From Pseudomonas sp. R84 (GTDB lineage: Bacteria > Pseudomonadota > Gammaproteobacteria > Pseudomonadales > Pseudomonadaceae), in contig NZ_CP019426.1 in the NCBI RefSeq assembly GCF_009834515.1, forward strand, positions 3,027,501 to 3,091,500: a DNA stretch of 64,000 nucleotides, given 5' to 3'. Of this stretch, positions 1 through 64,000 are shown one piece after another; position 1 is the stretch's first letter; each line of letters opens with the position of its first letter. A program made the translations under genes and the position numbers. Below the pieces are notes generated by a model. That model did not search any database. It had not been told where the DNA came from and worked only from the letters and a program-made list of their open reading frames with translations.

Positions 1-246
1 GGTGGTCCAGTAGGCGTAGCTGGTGATGTAGTTTTTCGAGGCCGTGATGCGGTTTTCCAGCGCGCGAGCCGAGTAAAAGCGGGTTTTGGTGACCTCTTCG
101 CTGTCCAGGCGCTCGGCGATACCCAGCAAAGCGACTGCCGCCGCAATCACGCCACTGACGAACAGCGCTCCGACCGCGAAGGCCAGGCGGCGAGTGACGG
201 CGCTCTGGCGCGGTGGAAGCGGGGCTGCATAGCTGGAAAGGTCCAT
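1..246 (-). CDS. Membrane-anchored sensor/signalling protein, N-terminal fragment
   Basis: The 5' end of a gene that runs off the left edge of the window; the first 82 codons are present. The start is ATG at 246-244. Residues 1-18 are cytoplasmic and basic, about 19-43 form one hydrophobic membrane segment, and then comes a polar stretch containing TKTRFYSARALENR and TSYAYW. That opening (membrane anchor followed by an extracytoplasmic helix rich in E, R and YAYW-like residues) resembles CHASE4-type sensors of GGDEF/EAL proteins, but no catalytic domain is visible here, so the output domain is unknown. The family assignment is inference only. Confidence 0.6.
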   Translation of the reverse strand, partial: MDLSSYAAPLPPRQSAVTRRLAFAVGALFVSGVIAAAVALLGIAERLDSEEVTKTRFYSARALENRITASKNYITSYAYWTT

Positions 247-467
247 GTGCTCGTCCTTGATCCGCTGTCTTCTGAATCTAGAACCACGGCGTGGGCGCAA
301 TGTTCAGATTGTTCTCGGCGACTGCTCTGAAAGCGTAGTGAACCCCGCGTGATTTGTCTTCCCAAGTGCAGGACGCCGATCAGCGGCCAATCCCGAAAGG
401 GCAAGACTTCCCGCGCAAAAACCGGATAATGGCCGCCATTCGTTTAGCCGTATTCTGGTAATCCCGC

Positions 468-2666
468 ATGGAAATCAAGGTCAACTTTCTCGACAACCTT
501 CGACTTGAAGCCAAGTTCGACGACTTCACGGTGATCGCCGATCAGCCCATCCGCTACAAGGGCGATGGCTCGGCACCGGGGCCGTTCGACTACTTTCTGG
601 CATCGTCGGCGTTGTGTGCGGCGTACTTTGTGAAGTTGTACTGCGACACCCGCAACATTCCGACTGAAAACATTCGCCTGTCGCAAAACAACATCGTCGA
701 CCCGGAAAACCGCTACAACCAGATCTTCAAGATCCAGGTCGAGTTGCCGGCGGACATCTCCGAGAAAGATCGCCTGGGCATCCTGCGTTCCATCGATCGC
801 TGCACGGTGAAGAAGGTCGTGCAGACCGGTCCGGAATTCATCATCGAGGAAGTCGAGAATCTCGACGCCGATGCTCAGGCGCTGTTGATGCCGGTGGCCG
901 GTTCGGACGCAGGCACCTTCATCGCCGGCAAAGACCTGCCGCTGGAGCAGACCATCGCCAACATGTCGGGCATTCTGGCCGACCTGGGGATGAAGATCGA
1001 AATCGCTTCGTGGCGCAATATTGTGCCCAACGTCTGGTCGCTGCATATCCGCGATGCCCATTCGCCAATGTGTTTCACCAACGGCAAGGGCGCGACCAAA
1101 GAAGGCGCGCTGGCCTCGGCACTGGGCGAATTCATTGAGCGCCTGAATTGCAACTTCTTCTACAACGACCAGTTCTGGGGCGAAGAAATCGCCAACGCCG
1201 AATTCGTCCACTACCCGGACGAACAGTGGTTCAAACCAGGTCCGAAAGATGAGTTGCCGAGCGAGATTCTCGACGACTACACCCGGAAGATTTACAACCG
1301 TGATGGCGAGTTGCGCGGTTCGAACCTGTTCGACACCAACTCCGGCAACACCCAGCGCGGCATCTGCTCGCTGCCGTTTGTGCGGCAGTCCGACAATGAA
1401 GTGGTGTACTTCCCGTCCAACCTGATTGAAAACCTTTACCTCAGCAACGGCATGAGCGCCGGCAACACCCTCGCCGAAGCGCAGGTGCAGTGCCTGTCGG
1501 AAATCTTCGAACGCGCGGTCAAGCGCGAAATCCTCGAAGGCGAAATGGCCCTGCCGGACGTGCCGCAGGAAGTCCTGGAAAAATACCCGAGCATCCTCGC
1601 CGGCATCAAAGGTCTGGAAGAGCAGGGCTTCCCGGTGCTGGTCAAGGACGCCTCGCTGGGCGGTGAATTCCCGGTGATGTGCGTGACCCTGATGAACCCG
1701 CGCACCGGCGGCGTGTTCGCCTCGTTCGGCGCGCACCCGAGCCTGGAAGTGGCGCTGGAACGCAGCCTCACCGAACTGTTGCAGGGCCGCAGTTTCGAAG
1801 GCCTCAACGACTTGCCGCAGCCGACCTTCTCCGGTCAGGCCGTCACTGAACCGAACAACTTCGTCGAGCACTTTATCGACTCCAGCGGTGTGGTGTCGTG
1901 GCGTTTCTTCAGTGCCAAACCGGACTTCGAATTCGTCGAGTGGGACTTCTCAGGCGATGGCGAAAACTCCAACGCCGAAGAGGCCGCGACGCTGTTCGGC
2001 ATCCTCGAAGACATGGGCAAGGAAGTCTACATGGCGGTCTACGAGCACATCGGCGCCAAGGCCTGCCGGATTCTGGTGCCGGATTACTCGGAGATCTACC
2101 CGGTCGAAGACCTGATCTGGGACAACACCAACAAAGCCCTGCAATTCCGCGCCGACATTCTCAACCTGCACAACCTCAGCAAGGTCGGCCTGCGCAACCT
2201 TGCACAAGGTCTGGAAAACAGCGAGCAGGACGATTACACCGAAATCACCACGCTGATCGGCGTCGAGTTCGACGACAACACGCCGTGGGGCAAGCTGACC
2301 ATTCTGGAACTGCGCCTGCTGATCTGCCTCGCGCTGCAGAAGTACGAGCAGGCCAAGGATCTGGTTGAAGCTTTCCTGCAATACAACGACAACACCGTTG
2401 AGCGCGGCTTGTTCTATCAAGCGGTCAACGTCGTGCTGGAGATGGAACTGGACGAGGATCTGCAGCTGGAAGATTACGAAGCCAACTTCCGTCGCATGTT
2501 CGGCGATGAGCGGATGGATGCGGCGATTGGCTCGGTCAACGGCAGTGTGCGCTTCTACGGTCTGACGCCGACCAGCATGAAGCTGGAAGGGCTGGATCGG
2601 CATTTGCGCTTGATTGAGAGCTATAAGAAGTTGCACACGGCGCGGGCGAATGTGAAGCAGGGCTAA
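468..2666 (+). CDS. OsmC domain/YcaO domain fusion protein
   Basis: A 732-aa protein. Residues about 1-140 form an OsmC-like domain (peroxiredoxin-fold family) with FDYFLASSALCAAYFVKLYC around the expected cysteine helix. Residues about 180-560 form a YcaO domain like that of E. coli YcaO, with the glutamate-bearing helices SALGEFIERL, CLSEIFERAV and LERSLTELLQGR that coordinate ATP/Mg in this family. The C-terminal 150 residues match the helical tail of E. coli YcaO rather than the proline-rich tail of azoline cyclodehydratases. E. coli YcaO (about 586 aa, no OsmC part) has been linked to RimO-dependent beta-methylthiolation of ribosomal protein S12. No precursor peptide or partner enzyme is nearby, so a housekeeping role is more likely than natural-product synthesis. 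Confidence 0.9.
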   Translation: MEIKVNFLDNLRLEAKFDDFTVIADQPIRYKGDGSAPGPFDYFLASSALCAAYFVKLYCDTRNIPTENIRLSQNNIVDPENRYNQIFKIQVELPADISEKDRLGILRSIDRCTVKKVVQTGPEFIIEEVENLDADAQALLMPVAGSDAGTFIAGKDLPLEQTIANMSGILADLGMKIEIASWRNIVPNVWSLHIRDAHSPMCFTNGKGATKEGALASALGEFIERLNCNFFYNDQFWGEEIANAEFVHYPDEQWFKPGPKDELPSEILDDYTRKIYNRDGELRGSNLFDTNSGNTQRGICSLPFVRQSDNEVVYFPSNLIENLYLSNGMSAGNTLAEAQVQCLSEIFERAVKREILEGEMALPDVPQEVLEKYPSILAGIKGLEEQGFPVLVKDASLGGEFPVMCVTLMNPRTGGVFASFGAHPSLEVALERSLTELLQGRSFEGLNDLPQPTFSGQAVTEPNNFVEHFIDSSGVVSWRFFSAKPDFEFVEWDFSGDGENSNAEEAATLFGILEDMGKEVYMAVYEHIGAKACRILVPDYSEIYPVEDLIWDNTNKALQFRADILNLHNLSKVGLRNLAQGLENSEQDDYTEITTLIGVEFDDNTPWGKLTILELRLLICLALQKYEQAKDLVEAFLQYNDNTVERGLFYQAVNVVLEMELDEDLQLEDYEANFRRMFGDERMDAAIGSVNGSVRFYGLTPTSMKLEGLDRHLRLIESYKKLHTARANVKQG

Positions 2667-2698
2667 GGCTGTTTCACATTGAGTTTGGCGGTGGATTC

Positions 2699-2851
2699 AC
2701 CCCTCACCCCAGCCCTCTCCCCTAGGAGAGGGAGCTGATCTGTGAGCTTTTCAAAACCCGAGTTCGACTCGATATCTCAAGTCGGCGTATTTCAACCAAA
2801 CAACTCGGTCAGTCCCCTCTCCCTCTGGGAGAGGGTTAGGGTGAGGGGCTT
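2699..2851. repeat. REP-type repeats with CCCTCTCCC/GGGAGAGGG hairpin
   Basis: Two close copies of the REP-like core follow the YcaO gene. The first (about 2700-2731) reads CCCTCACCCC then CCCTCTCCCC and GGAGAGGG. The second (about 2810-2851) has the CCCTCTCCC / GGGAGAGGG hairpin followed by TTAGGGTGAGGGG. Between them lies TCGACTCGATATCTCAAGTC and CTCGGTCAGT, the same flank as in the tandem arrays at 6.6-7.4 kb and 29.2-29.6 kb. The right copy overlaps the 3' end of the convergent thioesterase gene and may act as a bidirectional terminator. Confidence 0.8.
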
Positions 2852-3351
2852 TTGCTTTTTCGCCCATGCGCCGAATCCGCCAGTTGCCCGGTATCGACCC
2901 GCACAAACACCGAATCACCCACTGCCGTCAGCACATCCCCGGCATACACCTCACAGATAACCCGCGTCTTGCGCCCAACTTCACCCTCGACCTTTGCCCG
3001 CAAAACCAGCGTCACGCCCATCGGCGTCGGCTTGATGAATTTGATGCCAAGGTTGCCAGTGACGCAGTCGATGCGCGGCAGGCTGCGGGGTTCGCGGTTT
3101 TCGGCGCGGTAGTGGTAGGCCATGGCCGTCCAGTTTGAATGGCAGTCGACCAGCATGGCGATCAGGCCCCCGTAGACCAGATCTGGCCAGCCGCAGTACT
3201 TGGCCTCCGGCAGATGTTCGGCGATCACGTGCTCGCCGTCTTCATGCCAGTGGCTTTTGACGTGCAGGCCGTGGGGGTTGCGGCCGCCGCAGCCGTAGCA
3301 AACGCCTTCTGGCGCGGCGAGGTCTTGCAGAGGGGTAACGAGGCTGGACAT
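2836..3351 (-). CDS. PaaI-family (hotdog) thioesterase
   Basis: A 171-aa hotdog-fold protein. The pattern CYGCGGRNPHGLHV near residue 18 and YGGLIAMLVDCHSNWTA near residue 60 is that of small PaaI/YbgC-like acyl-CoA thioesterases, where HGG/YGG-L..L.D forms the catalytic helix. The C-terminal half carries the usual beta strands (GNLGIKFIKPTPMG, RKTRVICEVYAGD). The last residues (SAHGRKSKSPSP) are encoded by the REP repeat, so the tail is probably not functional. The gene lies 9 bp downstream of the diguanylate cyclase gene's end on the same strand. The substrate cannot be read from the sequence. Confidence 0.85.
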   Translation of the reverse strand: MSSLVTPLQDLAAPEGVCYGCGGRNPHGLHVKSHWHEDGEHVIAEHLPEAKYCGWPDLVYGGLIAMLVDCHSNWTAMAYHYRAENREPRSLPRIDCVTGNLGIKFIKPTPMGVTLVLRAKVEGEVGRKTRVICEVYAGDVLTAVGDSVFVRVDTGQLADSAHGRKSKSPSP

Positions 3352-3359
3352 GGTTTTTA

Positions 3360-4517
3360 TTATCCTGGAGTGGTGAGTCCGGTCAGGCGCAGGCGATTGC
3401 GTCCGCCGCGTTTCGATTCGTAGAGGGCGGCATCGCCTTGTTCTATCAGAGCGGTGAGGTTGGCCGGCGGGTTGTCGAACAGGCTGGCGCCGATGCTCAG
3501 GGTCACGGCAGCGGTGGTGGGGAATGTCTGCGAAGTGGTGCTGAGAAACTGCTCGCGCAATGTGTTGCCCAGTTCCATGACGCGCTCACTCGATGCGCTG
3601 TTGAGGAGGATGACAAACTCATCACCGCCCAGACGCGCTGTCAGCGCATTGCGCGGCAGCACCGAGCGGATCATCTCGCTCAACGCGATCAGCAAACGAT
3701 CGCCGGCGGTGTGACCGTACTGGTCGTTGACCAGTTTGAAGTTGTCGATGTCGATCAGCAGCAGGGCGCCGGGATGCTCCGGCGAAACCTGTTCGAGCAG
3801 GCGCGGCGCGCGTTTTTCCAGAGCGCGGCGGTTGTACAGGGCGGTCAGTGGGTCGCGCTCGGCGAGGCGGGCGATCTGTTTTTCCCGGCGATAGCGTTCG
3901 GTGCCGGTCATCGACAGGGCGATCAACATGATCGCCATCGCGCCTTCAACCAGAGAAATCTGGATGATCTCGCCACGAAACGCCGCGAGATCGATCAACG
4001 TCCCGGGGATCACCACCGTCAGGGCTTTGGCTACGTAGAAAATTCCGTGACCGAGCAGCACATAGCGCAATTGCACCGCGCCGACGCTCAACGATTTGCC
4101 ATGGGGGCGCAGCAGTGAGCTGGCCTTGAGGGTCGCCAGCGCCACCAGCAACGAATTGGCCGCCAGCATGACCTTCGACCACAGTGGCCCGTCCGGCAGC
4201 AACAGCATGATCAGCCAAGTGACAAAGATCAGGTACCAGGCCGGCGACAACCGTATCTGGGTGAAGCGCGCTACGCCGAGCAGGAACAGGAAGTGCGCGG
4301 TCACCAGCAAGCCGTTGGCGAACCAGATGCCGATCAGCAAAAAGCCGCTGCTGCGCAGCAGGGCCAGGGTGGAGCCGACGGTGATGGTGGCGAAACCGGC
4401 GCTCCAGAACAGTAGCGAAGGCTCACGAATGCTGCGCCATTCGATCGCCAGATACAGCGCGGCAGCGGCTGCGAGGGCGATGGAAATGGTCAACATCGTA
4501 GGTGGGTCGAGCGGCAT
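3360..4517 (-). CDS. Membrane diguanylate cyclase (GGDEF)
   Basis: A protein of about 385 aa. The first about 205 residues form roughly six hydrophobic segments (an integral-membrane sensor without a recognised name). A GGDEF domain follows, with DPLTALYNRRAL at its start, the Mg/GTP loop IDIDNFKLVNDQYGH and an intact signature ARLGGDEF around residues 294-301. Catalytic residues are present, so c-di-GMP synthesis is expected. The RxxD inhibitory site is not found at its usual place upstream of GGDEF (RNALTARL instead), so product inhibition may be absent. The start ATG at 4517 gives MPLDPPTML; an in-frame TTG at 4544 would add nine residues and has no better ribosome-binding site. Confidence 0.9.
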   Translation of the reverse strand: MPLDPPTMLTISIALAAAAALYLAIEWRSIREPSLLFWSAGFATITVGSTLALLRSSGFLLIGIWFANGLLVTAHFLFLLGVARFTQIRLSPAWYLIFVTWLIMLLLPDGPLWSKVMLAANSLLVALATLKASSLLRPHGKSLSVGAVQLRYVLLGHGIFYVAKALTVVIPGTLIDLAAFRGEIIQISLVEGAMAIMLIALSMTGTERYRREKQIARLAERDPLTALYNRRALEKRAPRLLEQVSPEHPGALLLIDIDNFKLVNDQYGHTAGDRLLIALSEMIRSVLPRNALTARLGGDEFVILLNSASSERVMELGNTLREQFLSTTSQTFPTTAAVTLSIGASLFDNPPANLTALIEQGDAALYESKRGGRNRLRLTGLTTPG

Positions 4518-4665
4518 TTCTTGATGAGCCTGTCTGATTGGCAATTAGACCGGCGATTGTAAGCGTTCGGGCGGTTTTTTCGCAGAGGCCTTATTGCCGC
4601 GCAGACCATTGGCTACGGGAGGGCGCAGTCGTCAGCCGCCACCCTGACCACATGCCGTTCGGTCA

Positions 4666-4911
4666 TTACTTGGGCGTGAGCCAGGTGTCGACGACTCGAC
4701 GATCCAGTTCCTCCCAGTAGGCCATGCCCAGCACGCGCGTGGTGTTGAGCCCGCGCAGGTAACCGCGCAACTGATTGGCGGTGTCGATGATGAGCTGCGG
4801 GTCGGTGATGCCTTCGTTCAGCAATACGCTTTCGTACTGAACCAGATACTCGGCCACACGCTCGCGGAAATCGGGCAGAACGGCGTCACGGATCAGGTCA
4901 AACGTTCTCAA
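4666..4911 (-). CDS. Small conserved hypothetical protein
   Basis: An 81-aa soluble helical protein (MRTFDLIRDAV at the N terminus, VVDTWLTPK at the end). I recognise no family. The start is a TTG at 4911-4909 placed six bases after a good GGAG ribosome-binding site, with no upstream ATG option, which supports it being a real gene with a rare start codon. It sits alone between the diguanylate cyclase gene and a divergently transcribed exported protein. There are no cysteines, signal peptide or membrane segments. Confidence 0.6.
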   Translation of the reverse strand: MRTFDLIRDAVLPDFRERVAEYLVQYESVLLNEGITDPQLIIDTANQLRGYLRGLNTTRVLGMAYWEELDRRVVDTWLTPK

Positions 4912-5082
4912 GGCGAACTCCTCATTTCATGTTTTTCTCGTTGTAGTTGAGTGTGTACCAGTCTGTACGTCGCGCAACTATTGCTAGAAGTAATAGTGAC
5001 CATCACGAAACGCAAGTTCTGCTTTGTCGGCGATCGGCGGAAAATCACTTCCATCGAATACGCAGCTCAAGGAATTTGCGCG

Positions 5083-5727
5083 ATGAACACATTGACCCGA
5101 CTGGCTTTGGTCGCCTTGCTGACAGGCGGCGCACTGTTCACAGCCCCGACTTACGCAGCCGACGCCGGGTCGTGTCATTTCCAGACCATCACGGGCAGCA
5201 GCGCCACGTTGCAGCACTCGCAAACCGTGGGTGTGTTGCTCAGCGAGAATACCCTGGACAACCTGCAATACCTTGAGCGTTACCACGACATGGCGGTCAG
5301 TGGCGCTAAAGATGCGCTGGATTCGCGGATTCGTGAAGCCTTTGTCAGCAGTTCTGATCCGGAACTGGCCATCGACTGGCTGGTGAGTTCGCTGCAACAG
5401 CAGTTCTTGTCCGTGACGGTTTACGACAACCTTGATGCGTTGGTACAGGCGCATCCGGACATCGTGGTGAAGCTCGACACCTTCAATCGTTTGCTGACGC
5501 AGCAAAACAGCCTGGTCGAAGCGCGTTTCACCGCACGTTTCTACGACGCCGACCTGCAATACATCGGCAAGGCTGAAGGCGCTGTCGAGAAGCAGTTGCC
5601 TTCGGTGTGGGTGCATAACCAGGCAGCAACCGCAATCGCTGCGCAGATCGATAAGCAGCGTGACCTGCAACTCCACGCGTTGCAGCAATTCGATGTGTCG
5701 CTCAAGGCGCTGGTGGCGTCGAGCTGA
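5083..5727 (+). CDS. Exported hypothetical protein
   Basis: A 214-aa protein with a clear Sec signal peptide (hydrophobic core LALVALLTGGALF, cleavage after PTYAA). The mature part is mostly helical, with a single cysteine soon after the cleavage site (DAGSCHF). I do not recognise a family. The start ATG at 5083 has an AAGG element about 12 bases upstream. A small lipoprotein gene follows 86 bp downstream on the same strand and may be co-transcribed; both would be envelope proteins. Confidence 0.7.
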   Translation: MNTLTRLALVALLTGGALFTAPTYAADAGSCHFQTITGSSATLQHSQTVGVLLSENTLDNLQYLERYHDMAVSGAKDALDSRIREAFVSSSDPELAIDWLVSSLQQQFLSVTVYDNLDALVQAHPDIVVKLDTFNRLLTQQNSLVEARFTARFYDADLQYIGKAEGAVEKQLPSVWVHNQAATAIAAQIDKQRDLQLHALQQFDVSLKALVASS

Positions 5728-5813
5728 TTACTTAAAACATAAATGGCGACGGCGGCTCCGTGAGGCTGAACCGTTGCCGGTTGAACCGAACCTTTATTTT
5801 CAGGATGACACCG

Positions 5814-6155
5814 ATGCGTCTTTTCTTTGTGCCTGCTTTGGCCGTTGCCTCTTTGTTGCTCGCCGGTTGTGCTTCGGCGCCGAATAATCCGAGCCTTACT
5901 CTGCAGACCAGCAAGACGCCTGCGCAGTACGCCGACTGTGTTGTGCCGAAGTTGCAGGGCAGTGCGTTGACCCCGACGGTTTCGCAGACTCAGCGCAGTT
6001 ACCGGATTGTGGTGCCGAGCAAGATTTCTGCTGACAACGTGTTGGAGGCGTACAAGGCAGGTAATGGCGGCAAGGTGTTTATCTACGAGCGGCATTTGTT
6101 GGCTTCGAATCTTTTGCCTTCGAGTTTTGAGCGGGCTGCGCAGGATTGCATCTGA
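5814..6155 (+). CDS. Small putative lipoprotein
   Basis: A 113-aa protein with a lipoprotein signal: a basic start, a hydrophobic core and the lipobox LLAGC at residues 15-19, so Cys19 would be acylated and the protein anchored to a membrane. The mature part (SYRIVVPSKISADNVLEAY, then YERHLLAS) has two further cysteines, Cys41 and Cys112, near the start and the end of the chain. AGGA lies eight bases before the ATG at 5814; an in-frame ATG at 5805 is the alternative start. It follows the exported protein at 5083-5727. The function is unknown. Confidence 0.72.
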   Translation: MRLFFVPALAVASLLLAGCASAPNNPSLTLQTSKTPAQYADCVVPKLQGSALTPTVSQTQRSYRIVVPSKISADNVLEAYKAGNGGKVFIYERHLLASNLLPSSFERAAQDCI

Positions 6156-6171
6156 TTTTGGCTTTTGTACG

Positions 6172-6605
6172 TATTTGACTGAGCTCCTTTGGTTGGCCGC
6201 AACCAACCAATTTTTTGCCTCGCGGCCTTATGGGGTTGTGGGGTTTTTTTTTGTTTGGGCTTGGCGGGCTTTGGGCCGACCATGCTATTGGGTTTTGGGT
6301 GAATATCCGTTGCTGCGGGTGTTGCCGCTGGCGGTTTCGCTCTTACAGCGAGTCCCTTTGGCAAACGCCCCAAAGGAACCAAAGGTCTGGGCCCCGGCGT
6401 TCGGCCCTCGCCGTGGCTCGGGTTCCTTCGTTACGGGATCTATCCGGGGGCATCGCCTACTGTTTGCTTCGCTGCACCTCCTCTCGATGCATTCGACTTC
6501 GTCGAACGGTCGCTACGCTCCCACCCCCGGATAAATCCCTCCACTCAGCCTGCCGAAGGGGCCAGCACGGCAAGATCAAAAGCTTCAGCCGAGCTAACGC
6601 TCATC
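6172..6605. repeat. Pseudomonas-type long intergenic repeat, no gene
   Basis: A non-coding block after the lipoprotein gene. It contains a poly-T tract (6244-6251), then GAATATCCGTTGCTGCGG, GCTCTTACAGCGAGTCCCTT and CCCCAAAGGAACCAAAGG, and ends with CGCTACGCTCCCACCCCCGG. From memory, this series of phrases recurs between genes of many Pseudomonas genomes. The open frames across it have no ribosome-binding site and no family resemblance. It may be a transcribed, structured element or decayed mobile DNA; the sequence alone does not decide. Confidence 0.55.
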
Positions 6606-6640
6606 CTGTTGAGTGGTGAGGAGCGGGGAGGGTGTAGTTT

Positions 6641-7415
6641 TTGATTTGCTCCGAATTTGAGTGCGGCTCGGTATTTCATGTCGCTGTATCTCTCGCCATC
6701 ACCTCGCTCAGTTCCCTCTCCCTCCGGGAGAGGGCTAGGGTGAGGGGCTTTTGATTTGCTTCCGAATTCGAGTGCGGCTCGGTATTTCATGTCGGTGTAT
6801 CTCTCGCAATCACCTCGGTCAGTTCCCTCTCCCTCCGGGAGAGGGCTAGGGTGAGGGGCTTTTGATCTGGTGCAGTATTGAGTTCAACTCGGTATTTCAT
6901 ATCGCTGTATTTCTCGCAATCACCTCGGTCAGTTCCCTCTCCCTCCGGGAGAGGGCTAGGGTGAGGGGCTTTTGATTTGCTCCGAATTCGAGTGCGGCTC
7001 GGTATTTCATGTCGCTGTATCTCTCGCCATCACCTCGGTCAGTTCCCTCTCCCTCCGGGAGAGGGCTAGGGTGAGGGGCTTTTGATTTGCTCCGAATTCG
7101 AGTGCGGCTCGGTATTTCATGTCGCTGTATCTCTCGCCATCACCTCGGTCAGTTCCCTCTCCCTCCGGGAGAGGGCTAGGGTGAGGGGCTTTTGATTTGC
7201 TCCGAATTCGAGTGCGGCTCGGTATTTCATGTCGCTGTATCTCTCGCCATCACCTCGGTCAGTTCCCTCTCCCTCCGGGAGAGGGCTAGGGTGAGGGGCT
7301 TTTGATTTGCTCCGAATTCGAGTGCGGCTCGGTATTTCATGTCGGTGTATCTCTCGCCCTCACCTCGGTCAGTTCCTTCTCCCTCCGGGAGAGGGCTAGG
7401 GTGAGGGGCTTTTGA
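6641..7415. repeat. Tandem array of seven 110-bp REP-containing units
   Basis: Seven direct repeats; the GTTCCCTCTC (or GTTCCTTCTC) phrase recurs at 6711, 6822, 6932, 7042, 7152, 7262 and 7372, a period of 110 bp (111 once). Each unit carries TTTGATTTGCTCCGAATTCG (or a variant), GGTATTTCATGTCG and the perfect hairpin arms CCCTCTCCC / GGGAGAGGG with a three-base loop, then CTAGGGTGAGGGG. Units are nearly identical, which suggests recent unequal exchange. There is no gene in the array and no variable spacers, so it is not CRISPR. It ends 60 bp before the LysE gene. Confidence 0.9.
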
Positions 7416-7475
7416 TCTGGGCTATGTGGCCGGTTGTTGTAACATGCGGCTACTTCAATCATACGAGCAGCGAAA

Positions 7476-8117
7476 ATGGATTCTCACTCGATATTGACCT
7501 TCACTCTGGTCGCCGCAATTGCCATCGCCAGTCCGGGGCCGGCGACGCTGATGGCGATCAACAATAGCCTTGCTCACGGGCAGCGCAGTACGATCTGGTC
7601 GTCGCTGGGCAATGCCAGTGGGCTGTTTTGTCTGTCGGCAGCGGCGATGTTGGGGTTGGGGGCGTTGTTGGCCAGTTCCGAAATTCTGTTCAACGCGGTG
7701 AAGATCATCGGTGCGGGGTATCTGTTCTACCTCGGGGTCAGGCAGTTGTTCAAAAAGGGGCCGATGTTGCCGGAAGGGACTGAGGGGGAGGCGAGCAAGG
7801 TGCGGCCGACTCGCGGCAAGTTGTATAAATCGGCCTTTTTGACGGCGGTCACCAACCCCAAGGCGACGATGTTTTTTACTGCGTTGTTTCCCCAGTTCAT
7901 TGATCAGGGCGCGACGCTGCTGCCGCAGTTTCTGATCCTGACTTCGATCTTCATGGCGTTGTCGGTGTCTTCACTGTGCGTTTACGCCGCGCTCGCCGCG
8001 CGTGCGAAGGGTGTGCTGACCCGTCCGGCCTTGTCCCGTTGGGTCAGTCGTGTGGTCGGTTCGACCTTTATCGGTTTTGGTGCGGCGATTCTGACGATGC
8101 GTCGGCAGGCGGCTTAA
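7476..8117 (+). CDS. LysE/RhtB-family amino-acid exporter
   Basis: A 213-aa inner-membrane protein with about five to six transmembrane segments. The N-terminal signature AIASPGPATLMAINNSLAHG is diagnostic for the LysE/RhtB family, and GAGYLFYLGVRQLF and AFLTAVTNPKATMFFTALFPQF match its second and third conserved blocks. These carriers export amino acids such as threonine, homoserine lactone or lysine; the substrate here is not predictable. The stop codon overlaps the convergent histidine-kinase stop by four bases. The tandem REP array lies just upstream, so the promoter must fit between about 7416 and 7475. Confidence 0.9.
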   Translation: MDSHSILTFTLVAAIAIASPGPATLMAINNSLAHGQRSTIWSSLGNASGLFCLSAAAMLGLGALLASSEILFNAVKIIGAGYLFYLGVRQLFKKGPMLPEGTEGEASKVRPTRGKLYKSAFLTAVTNPKATMFFTALFPQFIDQGATLLPQFLILTSIFMALSVSSLCVYAALAARAKGVLTRPALSRWVSRVVGSTFIGFGAAILTMRRQAA

Positions 8118-9307
8118 ACCCATTTGAACCGGGCCGGGAATCTCGCCACAAAGCAGGTTCCCGACTCGGCGCTTGAGGATACGCTTAGCGTGCCGTTGTG
8201 TGCTGTCGCTATCTGCGACGCGATATAAAGTCCCAACCCCAAACCTTCGCAACGCTGCCCGGCTTCGGCTCGGGAGAACGGTTCGAACAGCAGTGGCATC
8301 AGTTGCGCCGAAATCGGCGTGCCCTGATTGGTCAGGGAAATCACGATCTCGTCATTTTCCGCATAGGCTTTGAGAACGATCGGCGCGCTGTTCGAGCCAT
8401 GGGTCGCGGCGTTGCCCAGCAGATTGGAGAGCAATTGGCTGATGCGCAGCGCATCGCAATAGACGCCTGCCGGCACATCCAGTTCATGGATAAACACCGC
8501 TTGCGGATGGGAGGCTTGCACCTCGGCCAGGGTCAATTGCAGGGTGTGCTGCAAGTCATCCACCAACTTGCGTTGCACCGGAATCCCGCCGCCCAGTCGT
8601 CCTCGGGCAAAGTCGAGGATGTTTTCGATCAACACACCCATGCGCACCGAACTGTTGCGAATCGCCGCAATCAGGTTGAGCGAGCGTTTGTCTTCGGTTT
8701 TGCTTTGCAGCAGGTCGGCGCTCATGCGCACGGCGCTGAGTGGTGTGCGCAGGTCATGCCCGAGTACCGCGATGAATTGTTCGCGCAGGCGTCCGAGTTC
8801 ATTGGCGTTGTTGAGTTCGGCTTTGGTCGCTTCCAAGCGGCTTTGTGTGTCGAGGCTCATGGCGATCAGTTGGGCGAAAAGGGTCAGTGTCTTGGCGATG
8901 GCCGGTTCGTCGAGGTTGGCCGGCACGGAGTCAATGGCGCAGAGGGTGCCGAAGAAGTCACCGTTGGCTTTGACGATGGGAATGGAGATATAGCTTTCCA
9001 GCCCATAGGTTTTCGGCGTGTGGTGAAGCGAAAAGACCGGGTGCGCGCTGGCGTGACCGAAGATCACCGGCTGTTGATGCTGGCGGATCTCGTGGCAGAT
9101 GGTTGATTCGAGCACCAGTTCGCCACCGGGTTTGAGCCCGAAATCAATCGAGTCATCGACAGCACACGCCACCCAGTTGCTTTCAGTGACTCGTGCCACC
9201 GCGGCGAAACGCATGCCGGTGAGGTGTTTGACCATGCTCAGGATGACCGGCACCGCGTCAATGCTGCGGATCGCGTCGATGTCGGGGGTAAATGCCGGAT
9301 TGGTCAT
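8114..9307 (-). CDS. GAF-domain sensor histidine kinase
   Basis: A 397-aa soluble histidine kinase. Residues about 15-155 form a GAF domain (GDFFGTLCAIDS is the typical last strand), a short coiled coil follows, and the HisKA box is VLGHDLRTPLSA with the phosphorylated His184. The ATP-binding domain shows N box NLLGNAATHG, a G1-like region and GLGLGLYIASQI. There are no membrane segments, so it should sense a cytoplasmic signal; similar GAF-HisKA proteins in Pseudomonas are often phytochrome-like, but no bilin-binding cysteine context or PHY domain is visible. No response regulator gene is adjacent, so its partner is unknown. Confidence 0.9.
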   Translation of the reverse strand: MTNPAFTPDIDAIRSIDAVPVILSMVKHLTGMRFAAVARVTESNWVACAVDDSIDFGLKPGGELVLESTICHEIRQHQQPVIFGHASAHPVFSLHHTPKTYGLESYISIPIVKANGDFFGTLCAIDSVPANLDEPAIAKTLTLFAQLIAMSLDTQSRLEATKAELNNANELGRLREQFIAVLGHDLRTPLSAVRMSADLLQSKTEDKRSLNLIAAIRNSSVRMGVLIENILDFARGRLGGGIPVQRKLVDDLQHTLQLTLAEVQASHPQAVFIHELDVPAGVYCDALRISQLLSNLLGNAATHGSNSAPIVLKAYAENDEIVISLTNQGTPISAQLMPLLFEPFSRAEAGQRCEGLGLGLYIASQIATAHNGTLSVSSSAESGTCFVARFPARFKWV

Positions 9308-9386
9308 GGTGTGATGCTTCGTGAAGAGTTCGCTCAGAGACTATCTGTTATTGCCGAACATGACCAATGCGCTAGCCACAAAGAAC

Positions 9387-9421
9387 AAGGGCGCCACGGA
9401 TTTCCCGGGCGCCCTTTTTTA
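9387..9421 (+). terminator. Rho-independent terminator-like hairpin
   Basis: GGGCGCC at 9389-9395 pairs with GGCGCCC around 9408-9415 and is followed by a run of T on the + strand; the opposite strand has a weaker T-rich tail. It lies between the 3' end of the siderophore receptor gene (minus strand) and the start of the kinase gene, so it most likely ends receptor transcription and is at least partly bidirectional. Confidence 0.6.
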
Positions 9422-9444
9422 TCGCTGGTTCGAACGTCAACGAC

Positions 9445-11622
9445 TCAGAACTTGTACTTGGCCGTCAGCATGTAGCTGCGCGGGTTGCCGTAGTTGTCGT
9501 TGGAACCCCACGTGACATTGGAGCCAATCGCGGAGTAGTAGACGCGGTCAAAGATATTGTTCGCGTTAACCTGCAGATCCAGATGTTTGTTGACCTCGTA
9601 CCCAGCCATCAAGTCGGTGACCGCGTAGCCACCCTGTTCGAGGCGGTAGCTGCCGTTATTGGCCAGGGCGACATCGTTGTACATGCGGCTCTGCCAGTAG
9701 ACGTTGCCACCTACGCGCAGGTGTTGCAGCGGACCCTGGAAGCGGTACACGGTGGAGACTTTGAACAGATGCTCTGGCGTGTCGGTATCGAAACGCTGAT
9801 TGTTGTTCGCCGGGTTCTCGTCCTTGATGTAGTGCGCACGGGTGTAGGTGTAGCCGGCACCGACCTGCCAGTTCTCGGTCAGAGCGCCTTGCAGTTCCAT
9901 GTCGACGCCTTGGCTGCGCACTTTGCCCGATGAGTTGTAGCAGGTCAGGACCGGGCAGCCGAACTGAGTGTCGGCCTGGGTAGCGCGGCCGGTCTGGTCC
10001 ATCTGGAACACCGCCAGGCTGGCGTTGAGGGCGCCGTTGAAGTACTCGCCCTTGATGCCCACTTCGTAGTTTTCACCGACGATCGGCTCGAGCACCTTGC
10101 CGCCGAGATCCTTTTGGGTTTGCGGTGTGAAGATGTCGGTGTAGCTGGCGTACACCGAGTGGTGGTCGTCGAGTTTGTAGATCAGGCCGGCATAGCGGGT
10201 GAGGTTGCGCGTGACTTTGTAGTCGCCATCGGCAGTGCGGTCATCGTAGTCGTACCAATCGAGCCGGCCACCGAGAATCAGCGTCAGCGGATCGGCCAGG
10301 CTCAGCCGGGTGGTCAGGTACACGGCGTCCTGGGTGGTGACGCTGCGGGTTTTGCCATCACGGACGAAGTCGGGCTTTGGCGCGCCGATCGGCCAGGCGG
10401 TGGTGTACGGGTCGTACTCTTTGGTGGTCGCGTCATACACACGGTTGCTCGCGCCAACGACCAGTTCGTGGGTACGTCCGAACGCCTCGAACGGGCCACT
10501 GGCGAAGCCGTCGAACGCACGCTGCTTGTCGGTGTGATGGGATTGATAGGCGGTGGTTTCCAGCGGGCCGGCGTAACGCGACAGGTAAGTTCCGGAGAAC
10601 TCGCCGTCAAGGGTCGACGAGGAGCCGGCGACGTGAAGTTTCCAGTCGTTGTCGAAACGATGCTCCACTTCACCGAACACGGTGTCGATTTGCAGCTTGC
10701 GGTTTTCCCAATCGGTGCCCGGGTAGGTGGAGCGGGGCAGATCGAGGTGGTGGCCATTGGTGCCCAGCGGCAGACCGCCCCAGAAATAGTTGGTCTGTTC
10801 ATTCTGCCGGGAGAAACCGAGGGTCGCGGTGGTGCTGTCGCTCAAGTCGGCTTCACCGATGGCGTAGAACAAGCCATGATCGTTCTCTTCCTTGTCGCGA
10901 AAGCTGTCGGCGCCTTGATAGGAACTGACCACTCGACCGCGTAAGGTGCCGCTGTCGTTCAGCGGGCTGGAGGCGTCGATTTCGCCACGGTAGTCGTCCC
11001 AACTGCCGGCCGCGCCGGTGAGCGTCACGCGCTGATCGGCGGTCGGACGTTTGCGCACCATGTTGATCGCTGCCGACGGGTTGCCGGCACCGGTGACCAG
11101 CCCGGTTGCACCGCGGACGATTTCGACACGGTCGAACATCGCCAGGTTTGGTTGCACTGCCATGGAGTAAGGCGAGTACGCGCTGGGCAGGCCGTCGTAC
11201 ATGATGTTGTCGATGTCGAAGCCGCGCGCCTTGTAAGTCTGCCGCCCCGGGCCGCTGGTCTGGCTGAGAAACAGTCCCGGTGTGCCTTTCACCACATCGT
11301 TGATGCTGGTCATGTTCTGGTCGTCCATGCGCTGACGGGTGATCACCGTCACTGCCTGAGGCGTTTCGCGCATGGTCAGCGACAGCTTGGTCGCCGTCCG
11401 CATCGGACCAGTGGTATAGGACTGGGTGTCTTCGGTGGTACTGCTCATCTGTGTGGCGCCGATTTCCGTCGCATCCAGTTCCAGCGTGGTCGGCGCGGTT
11501 TTTTCAGGCGTGGCGGGCGTTGTCTCGTCGGCCAATGCCGGCGCGATGCTGGCCATGCAGATGGCGAGCGCCAACAGGTTAGGTGAACGGTTTGAGCGGC
11601 GGTGAATGGTGCGAAACGACAT
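9445..11622 (-). CDS. TonB-dependent siderophore receptor
   Basis: A 725-aa outer-membrane receptor. It has a signal peptide ending near PALADE, a TonB-box-like segment (LELDATEIGA) near residue 48, a plug domain (RETPQAVTVITRQRMDDQNM, then VRGATGLVTGAGNPSAAINM) and a 22-strand barrel ending with the canonical C-terminal aromatic residue (LTAKYKF). Length and motifs are those of the ferrisiderophore class (FoxA/FhuA/FpvA superfamily). There is no N-terminal STN signalling domain and no sigma/anti-sigma pair nearby, so it should transport without cell-surface signalling. GGGGAAG precedes the ATG at 11622. The siderophore cannot be deduced. A Fur-like site sits about 50 bp upstream. Confidence 0.92.
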   Translation of the reverse strand: MSFRTIHRRSNRSPNLLALAICMASIAPALADETTPATPEKTAPTTLELDATEIGATQMSSTTEDTQSYTTGPMRTATKLSLTMRETPQAVTVITRQRMDDQNMTSINDVVKGTPGLFLSQTSGPGRQTYKARGFDIDNIMYDGLPSAYSPYSMAVQPNLAMFDRVEIVRGATGLVTGAGNPSAAINMVRKRPTADQRVTLTGAAGSWDDYRGEIDASSPLNDSGTLRGRVVSSYQGADSFRDKEENDHGLFYAIGEADLSDSTTATLGFSRQNEQTNYFWGGLPLGTNGHHLDLPRSTYPGTDWENRKLQIDTVFGEVEHRFDNDWKLHVAGSSSTLDGEFSGTYLSRYAGPLETTAYQSHHTDKQRAFDGFASGPFEAFGRTHELVVGASNRVYDATTKEYDPYTTAWPIGAPKPDFVRDGKTRSVTTQDAVYLTTRLSLADPLTLILGGRLDWYDYDDRTADGDYKVTRNLTRYAGLIYKLDDHHSVYASYTDIFTPQTQKDLGGKVLEPIVGENYEVGIKGEYFNGALNASLAVFQMDQTGRATQADTQFGCPVLTCYNSSGKVRSQGVDMELQGALTENWQVGAGYTYTRAHYIKDENPANNNQRFDTDTPEHLFKVSTVYRFQGPLQHLRVGGNVYWQSRMYNDVALANNGSYRLEQGGYAVTDLMAGYEVNKHLDLQVNANNIFDRVYYSAIGSNVTWGSNDNYGNPRSYMLTAKYKF

Positions 11623-11673
11623 CAATCTGCTTCCCCAAATGATACGAAAACGAATCCGGTGCGAGTGCGTGTA

Positions 11674-11690
11674 GGAATTATTCGCATTAG
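11674..11690 (-). promoter_or_regulatory. Probable Fur box upstream of the siderophore receptor
   Basis: Read on the minus strand the site is CTAATGCGAATAATTCC, close to Pseudomonas Fur-box versions with GCGAATAATT. It is about 50 bp before the receptor start, a normal position for iron repression. The match is imperfect, so this is a prediction by eye. Confidence 0.5.
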
Positions 11691-11836
11691 TGTGTCAGAT
11701 CATTCCGGGCGAAGAAAGTCGTACGGTTCAGTTAGTTAACGAATTTTTCACAATTGGCCGGGCGCTCTGCGTCGCGGGTTAGCGCAGGGTTCTGGTTTTT
11801 CGGGGGAGGAGAGCGGGGCGAATCGAGGCACAGCGG

Positions 11837-11862
11837 GCCGATCACAGAAACGTGTGATCGGC
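11837..11862 (-). terminator. Hairpin downstream of yghU
   Basis: GCCGATCACA and TGTGATCGGC form a perfect 10-bp stem with a six-base loop, 26 bp beyond the yghU stop. No clear T run follows on the minus strand, so it may stabilise the 3' end rather than terminate efficiently. Confidence 0.4.
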
Positions 11863-11888
11863 TCGCTGACGAGGGTAATCAAGGGGTG

Positions 11889-12728
11889 TCAGTTCAGATC
11901 TTCGGCTTGGTGCCGCTCCGGCACTTGAGTCGCTTCATCGCCCCATGTGCGATTGACGCGCTGCCCACGAATGACCGCCGGCCGCTTGGAAATCTCCTCT
12001 GCCCAGCGCTGCACATGGGTGTATTCATGCGCCGCAAGAAACTCGGCCGCCGAATAAACATTGTTGCGCACCAGTTGCCCGTACCACGGCCAGACCGCGA
12101 TGTCGGCGATGGTGTAGCTGTCGCCGGCCAGATAAGCGCTTTCGGCCAGGCGTCGATCAAGCACATCCAGTTGGCGCTTGGCTTCCATGGTGAAGCGGTT
12201 GATCGGATACTCCATTTTCTCCGGCGCATAGGCATAGAAATGTCCGAAACCGCCGCCGAGATACGGCGCGGCGCCCATTTGCCAGAACAACCAGTTCAGC
12301 GTTTCAGTGCGGCCAGCGTGGTCTTTCGGCAGAAATGCACCGAACTTCTCGGCCAGATACAGCAGGATCGAGCCCGATTCGAACACACGAATCGGAGGCT
12401 CAACGCTACGGTCCAGCAGTGCGGGGATTTTCGAATTCGGATTGATCTCGACAAAACCGCTGGAAAACTGATCGCCCTCGCCAATGCGGATCAGCCAGGC
12501 ATCGTACTCGGCAGCGCTGTGCCCCAGCGCCAGCAGCTCTTCCAGCAGAATCGTCACTTTGACGCCGTTGGGCGTGGCCAGCGAGTAGAGCTGCAATGGA
12601 TGCTTGCCGACTGGCAGGGGCTTGTCATGGGTGGGGCCGGCAATCGGCCGATTGATACTGGCGAACTGGCCACCGGACGGGGCTTCGTGTTGCCAGACTT
12701 GGGGCGGAACGTACGGCGCTTTGCTCAT
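11889..12728 (-). CDS. yghU: YghU-type glutathione-dependent disulfide-bond oxidoreductase
   Basis: A 279-aa GST-fold protein close in length and sequence to E. coli YghU (about 288 aa). The N-terminal extension YVPPQVWQHEAPSGGQFASI and the thioredoxin-like domain with LYSLATPNGVKVTILLEE and INPNSKIPALLD are typical; VFESGSILLYLAEKFG is the glutathione-binding block. The C-terminal helical domain has the usual DRRLAESAYLAGDSYTIADI box. YghU enzymes bind two glutathiones and reduce disulfides or organic hydroperoxides in the cytosol. The gene stands alone with its own downstream hairpin. Confidence 0.92.
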   Translation of the reverse strand: MSKAPYVPPQVWQHEAPSGGQFASINRPIAGPTHDKPLPVGKHPLQLYSLATPNGVKVTILLEELLALGHSAAEYDAWLIRIGEGDQFSSGFVEINPNSKIPALLDRSVEPPIRVFESGSILLYLAEKFGAFLPKDHAGRTETLNWLFWQMGAAPYLGGGFGHFYAYAPEKMEYPINRFTMEAKRQLDVLDRRLAESAYLAGDSYTIADIAVWPWYGQLVRNNVYSAAEFLAAHEYTHVQRWAEEISKRPAVIRGQRVNRTWGDEATQVPERHQAEDLN

Positions 12729-12882
12729 CTAAGGGGCCTCATCGTTGGCGAGTGGAAAAATACCTGCTGAGAATAGACAGGACACCACAGAACCCGCTTT
12801 GTATTCCACAGCCCAATGAGTCGAAGGTGTTTTTTACAATCCCTCCGTTGGGCGTTCATTACCGGTTGGCACACGATCAATC

Positions 12883-13293
12883 TCAGCGCTGCGGCCATTG
12901 ATCCTTGATTTCAAACCACGGCGCCTTCGATGTCACTTCGACGTGTTGCTGTTTTTCTGTGGTGAACGTTGTGTCCAGCGTGCCCAGCGCAACCGAGATC
13001 CAGCCGCTGAACTCCCCTTGATTGCTTGCCCAGAACAGCGACGAGCCGCAGTGCGTGCAGAACTGGCGTTGTACCGATTCAGACGATTGATACGACTTCA
13101 GCTGGTCGGCACCCTCCAGCAATTCCAGGTTCTGGCGCTGCACGCTGCCATAGCTGGCAAACGCCGCGCCGTGGCTTTTGCGGCATTGGCTGCAATGGCA
13201 ATGCGAAAGCGCCTTGGGCCTTGAACGGATCTGGTACTTCACCGCTCCGCACAGGCAACTGCCCCGGAAGGTCTGAGGGGAGGGCGTGAGCAT
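12883..13293 (-). CDS. GFA-family zinc protein (CENP-V/Gfa fold)
   Basis: A 136-aa protein with the GFA zinc-binding pattern: GSCLCGAV near residue 11, CHCSQCRKSHGAAF near residue 32, and FCTHCGSSLFW near residue 78. These cysteines bind two structural/catalytic zincs in glutathione-dependent formaldehyde-activating-like proteins. Most members have no proven reaction. The gene ends the hydrolase/GFA pair: its ATG lies two bases beyond the hydrolase stop on the same strand, so the two are likely co-transcribed. Confidence 0.85.
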   Translation of the reverse strand: MLTPSPQTFRGSCLCGAVKYQIRSRPKALSHCHCSQCRKSHGAAFASYGSVQRQNLELLEGADQLKSYQSSESVQRQFCTHCGSSLFWASNQGEFSGWISVALGTLDTTFTTEKQQHVEVTSKAPWFEIKDQWPQR

Positions 13294-13295
13294 TG

Positions 13296-14372
13296 TTATT
13301 GCGGATCCTTGTAGGTGATGGCTTGTTTCAAACTTTCAGGTGACTGCGCCAGAAATCCGGTGATCAGGGAAATCACCTGCTGCTGAATCACCGGGCGTGG
13401 ACGGCCACCCTCGCCATCGGTGCAGATGATGCTGTCGCCCGGTACGTCTTTGTCGAGCATGGCCACGGCGCCAGGTTTGCAGTTCGCCATGAAACTGAAG
13501 TGACTGGCATCGCTGATCTCGACATAACGCGATGAGTTTTTTGGCAGGCGTTTGGCGAGATCGACGGATTCCAGTTCCGCAGGCAGCTCTTTCGACGGTA
13601 CACCGGCAGCAATTACCAGGATCGGCACGGGGTAGGCCGCCAGGCTTGCATCGGTCATTCCGCGCGATAGCCCCAGGTCCAGAGACACCACGGCGGTGAC
13701 GCGTTTGTCACGCCAGTCGGCGGCCAATTGAGCTTTGGCTTGCGCGGTGCTTGCAGTATTCATTTGTTGGTAGGCGGTGCAACTGGCCAGTTGCGTGTGG
13801 ACCTTGCAGTCTTTGGCAAAACGTTCGGGGTCGAAGCGCGCGCCGCCGGTTTCGAGCACCGTCCAGCCGCCGAGAGAATGGCCCACAACAGCAATTCGAT
13901 CCTTCGCCACCGCGCCGAACTTTTCCGGCTGGGCCGTCACGGCATCGATGGCGCGGCTCAGGTCGACCGGGCGTTGCCACAACTGCGCCGCTGCCTGCGC
14001 GCTACGATCACGGCTGGTGGTGCCGGGGTGGTTGACTGCCGCGACGATATAACCTTGATGGGCCAGTGCACTGGCCAGCCAGGTCTGGTTGATCCAGCTA
14101 CCGCCATTGCCGTGGGAAAGCACCACCAATGGATGCGCGCCGCTGGCGGCCGGAGCGTCGAGCACGGCAGGGGCGCCGACGAAGACCGGGTTGTCGCCGA
14201 ACAATTGTGGCGTCGCAGCGGTGGTCGAGCTCGGGTACCAGACGACCATTTTCAGCGGGCGTTCGTTGCGCGGATCGGCCAGCGTGGCGTACTGGAAACC
14301 AACGGGTTGGGCGTCAGCGAATACGTGGCTGCTCAAGCAGACCAGGAGCAGAGCGCCGAGAGATTTTTTCAT
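13296..14372 (-). CDS. Exported alpha/beta hydrolase (dienelactone-hydrolase/PAF-AH-like)
   Basis: A 358-aa protein. The start ATG at 14372 gives a signal peptide (MKKSLGALLLVCLSSHVFA), so it is likely periplasmic. The hydrolase core has an oxyanion segment VVLSHGNGGSW, the nucleophile elbow VVGHSLGGW and a late histidine (ISDASHFSF), i.e. a full Ser-Asp-His triad layout. Several cysteines (KDCKVHTQLASC, NCKPG, IICTDG) may form disulfides, consistent with export. The family includes platelet-activating-factor-acetylhydrolase-like esterases; the substrate is unknown. The LysR gene on the same strand ends 88 bp upstream and may control this pair. Confidence 0.85.
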   Translation of the reverse strand: MKKSLGALLLVCLSSHVFADAQPVGFQYATLADPRNERPLKMVVWYPSSTTAATPQLFGDNPVFVGAPAVLDAPAASGAHPLVVLSHGNGGSWINQTWLASALAHQGYIVAAVNHPGTTSRDRSAQAAAQLWQRPVDLSRAIDAVTAQPEKFGAVAKDRIAVVGHSLGGWTVLETGGARFDPERFAKDCKVHTQLASCTAYQQMNTASTAQAKAQLAADWRDKRVTAVVSLDLGLSRGMTDASLAAYPVPILVIAAGVPSKELPAELESVDLAKRLPKNSSRYVEISDASHFSFMANCKPGAVAMLDKDVPGDSIICTDGEGGRPRPVIQQQVISLITGFLAQSPESLKQAITYKDPQ

Positions 14373-14460
14373 TGTTGTTATCTTCCGTGATGGGGCGTTT
14401 GGGCGAGATGGACTTTGCCCGAATTCGCGCGCTTCAGCGAGCCTCTTTGAACGCTTCGTG

Positions 14461-15372
14461 TTAAACATTTTCCATCGGCCAGCGCGTGGCCAGATGCGCT
14501 GTCAAATAATCCAGAAAGGCTCTGACCTTCGGCGTCATCGCCGCCCGTTCTTGTACGCAGGCGTAGATGTCCATCGGCTCGACAACGCTGTGTTCAAACA
14601 GCGGCACCAATTGCCCGCTCGCCAGATAAGGCGCCGCAACAAACTCCGCCAGTCGCGTGACCCCGGCACCGTGGACCGCCATTTGCGCCAGGGCATCGAT
14701 GTCATCACTGATGGCGGTGGCATTGATATTGGCGTCGAAACGCTCGCCGTCGCGGATAAAACTCCAGCGCAGAAAGCGCCCGTCCAAGGGATAACGAAAG
14801 GCCAGGCAGGCATGGTTTTGCAAATCATCCGGCGATTGCGGCCACCCGGCGCGCTGAAGATAAGCCGGCGCGGCGCACATGATGAAGGGTAGCGAAACGA
14901 TCTTGCGCGCGACGATGCCGTCCTCCAGTTGCGGCTTGATGCGCAGGCTTAGGTCGATGCCGTCCTGAATGTGGTTGATCTTGCCATTGGTGGTCGACAG
15001 TTCGATGAGCAGGCGCGGGTGCAGTTCGGTGAAACCAGCGATCAGCGATGCCAATACATGACGGCCGAACGCAGATGTCGAGGCAATGCTCAGTCGGCCC
15101 TGCAACTCGGTTTCATCGCTGCTGATCGAGCTTTGCGCGGACTCCAGATCCGCTGCAATCCGGCGGACTTTCTCGTAATACACCGCGCCGTTTTCGGTGA
15201 GTGCCATGCTGCGCGTGGTGCGTTGCAACAACCGCACGCCGAGGTGCACTTCGAGCCGATTGAGCGTCTGGCTCACCGCCGCCGCACTGACGCCCAGGGT
15301 CTTGGCGGCGCCGACAATCGAGCCTGATTCCACCACTTTGATAAAACTGGCAATCGCCGCTAACAGATTCAT
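14461..15372 (-). CDS. LysR-family transcriptional regulator
   Basis: A 303-aa LysR protein. It has an N-terminal winged HTH (AAKTLGVSAAAVSQTLNRLE) and a linker, and an effector domain with GIDLSLRI and VHGAGVTRLAEFV. The subclass resembles the many CrgA-like regulators of Pseudomonas. It lies upstream of the hydrolase/GFA pair on the same strand and divergently from the small DUF2798 gene at 15496, so it could regulate either; divergent control is the usual LysR arrangement. Confidence 0.9.
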   Translation of the reverse strand: MNLLAAIASFIKVVESGSIVGAAKTLGVSAAAVSQTLNRLEVHLGVRLLQRTTRSMALTENGAVYYEKVRRIAADLESAQSSISSDETELQGRLSIASTSAFGRHVLASLIAGFTELHPRLLIELSTTNGKINHIQDGIDLSLRIKPQLEDGIVARKIVSLPFIMCAAPAYLQRAGWPQSPDDLQNHACLAFRYPLDGRFLRWSFIRDGERFDANINATAISDDIDALAQMAVHGAGVTRLAEFVAAPYLASGQLVPLFEHSVVEPMDIYACVQERAAMTPKVRAFLDYLTAHLATRWPMENV

Positions 15373-15495
15373 CCATGGCCCGCTGAGGGTTGATTCGTAA
15401 GATCTGCTTTATAAAGTACCTGCAGTTGAGCGTCTAGTTGCGCGGGGGCAGCCTTGCTAACGTGCGGTCTCCCTGTCACTGGATGGAAAAGCCAT

Positions 15496-15771
15496 ATGAA
15501 TCAAAGAACCAACGCCGAAGCTTTGATCATCAGCCGCCGCAAGCTGTCGCCGCGTGCCACGCCGTATGTGTTTGCACTGTACATGGCGACGATCATGGCG
15601 TTTCTGATGTCGCTGGTGATCACCGCTGCCAACTCCGGCATTGATAACGATTACCTGAGCAATGCCTTGCATGCCTACAAGCTGGCGATGCCCGCAGCGT
15701 TTATGTGCATCCTCGTCGTGCGGCCGATCGTGATCAAACTGGTGGCGTGGACGGTGCATCCGCATTGTTGA
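15496..15771 (+). CDS. DUF2798 small membrane protein
   Basis: A 91-aa inner-membrane protein with two hydrophobic helices: FALYMATIMAFLMSLVITAAN, and the second in AFMCILVVRPIVIKLVAWTV. This is the DUF2798 pattern (two TM segments, LSMxxxxxxT-like and P-V). The start ATG at 15496 follows GGAAAAG. It is divergent from the LysR gene. The function of the family is unknown. Confidence 0.8.
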   Translation: MNQRTNAEALIISRRKLSPRATPYVFALYMATIMAFLMSLVITAANSGIDNDYLSNALHAYKLAMPAAFMCILVVRPIVIKLVAWTVHPHC

Positions 15772-15804
15772 AAGGCCCGCCTCAGCGGTGACTGTTCTGG
15801 CGCC

Positions 15805-15869
15805 TTCGCGAGCAGGCTCGCTCCCACATTTAAACCGCGATCCCCTGTGGGAGCGAGCCTGCTCGCGAA
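15805..15869. repeat. REPIN: inverted pair of GAGC-type REPs
   Basis: TTCGCGAGCAGGCTCGCTCC at 15805 and its inverse complement at 15846-15869 (GGGAGCGAGCCTGCTCGCGA) are separated by about 17 bases. This is the typical REPIN doublet of fluorescent pseudomonads, mobilised by RAYT transposases encoded elsewhere. It sits between convergent genes. Confidence 0.9.
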
Positions 15870-15906
15870 TGGCCTCACCACCGATAGGCAGGTCTTGTGG
15901 GGTGCC

Positions 15907-16677
15907 TCAGAAAAACTCGTCGAGCAGCTGATAAAAGGCGATCCGCTGTAGATCCGGCTCCACGCCATACACCTCGAAAAACAACGGCAGCCACTGGGCG
16001 CCGAGGTTGTCCGTGATGCTGTGCGCTGCCAAGGCCAAATCCTGATACCGGTCAGCGACACCCAGCCGTCCGCAGTCTACAAACCCGCTGAAGCGGCCAT
16101 TGGCAGCAAGCAGATTGGGCAGGCACGCATCGCCATGAGTCACCACCAAGTCTTCCTGCGACGGACGTGTGGCGAGCAACTGCTGGAACACTTCCTCGGC
16201 GGATTGCCCGAGGCGCGAGTCGTCGAAGTCTTCTTCGTCGATCAGCCCGGCGAGCAGGTGTTCGCGGGCCAGTCTGATTTTTGCTTCCAGGCTGTGATCG
16301 AACGGGCAGCTTTCGATCGCGACTGTGTGCAGTGCGCGCAATGCCTCTGCTGCGAGCGTGACGATCTGCTGGGGCGAGAGGTGCTCGCTGCTGGCCAGAT
16401 CGCGACCGGCCACGGCAGTCATCAACAGCCAGTTGTGTTGCGTTTGCGTGGTGGTGTCGAGCACACGCGGTGCGGGTAGATCCTGAGTCGCCATCCAGCG
16501 TAACCGCTGCACTTCACCGGGCAACTCGCCCCAGGTCATCACCAGTTCGGTTTTGACGAACTGCGGCGCCGCCCCGGCAGGCGTAATCCGCCATACATCA
16601 GCGCGCGATTCGCCAATGGTCTGCTGTTCGATGGCCGCACCGGCAAATTGGCTGCGCCATGCTGCAGGGAAATCCAT
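15907..16677 (-). CDS. APH(3')-II-like aminoglycoside O-phosphotransferase
   Basis: A 256-aa kinase whose C-terminal half is strikingly like the Tn5/P. aeruginosa APH(3')-II group: THGDACLPN (His181-Gly182-Asp183, Asn188) is the Brenner motif with the catalytic Asp, FVDCGRLGVADRYQD holds the Mg-binding Asp201, and the end RIAFYQLLDEFF matches the family tail. Members phosphorylate the 3'-hydroxyl of kanamycin/neomycin-type aminoglycosides using ATP in the cytosol. The start ATG at 16677 has AAGGA eight bases upstream. The gene is not in a transposon or integron and its composition matches the region, so it is probably an ancestral chromosomal gene like aph(3')-IIb of P. aeruginosa. Whether it confers resistance is not known. 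Confidence 0.88.
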   Translation of the reverse strand: MDFPAAWRSQFAGAAIEQQTIGESRADVWRITPAGAAPQFVKTELVMTWGELPGEVQRLRWMATQDLPAPRVLDTTTQTQHNWLLMTAVAGRDLASSEHLSPQQIVTLAAEALRALHTVAIESCPFDHSLEAKIRLAREHLLAGLIDEEDFDDSRLGQSAEEVFQQLLATRPSQEDLVVTHGDACLPNLLAANGRFSGFVDCGRLGVADRYQDLALAAHSITDNLGAQWLPLFFEVYGVEPDLQRIAFYQLLDEFF

Positions 16678-16860
16678 GTCTTTGTCCTTGCGATTTTCGA
16701 TGCGCGCATTGTGCCGCTCTGGCGGTTTGGTGCGCAAACAAGGATCGCGCAGGGAAATCCATCGAAACTTCGCCAACAACCCAACTGTCCAGACCCTTAC
16801 ACCTCCCGGCGGATGTTCTGCCGGGACAGCTCCATGCACCGGAGAACGGCGAGGATCGAG

Positions 16861-18648
16861 ATGACGATGACAGTGGGAGATTTTCTGGTTGAGCGGCTCA
16901 GCGAATGGGGCGTTACGCGGATTTTTGGCTATCCGGGGGATGGCATCAACGGCGTGTTCGGCGCGCTCAGCCGGGCCAAGGGAAAGATCGAATTCGTTCA
17001 GGCGCGGCATGAAGAAATGGCCGCGTTCATGGCCTCCGCACATGCCAAGTTCACCGGCGAGTTGGGCGTGTGCATCGCCACCTCCGGACCCGGCGCCTCG
17101 CATCTGATCACCGGCCTCTACGACGCGCGCTTGGACCACATGCCGGTGCTGGCCATCGTTGGTCAGCAGGCGCGAACGGCGCTGGGCAGTCACTACCAGC
17201 AAGAGCTTGATCTGGTGTCGATGTTCAAGGACGTCGCCGGGGCCTTTGTGCAGCAGGCGTCGGCGCCTTCGCAGGTGCGGCATTTGCTCGATCGCGCAGT
17301 GCGCACGGCCGTGGGTGAACGCCGGGTGACCGCGCTGATTCTGCCCAACGATTTGCAGGACCTGAAATACCAAGCACCAGCGCGTGCCCATGGCACCGCG
17401 CATTCCGGGGTGGGTTACACGAAACCGAAAGTAGTGCCGTATGACGCCGATCTGCAGCGCGCCGCCGATGTTTTGAATTCGGGAGAGAAGGTCGCGATTC
17501 TAGTTGGAGCGGGTGCTTTGCAGGCAACCGAGCAAGTTATCGCCATCGCCGAAAAACTCGGCGCCGGCGTCGCCAAGGCTCTGTTGGGCAAAGCCGTGTT
17601 GCCGGATGATCTGCCTTGGGTCACCGGCAGCATCGGCCTGCTCGGCACCGAGCCGAGCTACAAACTGATGAGCGAATGCGACACTTTGCTGATGATCGGT
17701 TCGGGTTTTCCGTACTCGGAGTTCCTGCCCAAGGAAGGTCAGGCGCGCGGTGTGCAGATCGATTTGCAACCCGACATGCTCAGCCTGCGCTACCCGATGG
17801 AGGTCAATCTGGTCGGCGACTCGGCGGAAACCCTCGCGGCGTTGTTGCCACTGCTCGAACAGAAAACTTCCAGCAAGTGGCGCAAGAAAATCGAAGGCTG
17901 GCGCGGTAGCTGGGAGAAAACCCTGGAAAAACGCGCGATGGCCAAAGCCGATCCGGTCAACCCGCAAAGGGTGGTGTATGAGTTGTCGCCGCGCCTGCCC
18001 GATCAGGCAATCATCACCAGCGACTCCGGCTCGTGCGCCAACTGGTTTGCCCGTGATCTGAAAATCCGCCGTGGCATGCAATGCTCGTTGTCCGGCGGAC
18101 TTGCGTCCATGGGCGCCGCGGTGCCTTACGCGATTGCCGCCAAATTCGCTCACCCCGAGCGCGCGGTCATTGCCCTGGTAGGCGACGGTGCGATGCAGAT
18201 GAACAACATGGCCGAGCTGATTACTGTCGCCAAATACTGGCGACAGTGGGCGAGCCCGAAATGGATCTGCGCGGTGTTCAACAACGAGGACCTCAATCAG
18301 GTCACGTGGGAGCAGCGGGTGATGGAGGGTGATCCGAAGTTCGAAGCTTCGCAAAGCATTCCCGATGTGCCTTACCACTTGTTTGCCATTTCCATTGGCC
18401 TGAAAGGCATTTTTGTCGATCGCGAAGAAGACGTCGCCGCGGCCTGGGAAAAGGCACTGGCCTCGGAAGTGCCGGTGCTGATCGAGTTCAAGACCGACCC
18501 GAACGTGCCGCCATTGCCACCGCACATCAAGCTTGAGCAGGCGAAGAAGTTCGCTACGACGCTGCTCAAGGGCGACCCGGATGAGGCCGGGGTGATCGTG
18601 CAAACCGCGAAGCAGGTGCTTGGCGCCGTGTTGCCCGGCAAAAAATAA
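16861..18648 (+). CDS. ThDP-dependent enzyme, pyruvate-oxidase/acetolactate-synthase-like
   Basis: A 595-aa protein of the POX/AHAS superfamily. The Pyr domain has GYPGDGINGVFGAL and the catalytic glutamate in ARHEEMAAFMA (about residue 51). The central domain has a Rossmann-like core (ILVGAGAL). The PP domain has the ThDP motif starting GDGAMQMNN (about residue 441) and ending in FNNEDLNQVTWEQR. This set is closest to pyruvate oxidase/PoxB-like and 'thiamine pyrophosphate-requiring protein' entries; a PoxB-type C-terminal membrane-binding peptide is not obvious. The likely reaction is decarboxylation of a 2-keto acid. The start is ATG at 16861 with GAGGA upstream. It is divergent from the APH gene across 183 bp. 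Confidence 0.87.
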   Translation: MTMTVGDFLVERLSEWGVTRIFGYPGDGINGVFGALSRAKGKIEFVQARHEEMAAFMASAHAKFTGELGVCIATSGPGASHLITGLYDARLDHMPVLAIVGQQARTALGSHYQQELDLVSMFKDVAGAFVQQASAPSQVRHLLDRAVRTAVGERRVTALILPNDLQDLKYQAPARAHGTAHSGVGYTKPKVVPYDADLQRAADVLNSGEKVAILVGAGALQATEQVIAIAEKLGAGVAKALLGKAVLPDDLPWVTGSIGLLGTEPSYKLMSECDTLLMIGSGFPYSEFLPKEGQARGVQIDLQPDMLSLRYPMEVNLVGDSAETLAALLPLLEQKTSSKWRKKIEGWRGSWEKTLEKRAMAKADPVNPQRVVYELSPRLPDQAIITSDSGSCANWFARDLKIRRGMQCSLSGGLASMGAAVPYAIAAKFAHPERAVIALVGDGAMQMNNMAELITVAKYWRQWASPKWICAVFNNEDLNQVTWEQRVMEGDPKFEASQSIPDVPYHLFAISIGLKGIFVDREEDVAAAWEKALASEVPVLIEFKTDPNVPPLPPHIKLEQAKKFATTLLKGDPDEAGVIVQTAKQVLGAVLPGKK

Positions 18649-18670
18649 CCGGTTAGCGCAGGCTTGATTT

Positions 18671-18701
18671 GATCGTTCCCACGCTCTGCGTGGGAACGAT
18701 C
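18671..18701. repeat. Palindromic intergenic repeat (GTTCCCACGC type)
   Basis: A perfect palindrome with arms GATCGTTCCCACGC and GCGTGGGAACGATC around a TCT loop, 20 bp after the ThDP gene. It is a common small Pseudomonas repeat, and may also protect or end the upstream transcript; no T run follows. Confidence 0.75.
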
Positions 18702-18728
18702 AGCGCGTACAGGTGAGGAGGTGTGTTT

Positions 18729-19478
18729 TTGATTTTCATTGGCTGCGCAGGCTGGAGTCTGGGGCGCGAGCATTGGCCGGCATTTCCCGTGGAAGGCACG
18801 CATTTGCAGCGCTATGCCGGGCGCCTCAACGCCGTGGAAATCAACAGTTCGTTCTACCGCCCGCATCGTCGGCAAACCTATGAGCGCTGGGCCGATGGCG
18901 TACCGGAGGACTTTCGCTTTTCGGTGAAAATGCCCAAACACATCACCCATGAAATGCGTCTGGCGAACTGCGAGTCAGCGTTGGACACATTTCTGGCTGA
19001 GTGCGGCGGGTTGGGCGATCGGCTGGGCTGCCTATTGGTGCAATTGCCGCCATCACTGGCGTTTGACGAAGCGATCTCCGAAGCCTGCTTCACAACATTG
19101 CGCGAGCGGTTCTCCGGCCCCGTGGTGCTCGAGCCACGGCATGAATCGTGGGTCAGCGCTGAGCCAATGTTGAAGACTTGTCAGATCGCCCTAGCGGCCG
19201 TCGATCCCTCGCGCATCAGAGGTGATGCAGCGCCCAGTGGCTGGGCGGGAACCCGTTACTGGCGCCTGCACGGCTCACCGCGCATTTACCACAGCGCCTA
19301 CGATTCACCTTACCTGCAAAATCTCGCACAAGCCTTGCAATCAGCGGCCACGGCAGGTGCGGCGACCTGGTGTATTTTCGACAACACCGCCAGCGGCGCA
19401 GCGCTGGGCAACGCCTTGACGCTGGCGCAGATTCAGGCGGCCGTGAAACTCAACCTGGCGAAAAAACCCTCACCCTAG
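18729..19478 (+). CDS. DUF72-family protein (YecE-like TIM barrel)
   Basis: A protein of about 249 aa. The N-terminal IFIGCAGWSL, NAVEINSSFYR, DFRFSVKMPKHITH and VVLEPRHESW are the conserved blocks of DUF72/YecE, a TIM-barrel family of unknown activity found in bacteria and archaea. Start choice: AGGAGG at 18716-18721 lies seven bases before TTG at 18729, whereas the in-frame GTG at 18723 is only one base away from it; TTG is therefore preferred. The 3' end is followed immediately by a REP pair. Confidence 0.88.
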   Translation: MIFIGCAGWSLGREHWPAFPVEGTHLQRYAGRLNAVEINSSFYRPHRRQTYERWADGVPEDFRFSVKMPKHITHEMRLANCESALDTFLAECGGLGDRLGCLLVQLPPSLAFDEAISEACFTTLRERFSGPVVLEPRHESWVSAEPMLKTCQIALAAVDPSRIRGDAAPSGWAGTRYWRLHGSPRIYHSAYDSPYLQNLAQALQSAATAGAATWCIFDNTASGAALGNALTLAQIQAAVKLNLAKKPSP

Positions 19479-19630
19479 CCCTCTCCCAGGGGGAGAGGGG
19501 ACAGACCGAGGTGTTTGTGCAAGTTACGCCGACTTGAAAGACCGAGTTGAACGCAAGATTTGAAAAGCGCACAAATCGGCTCCCTTTCCCCCTCGCCCCC
19601 TTGGGGGAGAGGGCTGGGGTGGGGGGTGGA
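19470..19630. repeat. REP doublet, inverted copy of the 110/121-bp element
   Basis: Two REP cores (CCCTCACCCTAGCCCTCTCC at 19470 and, at about 19580-19620, a diverged C-rich copy ending GGGGGAGAGGGCTGGGGTGG) flank a segment that, read on the minus strand, contains CTCGGTCTTTCAAGTCGGCG and AAACACCTCGGTCTGT. It is thus the same composite element as at 2.7, 6.6 and 29.2 kb, in inverted orientation, lying between DUF72 and a small hypothetical gene. Confidence 0.75.
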
Positions 19631-19662
19631 GCCAGCAGACTGTTGCGATCGCCTGAAAAACA

Positions 19663-19878
19663 CTAATTACCATCGGCCACTTTGCGTTCAATCTCATCGA
19701 TCTTGCGCTGTAGCGTCTCGGCGTCCTGTTCCTTAACTCTTGTGGACGAGGGCGTGATGACTTCATCCACGGCTTTGGTGTCATCGTCCCTGTCTTCAAG
19801 ATCGCGCTCGACTACGTTCACCGGTTTGCCGGACGTGTCGGTTGGCGGTGCGTTCGGGGTTTTATCGTCGCTGTTCAT
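19663..19878 (-). CDS. Small acidic hypothetical protein
   Basis: A 71-aa, very polar protein (MNSDDKTPNAPPTDTSGKP at the start, KEQDAETLQRKIDEIERK near the end). The first half is probably disordered and the last about 25 residues form an amphipathic coiled coil. GGAGG lies about seven bases before the ATG at 19878, strong support for translation; a longer start at 19905 lacks one. The family is not recognised. Confidence 0.65.
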   Translation of the reverse strand: MNSDDKTPNAPPTDTSGKPVNVVERDLEDRDDDTKAVDEVITPSSTRVKEQDAETLQRKIDEIERKVADGN

Positions 19879-19994
19879 TTTGCTGACCTCCAGTGGTGTA
19901 AACATTGGAGGCAGGCAGTGCGGCAGGCGTTCGATATTTTTGCCAGGTTATGCCGAATGGCGCCCTCCCGCGATGGAGAGGGCGCGCACGGTGT

Positions 19995-21674
19995 TCAATC
20001 CTTGAGAATGTCGCGATCCTTGGTTTCCGGCAGGAAGAACGTGCCCAGTATCGCCGTCATCACCGCGATCACGATCGGGTACCACAAGCCGTAGTAGATA
20101 TCCCCGGTCGCGGCAACCATGGCGAACGCTACCGTCGGCAGGAAACCGCCGAACCAGCCGTTGCCGATGTGATACGGCAGCGACATCGATGTATAGCGGA
20201 TGCGGGTCGGGAACAGCTCGACCAGCCACGCCGCAATCGGGCCGTAGACCATGGTCACGTAGATCACCAGCACGGTGAGCAGGAGCAGCACCATCGGGTA
20301 GTTGGTTTTCGCCGGGTCGGCTTTTTCCGGATAACCGGCTTCCTTGAGTGCGGTGCCGAGGGTTGCGGTGAACGCATCATTGCGCGTCTTGAAGTCGGCG
20401 GCCGGCAGGGCGCTGCCTTCGAAACTCTCGACAACTTTGTCACCGATGCGCACTTGCGCGACGGTGCCCGGTTCGGCGATCACGTTCTCATAGGGGATCG
20501 CCCGTTTCGCCAGCAGGGTCTTCGCCAGGTCACAGGAACTGGTGAATTTGGCCTTGCCCACCGGGTCGAACTGGAACGAGCACTGGTCGGGGTTGGCGAT
20601 CACTTTGACCGGGTTCTTCTCTTGGGCGATGAACACGTCAGGGTTACCGTACTGGGTCAGCGCGTGGAAGATCGGGAAGTAGGTCAGCGCCGCCAGAATG
20701 CAACCGACCATGATGATCGGCTTGCGCCCGATGCGGTCAGAAAGGCTGCCGAAAATCACGAAGAACGGCGTGCCGATCAGCAGTGAACCGGCAATCAGCA
20801 GGTTCGCGGTCTGCGGGTCGATCTTCAGCGTCTGCAACAGGAAGAACAACGCGTAGAACTGCCCGGTGTACCAGACCACTGCTTGTCCGGCCGTACCGCC
20901 GAGCAGTGACATGATCACCACTTTGAGGTTGTCCCAGCGCGCGAAGGATTCGGTCAGCGGCGCTTTCGACGCCTTGCCTTCGGCCTTCATTTTCTGGAAC
21001 ACCGGTGACTCGCTCAGTTGCAGGCGGATGTACACCGAGACGATCAGCAGCAGGATCGACAGCAGAAACGGAATCCGCCAGCCCCACGCTTCGAAGGCTT
21101 CAGTGCCCAGCGCCGTGCGGCAAGCGAGGATCACCAACAGCGACAGAAACAGGCCGAGCGTCGCGGTGGTTTGAATCCATGAAGTGAAGAAGCCGCGTCT
21201 GTTGCGCGGCGCGTGTTCGGCCACGTAGGTCGCGGCGCCGCCATACTCACCACCCAGTGCCAGACCCTGCAGCAGGCGCAGGGTAATCAGGATGACCGGG
21301 GCAGCGACACCGATGGTCGCGTAGCCGGGCAATATACCGACAATCGCTGTCGATACCCCCATGATGACAATGGTGATGAGGAACGTGTGTTTGCGTCCGA
21401 TCATGTCACCGAGCCGGCCAAACACGATCGCACCGAACGGCCGCACCGCGAACCCGGCGGCAAAGGCGAGCAAGGCAAAAATGAACGCGGTGGTTTCGTT
21501 GACGCCGGCGAAGAAGTGCTTGGCGATGATCGCCGCCAGTGAACCGTACAGGTAAAAGTCGTACCACTCGAAAACCGTGCCCAAGGAAGACGCGAAGATG
21601 ACCTTGCGCTCCTCCTTGGTGATGCCGCCGCTGCGCGGTGGACTGCCGGTGGATGCTGTGTCGATTGTGGCCAT
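19995..21674 (-). CDS. MFS transporter, MHS (metabolite:H+ symporter) type
   Basis: A 559-aa inner-membrane carrier with 12 predicted segments. The MHS signature is present: GTVFEWYDFYLYGSLAAIIA, then GRLGDMIGRKHTF (loop 2-3) and LRLLQGLALGGEYGGAATYV. The family moves organic acids or osmolytes with protons. Unlike the usual 430-450-aa members it carries a hydrophilic insert of about 115 residues (about 338-455) between late membrane segments, containing two cysteines (QCSFQF, SSCDLAK). The gene follows the PhnD-C-E-E cluster on the same strand after 188 bp; a functional link is not evident. Confidence 0.88.
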   Translation of the reverse strand: MATIDTASTGSPPRSGGITKEERKVIFASSLGTVFEWYDFYLYGSLAAIIAKHFFAGVNETTAFIFALLAFAAGFAVRPFGAIVFGRLGDMIGRKHTFLITIVIMGVSTAIVGILPGYATIGVAAPVILITLRLLQGLALGGEYGGAATYVAEHAPRNRRGFFTSWIQTTATLGLFLSLLVILACRTALGTEAFEAWGWRIPFLLSILLLIVSVYIRLQLSESPVFQKMKAEGKASKAPLTESFARWDNLKVVIMSLLGGTAGQAVVWYTGQFYALFFLLQTLKIDPQTANLLIAGSLLIGTPFFVIFGSLSDRIGRKPIIMVGCILAALTYFPIFHALTQYGNPDVFIAQEKNPVKVIANPDQCSFQFDPVGKAKFTSSCDLAKTLLAKRAIPYENVIAEPGTVAQVRIGDKVVESFEGSALPAADFKTRNDAFTATLGTALKEAGYPEKADPAKTNYPMVLLLLTVLVIYVTMVYGPIAAWLVELFPTRIRYTSMSLPYHIGNGWFGGFLPTVAFAMVAATGDIYYGLWYPIVIAVMTAILGTFFLPETKDRDILKD

Positions 21675-21862
21675 GGGTGTTCTCCGTCGTGCTTATTGTT
21701 GAAGGCCGGAGTCCCCCGTTACCGCTTATCGCACTCTGGCCTTGTGGCGTATGCCGCAACTGCTCTCGCGTGAAACTTGCACAGTCTGACTGCCTCGCAT
21801 GGCTGCAAGGTTTCCTGAAGCATAATCAGCTTTTGCCAGATATCCACCCGCCGGCCCGCGCA

Positions 21863-22630
21863 TCAGGCTTTGACCCAGCGCTGACGACTCCACGCACTCA
21901 GCCAGTCGACCACAAACACCAGCACCAGCATGGCCAGAATTACCGTACTGGCTTGCGCTTCCTGAAACAGGCTGAGGCTCACATAGAGCATCTGTCCAAG
22001 CCCGCCGGCACCGACAAAACCCAGCACGCTGGCCATGCGAATGTTGTTTTCCCAACGATACAGAATGTACGCAAGCAACTGCTGCGCAAGGTTCGGCAAC
22101 GTCCCATAGCAGAAAGCCAGAAGCGGGTTGCCGCCCTGCAAACGAATCGCTTCGGCCGGTTGTGGCGGGGTGTTTTCCAGGGCTTCGGCGAACAAGCGAC
22201 CGAGCACGCCGGTGGTGTGCAGGGCGAGGGCGAGAGTGCCGGCGTTCGGCCCGAGGCCGGCGGCAAGTACCATCAGCGCGGCCCAGACCAGTTCCGGAAT
22301 CGCCCGCAAGGCATTGAGCAGCAGGCGCGAGGCGCTTTGCAGCGGCCAGCCGAAACGCCCGGCGGCAGGCAACGCAAGGACGATGCCGAACACCGCCGCG
22401 AGTAGCGTGCCGAGGGCCGACATTGCCAACGTTTCCAACGAACCGTGGAAGATTGCCTTGAGGTAATCGGCGCTCAGATCCGGGCTGAGAAAACGCTGCA
22501 CATACGCGCCCATCTGCTTGAGGCTGGTGGCGCTGCCCAGTTCGCCGAGATCGAGCCCCAGATAAACGAAGGAGGCGATGACCGCCAACGCAATGGCCGC
22601 GATCAGCAGCAGGTTGAGCAGGCGATTCAT
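21863..22630 (-). CDS. phnE: PhnE-like ABC transporter permease (second)
   Basis: A 255-aa permease with about six membrane helices and the EAA loop [30 protein letters not shown] typical of phosphonate-class (PhnE/PtxC) permeases. The start ATG at 22630 overlaps the stop of the preceding permease by four bases (ATGA), showing translational coupling. It is the last gene of the PhnD-C-E-E importer. Confidence 0.88.
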   Translation of the reverse strand: MNRLLNLLLIAAIALAVIASFVYLGLDLGELGSATSLKQMGAYVQRFLSPDLSADYLKAIFHGSLETLAMSALGTLLAAVFGIVLALPAAGRFGWPLQSASRLLLNALRAIPELVWAALMVLAAGLGPNAGTLALALHTTGVLGRLFAEALENTPPQPAEAIRLQGGNPLLAFCYGTLPNLAQQLLAYILYRWENNIRMASVLGFVGAGGLGQMLYVSLSLFQEAQASTVILAMLVLVFVVDWLSAWSRQRWVKA

Positions 22631-23451
22631 GTCAGCCTCCAGCGCAACAAGCGGCTGAGTTGATCGGCGGCCAGCACCAGAATCAGGAAGCACAGCAGAA
22701 TACTGGCGACTTCACCGCCGGCGAACATGCGGATCGACAGGTCAATCTGCTGACCCAACCCTCCGGCGCCAACAAACCCCATCACCACGGATGCGCGGAT
22801 CGCGCACTCCCAGCGATAGACCGTATACGACAGCAGTTCCGACGCGACATTGGGTAACGTGCCGTAAGCAAATGCCGCCAGTCGGCCGCTGCCGGCCTGC
22901 AACAATGCATGCGCCGGGCGCTGGTCAGTCGACTCGAAAATCTCCGCGTAAACCTTGCCGAGCATGCCGCTGTAGGTGATGGCGATCGCCAGTACGCCCG
23001 CCGCCGGACCCAGTCCAACAGCGCGGACAAACAACAGTGCCCAGACGATTTCCGGCACGCTGCGTAAAAAGATCAGCAAGCCGCGTACCGGCCAGCGCAG
23101 CAGACGCCCCAAGCGGCTTGGCACGCCACCGCGCGAGGCGGCGGACAGCGACAGCGCGCGGCTGGCAACCAGGCCCGCCGGTATCGCCAACACCAGCGCC
23201 AAAGCCATGCCGGCGGTGGCGATGGCCAGAGTTTGCAGGGTGGCTTTGAGCAGTAACTGCAGAAACGCTTCGTCGTGCGCCGGTGGCCAGAATTGCGCGA
23301 CAAAACGGCCCATTTCATTCTGGCTGTCGGGGAGCAATACGCCCAGATTCAGCTCGCTGAGCTGAATGCCCGGCCACAGCAAAGCAATCGCCAGCAACGT
23401 CAGCAGCAGACGTGGCCATGCGGCGGGATCGCGTGAATCGCCTTTCAGCAT
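22627..23451 (-). CDS. phnE: PhnE-like ABC transporter permease (first)
   Basis: A 274-aa inner-membrane permease. An N-terminal helix, an extracytoplasmic loop and then five more helices carry the EAA segment [16 protein letters not shown] followed by [13 protein letters not shown]. It overlaps PhnC by seven bases upstream and the second permease by four bases downstream. Two related permeases in one operon imply a heterodimeric channel, as in PhnE1/PhnE2 systems. Confidence 0.88.
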
Positions 23452-24242
23452 CGTGGAATCTGCACAGTCAGAGGCGCCACCGCAGCGGTCGGCGATTGCA
23501 GTTTTTCGTTGGCGTACAGCGCGTCGAGCATCTCGGGGCTGACTTGATCGGCGGCGCTGTCGAACAGAATCTGCCCGTCGCGCAGACCGATGATTCGCGG
23601 GAAGTGCGACAGCGCCAGGTCCACCGCATGCAGGCTCGCCACCAGCGTGACGTTATGTGCGCGGGCATGCCGCGAGAGGATCGACAAGGTGTGCCCGGCC
23701 ATCACCGGGTCCATCGCCGACACCGGTTCGTCAGCCAAGAGAACTTCCGGCGCCTGATACAACACGCGAGCGATGCCAACACGTTGCAGCTGACCGCCAG
23801 ACAATTGCTGACAATGGGCGAACAACTTGTCACCCAGATCCAGCCGCGCCAACGCCGCGCGCGCACCCGCCACATCCAGTGGATGCAACAGGTTCAGAAG
23901 ACTTTTACCCAGACTCCATTGGCCGAGCTTGCCGGCCAGCACCGCTGTGATCACGCGCTGACGCGGCGGCAACGGCGGTGCCTGATGCACCAGACCGATT
24001 CGCGCACGCAGGCGTTGACGCTGGCGGGCGGACAAGTGCCAGGCGCGTTCGCCGAGCACTTCAATCTCGCCGCTGCTGGGCCGCAGGGCGGTGGCCAGCA
24101 GGTTGAGCAAACTCGACTTACCGGCCCCGGACGGGCCAATGATGGCGACCTGTTCGCCGACGCCAATCTGCAAGTCGACACCGCGCAGGGCGTCGACTCC
24201 ATTGGCGTGGCGCAGGCTGCCTTGTTTGAGGCGTAGGGTCAT
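23445..24242 (-). CDS. phnC: PhnC-like ABC transporter ATP-binding protein
   Basis: A 265-aa nucleotide-binding subunit with all ATPase motifs: Walker A GPSGAGKS (36-43), Q-loop VHQAPPL, signature LSGGQLQR (about 147), Walker B VLLADEP (about 168) and the switch His in [11 protein letters not shown]. The last motif is characteristic of the phosphonate (PhnC) branch. It is coupled to the substrate-binding gene (four-base overlap) and to the first permease (seven-base overlap). Confidence 0.9.
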
Positions 24243-25102
24243 TTCAGCAGTTCGGCGGCGCGGGCGGCTTCCTCGATGCCTTTGTAGTTCTCGGGCTTGG
24301 TGTCGATAAAACGGCTGGCCGCTTGCAGATCCAGAATCTTTTTCTGCTCAGGGTTGGCCGGGTCCAGATCGAGGAAAGCTTTCTTGATTTTCGCTGCCAG
24401 AGCCGGGTCGAGAGTGCCGCGCACGGTCCAGTTGTAATCGAAGTAGGTCGGGGTGGTGGCGAAGACCTTGACCTTGTTGGTGTCGACCTTGCCGGCATCG
24501 ACCAGTTTCTGCCAGACGCTGGCGTTCAGTACACCGGCGTCAACCTTGCCAGCCTGCACCCATGCCACGGTGGCGTCGTGGGCGCCGGAGTAGGCGACAC
24601 GGCTGAAATAGCCCTCAGGCTTGATGTTGTCGTTTTTCAGCATGAAGTAACGCGGCATCAGGCTGCCGGAAGTCGATGACACCGAACCGAAAGCGAAGGT
24701 CTTGCCCTTCAGGTCGGCGAGGCTCTTCACGTTCGGGTCGGCAGTGATGAATTTGCTGGTGAACTGCGCGTCCTGCTCGCGCTGAACCAGCGGAATGACT
24801 GGCGTCGTTGCGTCAGTTTTCAAACGCGCCTGCACAAAGGTAAAACCGCCGAGCCAGGCCATGTCGAGGCGATCGGTCGCCAAGGCTTCAACCACTGCCG
24901 GGTAATCGGCTACCGGCACGAACTGCACCTTCATGCCCAGTTGCTGCTCCAGATAAGCACCCAGCGGCTCGAACTTGCGCAGCAACTCGGTCGGCGCTTC
25001 ATCGGGAATCGCGCTGACCCGCAAAACGTCGGCGGCTTGCACCATCAACGTAGAAAAGGACAGGGCCAGGCCGGCGGTCAGTGCCAGGGTTCGTTTGAGC
25101 AT
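24239..25102 (-). CDS. phnD: PhnD-like oxyanion-binding protein of an ABC importer
   Basis: A 287-aa periplasmic protein with a signal peptide (ending MVQAAD). The PhnD fold is shown by [20 protein letters not shown] at the mature start, [12 protein letters not shown], the serine-rich anion loop [13 protein letters not shown] and [19 protein letters not shown]. Relatives bind phosphonates, phosphite or phosphate; this Pseudomonas subgroup has also been annotated as a putative selenate binder. No C-P lyase, phosphite dehydrogenase or selenium gene is in the window, so the substrate is unresolved. It is the first gene of the four-gene operon. Confidence 0.87.
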
Positions 25103-25251
25103 GGAATTCTCCGTTTCGTAAGCGTCAAAAGGGCTGAAGTGGCGACGTGAGGCGCAAACTCAGGGTAGACGAAACGGCGAGGTTATACGCATTCGAGGCG
25201 GCAAAGGCCAGCATTGGAGCTTCACGATGTTTTACGCCCTGTCCCTTGTAG

Positions 25252-25326
25252 GAGCTGCGGCACGCTGCGATCTGTTGATTTTGATTTTAAAGATCAACAT
25301 CAACAGATCGCAGCGTGCCGCAGCTC
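25252..25326. repeat. Inverted REP-like repeat (GCTGCGATC type)
   Basis: AGCTGCGGCACGCTGCGATC and its inverse complement GATCGCAGCGTGCCGCAGCT enclose an AT-rich centre; together they form one long, near-perfect hairpin between the PhnD promoter side and the RidA gene. The same element family recurs at 34.7 and 63.8 kb. Confidence 0.85.
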
Positions 25327-25340
25327 AGGTTTTATGCATG

Positions 25341-25739
25341 TCAGGATCCAGGCAGCTTCGCAATCACCTTGATCTCAAAATCAAACCCATACAGCCAGGT
25401 CACGCCCACCGCCGTCACCGTCGGATGCGGCGCCTCGCCCCAGAACTCTGTCAGCACAACATTCCAGATCGTCTCGAACTTCGATGGCGGGTCGACGATG
25501 AATACGGTGACATCGACCACATCGTCAAAGCTGCATCCGGCCTCGGTGAGGATCGCATTCAGGTTGTTGAAGGCCTGGCGCACCTGATTCTCCAGGTCCG
25601 GTTCGGGCGTGCCGTCCTCGGTGCTGCCGACCTGTCCCGAGACAAACAGAAAACCGTTGGAGCGAATGGCTGGCGAGTAACGGTGGCGTTCGTAAAGCGT
25701 GCGGCGTGCGGGCGGGAAAACTGCATCGCGCTGGGTCAT
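25341..25739 (-). CDS. RidA/YjgF-family protein
   Basis: A 132-aa protein. RYSPAIRSNGFLFVSGQVG is the first RidA block, EPDLENQVRQAFNNLNAILTE the helix, and DVVDVTVFIVD the core strand. The end is atypical (HPTVTAVGVTWLYG in place of the usual RSAVEVARLP), so the enamine-deaminase arginine is missing and this is likely a Rid subfamily with another role. The start ATG at 25739 has GGAG upstream; an in-frame ATG at 25754 is possible. It is divergent from a LysR gene, the likely regulator. Confidence 0.85.
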   Translation of the reverse strand: MTQRDAVFPPARRTLYERHRYSPAIRSNGFLFVSGQVGSTEDGTPEPDLENQVRQAFNNLNAILTEAGCSFDDVVDVTVFIVDPPSKFETIWNVVLTEFWGEAPHPTVTAVGVTWLYGFDFEIKVIAKLPGS

Positions 25740-25854
25740 CGGGGGTGTCTCCATCGGTGAGTTGATGGGCCCACTGTAGGTATTTGCAGCTGACCGATAA
25801 ACGCGCAAGCTTGGCGTTCACTGTTTGTAAAATCCAAACAATCGGGGGCGCACC

Positions 25855-26748
25855 TTGGACCGTTTTGACGCAATGCAGGCCTTTGCCCGGGTGGTCGAGG
25901 CGGGGAGTTTCACCAAAGCGGCGGAAACCTTGCACATGAGCAAGACCACCGTGACTCAACTGGTTCAGCAACTGGAGGCACGGTTGCGGGTGAAATTGCT
26001 CAATCGCACCACGCGCAAGGTCAACGTCACCGCCGATGGCGCGGCGTATTACCAGCGGGTGATCAAGTTGCTCGCCGATCTGGAGGATGCCGAAAGCAGC
26101 TTGCCGGGTGCGGCGGCATTGCCTTCGGGCCGGCTGCGCGTGGATGTGCCGAGTCCGTTCGCACGGTTGATTCTGGTGCCGGCCCTGCCTGAGTTTCACG
26201 CGCGTTATCCGGACATCCAGATCGACATGGGCGTCAGCGACCGCATCGTCGACATCATTGATGAGAACGTCGACTGCGTGGTGCGCGGGGGCGAACTCAT
26301 GGACCTGTCGCTGATGGCGCGCAAGGTTGCCGATCTGCAGTTGGGGGTGTTTGCCGCACCGCAATATCTGGCCCGCGCCGGTACGCCTGCGCACCCACGG
26401 GACCTGGAAGACAGCCATCATCGGGTCGTCGCTTTTCTCTGGGCACGCACCGGAAGACCAGTACCGTACGCCTTGCACAACACCAGCGAAAACCTGCAGA
26501 TCAAGGGGCGTCACGTGTTGGCAGTCGATGACGGCAACGCTTATCTCGCGGCAGGTCTGGCGGGCATGGGCGTGCTGTGGCTGCCCAAATACATGTCTGC
26601 CGCCCACGAGGCGCGCGGCGAACTGGTGCCGCTGTTCGAAGACTGGAAACTCGCGCCGATGCCGCTCTACATCGCGTATCCGCCGAACCGGCATGTCAGC
26701 CTGAAATTGCGCGTGTTCATCGATTGGGTCGTTGAATTGATGGCGTAG
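25855..26748 (+). CDS. LysR-family transcriptional regulator
   Basis: A 297-aa LysR protein starting with TTG at 25855 (MDRFDAMQAFARVVEAGSFT). The HTH is KAAETLHMSKTTVTQLVQQL; the effector domain has PSPFARLILVPALPEFHARY and GVSDRIVDIIDENVDCVVRG. It is divergent from the RidA-family gene across 115 bp, which suggests that it controls this gene and itself. Confidence 0.88.
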   Translation: MDRFDAMQAFARVVEAGSFTKAAETLHMSKTTVTQLVQQLEARLRVKLLNRTTRKVNVTADGAAYYQRVIKLLADLEDAESSLPGAAALPSGRLRVDVPSPFARLILVPALPEFHARYPDIQIDMGVSDRIVDIIDENVDCVVRGGELMDLSLMARKVADLQLGVFAAPQYLARAGTPAHPRDLEDSHHRVVAFLWARTGRPVPYALHNTSENLQIKGRHVLAVDDGNAYLAAGLAGMGVLWLPKYMSAAHEARGELVPLFEDWKLAPMPLYIAYPPNRHVSLKLRVFIDWVVELMA

Positions 26749-26872
26749 CAGCATTGTGGTGCAGTTATTGCTAGCTTCTGTGCCAGTGCCGTCAAAATAC
26801 CAACACAATCAGGCGACTTGAAAGCCCGTAGTGATGAGATGCATGGCTTTCAATTCTAGGAGCTTCACCCGC

Positions 26873-28033
26873 ATGAATATGTACATCGATATCGTCGGTG
26901 CGTGCAATCTGAGCTGCCCGTCCTGCCCAATGGGCAACTCGGAAAATCTCAATTTCAAAAAAGCCATGCAGCTCGAGATGTTCAAGCAGATTGTCGATAA
27001 GGCCAAGACAGAGGGCGTCAACACGATCTACCTCTATAACTGGACCGAGCCGCTGATTCATCCAAAAATTGGCGAGTTTATCGAGGTCATCAATGCTGCC
27101 GGCATGGGCAGCGGCATCAGCACCAACCTGAACCTCGCCAAGAATATGGAAAAGGCCTTGATGGCCGAGCCGAGTTACTTCCGTATTTCGCTCTCCGGTT
27201 TTTACCAGGAGACCTACGAAAAGGGCCATGTCGGCGGCGATATCGAAGTTGTAAAACAAAACATGATCGCCCTGCAGGAGATCAAGCAGCGCCTGGGTCT
27301 GAGGACCCGCGTTGATGTTTACTATCACCGCTACCTGGATAACATCGAAGAAGAATCACTGATGCGCGAGTTCAGTGAGCGTCTTGGCTTCATGTTCACC
27401 ACCGGGTACTCCGTGATGATGCCGCTGGAGAAGACACTGGCCATTGTCGAGCGTGACCCGTCTGTCACGGCTACGGACATCGACACCCTGAAACGCCTCG
27501 CACTGCCGCCGTACGACGATCTCGTCAACGTCATCCAGAACTTTCCCAAGATGGCGTGCACGCTCAAGGATGACTGGCTGGTCATCGACTGCAATGGCAA
27601 CACGGTGCTGTGCTGCACGATCTTCAATCAGACCGAGTATCAGGTCGGCAAGTATCTCGACATGCCGCTTGCAGAACTGACACGACGCAAATCGACGCAG
27701 AAAAACTGTGTCGACATGTGCGACCGCTGCGCCAATAAAGGCCTGCATATCTACTCGATGCATCCCAATCAGGGAGTGCTGGAGCGGCACGCGGTGAATC
27801 GCATCATCGATTTCGAGCAGCGTGCCAGCCAGGGTCTGCCGGTGGAAAGCGAGCAACTGGGGCGTGCCGGCGAAGTCAGCGCAGAAAACTTTGATGAAGC
27901 CCAATACCTTCGATTGAATGACGATGTCAGGATCGCGGTCGCCCAGGGAGGCTTCTCCAGCGCCTATCAGCACTACGTGCTCTGTGGTCGGCTTGAGGGA
28001 CGACTAGGTGCCGGGGTTTTCTCGGCCGTTTGA
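26873..28033 (+). CDS. Radical SAM/SPASM-like protein with C-terminal EGR-motif module
   Basis: A 386-aa protein. The N terminus has the radical-SAM cluster motif CNLSCPSC (CxxxCxxC, residues about 11-18), followed by the TIM-barrel strands TIYLYNWTEPLIHP and GSGISTNLNLAKN. The C-terminal half has SPASM-like cysteines: IDCNGNTVLCCTIF and CVDMCDRCANKG, which would hold a second Fe-S cluster. The last about 45 residues (NFDEAQYLRLNDDV, then YQHYVLCGRLEGRLG) form a separate small module also seen at the ends of surface-glycan enzymes. AGGAG lies ten bases before ATG 26873. No precursor peptide or maturation partner is adjacent; the substrate is unknown. Confidence 0.85.
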   Translation: MNMYIDIVGACNLSCPSCPMGNSENLNFKKAMQLEMFKQIVDKAKTEGVNTIYLYNWTEPLIHPKIGEFIEVINAAGMGSGISTNLNLAKNMEKALMAEPSYFRISLSGFYQETYEKGHVGGDIEVVKQNMIALQEIKQRLGLRTRVDVYYHRYLDNIEEESLMREFSERLGFMFTTGYSVMMPLEKTLAIVERDPSVTATDIDTLKRLALPPYDDLVNVIQNFPKMACTLKDDWLVIDCNGNTVLCCTIFNQTEYQVGKYLDMPLAELTRRKSTQKNCVDMCDRCANKGLHIYSMHPNQGVLERHAVNRIIDFEQRASQGLPVESEQLGRAGEVSAENFDEAQYLRLNDDVRIAVAQGGFSSAYQHYVLCGRLEGRLGAGVFSAV

Positions 28034-28142
28034 GTCAGAGATGGATTGGCGGACAACCACCCAGTGAAACTGTTCGCCATTCACCAGCGTGATTGACTCT
28101 TTGGCGGATCAAGCCAACTATCGGCGCATAACAACATGACCG

Positions 28143-29168
28143 ATGGACCATAACTTGATCGAACGACGCCAATTCAGCGGAGGCATGAAGGGGAAAAACC
28201 TCCGCTATCTGAATGAGCAAAGCGCGGAAGACCCGCGCATGACCCGCACCGGTTTTCTGCTGCTCGAACATTTTTCACTGCCGGCGTTTACCCAGGCGCT
28301 GGACACGGTTGTCACCACTAATTTGCTGCGCCCGGGGTTGTTTTCCTCGCGCACGTTTGGCTTGGGCGACGGCGAAGTCATCAGTGACCTGGGCCTGGTG
28401 ATCCGCCCCGATGCACGGCTGGATTCGGCCGCGCTTCAGCAACTGGATCTGCTGGTAGTGTGTGGCGGGTATCGCACCGAACTGCGCGCGAGTGATGAGT
28501 TTATCGGCTTGCTCAGATCAGCAGCGGAGCGCGGCATCTCGCTCTCCGGGTTATGGAATGGCTCGTGGTTTCTCGGCCGCGCCGGGTTGCTCGATGGCTA
28601 TCGCTGCGCAATCCACCCGGAGCACCGCCCGGCACTCACCGAAATCGCCAAAACCACCCACGTCAGCAGTGAACCCTACGTAATTGATCGCGACCGCCTC
28701 ACGGCATCGAGTCCGTCCGGGGCTTTCCACATGGCGCTGGACTGGATCAAAAGCCTGCACGGCAAAGCCTTGGTCGAGGGCATCGAAGACATTCTGGCGT
28801 TCGAGGAGTCGCGTTACCGGCGGATCAAACCGGATGAAAACATCTGCGTCAGTGCGCCGCTGCGTGAAGTGGTGAAACTGATGGATGCAAATCTGGAAGA
28901 GCCGCTGGAGCTGGAGCAACTGGCGGTGTATGCCGGACGCTCACGTCGGCAGTTGGAGCGCTTGTTCAAAGAGCAACTCGGCACCACGCCGCAACGCTAT
29001 TACCTGGAACTGCGCATCACTGAAGCACGGCGGTTGTTGCAACACACGGAGCTGTCACAAGTGGAAGTGCTGGTCGCGTGCGGCTTCGTTTCCCCAAGTC
29101 ATTTCAGCAAATGCTACAGCTCATATTTCGGCTACAGACCTTCCAAAGAAAAACGCCTGGTCAAATAA
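28143..29168 (+). CDS. GlxA-type transcriptional regulator (DJ-1/PfpI-AraC)
   Basis: A 341-aa regulator. Residues about 35-205 form a DJ-1/PfpI-like amidotransferase-fold sensor (GFLLLEHFSLPAFTQAL, LDLLVVCGGYRTE, SLSGLWNGSWFLGRAGLLDG); tryptophan replaces the catalytic cysteine of the elbow, so it binds rather than cleaves. Residues about 235-341 are an AraC HTH pair (LEQLAVYAGRSRRQLERLFK and VEVLVACGFVSPSHFSKCY). Relatives (CdhR/GbdR/ArgR class) respond to amino-acid or betaine-type compounds. A second start at 28239 (MTRTGFLLLEH) has the better ribosome-binding site, GGAAG, and would give 309 aa, the usual family length. The neighbours give no target. Confidence 0.88.
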   Translation: MDHNLIERRQFSGGMKGKNLRYLNEQSAEDPRMTRTGFLLLEHFSLPAFTQALDTVVTTNLLRPGLFSSRTFGLGDGEVISDLGLVIRPDARLDSAALQQLDLLVVCGGYRTELRASDEFIGLLRSAAERGISLSGLWNGSWFLGRAGLLDGYRCAIHPEHRPALTEIAKTTHVSSEPYVIDRDRLTASSPSGAFHMALDWIKSLHGKALVEGIEDILAFEESRYRRIKPDENICVSAPLREVVKLMDANLEEPLELEQLAVYAGRSRRQLERLFKEQLGTTPQRYYLELRITEARRLLQHTELSQVEVLVACGFVSPSHFSKCYSSYFGYRPSKEKRLVK

Positions 29169-29190
29169 CCCAAGCCGTCACCCACCTGAA

Positions 29191-29645
29191 TTCACCTCGA
29201 TATCCCACGTCGGCGAACCTCGCCCAAACACCCCGGTCAGTTCCCTCTCCCTTTGGGAGAGGGCTAGGGTGAGGGCATTTGCAGGCGGCACCAACCGCTT
29301 CCTCACCAAAATTCACCTCGGTATCCCACGTCGGCGTACCTCTCCCAAACACCCCGGTCAGTCCCCTCACCCTCGGGGAGAAGGCCAGAGTGAGGGAATT
29401 TGTAGGCGGCACCAACCGCTTCCTCACCAAAATTCACCTCGGTATCCCACGTCGGCGTATCTCGCCCAAACACCCCGGTCGGTCCCCTCACCCTCGGGGA
29501 GAAGGCCAGAGTGAGGGAATTTGTAGGCGGCACCAACCGCTTCCTCACCAGAGTTCGACGCGATATCTCACGTCGGCGTACCTCTCCCAAACACCACGGT
29601 CGGTCCCCTCTCCCTCTGGGAGAGGGCTAGGGTGAGGGGCTTTTA
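29191..29645. repeat. Tandem array of four 121-bp REP-containing units
   Basis: Four direct repeats; TTCACCTCG or TTCGACGCG begins at 29191, 29312, 29433 and 29554, a period of exactly 121 bp. Each unit has CTCGGTATCCCACGTCGGCG or a variant, CCAAACACC, CGGTCAGT (or GGTCGGT) and a REP core; the core is perfect in units 1 and 4 (CCCTCTCCC/GGGAGAGGG) and diverged to CCCTCACCCTCGGGGAGAAGG in units 2 and 3. A linker, GGCGGCACCAACCGCTTCCT, is specific to this array. It starts 22 bp after the GlxA gene. Confidence 0.88.
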
Positions 29646-29796
29646 AACACCAGCACCCACACACGTTTAACTTACACGCACTGTTACGCCATAACGGCTA
29701 CAACACCTTGCGCCGTTACCTACGCGTACGCCAGAATCCGCCGGCTTACGCGCCTTGAGGCGGGCTGTATCGTTTCCCTGTCACTGCAAAACAGTG

Positions 29797-29940
29797 ATCG
29801 GGTTTGGTAGCCCGTTTTCTAAGCGTAATGCGCCGCTATATGCAGTCTCTTTTCGGGGCTCGGTTTTATATGGTGGCCATGCGTGGGGCTCCTTCGGGAG
29901 CGCCGGGGTTTACTCGCTTAGACCGGTCTACCAACCTGCG
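29797..29940 (+). ncRNA. C4-like antisense RNA in the DUF6124 leader
   Basis: The leader holds sequence a1 TTTGGTAG (29803-29810), b1 CTAAGCG (29819-29825), then a structured core, then b' CTCGCTTAG (29913-29921) and a' CTACCAA (29928-29934). b' and a' are exact complements of b1 and a1 in nested order, with an extra CCG/CGG pairing between them, so they close one composite helix. The core has a hairpin AGTCTC/GGGGCT and a UUCG-capped hairpin GCTCC-TTCG-GGAGC. This arrangement, and repeated copies of a and b downstream, is that of the C4 antisense RNA of phages P1/P7, known from proteobacterial prophages. The exact ends are uncertain. The assignment rests on pattern and memory, not on a covariance search. 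Confidence 0.7.
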
Positions 29941-29957
29941 CAATGGTCACCACCTCG

Positions 29958-30000
29958 TTTGGTAGCGTGAGTGATGGCTCCTTATTTTTTGCTAAGCGAG
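29958..30000 (+). promoter_or_regulatory. Downstream a2/b2 target sites of the C4-like RNA
   Basis: TTTGGTAG recurs at 29958-29965 and CTAAGCGAG at 29992-30000. Both are complementary to the central a' and b' segments. b2 covers the GCGAG ribosome-binding region eight bases before the ATG at 30009, so pairing in cis or trans would block translation of the first DUF6124 gene. Confidence 0.65.
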
Positions 30001-30008
30001 TGTCATCT

Positions 30009-30374
30009 ATGTTCAAAATTACGCCAAACCCGCCAGAAACCGATCCAATCCCCTACGACGCCGCGCTCGAACCTCAAAACATCAAAGAGGCCACCGACCG
30101 CGCGATCAACTTCTACCTCAATCCCTCCGCGCTGAAGACCTCAATACCCACCCGCAAGACCGGCAAGATCTACCTCATCGACCCCACAGTAGATAACGAA
30201 ACCCTGCTCGTCGAAGCCACTGAAACATTGTCCTCCGCCACTGACATGGCCCGTGAACTCGCCGATTCGATTGATCCTTCACAGCGCAAAAAGATGCTGA
30301 TCCTGCAACAGGTGATCATGCTCAGTGAGTTGGTAGTCGGACGAGTCCTGGATAACCAGCGATTGCCGCACTAG
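30009..30374 (+). CDS. DUF6124 family protein (first copy)
   Basis: A 121-aa soluble protein (MFKITPNPPETDPIPYDAA at the start) with a central helix KEATDRAINFYL and the conserved acidic-to-hydrophobic segments DPTVDNETLLVEATETL and MLILQQVIMLSELVVGRVLD. These match the Pseudomonas-restricted DUF6124 family (earlier called DUF3077), of unknown function. Translation starts at ATG 30009, inside the region controlled by the leader RNA. A paralogue follows 118 bp downstream. Confidence 0.82.
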   Translation: MFKITPNPPETDPIPYDAALEPQNIKEATDRAINFYLNPSALKTSIPTRKTGKIYLIDPTVDNETLLVEATETLSSATDMARELADSIDPSQRKKMLILQQVIMLSELVVGRVLDNQRLPH

Positions 30375-30492
30375 TCACGATGCAGATGGGTGAGGGGGCT
30401 CGCTCCCTCATTGCACAGAAGCGTCCGCAATCGGGGCGCTTCAGGCCTTCTATTAAAGAGCCGCCAACGGTTCTTGTCTGGAGTTTCAGCTG

Positions 30493-30849
30493 ATGTCTCA
30501 GCCACCCGAACCACCGGTCACAGATCTGGTATCGCCGTACGCGTCGCCCAATTCAAGAAAGCTGCACGAAGCGGCAGAGCGTGCGCTCGACCATTACCTG
30601 TTGCCTGCCGCGATCATGGCCGAACCCTATACGCCCAACGCTCTGTTCATGGCCAACCCGCAAGCAGACACCGAGTCGTTGCTGACCAATGCTTGCGGGT
30701 CGTTGGCGTCCGCGTCGGTCATGCTCGGTAATTTTGCCGGAATGCTGGAGGGCGCAGATCGTCATACGCTGCTGGGCATTGCGCAAGTGGTCATGTTGGG
30801 GGAATTGGCGGTGAACAGAGCGTTGGATCTGGTTGTGCCAACTGAGTGA
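30493..30849 (+). CDS. DUF6124 family protein (second copy)
   Basis: A 118-aa paralogue of the preceding gene: EAAERALDHYLL, NPQADTESLLTNACGSLASA and TLLGIAQVVMLGELAVNRALD align with the corresponding segments of the first copy, whereas the N terminus differs (MSQPPEPPVTDLV). GGAG sits about nine bases before ATG 30493. The gap between the copies contains a GAAGCG/CGCTTC hairpin at about 30418-30443, which may limit read-through. Its function is unknown; the C4-like leader is not repeated in front of this copy. Confidence 0.78.
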   Translation: MSQPPEPPVTDLVSPYASPNSRKLHEAAERALDHYLLPAAIMAEPYTPNALFMANPQADTESLLTNACGSLASASVMLGNFAGMLEGADRHTLLGIAQVVMLGELAVNRALDLVVPTE

Positions 30850-30890
30850 TCGCGCACGTTAGTCGGGATTGAGGGTGTTTGGTCGGGCGT

Positions 30891-30957
30891 GATCGCGAGC
30901 AGGCTCACTCCTACAGGGGAACGCATTTCAAATGTAGGAGTGAGCCTGCTCGCGATG
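30891..30957. repeat. REPIN: inverted pair of GAGC-type REPs
   Basis: GATCGCGAGCAGGCTCACTC with CTACA and its inverse complement (TGTAGGAGTGAGCCTGCTCG) form a REPIN hairpin downstream of the second DUF6124 gene. It is a close relative of the doublet at 15.8 kb, with CACTCCTA in place of CGCTCCCA. Confidence 0.9.
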
Positions 30958-31020
30958 ACGCCAGTTCAGGCAAAGAATCTGCAAAATGTGACCATCCCTT
31001 AATCCCATCCTCAAGTAATC

Positions 31021-31053
31021 AAGCAGTCAGCCATTGCGGCTGACTGCTTTTTT
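31021..31053. terminator. Rho-independent terminator
   Basis: AAGCAGTCAGCC and GGCTGACTGCTT form a 12-bp stem with a five-base loop, followed by TTTTTTG on the + strand. It lies between the DUF6124 genes and the convergent hydrolase gene and could serve both, although the minus-strand tail is less T-rich. Confidence 0.75.
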
Positions 31054-31057
31054 GTTT

Positions 31058-32086
31058 CTACAGGTGATCGGCGTCGATCACGGCTTTGGCGAACGCCTGC
31101 GGATCTTCCTGCGGCAGGTTGTGGCCAATCCCGCCATTGATCAAACGGAACTGATATTTGCCGGTAAAACGTTTGGCGTAATCCTCTGGCGCCGGGTGCG
31201 GTGCACCGTTGGCATCGCCTTCAAGGGTGATGGTCGGCACGCTGATCGACGGCGCGGTAGCGAGCTTCTGTTCCAGTGCGGCGTATTTCGCTTCGCCCTG
31301 CACCAGGCCCAGCCGCCAGCGGTAGTTGAACACGGTGATGTCGACATGATCGGGGTTCTCCAGCGCCTTGGCGCTGCGATCGAACGTGGCGTCATCAAAC
31401 TTCCACTGCGGCGAAGCGGTTTGCCAGATCAGCTTGGCGAAATCATGCGTGTTCTTCTCATACCCGGCACGGCCACGGTCAGTCGCAAAGTAGAACTGGT
31501 ACCACCACTGCAACTCAGCCTTGGGCGGCAGCGGGTTTTGCCCGGCGGCCTGATTGCCGATCAAATAACCGCTCACCGACACCAGCGCCTTCACCCGTTC
31601 CGGCCACAGCGCCGAGACGATGTCCGCCGAACGCGCGCCCCAGTCATAACCACCGAGCACCGCTTGCTTGATCTTCAGCGCGTCCATGAAGTCGATGACG
31701 TCACTGGCCAGCGCCGCCGGTTGGCCATTGCGCAGGGTGTCTTTGGAAAGGAACTGCGTATCGCCATAACCGCGCGCATACGGCATCAACACCCGATAAC
31801 CCTTGGCCGCGAGGAACGGCGCGACTTCGTCGTAGCTGTGAATGTCGTAGGGCCAGCCGTGCAGCAGGATCACCACTGGGCCATTCGCAGGGCCGGTTTC
31901 GGCGTAGGCGACGTCGAGCACGCCGGCCTTCACATGCTTGAGCGGGCCGAAAGGCGAGGGCGCGGAATAGCTGACGCCCGCAGGTTCAGTGGTTTGCGCC
32001 TGAGCGCTGCCAAAAGCGCCGAGCAACGACAAAGCCAGAATCGACAAGCCGAACGCGGTTTTGCGGGTGTGCAGTGCCATCTTCAT
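31058..32086 (-). CDS. Exported alpha/beta hydrolase, epoxide-hydrolase-like
   Basis: A 342-aa protein with a signal peptide (ALSLLGAFGSAQAQ). Core motifs: oxyanion LLHGWPYDIHSYD, and a nucleophile elbow GGYDWGARSAD in which the nucleophile is aspartate, as in epoxide hydrolases and haloalkane dehalogenases rather than esterases; the catalytic histidine is in GIGHNLPQEDP. A cap domain lies between (WWYQFYFATDRGRAGY). AGGAG lies seven bases before ATG 32086. Export makes a role in detoxifying external epoxides or haloalkanes possible; the substrate is not known. Confidence 0.87.
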   Translation of the reverse strand: MKMALHTRKTAFGLSILALSLLGAFGSAQAQTTEPAGVSYSAPSPFGPLKHVKAGVLDVAYAETGPANGPVVILLHGWPYDIHSYDEVAPFLAAKGYRVLMPYARGYGDTQFLSKDTLRNGQPAALASDVIDFMDALKIKQAVLGGYDWGARSADIVSALWPERVKALVSVSGYLIGNQAAGQNPLPPKAELQWWYQFYFATDRGRAGYEKNTHDFAKLIWQTASPQWKFDDATFDRSAKALENPDHVDITVFNYRWRLGLVQGEAKYAALEQKLATAPSISVPTITLEGDANGAPHPAPEDYAKRFTGKYQFRLINGGIGHNLPQEDPQAFAKAVIDADHL

Positions 32087-32404
32087 GGTGACGTCTCCTT
32101 TGCGAGCCTTTGGCCAAGGGGCCTGAATGAACCCTTGAAACCTTGAGTGCATTTGAGCGCGGAGACGTATCTGACCTGTGTCGAAGAACGGCTTTATCGA
32201 AAGTCGATGTGTCGCAGTGGGGTTCGTACACAGTGTGATACACAGCGATAAATCCACCGAACATTGACTGGATTCAGGCCAAAATAATAAGTCGCTGTTT
32301 TAAAACAAAAAATATTTCACTTCGCGCTTCCCAAAGCAAAAAAACCTTGGTAAATTGCGCCCCGTTCTCACAGCGAAACTAACGGAGTAGCTGGAAAGAG
32401 CAGT

Positions 32405-32479
32405 AGGGGCGTCGCCAAGCGGTAAGGCAGCAGGTTTTGATCCTGCCATGCGTTGGTTCGAATCCAGCCGCCCCTGCCA
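32405..32479 (+). tRNA. tRNA-Gln (anticodon TTG)
   Basis: A complete cloverleaf: acceptor AGGGGCG pairs with CGCCCCT and the CCA end is encoded; the D-arm is GCC/GGC; the anticodon arm GCAGG-TTTTGAT-CCTGC has TTG at 34-36 (glutamine); and the T-arm GTTGG-TTCGAAT-CCAGC is standard. The identity follows from the anticodon. A terminator follows directly. Confidence 0.97.
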
Positions 32480-32485
32480 TATTCG

Positions 32486-32523
32486 AAAAAACGCCAACTT
32501 CGCAAGAAGTTGGCGTTTTTTTA
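32486..32523. terminator. Bidirectional Rho-independent terminator
   Basis: ACGCCAACTT and AAGTTGGCGT form a perfect stem, with an A tract on the left and a T tract on the right, so it can end transcription of both the tRNA-Gln gene (+) and rlhA (-). Confidence 0.85.
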
Positions 32524-32592
32524 TGCCTGCGATTTGGCCAGGCTTGGTACAGCAGGCGTGCGCGGCGCCGAAGCACCGCGCACGCCGTCCAC

Positions 32593-34581
32593 TCAGTGCG
32601 GTGCGCGCGGAATGGTTTTCATCAGGTCTTCGGGGCTGATGTGGCCGACCACGCTGCCCGGTTGCGGCAGGTTGAGGATGTGGCCCTTCATCTTGCCGAT
32701 GATGTGCATTTCGCACGGCTTGCAATCGAACTTCAGCGTCAGCACTTCATCGCCGTGGATCAACTGCATTGGTGCAACCTTGGTGCGCACGCCGGTCACG
32801 CCTTTGGCCTGTTTCGGGCACAGGTTGAAGGAGAAACGCAGGCAGTGCTTGGTGATCATCACCGGCACTTCGCCCGGCTCTTCGTGGGCTTCATACGCGG
32901 CGTCGATCAGCTTCACGCCGTGACGGTGGTAGAAGTCGCGCGCCTTCTGGTTGTAGACGTTGGCGAGGAAGGTCAGGTGCGAATCCGGGTACACCGGCGG
33001 CGGACTGGTTTCAGCCTTACGGCCTCCACGCGGGTGCGCAGCGACACGGGCGGTGGTCAGGTTCTCGATCACTTCACGGCGCAGGGCTTTGAGCTGCGAG
33101 TTAGGGATGAAGAACGCCTGTGGCGCATCCAGTTTGATGTCGGTGGCGTGGTACTGCGTGGTGCCGAGTTGGCCGAGCAGGTCGCGCAACTGTTCCAGCG
33201 CTTGCTCAGGCTTGTTGGCCACACCGAACGGGCCGTTGAGGGTAACGCTGGCGCTGATGCCTTCTTCGCTGGTGGCGGTGACTTCCAGTTGCTCTTCACG
33301 CAGGCGTGCGACCCAGCTCAGGGCCACGCGACGCTCGGACGAGGTCTTTTGCAGCGCCTGTTGCCAGTTGTGGTCGAGGTTGCGATTCAACGGGTGGTTC
33401 GGGCGCAGCTTGTACAGGCCTTCGGGCATTTCGTTCGGCTCGACGCGATAGCGGTAGCGCTTCTCGCCGTCTTCTTCGAACTCGCCTTTGGCTTCGGCGA
33501 TGTTGGCGCGGAAACCGACCACTTCGCGCTTGACCAACACGTTCAAGCCGTCGCCGTTGGATAGCGGCTCGTGGGTGATGACCTGCATGTCGCGTTTGCC
33601 GACTTTCTCGACGGTGCCGACTGGCAGGCCGGTGAAGGTCGGCGAGTCGAAAGCGCCGATGTCGATCTTGCGATCGGTGACGAAGTAGTCGGTGCTGCCA
33701 CGGTGGAAGGTCTTTTCCGGATCGGGCAGGAAGAAGTGCGCGGTGCGGCCGCTGGAGGCGCGGGCCAGGTCCGGGCGATCTTCGAGTACGTCGTCGAGGC
33801 GCTGACGGTAGTAGGCGGTGATGTTCTTCACATAGCCCATGTCCTTGTAGCGACCTTCGATTTTGAACGAACGCACACCGGCTTCAACCAAGGCGCGGAT
33901 GTTGGCGCTCTGGTTGTTGTCTTTCATCGACAGCAGGTGTTTTTCGTAGGCGATCACGCCACCCTTTTCATCTTTGAGGGTGTACGGCAAGCGGCAGGCC
34001 TGCGAGCAATCGCCACGGTTGGCGCTGCGCCCGGTTTGCGCGTGGGAAATGTTGCACTGGCCGGAGAAGGCCACGCACAACGCGCCATGGATGAAGAACT
34101 CGATGGCGGCGTCGGTTTCATCGGCGATCGCGCGGATTTCCTGCAGGTTCAGCTCACGGGCCAGAACAAGCTGCGAGAAACCGGCCTGATCGAGGAACTT
34201 CGCTCGCTCCAGGGTGCGGATGTCGGTCTGCGTCGAGGCGTGCAGCTCGATCGGCGGAATGTCCAGCTCCATCACGCCCAGATCCTGAACGATCAGCGCG
34301 TCGACCCCGGCGTCGTACAACTGATGGATCAGCTTGCGCGCCGGCTCCAGTTCGTTGTCGTGCAGGATGGTGTTGATGGTGGTGAAAATGCGCGCGTGAT
34401 ACTTGCGGGCAAATTCCACCAGTTCGGCGATTTCACCAACTTCGTTGCAGGCGTTGTGGCGCGCGCCGAAGCTTGGGCCGCCGATGTACACGGCATCAGC
34501 GCCGTGGAGGATCGCCTCACGGGCGATAGCGACATCGCGGGCAGGGCTGAGCAATTCCAGATGATGCTTGGGCAAGGACAT
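32593..34581 (-). CDS. rlhA: RlhA-type U32 peptidase family, 23S rRNA C2501 hydroxylase
   Basis: A 662-aa protein that matches the E. coli RlhA (YdcP) architecture: an N-terminal U32 TIM barrel (LELLSPARDVAIAREAILHG, GADAVYIGGPSFGAR) with the conserved cysteines in FSGQCNISH and GDCSQACRLPY, which bind a metal or Fe-S cofactor in this family, followed by a long C-terminal region ending with CPKQAKG and CKPCEMHI. The enzyme hydroxylates cytidine 2501 in 23S rRNA. Start ATG 34581, after TAAAAAAACT; AGGA-like signals are weak. An MSLPKHHLELLS start fits relatives. Confidence 0.9.
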   Translation of the reverse strand: MSLPKHHLELLSPARDVAIAREAILHGADAVYIGGPSFGARHNACNEVGEIAELVEFARKYHARIFTTINTILHDNELEPARKLIHQLYDAGVDALIVQDLGVMELDIPPIELHASTQTDIRTLERAKFLDQAGFSQLVLARELNLQEIRAIADETDAAIEFFIHGALCVAFSGQCNISHAQTGRSANRGDCSQACRLPYTLKDEKGGVIAYEKHLLSMKDNNQSANIRALVEAGVRSFKIEGRYKDMGYVKNITAYYRQRLDDVLEDRPDLARASSGRTAHFFLPDPEKTFHRGSTDYFVTDRKIDIGAFDSPTFTGLPVGTVEKVGKRDMQVITHEPLSNGDGLNVLVKREVVGFRANIAEAKGEFEEDGEKRYRYRVEPNEMPEGLYKLRPNHPLNRNLDHNWQQALQKTSSERRVALSWVARLREEQLEVTATSEEGISASVTLNGPFGVANKPEQALEQLRDLLGQLGTTQYHATDIKLDAPQAFFIPNSQLKALRREVIENLTTARVAAHPRGGRKAETSPPPVYPDSHLTFLANVYNQKARDFYHRHGVKLIDAAYEAHEEPGEVPVMITKHCLRFSFNLCPKQAKGVTGVRTKVAPMQLIHGDEVLTLKFDCKPCEMHIIGKMKGHILNLPQPGSVVGHISPEDLMKTIPRAPH

Positions 34582-34696
34582 AGTTTTTTTAGTCAGGCTG
34601 TCACGGTTAGGCGCGCATTCTACCCGTGAAACGCGCGCCCGGCACGCCCGTGCTGCCCGATGGCACAGGCGACTTTGATCTTCCACTCCGGACCAG

Positions 34697-34779
34697 TAGG
34701 AACTGCGGCACGCTGCGATCTTTGATCTTGAAGCTCAGATCAAAAGATCGCAGCCTCGTTTCACTCGACAGCTCCTACA
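34697..34779. repeat. Inverted REP-like repeat (GCTGCGATC type)
   Basis: TAGGAACTGCGGCACGCTGC and GATCAAAAGATCGCAGCC plus AGCTCCTACA form an imperfect inverted pair in the space between rlhA and the RidA gene; it is the same family as 25252-25326. Confidence 0.75.
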
Positions 34780-34796
34780 GGGGCTGGGGTGGTGGG

Positions 34797-35177
34797 TCAG
34801 GCCTTGGCGGCCATCGCAGTCACTTCCACACGCATGCCTTCAACCGCCAGCGACGCCACACCCACCGCCGCACGCACCGGCCATGGCTTGGCGAAGTAGC
34901 GCTTGTAAACCTCGTTGAATGCCGCGCGATCAGCCATGTCGGTCAGGTAAATAGTCAGGTGCATCACCCGGTCCATCGAACTGCCGGCACGTTCCAGCGC
35001 AACCTTCAGTGCTTGCAGGGTGCACTCGCTTTGCAGGGTGATATCGCCCAGTTCCAGGCTGCCATCGGCGCGGGTCGGGATCTGCGTGGACATCATGATC
35101 CCGTTGAACGTGGTGACGTCCGAGGAAATCGAGTCTGCGTCCGGATCGGGGGTAAAAGTGATGTCTTGGTTAGCCAT
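34797..35177 (-). CDS. RidA/YjgF-family protein
   Basis: A 126-aa protein. Despite low similarity in the first strand (ISSDVTTFNGIMMSTQIPTR) the fold is clear from ECTLQALKVALERAGSSMDR (helix), MHLTIYLTD and the end VRAAVGVASLAVEGMRVEVT, where the RidA arginine is in PVRAAVGV. This copy therefore keeps the catalytic arginine that the copy at 25341-25739 lacks. Archetypal RidA deaminates reactive 2-aminoacrylate. It is transcribed toward rlhA and has an isolated promoter region. Confidence 0.85.
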   Translation of the reverse strand: MANQDITFTPDPDADSISSDVTTFNGIMMSTQIPTRADGSLELGDITLQSECTLQALKVALERAGSSMDRVMHLTIYLTDMADRAAFNEVYKRYFAKPWPVRAAVGVASLAVEGMRVEVTAMAAKA

Positions 35178-35276
35178 GCGGATCCCTTGTTTGAGCGAGT
35201 AAATCGCGCCAGTTTACAGATTCACGGCCAACGGACAAATGATCAGCCGCCACCGCAGTGAAAGCGTAGAGGGCGA

Positions 35277-35888
35277 TCAAACAGGCGGCGTCGCCGCTTC
35301 AGCCGCCATGGCCGCAAGGACGCTGGGGCGGGCGGCGATACGGCGGGAGTGAGCGGCCAGCGCTGGCCAGTCCTGCAGGTCGATACTGAAGCTGGGCAGC
35401 CACGTCAGCACGCTGAACAGGTAGGCATCGGCGACACCGAACGTGCCCAGTAAATAGTCCTGATCCGCCAGCCTGCGGTTCAGGTAGTCCAGGCGTTTGA
35501 ACAGTTTTTGCGTAAAAATCGCTTTGGCAGCCTGTGGAATCTGTGCATCAAACAGCGGCGCACAGCCACCGTGAATTTCCGTGCTGATGAAGTTCAGGTA
35601 TTCCTGCAAGCGTGTCCGTTCCCAACTGCCGGGTGTCGGCGCCAGTGCGCTTTCGGGGATCTGGTCGGCGAGGAACTGCAAAATCGCCGGGCCTTCTGTC
35701 AGCACTTCGCCGTTATCCAGGAGCAATGCAGCGACGTAGCCCTTGGGGTTGATGTCGCGAAAGTCTTGTCCATCGGCCGTGCGCTTGCTCTGGTTGTTGA
35801 CGCGAATCAGCTCGAAAGGCAGGCCCGTTTCGCGCAACACAATGTGTGGCGCCAGCGAGCAGGTCATGGGGGCAAAATACAGTTTCAT
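35277..35888 (-). CDS. Glutathione S-transferase (beta-class-like)
   Basis: A 203-aa GST. The N-terminal MKLYFAPMTCSLAPHIVLRE contains Cys10, the signature cysteine of bacterial beta-class GSTs; NPKGYVAALLLDNGEVLTEG and the C-terminal DYLLGTFGVADAYLFSV complete the fold. ATG at 35888 is preceded by GGAAG-like bases. Such enzymes conjugate or reduce xenobiotics in the cytosol. It is divergent from a LysR regulator across 92 bp, which probably controls it. Confidence 0.88.
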   Translation of the reverse strand: MKLYFAPMTCSLAPHIVLRETGLPFELIRVNNQSKRTADGQDFRDINPKGYVAALLLDNGEVLTEGPAILQFLADQIPESALAPTPGSWERTRLQEYLNFISTEIHGGCAPLFDAQIPQAAKAIFTQKLFKRLDYLNRRLADQDYLLGTFGVADAYLFSVLTWLPSFSIDLQDWPALAAHSRRIAARPSVLAAMAAEAATPPV

Positions 35889-35980
35889 GGCACTTCCAGT
35901 GAATGAGGAAGTGTCAGCATCCATCGGCGGGGCAGGCCTTCGCAAAGGTCATTTGCAGTGTTAGCGTATGACAAAATCTC

Positions 35981-36907
35981 ATGAGTACCGAACTCGTCAT
36001 GGTCGCCAGACTCCCTTCGCTCAATGGCTTGAAAGCGTTTGAGTGTGCCGCTCGGCACATGAGTTTCACCAAGGCTGCCGAAGAACTGAACGTCACGCAA
36101 ACCGCCATCAGCCATCAGATCCGTCGTCTGGAAGAAGAATTGGGCGTGAGTCTGTTTCTGCGGCTGAAGGATGGGCTGACGCTGACTGAGCACGGCCAGA
36201 CTTACTTACCCGGCATTCGTGCGGCCTTCCACGAGTTGCGCTTTTCGACGCAGGCGTTACTGGAGTCGCACTATCACAGTGTGTTGACCATCAATACTTT
36301 GGTGTCGGTCGCCTCCAAATGGTTGTTGCCGCGATTGCCGGCATTTCAGCAGGTGTTTCCTGCGATCGATGTGCGCATTAGCGCGTCCACTGAATTGATG
36401 GATTTTCGCCGGGGCGGCATCGATGCCGCGATTCGTTACGGGCGTGGCGACTGGAAAGGGCTGCGCGCCGATTTCCTGATGTCCGATGAGATTTTTCCGG
36501 TGTGCAGTCCGGCGTTGCTCGGCGCGTCGAAAAGCCTGAGCACACCGGCCGATTTGCTTGAGCACGCGTTGCTGCAAGTCAGCGGCATGACCGCCGGCGA
36601 CTGGAACAACTGGCTGAGCGCCGCCGGTGAGCCTGCGCAATTCGCCGAGCGTCCGCGCCTGACCTTCGATCTGGCAATGATGGCCGTGCAAGCGGCGGTG
36701 GACGGGCAGGGGGTGTGCATCGGGCGTTCGACGTATGTCGACGATGATCTGCGTGCGGGCCGGCTGGTCGCCCCGTTTAATCTGCGATTGAAGGACGACT
36801 TGGGGTTCTACCTGGTGACGCCCCATGAAACCGCCGATACCCGCAAGATCGTGGCGTTCAGGACATGGCTGTTGGCGCAATGCTCCTCCAGCGAGGCATT
36901 TGTATAA
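35981..36907 (+). CDS. LysR-family regulator, GcvA-like
   Basis: A 308-aa LysR protein. SFTKAAEELNVTQTAISHQI is the GcvA/AmpR-type HTH; the effector domain has VASKWLLPRLPAFQQVFPAI, GIDAAIRYGRGDW and GVCIGRSTYVDDDLRAGRLV, all usual in GcvA-like proteins. It starts at ATG 35981, but MVARLPSLNG seven codons in is equally plausible. It lies divergent from the GST gene, so a role in GST induction is likely. Confidence 0.87.
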   Translation: MSTELVMVARLPSLNGLKAFECAARHMSFTKAAEELNVTQTAISHQIRRLEEELGVSLFLRLKDGLTLTEHGQTYLPGIRAAFHELRFSTQALLESHYHSVLTINTLVSVASKWLLPRLPAFQQVFPAIDVRISASTELMDFRRGGIDAAIRYGRGDWKGLRADFLMSDEIFPVCSPALLGASKSLSTPADLLEHALLQVSGMTAGDWNNWLSAAGEPAQFAERPRLTFDLAMMAVQAAVDGQGVCIGRSTYVDDDLRAGRLVAPFNLRLKDDLGFYLVTPHETADTRKIVAFRTWLLAQCSSSEAFV

Positions 36908-37029
36908 GCGTGTATCAATCCCGTGCAAGGACACACCTGAACAACAAAACGAGGATTTGCGACACATCCCTTCTACATGCCGCGCCCACAGTAGAGGTCA
37001 CCTCAACATGACCTTTGAGAGGCACCGCC

Positions 37030-37443
37030 ATGCACCGTCCACTGTTTCTGGCTACCGCAGCAATCTTCGCTTCGATGATCGGCTTCGCATACGCGGCTGA
37101 CGCTCAACCCAAGAGCTGGCAGCATGGGCTGAGCCGCACCGATCTGGTCCGCGAGGATCTCGGCGCGGCCGAGCGCGAAGTGATTCAGGCACGGGTTGAT
37201 TTCGAGCCGGGCGTGACCTCGCCCCGACACGCCCATCCGGGTGTGGAAGTCGCCTATGTGATCAGCGGCACGTTCGAATATCAACTGGAGGGCAGGGCGC
37301 CGGTCACATTGAAGGCCGGGGATTCGCTGTTCATCCCTGAGGGCGTAGCGCATATCGCCCGCAATGTCGGAAAAGACAAAGGCTCAGAGCTGGCGACGTA
37401 CATCGTCAAGAAGGGTGAGCCGGTGCTGATACTCAAACCCTAA
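37030..37443 (+). CDS. Exported cupin-domain protein
   Basis: A 137-aa protein with a signal peptide (ASMIGFAYAADAQ) and one cupin barrel: GVTSPRHAHPGVEVAYVISG holds the two histidines and a glutamate of motif 1, and GDSLFIPEGVAHIARNVG holds the motif-2 histidine. Metal binding is therefore intact. GAGAGG lies eight bases before ATG 37030. It follows the LysR gene after about 120 bp on the same strand. The enzymatic role is unknown. Confidence 0.87.
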   Translation: MHRPLFLATAAIFASMIGFAYAADAQPKSWQHGLSRTDLVREDLGAAEREVIQARVDFEPGVTSPRHAHPGVEVAYVISGTFEYQLEGRAPVTLKAGDSLFIPEGVAHIARNVGKDKGSELATYIVKKGEPVLILKP

Positions 37444-37455
37444 GGCGCAGATCGG

Positions 37456-37476
37456 GCCCTGCCACGCTGGCAGGGC
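37456..37476 (+). terminator. Hairpin after the cupin gene
   Basis: GCCCTGCCA and TGGCAGGGC form a perfect 9-bp stem with a CGC loop 13 bp after the cupin stop. No long T run follows, so strength is uncertain. Confidence 0.45.
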
Positions 37477-37494
37477 TGATGATCAATACGCAAT

Positions 37495-37704
37495 TCAATG
37501 CAGGGTGACAACGCGGCGGCTCTCTCCGATACGGATTCTGTCGAGTGCGCGGTTCAAGGCATCAAGCGCATCGAGCAGCGCTTTGGCCTCGGCTTCACGC
37601 CCATCCCCCCACAGACGCTCGGCCATTTTGTTCAAGGCCTGAATAGAGCGTTCGATGTCTGCTGCGGTGGCGGCCTCTTTATTGACCGGCGGTTTTTTCG
37701 GCAT
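37495..37704 (-). CDS. Small hypothetical helical protein
   Basis: A 69-aa, charged, helical protein (MPKKPPVNKEAATAADIERS, then LLDALDALNRALDRIR). AAAGGAG eight bases before the ATG at 37704 strongly supports translation. No family is recognised; the heptad-like pattern suggests a small coiled-coil or adaptor protein. It is convergent with the cupin gene. Confidence 0.65.
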   Translation of the reverse strand: MPKKPPVNKEAATAADIERSIQALNKMAERLWGDGREAEAKALLDALDALNRALDRIRIGESRRVVTLH

Positions 37705-37896
37705 TCAGGGCTCCTTTGGTGACGGTTAACGGATCAGGCCAGTTAACCCGTCATGCGACTTTTTCGACGCCTATTGCAGCACATCTGCAAACGCTTTACT
37801 GCGACGGATGTGCGCCTCCGTGACGCAAAAACGATCAGGAGCCGTGTGCACCTGTTCTAGAGTGATCGATACCAACGACTGAATGAGATCAGGACG

Positions 37897-38118
37897 ATGT
37901 TTGGCAAGTATCCCGAGCAGAAGCAGAGCCGACAGGTGATGGGCGCGCTGGGGGCGGCATTCGCGACCTTGGGCGTGTTTCTGCTGTTCATCGATGGCAC
38001 CGGCGGCGTGCTTTTCACGGTGTTGGGCGGCGCTTTGGTGCTGTTGACACTCCTCGCCAATCAAAAAACCTACACCAAGGTCATGCGCGTGCTGGGCTGG
38101 TTCGATGGACTGTCGTGA
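37897..38118 (+). CDS. Small hypothetical membrane protein
   Basis: A 73-aa protein with two hydrophobic helices (VMGALGAAFATLGVFLLFID and GGVLFTVLGGALVLLTLLA) separated by GTGG and ended by a basic tail (KTYTKVMRVLGW). AGGA is just before ATG 37897. It probably sits in the inner membrane as a helical hairpin. No family is recognised. It is convergent with the XdhC gene. Confidence 0.68.
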   Translation: MFGKYPEQKQSRQVMGALGAAFATLGVFLLFIDGTGGVLFTVLGGALVLLTLLANQKTYTKVMRVLGWFDGLS

Positions 38119-38168
38119 GTGGCGGATCACTGATTGATTCAAGGCTCGACTTGAGTCGGCGCGTTCGC

Positions 38169-39188
38169 TCAATCAATCGCCACCGCGTCGATGGCATGTT
38201 TAGCCAGGGCGATGCCGAGTTCACTCGGCAAGTTCGCACCGTTCTTGGCTGCAAGAATCTCGGCCATCACGCTGACGGCGATTTCTGCAGGCGTCTTGCT
38301 GCCGATGTAGACGCCGATCGGTCCGTGCAGACGCTGAAGTGACGCCTCGGTCTCGCCAAAATGCTCGATCAGGCGTTCGCGGCGCAGCTGGCTGTTGCGC
38401 CGCGAGCCGATGGCGCCGATGTAGAACGCCGGGCTGTGCAGCGCTTCGAGCAGGGCCAGATCGTCGAGTTTCGGGTCATGACTCAAGGCAACGATGCAGG
38501 TGCGCAGATCGACCGCGAAGTCGCGGACCACGTCATCCGGCATACCGACGATGCGCTCCACGCCGTCTACTGCCCACGTCTCGATGTACTCGGGACGCGG
38601 ATCGCACACCGCCACTTTGAAACCGTTGAACAAGGCCATGGTCGCCAGATACTCGGCCAGCGCGCCGGCCCCGATCATCAGCATCCGATAGCCCGGTCCC
38701 AAGGTGTTGAGCATCTGCGCGCCATCGAAGCTGAATTGTTCCGGCGTCGCGGTCGGTTCGAGCATGACCTGACCAGTCGCCAGCGCGAGGCGGCGACGAA
38801 CCAGTTGCCCGGCGTCCAGTTGCGTCAGCAGTTCATCAAGAGACTGCCACCCCGGGTTGAACTCAAGTATCAGTTCCAGCGTGCCACCGCACGGCAAGCC
38901 GAAGCGATGCGCTTCATCGGCGCTGACGCCATATCGAACGACTTGCGGTACGCTGTCACTAAAAGCGCTGCCGCCATGGGCCGTGGTGTAGCGATGGATC
39001 AGGTCATCCTCGATGCAGCCGCCGGACACGCTGCCCACCACGCGTCCGTCGTCACGCAAAGCCATCATCGACCCGGTCGGCCGTGGTGACGAACCCCAGG
39101 TGCGCGCCACCGTGGCGAGCAACACACGTTCGCCGGCGGCAAGCCAGTCCCGCGCCGTGCGCAGGACCAGCAAGTCGATGCTTTCCAT
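38169..39188 (-). CDS. XdhC-family molybdenum cofactor insertion/sulfuration factor
   Basis: A 339-aa protein with the XdhC pair of domains: N-terminal VLLATVARTWGSSPRPTGS, GSVSGGCIEDDL and GLPCGGTLEL, and C-terminal Rossmann part MLMIGAGALAEYLA, CDPRPEY and ALSHDPKLDDLAL, FYIGAIGSRRNSQLRRERL. XdhC binds Mo-MPT and delivers the sulfurated cofactor to molybdenum hydroxylases. It is the last gene of the hydroxylase operon, 12 bp after the cytochrome gene, and so most likely matures the adjacent Mo subunit. Confidence 0.92.
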   Translation of the reverse strand: MESIDLLVLRTARDWLAAGERVLLATVARTWGSSPRPTGSMMALRDDGRVVGSVSGGCIEDDLIHRYTTAHGGSAFSDSVPQVVRYGVSADEAHRFGLPCGGTLELILEFNPGWQSLDELLTQLDAGQLVRRRLALATGQVMLEPTATPEQFSFDGAQMLNTLGPGYRMLMIGAGALAEYLATMALFNGFKVAVCDPRPEYIETWAVDGVERIVGMPDDVVRDFAVDLRTCIVALSHDPKLDDLALLEALHSPAFYIGAIGSRRNSQLRRERLIEHFGETEASLQRLHGPIGVYIGSKTPAEIAVSVMAEILAAKNGANLPSELGIALAKHAIDAVAID

Positions 39189-39200
39189 CAGTGTCTCCTC

Positions 39201-40553
39201 TTAGCGCATCTGCAGAATGATCGGGCTGCTGCTGGCCGGATCAGTATGTTCACGCAGTTTGCTCACCGTCTGCGCATCGACAGCACTGGCCTGATTGCCC
39301 CAGGTGCTGCGCATGAAGGTCAGCACTTCGGCGATCTGCTGATCCGACAACTGCTCACGGAAGGCCGGCATGCGATAGGCGTCCGGTACACCGGCGGCTA
39401 CGACACGCTGCGAACCATTCAGGGTGATGTTGATCGCCGAGGCGCTTTCCTTGGCCAGTGCCGAGGTGGCGCCGGCCAGCGGCGGCATCCATTCAGGTTG
39501 CCCCTTGCCGTCCAGGCCATGGCACGAAGCGCAGCGCGCCACGTAGGTATGCGCACCGGGCGAATCCAGACGTTGCGCTGCCGACACCGCTTGATACTGC
39601 CAAGGTGCGCCATCGCGTTCGCGATCCCCGGGAAGTGACTTCAGATAGTGCGCAATCGCGCTCAGATCGTCATCGCTCATGAACTGCGTGGAGTTGTTGA
39701 ACGCTTCGGTCATCGAGCCGTAGACCACCGCGTGTTGGTTGCGACCGGTCTTGAGGAACTGCACGATCTCCGGCTCGCTCCAGCGGCCCAGACCAGTGTT
39801 GTGGTCATCACGCAGGCTCGGCGCGTACCAGCCATCCAGCAGGGCGCCAGCGAGGTACGGTTTACCGGATTCATCCAGTGCCTTCTCGTTGAACGCCAAG
39901 CCACGCGGCGTATGGCAACTGCCGCAGTGCCCGGCACCCTGAACAAGGTAAGCACCACGGTTCCACTGTTCATCCTGCGACGGTTTGGCCGCATACGGTT
40001 CGGCGTCGACAAACACACCGTTCCACAGTGCAATCGGCCAGCGCAGGTTCAGCGGGAACGGAATCGCACTCGGGATGTTCGCCTGTTTGACCGGCGCCAC
40101 GCCTTTCATGAAGAACGCATACAACGCACGCACATCATCGTCACTGAGCTTGGCGTAGGACGGGTAGGGCATCGCCGGGTACAAACGGCGACTGTCGGGT
40201 GCCACGCCGTGGCGCACCGCTCGGTCGAAGTCCGCCAGGCTGTAGTGGCCAATGCCGGTTTCCGTGTCCGGGGTGATATTGGTCGCATGGATCGAGCCCA
40301 GCGGCGTGGCCATTTCCAGGCCGCCAGCGAATGGCGCGCCCCCTGGCACGCTGTGACAGGCCACGCAATCGCTGAGCCTGGCGACGTATTCGCCACGGGC
40401 GACCAGCGCCGGGTCAATGTCGGCCACGGCGATCTGATGGTTTTCCAGGCGCGAGACAGGCTCGCGGGTGACATACCAGGCCAGCAGGCCTGCCGCGACC
40501 AGGCACGGCACTGCCAGCCAGCCAGCGGTTCTTGCGAATCGGCTGTTATTCAT
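39201..40553 (-). CDS. Triheme membrane-anchored c-type cytochrome
   Basis: A 450-aa protein with an N-terminal membrane anchor (AVPCLVAAGLLAWYVTR) and three haem-binding sites: CVACH (residues 63-67), CGSCH (about 209) and CASCH (about 341). Each heads a cytochrome-c domain, and candidate axial methionines follow (for example YPAMPYPSY and YRMPAFREQ). The layout is that of the cytochrome subunit of periplasmic aldehyde dehydrogenases and alcohol dehydrogenases of Pseudomonas and acetic acid bacteria. It should take electrons from the 2Fe-2S subunit and pass them to the quinone pool or oxidase. Start ATG 40553 has GGAG upstream. Confidence 0.92.
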   Translation of the reverse strand: MNNSRFARTAGWLAVPCLVAAGLLAWYVTREPVSRLENHQIAVADIDPALVARGEYVARLSDCVACHSVPGGAPFAGGLEMATPLGSIHATNITPDTETGIGHYSLADFDRAVRHGVAPDSRRLYPAMPYPSYAKLSDDDVRALYAFFMKGVAPVKQANIPSAIPFPLNLRWPIALWNGVFVDAEPYAAKPSQDEQWNRGAYLVQGAGHCGSCHTPRGLAFNEKALDESGKPYLAGALLDGWYAPSLRDDHNTGLGRWSEPEIVQFLKTGRNQHAVVYGSMTEAFNNSTQFMSDDDLSAIAHYLKSLPGDRERDGAPWQYQAVSAAQRLDSPGAHTYVARCASCHGLDGKGQPEWMPPLAGATSALAKESASAINITLNGSQRVVAAGVPDAYRMPAFREQLSDQQIAEVLTFMRSTWGNQASAVDAQTVSKLREHTDPASSSPIILQMR

Positions 40554-40570
40554 GGACGCTCCGGCGCTGA

Positions 40571-42823
40571 TCAAGTGAAGGTGTGTCGGCTCATGGGCAG
40601 GCTGCGCACCCGCTGACCGGTTAGCCTTGCCACCGCGTTAGCGACGGCGGGCGCGACCGCGGGCAACGGCGGTTCACCGATGCCGCCCATTTTTTCTCCA
40701 CTCTCGACCACCCGCACGTGGACCCGCGCCATCCGCGCAGGCGGCAGAATCGGATACAAGTCGTAGTTGCGCGCCCGGGGTTTGCCATCAATCCACACGG
40801 CTTCTTCCATCAGGGTTTGCGACAACCCCAGCGCTACAGCGCCATTGACCTGCGCCTCGACAATCGCCGGGTTGACGATGCTGCCCGGGTCAATCGCCTG
40901 CCAGATGTCGTGCACCTTGACCTGGCCGTTCTCGATGGACACCTCGGCGATCACCGCTGTCTCCGTTCCGAACGGCGAAGCCATGGCCACGCCGCGCGCA
41001 CGTTTGCTGCCGTCTTCGGCGGTAAACGGCCCGCGCTTCCAGCCTCCGGACAGTTCACCCACCGCTTGCAGCAAAGTGGTCAGGCGTTGGTTGTCACGCA
41101 GCAGATGCAGGCGCAAGTCGAACGGGTCTTTGCCACCCTTATCGGCCAGTTCATCGAGGAACGATTCATAAAAGAAGTCGTTGAGCGAATTGCCCACCGA
41201 ACGCCAGTAACCGAGCATCGCCGGGCCTTTGACGTAGATCTGCGCGATGCGCTTGTTGGGGATCGCATAGGTTTTGCCCGACAACCCTTCAAGCGCCGTG
41301 GGGTCGAGTTTTTCTCCTTGCTTGCCGGCGAGGGCTTCGGTCGGGCCTTCGGTGGCACTGATCGCTTCGATTGCCAGCGGCCAGCCGTCGTTGTCCAGCG
41401 CGGCGCGGAAGTTCACCGCAGCCACGGGACGGAGCACGTCACGCAGGAACTCTTCTTCGCGACTCCAGATCAGTTTGACCGGACGGCCAACGGCCTTGGA
41501 CAGCGCAATCGCCTGAGGGTAGGGACTAGCCGAATCGTAGAGGAAATGCCGACCGAAGAACCCGCCCAGCAGCGGCGAATGCAAGGTGATGCGCGAAAGA
41601 TCGAGGCCCGTGCGTTTGGCGATGTCGGCACGGAACATGTCCGGCGCCTGATTCGGCAACCAGACTTCCAGCGAACCGTCCGGGTTGAATCGGGCCAGCG
41701 CCGAAGGCGGTTCCAGTTGACCGTGGTTCAGGTATTGGTTGTGGTAAGTGGCGTCGATGCGGGTCTTGGAATCCTTGAGGATCGAAGCCACGTCGCCTTG
41801 GTTTTCATCATCTTTGGCCGGGCCTTTATCTTCAGCGAGGCGCTTGAACCAGGCATCGCTGGAAAAGTCGGCGGGCATCGGCCGCACTTTGCTCTCGGCC
41901 GTTGGCTCTTGCCAGTCGACCTGGATCGCCTCGACGGCACGTTTGGCATGCCACCAGCGCTCGGCGAGCACCGCCACGGCACCCGGCAGACGATGCACGG
42001 AATGCACGCCTTTCATTGCCTTGACCTGCTCTTCGTTGCGCAGGTTGCCGACCGTCATGCCCAAGCGCGGGGCATGTTGCACGGCAGCATGGAGCATGTC
42101 GTCGACTTTCAGATCGATGCTGTACAGCGCCTTGCCGGTGGACTTGTCGTAAGCATCGAGGCGCTTCACCGGTTTGCCGATCCAGCGGAACTGGCTCGGA
42201 TCACGCAGTTGCACCGAAGCAGGATCGGGAACCGGCAGATCCATCGCCCGCTCAGCCAGTTCACCGTAGGCCAGCGAGCGGCCCGACTTGGCGTGCACGA
42301 CTTTGCCAGGCTCGGTGCCCAACTCGCTCACCGGCACGCCAAGTTGCTGCGCACCGGCCTGCAATAACATGGCGCGGGCGAGGGCGCCGAGGCGGCGCAT
42401 GACCGGGTAACTCATGCGCACCGACATGCTGCCGCCGGTGATGCGCATGCCGTTTTCCAGCACCACATAGGCTTCGCCGGGCGGTGCGGCTTCGACCAGG
42501 AAGGTCGACGGATCGGCATCCAGTTCTTCGCCGACGATTTGCGCCATAGCGGTGAACGTGCCTTGCCCGCCTTCCATGAACGGGCAGAGCAGACGCACGC
42601 GGTTGTCCGGACGAATCTCGAGAAACGCCGGGACCTGCGTGCCGCGCTCGGCCGTCGCCGCCGCAACGGCAGCTTGCACGCGTGTCGCACCGAGCGGCAA
42701 GCCGAAGCCGAGAACCAGGGCGCCGACGGCGGTACCGGTGAGAAAACGTCGGCGCGAAACATTGATCGGTTCGTGCAGATCCAGTGCTGAGGCTTGCAGT
42801 GCAGGGTCGATTCGAACGTTCAT
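40571..42823 (-). CDS. Molybdopterin-binding subunit of a periplasmic xanthine-dehydrogenase-family enzyme
   Basis: A 750-aa large subunit. A Tat signal (SRRRFLTGTAVGAL) sends the folded, cofactor-loaded protein to the periplasm. The first part matches isoquinoline 1-oxidoreductase/aldehyde dehydrogenase beta subunits: MEGGQGTFTAMAQIVGEEL is a molybdopterin contact region, YLNHGQLEPPSALAR and SPLLGGFFGRHFLYDSA are cofactor loops, and GEKMGGIGEPPLPAVAPAVA near the C terminus contains the catalytic glutamate (GEPP). Its start overlaps the FeS gene's stop (TGATG). The substrate (aldehyde or N-heterocycle) cannot be chosen from sequence. Confidence 0.92.
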   Translation of the reverse strand: MNVRIDPALQASALDLHEPINVSRRRFLTGTAVGALVLGFGLPLGATRVQAAVAAATAERGTQVPAFLEIRPDNRVRLLCPFMEGGQGTFTAMAQIVGEELDADPSTFLVEAAPPGEAYVVLENGMRITGGSMSVRMSYPVMRRLGALARAMLLQAGAQQLGVPVSELGTEPGKVVHAKSGRSLAYGELAERAMDLPVPDPASVQLRDPSQFRWIGKPVKRLDAYDKSTGKALYSIDLKVDDMLHAAVQHAPRLGMTVGNLRNEEQVKAMKGVHSVHRLPGAVAVLAERWWHAKRAVEAIQVDWQEPTAESKVRPMPADFSSDAWFKRLAEDKGPAKDDENQGDVASILKDSKTRIDATYHNQYLNHGQLEPPSALARFNPDGSLEVWLPNQAPDMFRADIAKRTGLDLSRITLHSPLLGGFFGRHFLYDSASPYPQAIALSKAVGRPVKLIWSREEEFLRDVLRPVAAVNFRAALDNDGWPLAIEAISATEGPTEALAGKQGEKLDPTALEGLSGKTYAIPNKRIAQIYVKGPAMLGYWRSVGNSLNDFFYESFLDELADKGGKDPFDLRLHLLRDNQRLTTLLQAVGELSGGWKRGPFTAEDGSKRARGVAMASPFGTETAVIAEVSIENGQVKVHDIWQAIDPGSIVNPAIVEAQVNGAVALGLSQTLMEEAVWIDGKPRARNYDLYPILPPARMARVHVRVVESGEKMGGIGEPPLPAVAPAVANAVARLTGQRVRSLPMSRHTFT

Positions 42824-43278
42824 CACGCGTCTCCCTTGCCGGCCAGCTCATGCACGGCGGCATGGATGGCGTTGTAAGTGCCGCAGCGGCACAGATTGAC
42901 CATCGCCGCTTCGATCTGCGCATCACTCGGTTTAGGGTTTTGTTTGAGCAGCGCGGTGGCGGCCATCACTTGCCCGGACTGGCAGTAGCCGCACTGCGCG
43001 ACCTGCAGGTCGACCCAGGTCGCGACCACCCGTTTGCCCACGTCATCGCTTTCGATGGCCTCAATGGTGGTGACCTCGCGGCCGACCACACCGGCCACCG
43101 GCGTGACGCACGAGCGCACGACGTTGCCATCCACCAGCACCGAACAGGCGCCGCACTGCGCCAATCCGCAGCCGTATTTGGTCCCGGTCATGCCCAGATC
43201 ATCGCGGATCACCCACAGCAAGGGCGTATCGGCGTCGGCATCGACCTGATAGGTCTTCTGGTTGATTCGTAGTTCCAT
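42823..43278 (-). CDS. (2Fe-2S)-binding small subunit of the molybdenum hydroxylase
   Basis: A 151-aa protein with eight cysteines. The plant-ferredoxin-type cluster is CGLAQCGACSVLVDG plus RSCVTP; the second cluster is QCGYCQSGQVM and NLCRCGTYNAIH. This is the small subunit of isoquinoline/aldehyde oxidoreductases; having no signal peptide, it is presumably exported with the Tat-tagged large subunit. It is the first structural gene of the operon. Confidence 0.93.
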   Translation of the reverse strand: MELRINQKTYQVDADADTPLLWVIRDDLGMTGTKYGCGLAQCGACSVLVDGNVVRSCVTPVAGVVGREVTTIEAIESDDVGKRVVATWVDLQVAQCGYCQSGQVMAATALLKQNPKPSDAQIEAAMVNLCRCGTYNAIHAAVHELAGKGDA

Positions 43279-43355
43279 GGTTCACCCGCTGATCATCGGT
43301 TGACTTGCATTGTTATGTTCGGTGACGCGCGGCGAGGCGCATCAGCGTTTTTCGT

Positions 43356-44288
43356 TCAATTCGCTACTGTACTGAGCGCTTCTGCCTCGAACGGCTGCCC
43401 GCGCAACAGGGCAATGTCTCGACTCGGCGCGGTGCCGAACAGGCGGCCATATTCGCGGCTGAACTGCGAAGGGCTTTCATAGCCGACCGCAAACGCCGCC
43501 CGCGAAACGTCGAGGCGCTCGACCAGCATCAGCCGCCGCGCTTCGTTGAGCCGCAGCCATTTCTGGTACTGCAGCGGACTCATGCCAGTGAGCTGGCGGA
43601 AATGATGGTGAAAGGTCGGCGCGCTCATCTGCACCCGCGCGGCCAGATCGTCGATGCGCAGGGCATCGGTGTAGTTGACCTTGAGCCAGTCAATGGCCTT
43701 GGCAATGCGATAACCCTGGCCATCGACGGCAGTGATCTGCCGCAGGCGTGTGCCTTGATCGGTGTGGAGCAACCGATAGTGGATTTCGCGCAGAACCAGC
43801 GGCGCCAGCACCGGGATGGCCTCGGGCTCATCGAGCAATGCCAGCAGCCGATCGAGCGCGCCCTCCAGCGCAGACGACAGGCTGCCAATCGCGGCGCCCG
43901 TGCCCGTTGCTGGCTGCCGCTTGGCCGGCAAGCCGCTCTTGGTGATGACTTCGGCGAGCATGCTCACATCCAGTTTCAGCACGAGGCCGACACAGGGCTG
44001 TTCGGGACTGGCAAGCATCACTTCGGAGTTGGCGGGTAGATCCAGTGAGGTCACCAGAAACCGCGAAGGGTCATAGCTGTAACCCTCGCCACCCACCCAC
44101 AAGCGCTTTTCGCCGCGACCGACGAGAATCAGGCTCGGTTCGATCATGCACACGGCCGGGGGCGCCGGTTGGTCGCGACGAAACAGCGACAAGCCGGGGA
44201 TGGCCGTGGCGAAGTCACCCGGTGCGCTCACGCGCGGGTCAATGTTCAGCGCCAACGGTGATTCCTGACGCAGTGGGGTATCGATCAT
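43356..44288 (-). CDS. AraC-family transcriptional regulator (cupin_6 type)
   Basis: A 310-aa regulator. An N-terminal AraC_N-type cupin effector domain (VCMIEPSLILVGRGEKRLWV, SLDLPANSEVML) is followed by two HTHs: RIDDLAARVQMSAPTFHHHF and VSRAAFAVGYESPSQFSREY. This group typically activates oxidoreductase genes. It lies just before the molybdenum hydroxylase operon on the same strand (77 bp gap) and divergent from the MFS gene, so either could be a target. Confidence 0.9.
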   Translation of the reverse strand: MIDTPLRQESPLALNIDPRVSAPGDFATAIPGLSLFRRDQPAPPAVCMIEPSLILVGRGEKRLWVGGEGYSYDPSRFLVTSLDLPANSEVMLASPEQPCVGLVLKLDVSMLAEVITKSGLPAKRQPATGTGAAIGSLSSALEGALDRLLALLDEPEAIPVLAPLVLREIHYRLLHTDQGTRLRQITAVDGQGYRIAKAIDWLKVNYTDALRIDDLAARVQMSAPTFHHHFRQLTGMSPLQYQKWLRLNEARRLMLVERLDVSRAAFAVGYESPSQFSREYGRLFGTAPSRDIALLRGQPFEAEALSTVAN

Positions 44289-44518
44289 GGCGGGTCACTC
44301 CTGTTGACCGAACTCTAATCCGCGCGCGAGACGTTTCCTATCCATCACCCTGCATCCTCAGAGGATCAGGCAAGCATTCAAGAGGAATGCGCTAGGGAAG
44401 GGCCGGATTGACCGGGAGAATGTGTCTATCTGTTACAGGGGCAGTGCCCGCAAAGGCGAAAAAAGGCCTGAGCCCCTGCGCATCACACCCACACGTTTTC
44501 GCACCACAGGTAGTTCCC

Positions 44519-45763
44519 ATGACGATTCCTTCTACAGATCCTTCTAAAAGAACAGGCGGCTGGAGCGCTGTGCTGGCCATGTCGTTGGCCGCATTCGCTT
44601 TGGTAGCTTCAGAATTCATGCCGGTCAGCCTGCTGACGCCGATCGCCGCAGACCTGCACATCACTGAAGGCCAGGCCGGGCAGGGGATTTCCGTGTCCGG
44701 TGCCTTTGCCTTGATCACCAGCCTGTTGATTGCCTCGGTCGCTGCTCGCGTCGAACGCAAGAAGCTGCTGCTGGGCCTGACCTTGCTGATGATCGTCTCT
44801 GGTACGGTCGTCGCGGTCGCGCCAGGCTACCCGTCATTCATGTTCGGACGTGCGCTGATCGGGATCGCGATCGGCGGTTTCTGGTCATTGTCGGCGGCGA
44901 CTGCAATGCGTCTGGTGCAGCCTGAACAGGTTTCGCGAGCGCTGGCCATCGTCAATGGCGGTAACGCCCTGGCGACGGTCATCGCCGCTCCGGCGGGGAG
45001 CTTTCTCGGCTCGCTGATCGGCTGGCGCGGGGCATTCTTTTGCGTGGTTCCGGTCGCAGTGCTGGCCGCCGTGTGGCTGCTGATGAGTATGCCGTCCTTC
45101 AAGGCGGAGCGTCAGGCAGGCAGCGGCAACGTTTTGCGGCTGATGAAGCAATTGCCAGTGGCCTTGGGCATGGTCGCCGTCAGCGTTTTTTTCATGGGCC
45201 AGTTCATGCTGTTCACCTACCTGCGGCCCTTTCTTGAAGGCGTAACGGGCGTCAGTGTCTCAACCTTGTCCTTGATGCTGCTGGGGCTGGGACTGGCCGG
45301 TTTTATCGGCACCTTTCTGATCGAAAGGTTTATGGGCCGTGGCCTGTACCGCACGTTGACCGTCATCCCGCTGATCATGGCGGCCATCGCGCTGGCGTTG
45401 GTCAGCTTCGGCAAATCACCGCTGCTGACCGCCGTATTACTCGGCCTCTGGGGACTCGTCGCCACGGCCGCGCCGGTCGGCTGGTGGACATGGCTGGCGC
45501 AGACGCTGCCGGATGATGCGGAAGCCGGAGGCGGTTTGCTCGTCGCCATTGTGCAACTGGCGATCGCCGGAGGCGCAATCATTGGCGGTCTGGCTTTTGA
45601 CCTGAGCGGATACAAAGCCACATTCGAGCTCAGTGCTGCGGTGTTGATCGCCGCGTCTGTACTTGCCTGGCTGGCGGGTCGCAACGCCACTGAAGTTCAT
45701 CTTGTTGAGTCGGCAGCTCATTCGAGCGCTGTTTCCGGCGATCCGGAGTCCCGATTTGTCTGA
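44519..45763 (+). CDS. MFS exporter (sugar-efflux/drug type)
   Basis: A 414-aa, 12-helix MFS protein. The region ALVASEFMPVSLLTPIAADL at helix 1 and RALIGIAIGGFWSLSAATAM are typical of the YnfM/NepI/SotB group, which expels purine ribosides, arabinose-like sugars or drugs. The loop 2-3 motif is ARVERKKLLLG. It starts at ATG 44519. It is divergent from the AraC regulator with about 230 bp between, a common regulator-exporter pair. Confidence 0.87.
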   Translation: MTIPSTDPSKRTGGWSAVLAMSLAAFALVASEFMPVSLLTPIAADLHITEGQAGQGISVSGAFALITSLLIASVAARVERKKLLLGLTLLMIVSGTVVAVAPGYPSFMFGRALIGIAIGGFWSLSAATAMRLVQPEQVSRALAIVNGGNALATVIAAPAGSFLGSLIGWRGAFFCVVPVAVLAAVWLLMSMPSFKAERQAGSGNVLRLMKQLPVALGMVAVSVFFMGQFMLFTYLRPFLEGVTGVSVSTLSLMLLGLGLAGFIGTFLIERFMGRGLYRTLTVIPLIMAAIALALVSFGKSPLLTAVLLGLWGLVATAAPVGWWTWLAQTLPDDAEAGGGLLVAIVQLAIAGGAIIGGLAFDLSGYKATFELSAAVLIAASVLAWLAGRNATEVHLVESAAHSSAVSGDPESRFV

Positions 45764-45779
45764 TCAAGCAGAAGGCTGA

Positions 45780-46230
45780 TCAATGCGCCACTGACGGTTG
45801 GGTCGCGACCGAGACAGTGAAGACCACGACAAACAGCACGACCAATCCCCAGAACATCACCATGACCGTCAGCAGAAAGACCTTAAGGCCTTGATAAAGC
45901 CTGCGCAGCCAATGGCCTTCGGGTTTTGCGTCTGCGCGGGTTCTGAGTACTCCTTTCAAATAAAAACCAAGGAGCGCCATCTATCGCCAGCGCAGGCAAG
46001 CCGGCTAAGGGGAAAATGCTTTCCCACCGATAGAAAGAGGACCGGCTCAGAAAGACCACATAACAAATCAGACTCCCGTAGGGCAGTGCCCGCCACCATT
46101 TACCGGCCAGCGCGCCGACCATCAGGCACATGATCACCATGAACGGGCTGAGGAGAATATGGAGCATCCACTCCAGTACGTTGGGCAAGTAGTCCGGGGA
46201 ATGAATGCTGCGCCAGAGGTATTCCAACAT
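45780..46230 (-). pseudogene. Membrane protein gene with probable frameshift (split into two frames)
   Basis: An ORF starts at ATG 46230 (MLEYLWRSIHSPDYLPNVLE, with several hydrophobic segments) and reads to LPALAIDG, after which its frame turns into a basic, unnatural tail ending at 45883. In the next frame, from about 45980 to 45780, a hydrophobic continuation appears (ALLGFYLKGVLRTRADAKPE, then LKVFLLTVMVMFWGLVVLFV). Joined at the GATGGCGC stretch (45975-45985) they make one protein of about 150 aa. A single-base indel is the simplest reading; a second, separately initiated small protein at 45980 is less likely, as it has no ribosome-binding site. It is transcribed convergently with the MFS gene. 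Confidence 0.55.
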
Positions 46231-46448
46231 TGATCGGGTTCCTTCCTTCTAGGGAGTCAGTGCTGCTGCGGTGCTTCCGTGCTGCTCGACGGTATCGGCG
46301 TGTTTTTGGGTTACATAAGGGTTGTTGTGTGAATTGGGGGCTTTAGGGGGCGCGGAATACGCCGGTGCATGCCCGGGCGGTGGAGGGATTCCAGTTTTTG
46401 CGCTATTGCTATAGGACCGGCATGGAGCCGGGATCAAGGAGTGATCTG

Positions 46449-46670
46449 ATGAATGATTATCGAAAGTTGACCCAAGCGGAACTGTCTGTTGCCCTAAAAA
46501 TGCCTGAGAGCGAGGTTGCGCTTTATGTCGCCGACAACGAACCCATGGCTGATGGTTCTGGGCACTGGGTGTTCTTTTCTCTGTCTGCGCCCAAAAGCCT
46601 TCTCTCTCGCCTAAGGGTTGACGATGGGCACCGGCTGGCACTTGGCAAGTCGTGGACAATTGCGCCCTGA
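46449..46670 (+). CDS. Small hypothetical protein
   Basis: A 73-aa protein (MNDYRKLTQAELSVALKMPE, ending LGKSWTIAP). AAGGAG seven bases before ATG 46449 supports translation. There are no cysteines or membrane segments, and no family is recognised. It sits in an accessory stretch with no conserved neighbours; the next 160 bp contain an imperfect hairpin (GGAGCGATC/GATCGCTTCTCC, 46690-46729). Confidence 0.55.
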   Translation: MNDYRKLTQAELSVALKMPESEVALYVADNEPMADGSGHWVFFSLSAPKSLLSRLRVDDGHRLALGKSWTIAP

Positions 46671-46837
46671 CAACACGGTTGCTTCACTTCGGAGCGATCC
46701 GGGCCAATACGTTCCGATCGCTTCTCCTTAGTCGAATCACGGGTCAACAGATTGGTGACGGTTGGCGTGTGGCAGCTTTCGGCAAAGAGCGGACAGTCGC
46801 CATCTACGAAACCCAGGGCGATTCACTACAAATTAAT

Positions 46838-47344
46838 TTAAGAAGATGTGCGGCACTTTTTGATGTAATTCTCGATAATAATCACAAGCTCTTTATTTCT
46901 AGCCAGCTCATGCCGACGGCCCATCCGCTGTAGAAAAATCTGTATGGCGAAAACAGACAGGAATGCAAATGGGATGTAGAAAATATTGGTGATGTAGTTT
47001 GCAAGTAGAAGAAATAGAGACCCCATAAAAACGAAGGTGGCGGTGAGCGTCGTCGAGTTATCAATCTGAGATGATAGTCTCTCGTTGTGAATTTTTAAAA
47101 AGTGAACAACCTCCTCCCATTGAGGTGCGCTGATTTTTTTATTTCTCAATTTGGGAATAGCATCAATTTCCAGTTCGAACGCCCTGTAAAACTCCATCTC
47201 CTGATCAAAGTACTCCTCCGCTCTTGGGGCGTCCGACACCTTGATGAAATCAAGCCATTTTGGGTTTTTCGGCCAAGTCTCTGCGATAAACTCTGCGCGC
47301 TTTGTGCCATATCGCGTGATGATGTCTTCAAATATGGTTTTCAT
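46838..47344 (-). CDS. Hypothetical protein with two membrane segments
   Basis: A 168-aa protein. Residues 1-100 are soluble and helical (KPPK-free, WPKNPKWLDFIKVSD, then WEEVVHFLKIHNERLSSQID), about 102-140 form two hydrophobic helices (TATFVFMGSLFLLLANYI and IFYIPFAFLSVFAIQIFL), and the tail is basic. Composition is clearly more AT-rich than the flanking genes (many AAA, TTT and ATT codons), suggesting horizontal gain. It lies in tandem, on the same strand, with a PD-(D/E)XK nuclease gene, with a strong terminator between them. The function is unknown. Confidence 0.65.
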   Translation of the reverse strand: MKTIFEDIITRYGTKRAEFIAETWPKNPKWLDFIKVSDAPRAEEYFDQEMEFYRAFELEIDAIPKLRNKKISAPQWEEVVHFLKIHNERLSSQIDNSTTLTATFVFMGSLFLLLANYITNIFYIPFAFLSVFAIQIFLQRMGRRHELARNKELVIIIENYIKKCRTSS

Positions 47345-47477
47345 TAGTGCTTGTATCTCATAATTGAAAAGCTAAAAGGGGACGCGCATTAGTAACCGTT
47401 TCTGGCCGAATTCCGCCCATCGTGACAGGCAGAGGGTGGCCAAAAGCAGACGTTCGGAAAGCGGAGAAGAAAAGGAG

Positions 47478-47526
47478 AAAAGGGGGCTGATTTATTTTCT
47501 GAGAAATAAATCAGTCCCCTTTTTGC
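47478..47526. terminator. Strong bidirectional terminator
   Basis: GGGGCTGATTTATTT and AAATAAATCAGTCCCC form a long stem around TCTGAG with A-rich and T-rich tails on either side, so it works in both directions. It lies just after the nuclease gene and upstream of the small hypothetical gene. Confidence 0.85.
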
Positions 47527-47539
47527 GCCTTTTTGTTCG

Positions 47540-48679
47540 TCAGGCGAACTGCTGGTGAGCGCGCTGCCACAGCTCGTGAGCGTCATCGATCAGGTTGACG
47601 GCAATCGAATCCCTTGTTTCCGGATCTCGGAGAAGGGCCAGGTCCTCGTTGGAAGGGGCATGTAGGTTCACATTAAACGTAGAGTACTTCCAAAACATTT
47701 TTCCCGAATTCCGAGTATTGGGTGCGATTTCTCGACTCAGCGCCAAAAGTTGCTCACGATCTTCCGGGAACTGCTCACCGTCACAGTAGTAGCCAACGTA
47801 AAGGCGGTGGTCGAGTTCGATGTACACGCCACCATTCATAAATGTGAAGGGGAAAGTGAGGCCAATGTATTTGCTGTTTTTGGCCTTTTTGTAATAGGCG
47901 GAAATAGCCTCCTTCGTGGCCGAATTTTCGGGCTTGCCGAGTTGCGGATAATGGCTCCCTTGGTAAGCCGTCATGCGCTCCCAAATATCGAGTTGCAGAT
48001 CGACCAGTACGGATTTGAATGCGTGGTTGATGTCGGCGATCACGAAGAGATTCTCGCCAAGCAGGATCTGTTCTTTTAGCTTGCTCATATAGATCTCACC
48101 CTGGTCACTGGATGTCAGCTTTTGGAGTAGTTCGATGTATTGGAAAACGCTTTCCCGCACGCCGGGCTCGCGGGCAACCAGTGGGATGCAGTCTTTCAAC
48201 CAAGCGATGATCTCAGCTTCATAGCTGAGAAGAACTACAGGCAGCGACTTGCGACTCTGTTCACTGGGCTCGGAACCATCCAGGGTGAGATACGTGGTCC
48301 AAATCTCGCCATAGCCTTCCGCTTGCATTCGCTGGTGGTAGCGCCAGAGCTGCTCGTCCTGATCGCCAGCGTAGATCTTGTTCTCGATGATCACTGCCTG
48401 CTTGGACTGGTTGCGGACCAAGATGTCGATGTTCTGGTACTCGACTTCGACAATCGCATTCTCTGAGTCGAAGTTCTGGATGCCCAGTCGCTTCAATAAG
48501 AGATTCAGCAGCGCTGTTCCTTTATTGTGGGTTGCCTTTGGGTCGAGCAAAAAGGCGAGGTAGCGCGAGTGAAGCCGAACCTCGTCACTCGCGCTGCGGA
48601 GTACGGAGAAGAGGTTGAAGTCTGCAGGGCGCTGATACCTCGCGCGCAGCAGAGCCACAGTTTGCAAAAAATCGTCCAT
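47540..48679 (-). CDS. PD-(D/E)XK nuclease-superfamily protein
   Basis: A 379-aa protein. The N terminus has SDEVRLHSRYLAFLLDP followed by HNKG, a hallmark of the PDDEXK_4 family; the active-site residues are Asp85 in NIDILV, Glu99 and Lys101 in VIIENK, and Gln110/Tyr114 (EQLWRY). All catalytic residues are present, so a metal-dependent nuclease activity is likely. The C-terminal half has no family I recognise. Members are often found in defence islands or beside restriction genes, but no modification or defence partner is visible here. It is transcribed alone, toward a terminator at 47478-47526. Confidence 0.82.
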   Translation of the reverse strand: MDDFLQTVALLRARYQRPADFNLFSVLRSASDEVRLHSRYLAFLLDPKATHNKGTALLNLLLKRLGIQNFDSENAIVEVEYQNIDILVRNQSKQAVIIENKIYAGDQDEQLWRYHQRMQAEGYGEIWTTYLTLDGSEPSEQSRKSLPVVLLSYEAEIIAWLKDCIPLVAREPGVRESVFQYIELLQKLTSSDQGEIYMSKLKEQILLGENLFVIADINHAFKSVLVDLQLDIWERMTAYQGSHYPQLGKPENSATKEAISAYYKKAKNSKYIGLTFPFTFMNGGVYIELDHRLYVGYYCDGEQFPEDREQLLALSREIAPNTRNSGKMFWKYSTFNVNLHAPSNEDLALLRDPETRDSIAVNLIDDAHELWQRAHQQFA

Positions 48680-48974
48680 GAGAGAGTGTTCCTGATTAAG
48701 GCCAAGTTGCGGCGCGTAGTATCAGGCAAATCAGGTCTCTTATGTAATGGCTATTTGATGCTGTCGGCATCATGCAAGTCTTGATTTAGAGATGTGTCGA
48801 CCGTTCGAACCTTGCTAATGAAGCGTTTTACGAGTCAGCATCACCTGAGTAATCCGGAATCGCTGTAAGCAGCTTCTGCTTTTGTAGGCACGCGATGGCC
48901 GCTTCTGGACAAAAACGATCGTTCGACAGCAGCAGCTATCGGCCAAAAAAGCTCAGCTACAGTCCTTCCTCAAA

Positions 48975-51900
48975 TCACCCATCCTGCAAAAGCTTCAAAG
49001 CCCGATCGAAATCGAACCGTTCCACCTGTACCGCGACCAGAGCCAGGCGCTCTTCTAACGCCCGACCAAGTCGCATGTTGCGCAGTCCCGCGAGCGCATC
49101 CAAAGCCGCCGTGTCACCTTCGTCCAAAAGACCCACGAGTCTGTTCAGTTGCTCGTTGATTGCCGAGTCGTTCAGCAGGTCGTCACCTGTGCTGGCCGGT
49201 GTGTCTGTCTTGAGGTCGGCCAGTGCGACCAGAATCGGATGCAGGCAATATTCGACTTGCTTCGCCAGCGCTTGTACCTGCGCGTCAGGCTCGCCGTCAT
49301 GGCAGGCCTGTTCCAGTAAAGCACTGGCTTGCGCCAAGGCCTTGGCGCCGATGTTGCCGGCGGTGCCGCGCAAACTGTGCGCCAGTCGTTCAGCGGCGCC
49401 AGCATCCGGATCGATCCGTGCGGTGTGGAACTGCTCGATAAAGCCTGTCTGGGTGTCGCGAAACTTGCAGAGCAGGCGCAAGTAGAGATCCCGCCGCCCC
49501 ATGCAGGTGGCGAGACCCGCCGCGAGGTCGATGCCCTCAAGACGCTCTGGCAAGCCATCGGCGAACCCTGCGTTCAGCGATGCTTGAGCGGTTTGTGGCT
49601 TGATCCATTTTGCCAGGGTGGCGAACATCGCTTCGACATTGAGTGGCTTGGAGATATGGTCGTTCATGCCGCATTCGAGGGCGCGCTCGCGGTCACCGTC
49701 CATCGCGTTGGCGGTCATGGCGATCACTGGCAAAGTGTTGAAGCGCGGTTGTTGGCGAATTTGTCGGGTTGCCGTGTAGCCATCCATCACCGGCATCTGG
49801 CAATCCATCAACACGCCATCGAAGTCGCCATCCTCGGCGAGGATGTCCAGCGCCTCCTGACCGTGTGTGGCGAGTCGCAGGCGTATCCCGACACTTTCCA
49901 GCAGCTCGCTGGCCAGTTCCTGATTGAGATCGTTGTCTTCGACCAGAAGCAGCCGCGCGCCATTGAGGCTGGCGACGGTGTTGGCATTGTGCTGGGAGCG
50001 TTCGCCCGTTCGCGTGTCACTCAGTGTTTCTCGGCCCAGCACCACGCCGATGGCTTCGAGCAGCGAGGACGGCGTGACGGGCTTGGTCAGCACCACCGGC
50101 AACTGGATGCCTTGACGCTCGGCTTCTTCGCGGGCTTCTTCGCGTCCAAATGCGGTGATCATGATCACCGATGGCGTGCGCATCAGGCTGGCGGAATGCA
50201 TTTTGCTCACGGCTTCCATGCCATCCATGCCGGGCATCCGCCAGTCCATCAAGACCAGATTGTAAGGCAGTGCCTTGTGCTCGGCGTCGGCCAACATGCG
50301 CAGGGCCAGACTACCGCTCTGCGCGACATCCACTTCCAGGCCAAAGCTGCGCGCCATGCCCGAGAGAATTTCACGCGCACTGGCATTGTCATCCACGACC
50401 AGTACCCGCATCCCCAGTAGCTCGCCGGCTTTGAACATACGGCGCGGTTGCGCGCCTTGCTGCACGCCGAGTTGCACCTGGAAATGGAATGTCGAGCCGA
50501 CTCCAGGTTGGCTTTCCACCCAGATTCGGCCGGCCATCAGCTCCACCAGCTTCTTCGAGATGGACAAGCCGAGCCCGGTGCCGCCGTACTTGCGAGTGAT
50601 CGAACTGTCAGCCTGACTGAACGACTCGAACAGGCGTGAACACTGCTCGGCAGTCATGCCGATGCCCGTGTCGCGCACCCAGAAGTGCAGTTGCACGTGT
50701 TCGTTGTCTGAACCCACTTCTTCCACGCCGACCACGATGTCACCGTGCTCGGTGAACTTGGCCGCGTTGTTGCCCAGATTGATCAGCACTTGCCCCAGCC
50801 GCAGGGGATCGCCGAGCAGGGCCGTGGGCAGGTCAGGCGGGATCTGGAACAACAACTCCAGACCCTTGTCCTCGGTCTTCAGACCAATCATGGCGGCAAA
50901 GCTGTCGAGCACGTCCTCCAGGCGAAATGGCGCCTGTTCGAGGCTCATCCTGCCGGCCTCGATCTTGGAAAAATCGAGAATGTCGTTGATGATTCCCAGC
51001 AGGTTCTCCGCCGAGCGATGCACCTTTTCTATGTAGTTGCGCTGGCGATTATCCAGCTGGGTACGCAGCGCCAGGTGGCTCATGCCGATGATGGCGTTCA
51101 TCGGCGTGCGGATCTCATGGCTCATGTTGGCAAGGAACTCGCTCTTTGCCTGAGTGGCCTCTTCGGCCGCTGCTCTTGCTTCTGCCAGCGCTGTCACGTC
51201 GATGTTGATGCCGGTTGCGCGCAATGGTTTGCCGTCCGGTGTGCGTGAGAAACGGTTGAGCGAGCGGAACGTGCGTATCTGCCCGTCATTTTTGCGCACG
51301 ATGCGAAAGTCGAATTCGACGCGATCATCGCCACTCTGCACGGCGCTCTCGAAGGTGCTGCGGACCCGCGCCACATCCTCGGGATGCACCAGCGCCTGCC
51401 AGTGCTGCAGCGTTCCGCCGAAGGCGCCTGGTTCAAGACCAAACAGGGTTTCGAGCTGGGGCGTCCAATAGTTTGTGCCGCTGATAAGATCCACATCGAA
51501 CAGACCGATGTCGCCAGCCTCTTGCGCCAGGTTCAGGCGATCGCTGGCAGTGCGCAGTCTGGCTTCCATCGCCCGGCGTTCACTCACGTCGCGCACCGAG
51601 GCACAGACGCAGACGCCACGACCCTCCAGGCGGGGCAGGTGGGACAGGCCAATTTCCACGGAGAACAGGCTGCCGTCTTTGCGCACGCCGCTCAGATCCT
51701 CCAGGTCGCCACCCATCTGCCGGGTGCCGCCGCTGGCAATGAACCCGTCGCGCAATTTGACATGGCGCTCGCGCGCAGCCTGCGGCACCAGACGCTCGAT
51801 GCTGGCGCCAATCAACTCGCCGGGGGCATAACCAAACAGGCTGTCCATTTGCGGGTTGGTCATCAGAATGCGACCGTCAGCCCCCAGCACCAGCATACCG

Positions 51901-53354
51901 TCCGGTGCTGCCTCGATGATGCCGCGATACCAGGCCTCGGTGGCGCGCAATGCTGCCTGCTGGGCCTCCAGTTCGCTGGCCTGATGTTCCAGTTGCAAGG
52001 TCTGCGCGCCCATTTCGTCCGCCTGACGGCGAGTCTCCAGCAGCAGCGCCTGGGCTGCTTCACTGCGTTCCATGATGGCCATGGCACCGGCCAGCCTGGG
52101 CAGCACTTCTTGCAAGAGCAGCGCTTCGTTCTCTTCCAGTTGGCGAAAACCGGCCATTTCCACCACCCCGAGCAGGCGTTCGCCACGCAGCACGGGTTGA
52201 ACCATCAGGACGCTGGCGGGGGCTGCGCCCAACTGCGTGCGTACATGCCAAAACGCTTTGGGCAGATTCTGCAGGTGGCGAGGTTGACGATCCAGTGCGC
52301 ACTGGCCAAGCAAGCCGTCACCGAGCTCAAGTTCAACGGGCAGAGGATGCTCATTGTCCACCGCGTAACCGCCAACCAGTCGAAGGCGCGAGGCGCCTTC
52401 ATAGAGGACGTAAAGCGCCCCTTGGCACATGCCCAGTTGCGGCGCGATTTGGCTAAAAAAAGCCTGGGCCAACTGCTGCGGCGTTTCCGCCTGTTGCAGA
52501 GCCACTTGCAGTAGTGAAGTGTGGTTTTTAACCCAGCGCTGGCGCTCAAGCTGACAAGCCTCCACCTGCAACTTGGCGATGGCACGGGCGAGGTCACCGG
52601 TTTCGTTGCGAAGGTCGGTGTGGGGGATTTGCCCGTCCAGCTTGCCGGACGCCAATTCGTCCACCGCCACGCGGACACGATTGAGCGGCACGCGAATGGA
52701 ATAACTGACTAGCCAGGTCAACAGCAACGCCAGCGTCGACCCGCCCAGCAGCAACACATACGTGATCGTGGTACTGCGCTGCGCATATTCGGCCAGATTC
52801 TTCGCCGTATCGTGGATGTCGGCTTGCTTGTTGTTCTCTATCTGCGTGAGCAGCCCGTCGCTGCCCTGTTCCAGCGCGAGAAAATCCTTACTGTTGAGCA
52901 ACATCCAGGCTTGACCCAGCGAGCCCTTGCCGGCGAATTCCAAGGCGTCATCGCCGTCTTTTTGCAGACGCCGCAAGAGCATTTCGAATTCCAGCAGACT
53001 GCTGAGACTGCTCTGTCGCCGCAGCGTCGGGCGCACCTGTTCCAGGGCTTCGTGGAGTCGTTCCTGGGCAACATTCATCTGCGCTCTGGCGCTGATGCGG
53101 ATGTCCGCGTTGTTGGTCGAGATCGCACGTTGCATGGCCAGCAAAAGATGCGGCAACTGCACCCGGACTTCCTGCACATGCTGGATACCCACCAGATCCT
53201 GCTGGTACAACTGCTGCATTTCGTTCCTGAGCGAATACTGGGCACGCAGGCTTTGCACCCCCAGTATCAGAACCAATATCAGCAACGCGGCGAAGCCGAT
53301 GATCAATTTACTGCGCAGGGACAGGCGCTCGAGCATCTCGAACAGTCTGTTCAT
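48975..53354 (-). CDS. Hybrid sensor histidine kinase (HAMP-GAF-PAS-PAS-HisKA-REC-REC-HPt)
   Basis: A 1459-aa membrane kinase. Domain order with rough residues: membrane helix 15-36; periplasmic four-helix-bundle sensor 37-195; helix 196-218; HAMP to about 270; GAF about 295-440; coiled coil; PAS about 478-600 (IIEAAPDGMLVLGADG); PAS about 608-735; HisKA box NMSHEIRTPMNA with the phospho-His near 747; ATPase domain about 800-965; receiver 1 about 985-1100 (VLMDWRMPGMDG); receiver 2 about 1133-1250 (VLMDCQMPVMDG); and HPt about 1310-1410 (AHSLRGTAGN). All relay residues are present, so it can pass phosphate internally and probably to the HD-GYP regulator encoded 41 bp upstream, as the first gene of the pair. 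Confidence 0.93.
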   Translation of the reverse strand: MNRLFEMLERLSLRSKLIIGFAALLILVLILGVQSLRAQYSLRNEMQQLYQQDLVGIQHVQEVRVQLPHLLLAMQRAISTNNADIRISARAQMNVAQERLHEALEQVRPTLRRQSSLSSLLEFEMLLRRLQKDGDDALEFAGKGSLGQAWMLLNSKDFLALEQGSDGLLTQIENNKQADIHDTAKNLAEYAQRSTTITYVLLLGGSTLALLLTWLVSYSIRVPLNRVRVAVDELASGKLDGQIPHTDLRNETGDLARAIAKLQVEACQLERQRWVKNHTSLLQVALQQAETPQQLAQAFFSQIAPQLGMCQGALYVLYEGASRLRLVGGYAVDNEHPLPVELELGDGLLGQCALDRQPRHLQNLPKAFWHVRTQLGAAPASVLMVQPVLRGERLLGVVEMAGFRQLEENEALLLQEVLPRLAGAMAIMERSEAAQALLLETRRQADEMGAQTLQLEHQASELEAQQAALRATEAWYRGIIEAAPDGMLVLGADGRILMTNPQMDSLFGYAPGELIGASIERLVPQAARERHVKLRDGFIASGGTRQMGGDLEDLSGVRKDGSLFSVEIGLSHLPRLEGRGVCVCASVRDVSERRAMEARLRTASDRLNLAQEAGDIGLFDVDLISGTNYWTPQLETLFGLEPGAFGGTLQHWQALVHPEDVARVRSTFESAVQSGDDRVEFDFRIVRKNDGQIRTFRSLNRFSRTPDGKPLRATGINIDVTALAEARAAAEEATQAKSEFLANMSHEIRTPMNAIIGMSHLALRTQLDNRQRNYIEKVHRSAENLLGIINDILDFSKIEAGRMSLEQAPFRLEDVLDSFAAMIGLKTEDKGLELLFQIPPDLPTALLGDPLRLGQVLINLGNNAAKFTEHGDIVVGVEEVGSDNEHVQLHFWVRDTGIGMTAEQCSRLFESFSQADSSITRKYGGTGLGLSISKKLVELMAGRIWVESQPGVGSTFHFQVQLGVQQGAQPRRMFKAGELLGMRVLVVDDNASAREILSGMARSFGLEVDVAQSGSLALRMLADAEHKALPYNLVLMDWRMPGMDGMEAVSKMHSASLMRTPSVIMITAFGREEAREEAERQGIQLPVVLTKPVTPSSLLEAIGVVLGRETLSDTRTGERSQHNANTVASLNGARLLLVEDNDLNQELASELLESVGIRLRLATHGQEALDILAEDGDFDGVLMDCQMPVMDGYTATRQIRQQPRFNTLPVIAMTANAMDGDRERALECGMNDHISKPLNVEAMFATLAKWIKPQTAQASLNAGFADGLPERLEGIDLAAGLATCMGRRDLYLRLLCKFRDTQTGFIEQFHTARIDPDAGAAERLAHSLRGTAGNIGAKALAQASALLEQACHDGEPDAQVQALAKQVEYCLHPILVALADLKTDTPASTGDDLLNDSAINEQLNRLVGLLDEGDTAALDALAGLRNMRLGRALEERLALVAVQVERFDFDRALKLLQDG

Positions 53355-53395
53355 AAAGGGCCTCGTTCAACAGGGGGCAGAGTGCTACACAGGGT

Positions 53396-54553
53396 TCAGG
53401 GTTGGTCAGCGATCTGTTCAAGCAAGGCCAGTTGTCTGGCCATGTCCTGGTCACTGTCGGCGAACTGCACGGCAATGTTCTGGAACTGCCCGGCATTGGC
53501 CAGAAATGCATCGCAGATGTCCGGGTCGAAATGTTTGCCTCGGCCTTCGCGGATTATTTCCACTGCTTGCTCATGGGGCATGCCGGGCTTGTATACGCGG
53601 CGGCTGATCAGCGCATCGTAGACATCCGCCACAGCCATCAAACGCGCGCTGATCGGAATATCGTCGGTGGCCAGCCCTTGCGGATAGCCACTGCCATCCC
53701 ATTTTTCTTGATGGCCGTAGGCGATTTCCTTGGCCAGGCGAAGGAAGTCGACGTCGATTCCCAACTGGTCCTCGGCGTGCTGGATGGCGTCGCGTCCCAA
53801 GGTCGTGTGGGTCTTCATGATCTCGAACTCTTCCGGAGTGAGACGTCCGGGCTTGAGCAGGATGCGATCAGGAATGCCGATCTTGCCGATATCGTGCAGC
53901 GGTGCGGATTTGAATAGCAGCTTGATGGTTTCCTCGTCGAGGAAGTGACGGAAGCGCGGGTGCTCGCGCAGCCGTTCGGCCAGCAACTTTATGTAGTGCT
54001 GGGTGCGGCGAATGTGGTTGCCGGTTTCGTTGTCGCGGGTTTCGGCCAGCGAGGCCATGGCGTGGATGGTGACATCCTGGATGGCAATCACTTCGCGGGT
54101 ACGGCGTTGCACTTCCTGTTCCAGAAAATCGTTTTGATTGCGCAGAAAGTCGGCGACGGCCTTGAGCTTGACCTGAGTCTCCACTCTGGCCATGAGCACC
54201 GGAGGAATGATCGGCTTGGTGATGTAGTCGGCGGCGCCGAGGCTCAAGCCGCGAATCTCGTCCTCTGTGGCCGTCATGGAGGTCAGGAAAATGATCGGTA
54301 TGTGAGCGAGGCGGGCGTCATGCTGGAGCCGTTCGGCAACGTCGTAACCAGACAGGCCCGGCATCATGATGTCCAGCAGAATCAGATCGGGGAGCGGGTC
54401 GGCCTGCAGAAGGCGCAAGGCTTTTTCACCGCTGTTGGCGGCCTTGACCCGGTATTTGTCCTTGAGTAACTCGGCGATCAGCATCAGGTTGTCGGGGGTA
54501 TCGTCGACCACCAGAACGGTTGCTGATGGATAAACGCCCTGCATGCTATCCAT
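53396..54553 (-). CDS. Response regulator with HD-GYP phosphodiesterase output
   Basis: A 385-aa protein. Receiver about 12-128 with acidic pocket VVDDTPD and phospho-acceptor Asp61 in LILLDIMMPG. HD-GYP about 165-370: HDIGKIGIPD (His220-Asp221) and HQEKWDGSGYP (GYP at 289-291), so metal ligands are present and c-di-GMP hydrolysis is expected. GGGAG precedes ATG 54553. It is transcribed ahead of the hybrid kinase with a 41-bp gap, forming an operon: the kinase most likely phosphorylates this regulator and so tunes c-di-GMP. Confidence 0.93.
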   Translation of the reverse strand: MDSMQGVYPSATVLVVDDTPDNLMLIAELLKDKYRVKAANSGEKALRLLQADPLPDLILLDIMMPGLSGYDVAERLQHDARLAHIPIIFLTSMTATEDEIRGLSLGAADYITKPIIPPVLMARVETQVKLKAVADFLRNQNDFLEQEVQRRTREVIAIQDVTIHAMASLAETRDNETGNHIRRTQHYIKLLAERLREHPRFRHFLDEETIKLLFKSAPLHDIGKIGIPDRILLKPGRLTPEEFEIMKTHTTLGRDAIQHAEDQLGIDVDFLRLAKEIAYGHQEKWDGSGYPQGLATDDIPISARLMAVADVYDALISRRVYKPGMPHEQAVEIIREGRGKHFDPDICDAFLANAGQFQNIAVQFADSDQDMARQLALLEQIADQP

Positions 54554-54876
54554 GGATGTTGGCTCCCTTGACTGATAAGCAGTAGGCGTACTTTCGCCAG
54601 ACTCTTGTCGGCAAGCGTAGCTAGAAAAGCTGCAATCGCTAGGTCGAAGCAGGGAGGTTGGTTCGATGAGGCTTTTGATTAAATGTCAGCGTAACCGGCG
54701 GCTTCAACATCTTGCTGATGCAGTAACGCGTGCAGCTTGCCGAGGTAGCGATCTGGCTACAGCACTTCGACGAGATGCAGGATTTTGGATTGGTGACGGT
54801 CGGCAGGACGGCAGAGAAGGTCAGAAAGTTTTGTAGTTTTTCAATCAGCGCGGCAGAAATCTCAAACCCCAGAAAC
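54554..54876. other. Gene-free interval, no recognised element
   Basis: About 320 bp between the HD-GYP start and the tRNA-Ser terminator. The left part must hold the promoter of the HD-GYP/kinase operon. The 80-codon frame on the minus strand (54639-54881) has no ribosome-binding site and an unlikely amino-acid composition. I see no further repeat or site. Confidence 0.5.
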
Positions 54877-54906
54877 GACAAAGCCCTGAATAATCAGGGC
54901 TTTGTC
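54877..54906 (-). terminator. Terminator of tRNA-Ser
   Basis: GACAAAGCCCTGA and TCAGGGCTTTGTC form a perfect 13-bp stem with a four-base loop, ten bases beyond the tRNA CCA end. The tail on the minus strand is only moderately T-rich. Confidence 0.75.
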
Positions 54907-54916
54907 GTACTTAAGA

Positions 54917-55004
54917 TGGCGGAGGCGATGGGATTCGAACTCATGGACCTGTTACAGTCGACGGTTTTCAAGACCGTTGCCTTAAACCACTCGGCCACAC
55001 CTCC
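54917..55004 (-). tRNA. tRNA-Ser (anticodon TGA)
   Basis: An 88-base class-II tRNA read on the minus strand. Acceptor GGAGGTG pairs with CGCCTCC, and CCA is encoded. The anticodon arm CGGTC-TTGAAAA-CCG has TGA (serine), and a long variable arm is present, as expected for serine. The T-loop is GTTCGAATC. Confidence 0.97.
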
Positions 55005-55126
55005 GTTGCGTTGCGGGCGCCATAATACCTGAATGAAACACACTGTCAAACTCTCTGCATGGCTTGTTACAGAGCGTCTGTTATGATCTTTGCGACTGAA
55101 CGTTTCAAACCAACAGGAGTGTCGCC

Positions 55127-55798
55127 ATGCGCGAACAGGATTACGCAGTTAATAACAGCGTGCAGGCTGAGCAGCTAGAGGTTAGCCGCGTCCTGCGCAA
55201 CACTTACGGCCTACTGGCTCTGACTCTCGCATTCAGCGGCGTCATGGCTTTCGTTGCCCAGCAGATGCGTGTTGGCTACCCGAACATTTTCGTGGTGCTG
55301 ATCGGCTTCTACGGGCTGTTCTTCCTCACCAACAAACTCCGTGATTCCGCGTGGGGCCTGGTGTCCGCTTTTGCGCTGACCGGTTTCATGGGTTTCCTGC
55401 TCGGCCCGATCCTCAACCGTTACCTGGGTATGCAGGGCGGCGCTGAAGTGGTCAGCTCGGCGTTCGCGATGACCGCGCTGGTGTTCGGTGGTCTGTCGGC
55501 CTACGTGCTGATCACCCGTAAGGACATGAGCTTCCTCGGTGGTTTCATCACCGCTGGTTTCTTCGTGTTGCTGGGTGCAACGCTGGCGAGCTTCTTCTTC
55601 CAGGTCAGCGGTCTGCAACTGGCGATCAGCGCAGGTTTCGTGCTGTTCTCGTCGGTGTGCATCCTGTTCCAGACCAGCGCCATCATCCACGGCGGTGAGC
55701 GCAACTACATCATGGCGACCATCAGCCTGTATGTATCGATCTACAACCTGTTCATCAGCTTGTTGCAGATCTTCGGCATCATGAGCCGCGACGACTGA
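55127..55798 (+). CDS. Bax inhibitor-1/YccA-family membrane protein
   Basis: A 223-aa inner-membrane protein with seven predicted helices, in the family of E. coli YccA/YbhL. A short acidic N terminus (MREQDYAVNNSVQAEQLEVS) is followed by NTYGLLALTLAFSGVMAF and the final ATISLYVSIYNLFISLLQIF. The C-terminal aspartates of the family (SRDD) are present. YccA interacts with FtsH and HflKC; related proteins leak protons or calcium. It has AGGAG seven bases before ATG 55127 and its own terminator. Confidence 0.93.
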   Translation: MREQDYAVNNSVQAEQLEVSRVLRNTYGLLALTLAFSGVMAFVAQQMRVGYPNIFVVLIGFYGLFFLTNKLRDSAWGLVSAFALTGFMGFLLGPILNRYLGMQGGAEVVSSAFAMTALVFGGLSAYVLITRKDMSFLGGFITAGFFVLLGATLASFFFQVSGLQLAISAGFVLFSSVCILFQTSAIIHGGERNYIMATISLYVSIYNLFISLLQIFGIMSRDD

Positions 55799-55815
55799 TC
55801 GTTAGTCGTTTCAAC

Positions 55816-55842
55816 AAAAAACCCGCTTCGGCGGGTTTTTTG
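55816..55842 (+). terminator. Rho-independent terminator
   Basis: ACCCGC-TTCG-GCGGGT is a short, very stable stem with a UUCG loop followed by TTTTTT, 18 bp after the Bax inhibitor-1 stop. Confidence 0.9.
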
Positions 55843-56200
55843 TTGCTCGCCGAAAAGCGTAGTGGCCTTTTACCTATAAAATGATCTGAAAATAGTGGCG
55901 TCTTTTTGGAAATCACCTACACCTAATTACCAAGGAAGAGCAGTAGCCTGATCGACAGGAGTCGGTAACCAGCCCCCTCGTGTAATTCCTGCGTCCCTCG
56001 CATTCACTTCCCTCGCTGTTGATCGCCAGGCCTTTCGGTCGAGAGCGACTGTATTCGTTCGTCCAGTGAAAACCGGGAGGTGAACCACGCCAAATGCCAT
56101 GCACCGTGACCGTATCCCGGCGAACGACCGGGACCCTGATACCAGAAAAATAATGGAGGCCCTGCCATTGCGGGCGTTGTCCCAATCAAGGAGATCATCG
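55843..56200. other. Upstream region of the monoheme protein, no gene
   Basis: About 360 bp with no supported gene. A reading frame on the minus strand (55927-56244) has no ribosome-binding site. The part before 56201 must contain the promoter and the AAGGAG site at about 56188. No repeat or clear operator was found. Confidence 0.45.
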
Positions 56201-57556
56201 ATGAACCAGCCCCAAGGAAAACTGGCTGTACTGGCCGTCACCACCGCGCTGTTCAGCGCGTCAACCTTCGCCGGCGTCTATCCTGACTTCGGCTATCAGC
56301 CACCTTCCAGCCAATACTCTGGCCCATTGTTCGAGTTGAGCCAGAGTTACCCGGCAACCGCGCCGCAAGTACCGCTACCCGGTTTTTTCAAGAATCTACC
56401 AACCAAGCCAGATAACAATTTTGAGACTTGGCGTGCGTACATGGAGGAAGTCAAAACCTATTGCCTCGAAGGCAACGTCGAGGCTGATTGGTACGTGCAG
56501 AACAATAAAAAACGTCAGTGGTATCACATGCCGTGGCAGCACTACGGCCCGCTGGGACGCGAAGGAATTCACGGCCTGACCAAAGAGGCGCAGATCCAGG
56601 TCAAGCAACTCGCCGCCACGCAGACCTCCACCGGCCAGACTTACGCGGTGGGCATCTATAATGACATCGGTGCCTATACCATCGGAGAGGTCTGGAAAGA
56701 CCCGAACAACCCTGATCCGAAGTACACATCGGCACCCAACAGCTTCCCCGACGGCACCGTAGTCTGCAAAGCCCTGTTCGCCGATATCGATCGCAGCACC
56801 GTGCCGTTCCTGGTGAATCCGGTGTTGTGGAAGGGCTACATCACCGAAACGTTCACGTCGGCCAATCGCAAGGTCAAAGATGTCGCATTGATTCAGATGG
56901 ACATCGCCGTGCGCGATCAGCGCATGAGCGCCACGGGCTGGATCTTCGGCACCTTTCAGTACAACGGCGCGAAAACCGGCAAGCCGGGCTGGGACAACCT
57001 CGTCCCGGTTGGGATCATGTGGGGCAACGATCCGGAAGAAACCGGCAACGACTTCACCAACCCGCAACCAACGCAGACCAAGATCAATCCCGCGTTGCAA
57101 CAGACCGCGATCAACGCCAAGACCCAGGAGTTGCCACCCACCCATCTGGGCTGGAACGGTCGCCTCAATGGTCCGGTGGACAACCCCAACAGTTCCTGCC
57201 TGAGCTGCCATGCAACCGCCGAAACGCCGCAAGTGGCGATCATGAATCCAACGTTCCAGGCCAATGCGCCGAAGCCGGGTTCGCCTGAATGGATGAAGTG
57301 GTTCCAGAACATTCCGGCCGGCCATGCTTTCACGCCGGGCACTCAAAGCACTGACTACAGCCTGCAGTTGTCCGGCGGTCTGGTGAATTACTTCAAGTGG
57401 AAATGCAACATGAGCGGCATCTACGCCGACGGCAAGAACGCGTGCAGCAAAGCGTCGGATATGAAACTGAAAATGCTCAATTCCACCAACAACGCCACGC
57501 CGCAGCCATTGCAGAAAGTCATGCGTGACCCGAGCCTGCAGCAACTGCTGGAGTAA
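56201..57556 (+). CDS. Exported monoheme c-type protein
   Basis: A 451-aa protein with a signal peptide (MNQPQGKLAVLAVTTALFSA, cleavage near TFAGV). It has one haem site, CLSCH (about residue 333), and candidate methionine ligands after it (VAIMNPTF, PEWMKWF). The rest is a large domain (KRQWYHMPWQHYGPLGREGI, IQMDIAVRDQRMSATGW) that I do not recognise beyond its resemblance to 'hypothetical cytochrome' proteins of Pseudomonas and Burkholderia. It is periplasmic, so an electron-transfer or redox-enzyme role is plausible. AAGGAG is nine bases before the ATG. It is isolated between terminators. Confidence 0.82.
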   Translation: MNQPQGKLAVLAVTTALFSASTFAGVYPDFGYQPPSSQYSGPLFELSQSYPATAPQVPLPGFFKNLPTKPDNNFETWRAYMEEVKTYCLEGNVEADWYVQNNKKRQWYHMPWQHYGPLGREGIHGLTKEAQIQVKQLAATQTSTGQTYAVGIYNDIGAYTIGEVWKDPNNPDPKYTSAPNSFPDGTVVCKALFADIDRSTVPFLVNPVLWKGYITETFTSANRKVKDVALIQMDIAVRDQRMSATGWIFGTFQYNGAKTGKPGWDNLVPVGIMWGNDPEETGNDFTNPQPTQTKINPALQQTAINAKTQELPPTHLGWNGRLNGPVDNPNSSCLSCHATAETPQVAIMNPTFQANAPKPGSPEWMKWFQNIPAGHAFTPGTQSTDYSLQLSGGLVNYFKWKCNMSGIYADGKNACSKASDMKLKMLNSTNNATPQPLQKVMRDPSLQQLLE

Positions 57557-57561
57557 GCAGC

Positions 57562-57599
57562 GAAAAGCCTGCGCACGTTTCGGCGTGCGCAGGCTTTTT
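57562..57599. terminator. Bidirectional Rho-independent terminator
   Basis: AAAAGCCTGCGCACG and CGTGCGCAGGCTTTTT form a 15-bp stem around TTTCGG, just after the monoheme gene; the same structure ends the convergent lipoprotein gene. Confidence 0.9.
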
Positions 57600-57916
57600 C
57601 AGTTGATCACGATGCTGCCGTCAGTCTGCTGTTTGTAAATGGTGTAAGGCAACAACAACGTGTCGAGCACCCCGGACGCCACAGCATCAATCGCCCAACC
57701 GGGCAGGGCGGCGTTGTACTTGTTACCTTCGTCTATCGGCGCATGCAGGCTACAAAAGTCATACATCACACCGCTGTAGATCCTCGGCACCGCCCCGCAA
57801 TAGGATTTGTTCGATCTCAAATCGTCCACGGCGACCTGGTCGTCGCGCATGACCGTTTGCACTGTCCCGCAACCACTTAACATTAATGCGCTCAGCATCA
57901 TTGCCTGAACTTTCAT
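57599..57916 (-). CDS. YceK/YidQ-family lipoprotein
   Basis: A 105-aa protein. MKVQAMMLSALMLSGCGTVQ is a lipoprotein signal with lipobox LSGC. The mature region YCGAVPRIYSGVMYDFC and LPLPYT-like YTIYKQ match the YceK/YidQ (DUF1375) family of small outer-membrane-type lipoproteins. AAGGA lies about ten bases before ATG 57916. The function is unknown. It is transcribed convergently with the monoheme protein and next to an Lrp regulator. Confidence 0.8.
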   Translation of the reverse strand: MKVQAMMLSALMLSGCGTVQTVMRDDQVAVDDLRSNKSYCGAVPRIYSGVMYDFCSLHAPIDEGNKYNAALPGWAIDAVASGVLDTLLLPYTIYKQQTDGSIVIN

Positions 57917-57973
57917 ACCGCCAATCCTTCGCCGGAAAAACCTCAATCTACGCTGAACGTGCAGCAAATGCAC

Positions 57974-58411
57974 TTAGGCCATCGGTGGCAAGCGGCGCTT
58001 GACCGGGGTCTTCTTGACGATTGCAGTGTTGGTTTCGGCCAAGGTATTGAGGCGGTCGAGCAGGGTGTCGAGCTGTTCCATCGAGCGCACATGCAGGCGC
58101 GCGATAAAGCAGTCTTCGCCCGTCACCTTGTCGCACTCGGTGAATTCGGGAATCGACAGGATCTGCCGTTCGACTTCCTGTAACTGCCCCGGCAGCGGAC
58201 GCACCCGGACGATGGCCTGCAATTGATAACCAAAACACTTCGGATCGATCTCGACGGTGTAGCCCTTGAGCACACCGCGTTCTTCCAACCGCCGCAAGCG
58301 TTCAGCCACGCTCGGCGACGACAATCCGCTGATTTGCGCCAAGGCTTTGAGCGAGCGCCGCGAATCCTCCATCAATGCGCCGATGAGGATCTGATCAATA
58401 TCGTCAGTCAT
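57974..58411 (-). CDS. Lrp/AsnC-family transcriptional regulator
   Basis: A 145-aa Lrp-type regulator: an N-terminal HTH (LAQISGLSSPSVAERLRRLE) and a RAM effector domain (GYTVEIDPKCFGYQLQAIVR, VTGEDCFIARLHV). Members sense amino acids. The start is ATG 58411 with GGAG upstream. It is divergent from a DMT exporter gene across 137 bp, a frequent arrangement in which the regulator controls the exporter. Confidence 0.92.
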   Translation of the reverse strand: MTDDIDQILIGALMEDSRRSLKALAQISGLSSPSVAERLRRLEERGVLKGYTVEIDPKCFGYQLQAIVRVRPLPGQLQEVERQILSIPEFTECDKVTGEDCFIARLHVRSMEQLDTLLDRLNTLAETNTAIVKKTPVKRRLPPMA

Positions 58412-58548
58412 GAAAAACTCCAGCATTAGGCAATTGGTGAAAACCACCCACGATAAAAAAGGCAGATACCGAGTTTAGCCTGCTTTTTGCGCTGGAGCGC
58501 CTGCGGGTTTGCTTGGCATACTTTTGTCACAAAGACAGGAGATTGAAG

Positions 58549-59442
58549 ATGGACAATACAATCCGTCGCGGCTCATTTGAAATGACCGCTGCCATGCTGA
58601 TTTCCGGGACGATCGGCTGGTTCGTGCTGGTCTCCGGGCAACCGGTGCTCGACGTGGTGTTCTGGCGCTGCGTGTTCGGTGCCGGCACCTTGTTGTTGAT
58701 CTGTGCCGCTTTCGGCTTTTTGCGCCCAGGCATTCTGACCCGCACCACATTTTTGCTCGCAGTGCTCAGCGGGATGGCGATTGTCGGTAACTGGGTGCTG
58801 TTGTTTGCTTCGTATTCCCGCGCTTCGATCGCCATCGGCACAGCGGTGTACAACGTCCAGCCGTTCATGCTGGTCGGTTTGGCAGCGCTGTTTCTGGGCG
58901 AAAAAATCACTTTGCAGAAGCTGTTCTGGCTGGCGATTTCGTTCATGGGCATGCTGGCAATCGTCAGTGCCCACGGCACTCAGGGCGAGAGCGGCAACGA
59001 CTATCTGATGGGCATTGCATTGGCGTTGGGTGCGGCGTTTCTCTATGCCATTGCCGCGCTGATCATCAAACGCCTGACCGGCACGCCACCGCATCTGATT
59101 GCATTGATTCAAGTCTGCACCGGGATTTTGTTGCTGGCGCCGTTTGCGCATTTCAGCGCATTGCCGCAAGCGCCGAGTGCCTGGGCCAGTCTGGTCACAT
59201 TGGGCATCGTCCACACCGGTGTGATGTATGTGCTGCTGTACGGCGCGATCCAGAAGTTGCCGACCGCGTTGACCGGCGCACTGTCGTTCATCTACCCGAT
59301 TGCGGCGATCTTCGTTGACTGGTTTGCGTTCGGCCATCGCCTGGAAATCCTGCAATGGATCGGTGTCGCGGCGATCCTGCTGGCCGCTGCCGGCATGCAG
59401 CAGGGCTGGGGCCTGAAGAGCCGGCGACTGGCCGCGCAGTAA
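58549..59442 (+). CDS. DMT-family (EamA) exporter
   Basis: A 297-aa inner-membrane protein with ten helices in two EamA halves: GWFVLVSGQPVLDVVFWRCV and AVYNVQPFMLVGLAALFLGE (first), then LGAAFLYAIAALIIKRLTG and ALSFIYPIAAIFVDWFAFGH (second). Such proteins export amino acids or their derivatives. AGGAG lies eight bases before ATG 58549. The Lrp-type regulator gene is divergent, so amino-acid-responsive control is likely. Confidence 0.9.
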   Translation: MDNTIRRGSFEMTAAMLISGTIGWFVLVSGQPVLDVVFWRCVFGAGTLLLICAAFGFLRPGILTRTTFLLAVLSGMAIVGNWVLLFASYSRASIAIGTAVYNVQPFMLVGLAALFLGEKITLQKLFWLAISFMGMLAIVSAHGTQGESGNDYLMGIALALGAAFLYAIAALIIKRLTGTPPHLIALIQVCTGILLLAPFAHFSALPQAPSAWASLVTLGIVHTGVMYVLLYGAIQKLPTALTGALSFIYPIAAIFVDWFAFGHRLEILQWIGVAAILLAAAGMQQGWGLKSRRLAAQ

Positions 59443-59445
59443 CCC

Positions 59446-60486
59446 TCAGATGTTCCAGTGCGCTGCGGTTTTCGCCAAGCGCTGGCGCATCTCGCCGATA
59501 TTCGACGCCAGTTGCCGGGTCAACAGTCGGTAGCCATCCAGCGCGCTGTAAACCGGCGCATCGAGGTTGGCTTCCGGCAACTCGAGCGGCTTGTCCAGGC
59601 GTTGCGAAGCGCCGGTTTTCAGCGCCCGGGCCATACCGATCAGTTGCACGCGAATCTGCCGGTGCTCGGCCTTCAGCGCTGATTGCAGATGCGCCATGGC
59701 TTCTGGATCGTTGGCATCCGGTCGGATGTTGCCGAGGATCTCCAGCGTGCTGATGCACATGCGCAGATTGCGCTGGATCGCGTCGAGTTCGGTCATGGAT
59801 ATCTTCACTTCCTTGGACACCGACGGCATCAGCGAGCGCAACTGCACCATTACCGCGCCGAGTCGTCCCATCAACTTCAAATGCTCGTCGGCGCTTACCG
59901 GCTGTCCGCCGATGATCCGCCCATACACCGTGGCGCAATCGCGCAAAGCATCGGCGAGGTTGTAGCGCCACGAATACACCGCGTAGAGCGGCAGGGCGAA
60001 AGAGAAGGCCAGAGCGAGGGCGATGCCGATGAGGATGTCGACGCCGCGCCACAAACCATCGGTGATCGGGTTGTCGCCATGCCCGGCGACAATGAACACG
60101 GTGATCGCCGAGAGCAGGGCGGTATAACCACCCTTGCCAATGGCGTGATAAGAGAAGAAACCGCAGACCACCGCCATCGCAAAATACGTCAGCCACGGCA
60201 TGCCGAGCCACGCCTGCTGCGCCACCAGCAGCAAGCCGACGCCAGCACCGATCAAGGTGCCGGTGGCGCGTTCGGCGGCTTTTTTACCGATGTTGCCGTG
60301 GTGCTGCAAACCACCGATCACCACCAGCATGGTCACTGATGCCCATTCGCCGTGGGGCAGGTTGATGCCGGTGGTCAGCAGGATCGTTGCCAGCAACCCG
60401 AGGGCCACGCGCACCGCATGAATCAGCCGCGCGTGCCGGTAACGTCGATAAGGATCAAGCAACGGACGCAAGACACGGCGCAGCAA
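59446..60486 (-). CDS. FUSC-family inner-membrane protein (aromatic efflux component)
   Basis: A protein of 346 aa or more. About six helices in the N-terminal half contain GINLPHGEWASVTMLVVIGG and ERATGTLIGAGVGLLLV, the FUSC (YccS/AaeB) block; a helical cytoplasmic C-terminal domain follows. It forms an efflux unit with the HlyD-type adaptor and DUF3302 protein upstream. The start is uncertain: TTG 60486 has no ribosome-binding site, while an in-frame CTG at 60519 has GAGAGG six bases upstream and would add STYSTHRLPP. Confidence 0.87.
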   Translation of the reverse strand: MLRRVLRPLLDPYRRYRHARLIHAVRVALGLLATILLTTGINLPHGEWASVTMLVVIGGLQHHGNIGKKAAERATGTLIGAGVGLLLVAQQAWLGMPWLTYFAMAVVCGFFSYHAIGKGGYTALLSAITVFIVAGHGDNPITDGLWRGVDILIGIALALAFSFALPLYAVYSWRYNLADALRDCATVYGRIIGGQPVSADEHLKLMGRLGAVMVQLRSLMPSVSKEVKISMTELDAIQRNLRMCISTLEILGNIRPDANDPEAMAHLQSALKAEHRQIRVQLIGMARALKTGASQRLDKPLELPEANLDAPVYSALDGYRLLTRQLASNIGEMRQRLAKTAAHWNI

Positions 60487-60547
60487 GGGCGGAAGTCGAT
60501 GGGTGCTGTAAGTACTCAGTGCGGGCCTCTCGTGATTGGGCTTCGGG

Positions 60548-61507
60548 TCAATGGAAAGGGAAAATGTAATTCATCCATGCTGCCATACGCAGGAGGATTT
60601 TGCGCATCGTGCCAATGTGGTGGAAGTGCTGACTGTACAACGCGGCCTGCCCGTAAGCACCGCCCGGCATCAGCTTGCTGTACTGGGCGAATTCCGGATC
60701 GGTAATTTCGATGATCACCGGCACACGCCCGGCCGGCGGCGAACCGGTATAGCCGATCAAAGTGCCGGACGGTTGCACCTGACCTTCGGCAATCACCCCG
60801 ATGACGTTTTTCACCCGGCCGGCGAACACCTTGCCGGGAATGCCGTCGAACGCGACTTCCGCCTCATCACCGACGGTCAGGCGCAGCAGGCTGTTCTGGC
60901 GCATCCACGCAGCAAAATATTGGCCTTCCTCGGGAATGAACACCATCGACGGGCGCAACGGCAACTTGCTCGCCATCATCCCCGGCCGCAGCGAAACATG
61001 GGTGACGAAGCCTTTGCTTGGCGCGCGAACGGTGGTGTTGTCCAGCTCGAACTGGGCGTTGTCGAGTTGCGCCTGCAGATCATCGGTGCGGGCGATGGCC
61101 GCATCCAGTTCGCGTTGGGTGCCGAAATTACGGCGGATCAGTTCGGTGATGCGATAACGATCACCCTTGGCGGCGATCAATTGCGCCTTGAGCGATTTCA
61201 CCCGGTTTTGAAACGGTGTGGGGTCGATGCGAAACAGCACGTCGCCTTTTTCCAGCGGCTCGTTCCCCTTCACCGGCACGTCGATTACCTGGCCACTGAC
61301 GATGGGAATCACCGGCACGGAAACGAAGTAAGTGCGCGCCACCTCGGAGTAGGGATGGTTGTAGTTCATGGTGAAAATCAGGGCGCCGATCATCAGGATG
61401 CCGCCCAGTACGGCGGTGGGCACCGTCCATTTGTTCAGCGGGATACGGAAGATCTTGAACACTGCGACGCAGATCGCGGCGTAAGTCAGGACAAGGAGCA
61501 GATCCAT
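60548..61507 (-). CDS. HlyD-family efflux adaptor (YiaV/YibH type)
   Basis: A 319-aa membrane-fusion protein. Two N-terminal hydrophobic segments (LLLVLTYAAICVAVF and VPTAVLGGILMIGALIF) anchor it; the lipoyl-like half-motifs IVSGQVIDVPVKGNEPLEKG and VRAPSKGFVTHVSLRPG flank a coiled coil (SLKAQLIAAKGDRYRITEL). It links an inner-membrane FUSC pump to an outer channel. Together with DUF3302 upstream it corresponds to E. coli yiaW-yiaV/yibI-yibH pairs. Start ATG 61507. Confidence 0.9.
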   Translation of the reverse strand: MDLLLVLTYAAICVAVFKIFRIPLNKWTVPTAVLGGILMIGALIFTMNYNHPYSEVARTYFVSVPVIPIVSGQVIDVPVKGNEPLEKGDVLFRIDPTPFQNRVKSLKAQLIAAKGDRYRITELIRRNFGTQRELDAAIARTDDLQAQLDNAQFELDNTTVRAPSKGFVTHVSLRPGMMASKLPLRPSMVFIPEEGQYFAAWMRQNSLLRLTVGDEAEVAFDGIPGKVFAGRVKNVIGVIAEGQVQPSGTLIGYTGSPPAGRVPVIIEITDPEFAQYSKLMPGGAYGQAALYSQHFHHIGTMRKILLRMAAWMNYIFPFH

Positions 61508-61512
61508 GGTGT

Positions 61513-61863
61513 TCAGCCCTCCCCGTTGTGGGGAGCAGTGGCATTCAGCGCTTCGAGTCGTTCGAGGCGTCCTTGCAGTTCGACCACCTGTTGCTCCAGG
61601 CGAACGACATGGTTTTGCACGGATTTGCCGTCACCGAATCCCCAGCCGCGATCTTCTCGATAGGCCATCGCCCAGATCCACAGGAAAGGCCAGAGCGCAT
61701 GCAGCGTGAACAGACTGACCCAGCCAGTGGCATGGATCGCATCCTGATGCGGGTGTTTACGATGGACGGCAATCTCATAGGGAATGTCGTGCAACACGAT
61801 GATCCCGTAAAACAGTACGAGCCCGGCAAACACCAAAACCCCTAGCGCAAAGTAATCCAGCAT
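61513..61863 (-). CDS. DUF3302 membrane protein (YiaW/YibI type)
   Basis: A 116-aa protein with two hydrophobic segments (MLDYFALGVLVFAGLVLFYG and IHATGWVSLFTLHALWPFLW) and a C-terminal coiled coil (VVRLEQQVVELQGRLERLEAL). This is DUF3302 as in E. coli YiaW/YibI, always next to a HlyD-type adaptor. GGGAG lies before ATG 61863. It is the first gene of the efflux operon; six bases separate it from the adaptor gene. Confidence 0.87.
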   Translation of the reverse strand: MLDYFALGVLVFAGLVLFYGIIVLHDIPYEIAVHRKHPHQDAIHATGWVSLFTLHALWPFLWIWAMAYREDRGWGFGDGKSVQNHVVRLEQQVVELQGRLERLEALNATAPHNGEG

Positions 61864-61992
61864 GGTCAAGCTCCCGGCATCCAGCACAGTGCTGGCATCA
61901 GTGTAGCCACTGATTTGCCGGGCGCTTGGCGACTTTGGATCAGAAGCGGTTGCCGTCGCCTTTTTGCTTATTCAGATCCGCGTGACAGTTGA

Positions 61993-63618
61993 TCAGAAGA
62001 TGTAATCGGTGGTCAGGAAGCTCGAATCACGCCCGCGAATGATTTCGCTGATCAGGTCCTTGTTGCTGTCCTGGAATTTGGTCGCCACCAGCGTACGGAT
62101 CGAGAACACGCGCAACGCATCGTGTACCGAGAGCGTACCTTCCGCGGAATTCTTGCGGCCGTTGAACGGGTAAGTATCCGGGCCGCGCTGGCATTGTGCG
62201 TTGAGGTTGATCCGCCCGACCTGGTTGGCAAAGGTGTCGACCAGACGGCCGACCGCCACCGGGTTGGTGCCGAAAATGCTCAACTGCTGACCGAAGTCCG
62301 ACTCCAGTACATAGTCGATCACGGTATCGAGATGACGGTACGGCACGATCGGCACGACTGGGCCGAATTGCTCTTCCTGATAGACGCGCATTTGCGGGTT
62401 CACCGGGTACAGCACCGCTGGGTAGAAGAACGACTCGCGTGATTCGCCGCCATTCGGGTTGACCACTTCGGCACCCTTGCTGCGCGCATCGGCAACCAGA
62501 CCGTGCAGATAATCGACCTTGCCCGACTCCGGCAATGGCGTCAGCGACACGCCGCTGTCCCACGGCATGCCCGGTTTCAGCGTGGCCAGTTTGGTGTTGA
62601 ATTTCTCGATGAAGCTGTCGACGACATCTTCATGCACGAAGAGGATTTTCAGTGCTGTGCAGCGCTGACCGTTGAACGACAGTGAACCGGTCACCGCTTC
62701 GCTGACGGCATTGTCGAGATCGACTTCCGGCAAAACGATGCCCGGGTTTTTCGCATCCAGACCCAGCGCAGCACGCAAGCGGTGAGGTTTCGGGTGCAGT
62801 TTCTTCAGGTCGCTGGCGGCCTTGTTGGTGCCGATAAAGGCGAAGATGTCGATCTTGCCGCTGGCCATCAAGGCGCTGACGGTTTCCCGGCCGCTGCCGT
62901 AGATCACGTTGATCACGCCGGTGGGGAAGCTGTCGCGGAACGCTTCCAGCAGAGGACGAATCAGCAGCACGCCGAGCTTGGCCGGTTTGAACACCACGGT
63001 GTTGCCCATGATCAGCGCCGGGATCAGCGTGGTAAAGGTTTCGTTCAGCGGATAGTTGTAAGGGCCCATGCACAGGGCGACGCCGAGCGGCACGCGGCGG
63101 ATCTGCCCGAGTGTGTCCTGTTCCAGTTCGAAACGGCTGGAGCGGCGGTCGAGTTCCTTGAGCGCATTGATGGTGTCGACGATGTAGTCGCAGGTGCGAT
63201 CAAACTCTTTTTCCGAGTCCTTGAGGTTCTTGCCGATTTCCCACATCAGCAGCTTCACCACGGCATCGCGCTGTTGGCGCATGCGGCCGAGGAAGGCTTC
63301 GACGTGCTGAATACGTTCGGCTACGCGCATGGTCGGCCACAGGCCCTGGCCACGGTCGTAGGCGCGGACGGCGGCGTCGAGGGCGGTGAGGGCGGTGTCA
63401 GCATCGAGCAGCGGCGTGCTGCCGAGGATGACTTGTTCGTCACCGTTGTCACCTTTCAGGTAGACCGGGCTGCGCACGGTGGCGAGCGGGCCGTCCCAGC
63501 GGCGCAACTGGCCGTCTACCAGATATTCGCGTTGCTCGACCTGACCGTCGAGGCGGTATTTTTCCGGGATGTCGCTGACAGAAGGGAACAGGTTGCCAAG
63601 GATGTTTGCTGTGGTCAT
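61993..63618 (-). CDS. gapN: NADP-dependent glyceraldehyde-3-phosphate dehydrogenase-like ALDH
   Basis: A 541-aa aldehyde dehydrogenase, the length of the Pseudomonas 'NADP-dependent GAPDH' group (about 540 aa). Motifs: LCMGPYNYPLNETFTTLIPA and GNTVVFKPAK (cofactor), the catalytic Cys in SLSFNGQRCTALKI, and FGPVVPIVPY near the end. Where other ALDHs have ELGGKNP with the general-base Glu, this protein has ALGLDAKNP, so that glutamate appears to be missing. GapN would oxidise glyceraldehyde-3-phosphate to 3-phosphoglycerate with NADPH gain. It is alone on its strand with a weak GGGG-type ribosome-binding site before ATG 63618. Confidence 0.87.
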   Translation of the reverse strand: MTTANILGNLFPSVSDIPEKYRLDGQVEQREYLVDGQLRRWDGPLATVRSPVYLKGDNGDEQVILGSTPLLDADTALTALDAAVRAYDRGQGLWPTMRVAERIQHVEAFLGRMRQQRDAVVKLLMWEIGKNLKDSEKEFDRTCDYIVDTINALKELDRRSSRFELEQDTLGQIRRVPLGVALCMGPYNYPLNETFTTLIPALIMGNTVVFKPAKLGVLLIRPLLEAFRDSFPTGVINVIYGSGRETVSALMASGKIDIFAFIGTNKAASDLKKLHPKPHRLRAALGLDAKNPGIVLPEVDLDNAVSEAVTGSLSFNGQRCTALKILFVHEDVVDSFIEKFNTKLATLKPGMPWDSGVSLTPLPESGKVDYLHGLVADARSKGAEVVNPNGGESRESFFYPAVLYPVNPQMRVYQEEQFGPVVPIVPYRHLDTVIDYVLESDFGQQLSIFGTNPVAVGRLVDTFANQVGRINLNAQCQRGPDTYPFNGRKNSAEGTLSVHDALRVFSIRTLVATKFQDSNKDLISEIIRGRDSSFLTTDYIF

Positions 63619-63764
63619 GTCGCTACCCCGTGTTGATGTCCGCATGCAGATCAAAAAAGTCTCTACAGGTTATACGCCTGAATGCGCCGAAATTTAAACC
63701 CGCAAATGTCACCCGAATGTCACGCAAAGGCGCACAGCAGAGCGGTGATTCCCACCGAAAACCC

Positions 63765-63849
63765 TGTAGGAGCTGCCGAAGGCTGCGATCTTTTGATTTT
63801 GCTTTTGGAAGGTCAAGATCAAAAGATCGCAGCCTTCGGCAACTCCTGC
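63765..63849. repeat. Inverted REP-like repeat (GCTGCGATC type)
   Basis: TGTAGGAGCTGCCGAAGGCT and AGCCTTCGGCAACTCCTGCA are near-perfect inverses around an AT-rich centre with GATCTTTTGATTTT and AAGATCAAAAGATC. It is the third copy of this family in the window. No gene lies between 63619 and 63952; apart from this repeat I see nothing there. Confidence 0.85.
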
Positions 63850-63952
63850 ATGGGAGGTCATGTCCCCGGATGCCCCCTCTCTGGCCTGCAATGCCCTCAA
63901 CCCGTTGCAGTTGCTGCCTTAAGGTGTGAGCACAACAATAAGCGAGGCCGTT

Positions 63953-64000
63953 ATGCGGGCAATCCGACTCACTCTACTGCTGGTGTTGGCCCTGGCTCTG
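63953..64000 (+). CDS. Start of an exported protein (truncated by the window edge)
   Basis: ATG 63953 follows GCGAGG six bases upstream. The 16 codons visible give MRAIRLTLLLVLALAL, the positively charged start and hydrophobic core of a signal peptide, so the protein is probably secreted or a lipoprotein. No more can be said. Confidence 0.55.
   Translation, partial: MRAIRLTLLLVLALAL

Follow-up and report, generated by a model that had tools for sequence, protein, structure and literature searches.

A C4-type antisense leader before DUF6124 genes in Pseudomonas and its many differently addressed copies

The leader and the genes behind it

Near the middle of the window, the whole stretch of 64,000 nucleotides of Pseudomonas sp. 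R84 that we analysed, two open reading frames both encode DUF6124 proteins (PF19619) behind a leader with two copies of a segment pair, one on either side of a central region that can pair with both. The preliminary description had called this arrangement a C4-like switch. Its six segments (a1, b1, b', a', a2 and b2) and the ATG at 30009 proved correct letter for letter, and matches over cut-off to two Rfam families, with that to the C4 model above its gathering score, uphold the name. The features are as follows.

29746..29773, + strand: promoter-like TTACGC, 16-nt spacer and TATCGT, from the sequence
29767..29818, + strand: c4-a1b1 domain, hairpins bearing a1 (Rfam RF03163, 49.1 bits, cut-off 46.7)
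29803..29810, + strand: a1, TTTGGTAG, from the sequence; partner of a' in the minimum-energy fold
29819..29825, + strand: b1, CTAAGCG, from the sequence; partner of b' in the minimum-energy fold
29866..29957, + strand: C4 antisense RNA, model positions 1-87 (Rfam RF01695, 65.8 bits, cut-off 45)
29913..29921, + strand: b', CTCGCTTAG, loop of the P3 hairpin, from sequence, Rfam and fold
29928..29934, + strand: a', CTACCAA, junction strand, from sequence, Rfam and fold
29958..29965, + strand: a2, TTTGGTAG, from the sequence
29992..30000, + strand: b2, CTAAGCGAG, overlapping a weak Shine-Dalgarno, from the sequence
30009..30374, + strand: DUF6124 gene 1 (ORF1), 121 aa (PF19619, 64.5 bits, cut-off 27)
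30493..30849, + strand: DUF6124 gene 2, 118 aa, without a C4 of its own (PF19619, 70.9 bits)
31021..31049, + strand: terminator-like hairpin and T run 3' of gene 2, from a terminator scan

A strict consensus promoter scan gave no match at 29746..29773. Three terminator-like sites were found in 29640-31060 against 1.4 expected; the scan placed terminator-like hairpins at 29799-29814 and 29844-29860. An isrK (RF01394) match over a1/b1, at 29780-29852, stayed below threshold (38.6 bits, gathering score 50), and the Rfam scan of the whole window returned over cut-off, besides the C4 locus, two tRNAs and no second C4. In the 6.6-Mb genome, TTTGGTAG-N(6-34)-CTAAGCG matches at exactly two sites, the a1-b1 and the a2-b2 of this locus; the a-N(6-34)-b pattern read backwards matches at one. 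By eye, we also noted a REP-like inverted repeat (GATCGCGAGCAGGCTCACTCCTAC and its complement) at 30884-30963, 3' of gene 2, and repeats around GTCGGTCCCCTC and TGTAGGCGGCACCAACCGCTTCCTCACC at 29400-29640, upstream of the leader.

Folded on its own, the 89-nt C4 part adopts a three-stem form (z -4.18) that places b' in a hairpin loop and a' in the junction, and the minimum-energy fold of the whole leader contains seven a1:a' and seven b1:b' pairs (z -4.36). As had been proposed, the centre can pair with either the upstream or the downstream pair, and the downstream b2 lies at the ribosome-binding region of the next gene, with the weak Shine-Dalgarno GAG (29998-30000, by eye) inside it. Switching by exposure of the Shine-Dalgarno once C4 is gone was unsupported by folding, its mean unpaired probability being 0.30 in the full leader and 0.36 in the mRNA after C4.

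As a benchmark we used phage P1, whose GenBank record annotates a1, b1, C4, a2, b2 and icd. The distance between the starts of a1 and b1 is 14 in P1 and 16 in the window, that between the last base of b2 and the start codon 11 and 9, and that from the start of the -10 to a1 37 and 35, the -10 of the window being recognised by likeness only; both loci have 3 nt from the end of C4 to a2, with CCACC at 29954 as the end in the window. P1 also gives the same trio of Rfam matches as the window (68.8, 51.0 and a sub-threshold isrK of 35.1). From the conserved GG and CCACC and the P1 annotation, the mature C4 of the window would start at GG 29872-29873 and end with CCACC at 29954. The c4-icd-ant of P1/P7 and the window locus share order, spacing, a three-stem C4, a'/b' set against two target pairs and a b2 near the start codon. 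They differ in cargo, which is icd-ant in the phages and DUF6124 in Pseudomonas, there in tens of copies per chromosome with differing addresses; the phage immunity operon has an antirepressor downstream and the window locus DUF6124 instead, which places it outside that operon type.

Copy number, distribution and cargo

The genome that holds the window contains 36 C4 matches (35 over cut-off), 32 c4-a1b1 matches (16 over cut-off) and 33 DUF6124 matches, and 29 of the 36 C4s stand in front of DUF6124. The earlier suggestion of a domesticated control device fits a chromosome with this many C4 matches. Four DUF6124 genes lack a C4 of their own; three have no C4 match nearby at E 1, and the fourth is gene 2 of the window. 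A PrrF sRNA match (L068 1987-2134, 158.4 bits) lies in the stretch around one of the DUF6124 genes lacking a C4.

Across a genus sample of 149 genomes, C4 was found in 138 and in none of the other 11, DUF6124 in 118, and 34 genomes held at least 27 C4 candidates each. Four further complete genomes, picked from these 34 for high C4 counts, had 36 (G010), 41 (G036), 55 (G049) and 33 (G125). DUF6124 occurred in 6 of 119 genomes of the family sample, all of one genus out of 19, and 14 cellular control genomes had no DUF6124. In the class sample, 18 of 274 genomes had C4, including our own, the other 17 with 1-6 among the matches listed under strict filters. All 79 loci with ORF1 from named records are from Pseudomonas, and the naming of the sampled genus as Pseudomonas rests on them.

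C4s were fetched from G010 (33 of 36), G036 (39 of 41), G125 (30 of 33) and G049 (8 of 55). One set of 138 loci comprises our own genome (G000), G010, G036 and G125, with G049 left out; a second of 129 keeps only loci that, by a rule of our own, have a start codon 30 nt or more after C4 and encode a protein of 60 aa or longer, which removes nine. Of 146 P3 parses, two had low confidence; both were retained. A looser promoter-like pattern lies upstream of a1 in 120 of the 138 C4 loci; dinucleotide shuffles gave 9.9 (sd 2.7). The C4 family undergoes RNase P-type processing to an RNA of about 77 nt, and by analogy the GG conserved at the predicted C4 5' end (137/138 loci) would be the start of the Pseudomonas RNA. 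By thresholds of our own, 64 of the 129 full leaders form the C4 outer stem, and in 53 a' pairs upstream of C4; such modelling singles out neither state as dominant. Two solo C4s, L221 (G010:C1:3097680-3097766) and L263 (2009-2098), have neither a2/b2 nor a start codon in the usual place downstream and for that reason could act only in trans.

DUF6124 lies behind 108 of the 138 C4s by our own profile (E below 1e-5), with broken or miscalled frames counted as other. Among the seven other C4s of our own genome, Bro-N follows two, DUF3077 one, and small proteins with no significant Pfam match three; the seventh (L004, G000 348774-) precedes, by eye, a short ORF whose stop overlaps the start of a DUF3077-like frame in an ATGA, recalling how icd and ant overlap in P1. 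Other cargo in the four genomes likewise includes Bro-N, DUF3077 and a small family without a Pfam name, whose subgroups are interrelated (E 8e-11 to 4e-14) and not detectably related to DUF6124. Members of a small C4-controlled family (LLIDT.., ~90-105 aa) were seen at L056, L064, L062 and loci of G125 and G010, the three scanned having no significant Pfam match. By coordinates, a C4 immediately precedes five of the six DUF3077 genes of G049. Kinship between DUF6124 and other cargo families was unsupported by profile comparison (DUF3077 E 0.01, probability 4%).

The DUF6124 protein was modelled as helical, with three helices of which the last two form a long hairpin (pLDDT 74.4, pTM 0.48). 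Comparing this model with PDB folds was uninformative, none matching at E 0.001 or better, and DUF6124 had no sequence match in PDB at E 1. Neither window protein matched a PHROG at E 1, an NCBIfam model over cut-off or, for known anti-phage defence, a PADLOC model at E 1.

Phage and plasmid records contained no tblastn match to ORF1. Pseudomonas phage DVM-2008 (GenBank) carries a more distant DUF6124 (108.6 bits) and a C4 near prtR, and 12 predicted viral contigs encode an ORF1 relative, the twelfth, with just 129 nt before the match, being the one in which no C4 was found. The family is thus not purely chromosomal, a correction to the preliminary description: C4 occurs on 11 of the 12 viral contigs and in one GenBank phage. 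The phage-derived origin that the preliminary description had also raised is plausible for the switch, on the basis of the Bro-N genes behind two C4s, and no more than conjectural for DUF6124, which the family sample places in a single genus. At least 7 nt of b' are shared with loci elsewhere by 11 of 13 viral-contig C4s, a redundant set in which L261 and L262 share one leader and L260 is identical in its core to the bacterial locus L096.

In L260 (706-6200, viral contig IMGVR_UViG_2627853808), an AbiJ-like gene (PADLOC E 4e-4, Pfam AbiJ_NTD5 E 1e-20) comes after C4 and DUF6124 genes, and a tail gene comes next. L257 (327-5735) likewise has C4 and DUF6124 genes, then an AbiJ-like gene by a prophage tail gene. 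On the opposite side lie a candidate defence gene, PDC-S51, in L260, and PDC-S31 and mREase_II in L257. The layout of the two is possibly that of a cargo hotspot.

Own-locus pairing and change of code

Across the 36 loci of our own genome, a' x a2, b' x b2, a' x a1 region and b' x b1 region were each stronger on average with the partner of the same locus, and for none of the four was the observed mean reached in 20000 permutations. For b' x b2, self pairing averaged -14.0 and cross pairing -7.5 kcal/mol (0/20000 permutations), with the own partner best in 21 of 36 loci, or 25 with the boundaries of the 138-locus analysis. Over the 138 loci of four genomes, self energies were -12.3 to -13.4 and cross energies -5.9 to -6.5 kcal/mol; own b2 was the best b' target in 103 (0/5000 permutations in each genome), and when the target was restricted to -40..+4 relative to the start codon, the own b2 region was best in 90 of 129. 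The same b' showed no self preference for CDS +10..+54 or the promoter region as controls (permutation counts 786 to 4788 of 5000), and a slight one for CDS +60..+104 in three of four genomes (117, 198 and 65 of 5000; ~0.6 kcal/mol), perhaps from relatedness. The b' duplex covers -10 in 114 of the 129 loci and overlaps an SD-like motif in 106, 16 of the 129 genes having no such motif. The covariation anticipated in the preliminary description was found, the paired segments changing together in the 36 paralogues, the 138 loci of four genomes and the syntenic orthologues.

A private a' was rejected. This segment is common to many loci, within groups, and own a2 was its best target in 5 of 36 loci of our own genome and 7 of 138 in the four genomes. 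By unanchored duplex energy, another b2 outscores the own one in 35 of 138 loci, and with a' and b' taken together each genome has 50 to 77 ordered cross pairs whose energy differs from self by no more than 1 kcal/mol. Shared a' and near-self cross pairs thus make some cross-talk possible. Identical a'+b' addresses occurred in 2 of 2362 within-genome pairs (28 of those pairs coming from the eight G049 loci), one a tandem copy with a cut-short frame and one a 96.6% identical duplicate. In twelve within-genome pairs, 7 nt or more of b' are in common; a' differs in ten, in two of those by a single base, so the address has two parts. Between genomes, the b code is common to 85 of 8223 pairs, partly by descent. 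Uniqueness of codes within a genome is weak evidence for avoidance, because random 7-mers rarely coincide and sharing between genomes is partly inherited; the argument therefore rests on self-pairing and on leaders that follow the code.

The place of the window locus has an AraC-type regulator upstream and a hydrolase and a U32 peptidase downstream, with not all neighbours in every record. At this place in related species (17 loci), the protein is 87-100% identical and the b code changes, the codes being CGCTTAG, TGTCTTGA, TATCTTGA, TGTTTTGA and GCTAATTCC; in L069, a protein identical to that of the window comes with a different code. L069, L070, L071 and L078 stay close to the window in the promoter (98-100% identity), the a1 hairpins (95-100%) and the first half of ORF1 (96-98%), but identity drops to 68-71% in b1 and spacer, to 44-50% for the b' loop and to 56-59% for the b2 spacer. 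Over these segments, identity to the window is 93-100% for the seven loci that have its code, and the other six of the 17 have a different code, with flanks in part more diverged too. Between L070 and L078, one b' position changes from G to A, matched by C to T in b1 and b2 (by eye).

Identity over the 38 nt before C4 outside b1 was 0.69 for pairs at the same place with another code (145 pairs), 0.75 for another place with the same code (82), 0.93 for the same place and code (45) and 0.67 for neither (1098). A 48-nt spacer, which overlaps b1 by 5, gave 0.68, 0.75, 0.92 and 0.67 in the same class order, and with 33 nt the ranking of the classes was unchanged; the comparison omits L091, which has no C4 by our pattern. 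ORF1 follows place, with an identity of 0.88 at the same place with another code versus 0.75 at another place with the same code. Whole leaders agree, L070 being 89.8% identical to the non-syntenic L110 and L080 90.5% identical to L103. Because leaders follow code more than place, these sequences suggest that leader cassettes have been exchanged between loci, on the basis of pairwise identities whose differences are moderate and whose pairs are not independent.

The protein alignment is a selection of 32 rows, from which L081, L093, L139 and L091 (early stop or no usable start) and L084:6383-6739 (stop at the coordinates used) are omitted; its row L086:6333-6686 probably begins upstream of the true start. 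L081, L093 and L139 (6001 onwards) are ORF1 homologues with early stops (68, 61 and 71 aa) in which the C4 pattern is present. At L091 (5711-6000), the ORF1 homologue is leaderless, without C4, and the stretch before it resembles a transposase end by eye.

Mechanism, alternatives and meaning

Citron and Schuster reportedly found that the C4 of P1/P7 is cut from its leader and blocks a ribosome-binding site through a2/b2. PMC5320573 sets out the same P1/P7 model, as does the P1 annotation, and PMC12197685 reviews the P1/P7 C4. We consider it very probable that the window leader is a C4-type antisense module acting on DUF6124 genes and present in tens of copies, nearly all differently addressed. 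Family membership, order and spacing, own-locus pairing and contact with the ribosome-binding region were computed; processing of C4, its action in trans and silencing would follow by analogy with P1/P7 and Acinetobacter. One promoter would give one transcript with a1/b1, C4, a2/b2 and then the DUF6124 genes. C4 would be excised from it, its a' pairing with a2 and its b' with b2; the latter contact covers the ribosome-binding region of DUF6124, so that DUF6124 would be made only if C4 is absent, titrated or held by a1/b1. As nearly all a'+b' addresses differ, each C4 should mainly silence its own gene and an incoming copy with the same address.

C4 is recorded in Proteobacteria and phages (Weinberg 2010, PMC2864571), C4-antisense RNA genes are mentioned near strain-specific loci (PMC13414232), and multi-copy C4-like RNAs, apparently processed, are described in Acinetobacter baumannii as the first such group to its authors' knowledge (PMC5320573). 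Multi-copy chromosomal C4 is thus already known from Acinetobacter, whose Group 1 sRNAs likewise comprise many chromosomal C4-like RNAs per genome with variable specificity segments. There, phage or other bacterial RNAs are the targets proposed in PMC5320573, whereas most Pseudomonas C4s have a matching a2/b2 before the adjoining gene. Our literature search, which reached few subscription journals and no supplements and saw sources in part, returned no link between C4 and DUF6124, no private addresses, no code exchange and no mention of DUF6124.

Several other readings bear on the same evidence. That the repeats arose by chance in a G+C-rich leader has a probability close to nil, being refuted by the Rfam matches, own-locus pairing, permutations and control regions. 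PMC5320573 proposes for Acinetobacter that such RNAs mainly regulate unrelated host mRNAs in trans; for Pseudomonas this is highly improbable, since b' fits its own b2 in the 36 and 138 loci and the exact address of the window locus has no exact match elsewhere in the genome. A cis-only attenuator, in which pairing with a1/b1 or a2/b2 sets translation within one molecule and no free C4 acts in trans, draws on the a1/b1:a'/b' minimum-energy fold of the window leader and on the 53 of 129 loci with a' mostly paired upstream of C4, but the P1 architecture kept in C4, including the GG start in 137 of 138 loci, and the apparent processing of C4-like RNAs in Acinetobacter (PMC5320573) make it very unlikely.

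A short a1/b1 RNA might instead serve, like IsrK, as a decoy for C4 in trans that switches the gene on. Published work describes isrK-like hairpins before a gene with a sequestered ribosome-binding site, as here, in Gifsy-1 isrK-orf45-anrP and the Burkholderia isrK/C4 unit (PMC4825925, PMC4603805), activation of anrP translation in trans by Gifsy-1 IsrK (PMC4825925), and C4 and isrK as one transcriptional unit in Burkholderia (PMC4603805). Both the window (38.6 bits) and P1 (35.1) have a sub-threshold isrK match over a1/b1, and terminator-like hairpins occur in the window at 29799-29814 and 29844-29860. In contrast to Gifsy-1, where the short RNA activates (PMC4825925), the Pseudomonas loci have no general terminator before C4: a hairpin and T run lies just before it in 32 of 138 (13 after mononucleotide shuffling of the hairpin part), above chance but not general, and we regard the decoy as unlikely. 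It is distinctly unlikely, too, that C4 is the antitoxin of an RNA toxin-antitoxin-like system with DUF6124 as a harmful product. P1 Icd behind C4 is annotated as an inhibitor of cell division, and the prophage copies adjoin candidate defence genes, but the two DUF6124 proteins lack a PADLOC or PHROG match and a PDB fold match at E 0.001, and some genomes hold dozens of copies.

Beyond the C4-type module itself, we tentatively propose, at somewhat less than even confidence, that the modules form an intragenomic heteroimmunity network with private a'+b' addresses, in which cassettes are exchanged between chromosome and prophage and a resident C4 silences an incomer with the same address. Such silencing would keep the codes within a genome apart.

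Our results suggest that a device of phage immunity has become, in bacteria, a large set of gene silencers with separate addresses. If the anatomy works as described, a cell would hold 30-50 antisense switches of one structure, separated by short matching segments. If true, this would provide a natural test bed for the number of orthogonal RNA regulators per cell, show how a regulator and its two targets shift specificity together, and bear on the persistence of phage immunity types in bacterial chromosomes. It would also give the first regulatory handle on DUF6124, an uncharacterised protein family common in Pseudomonas (118/149 genomes).
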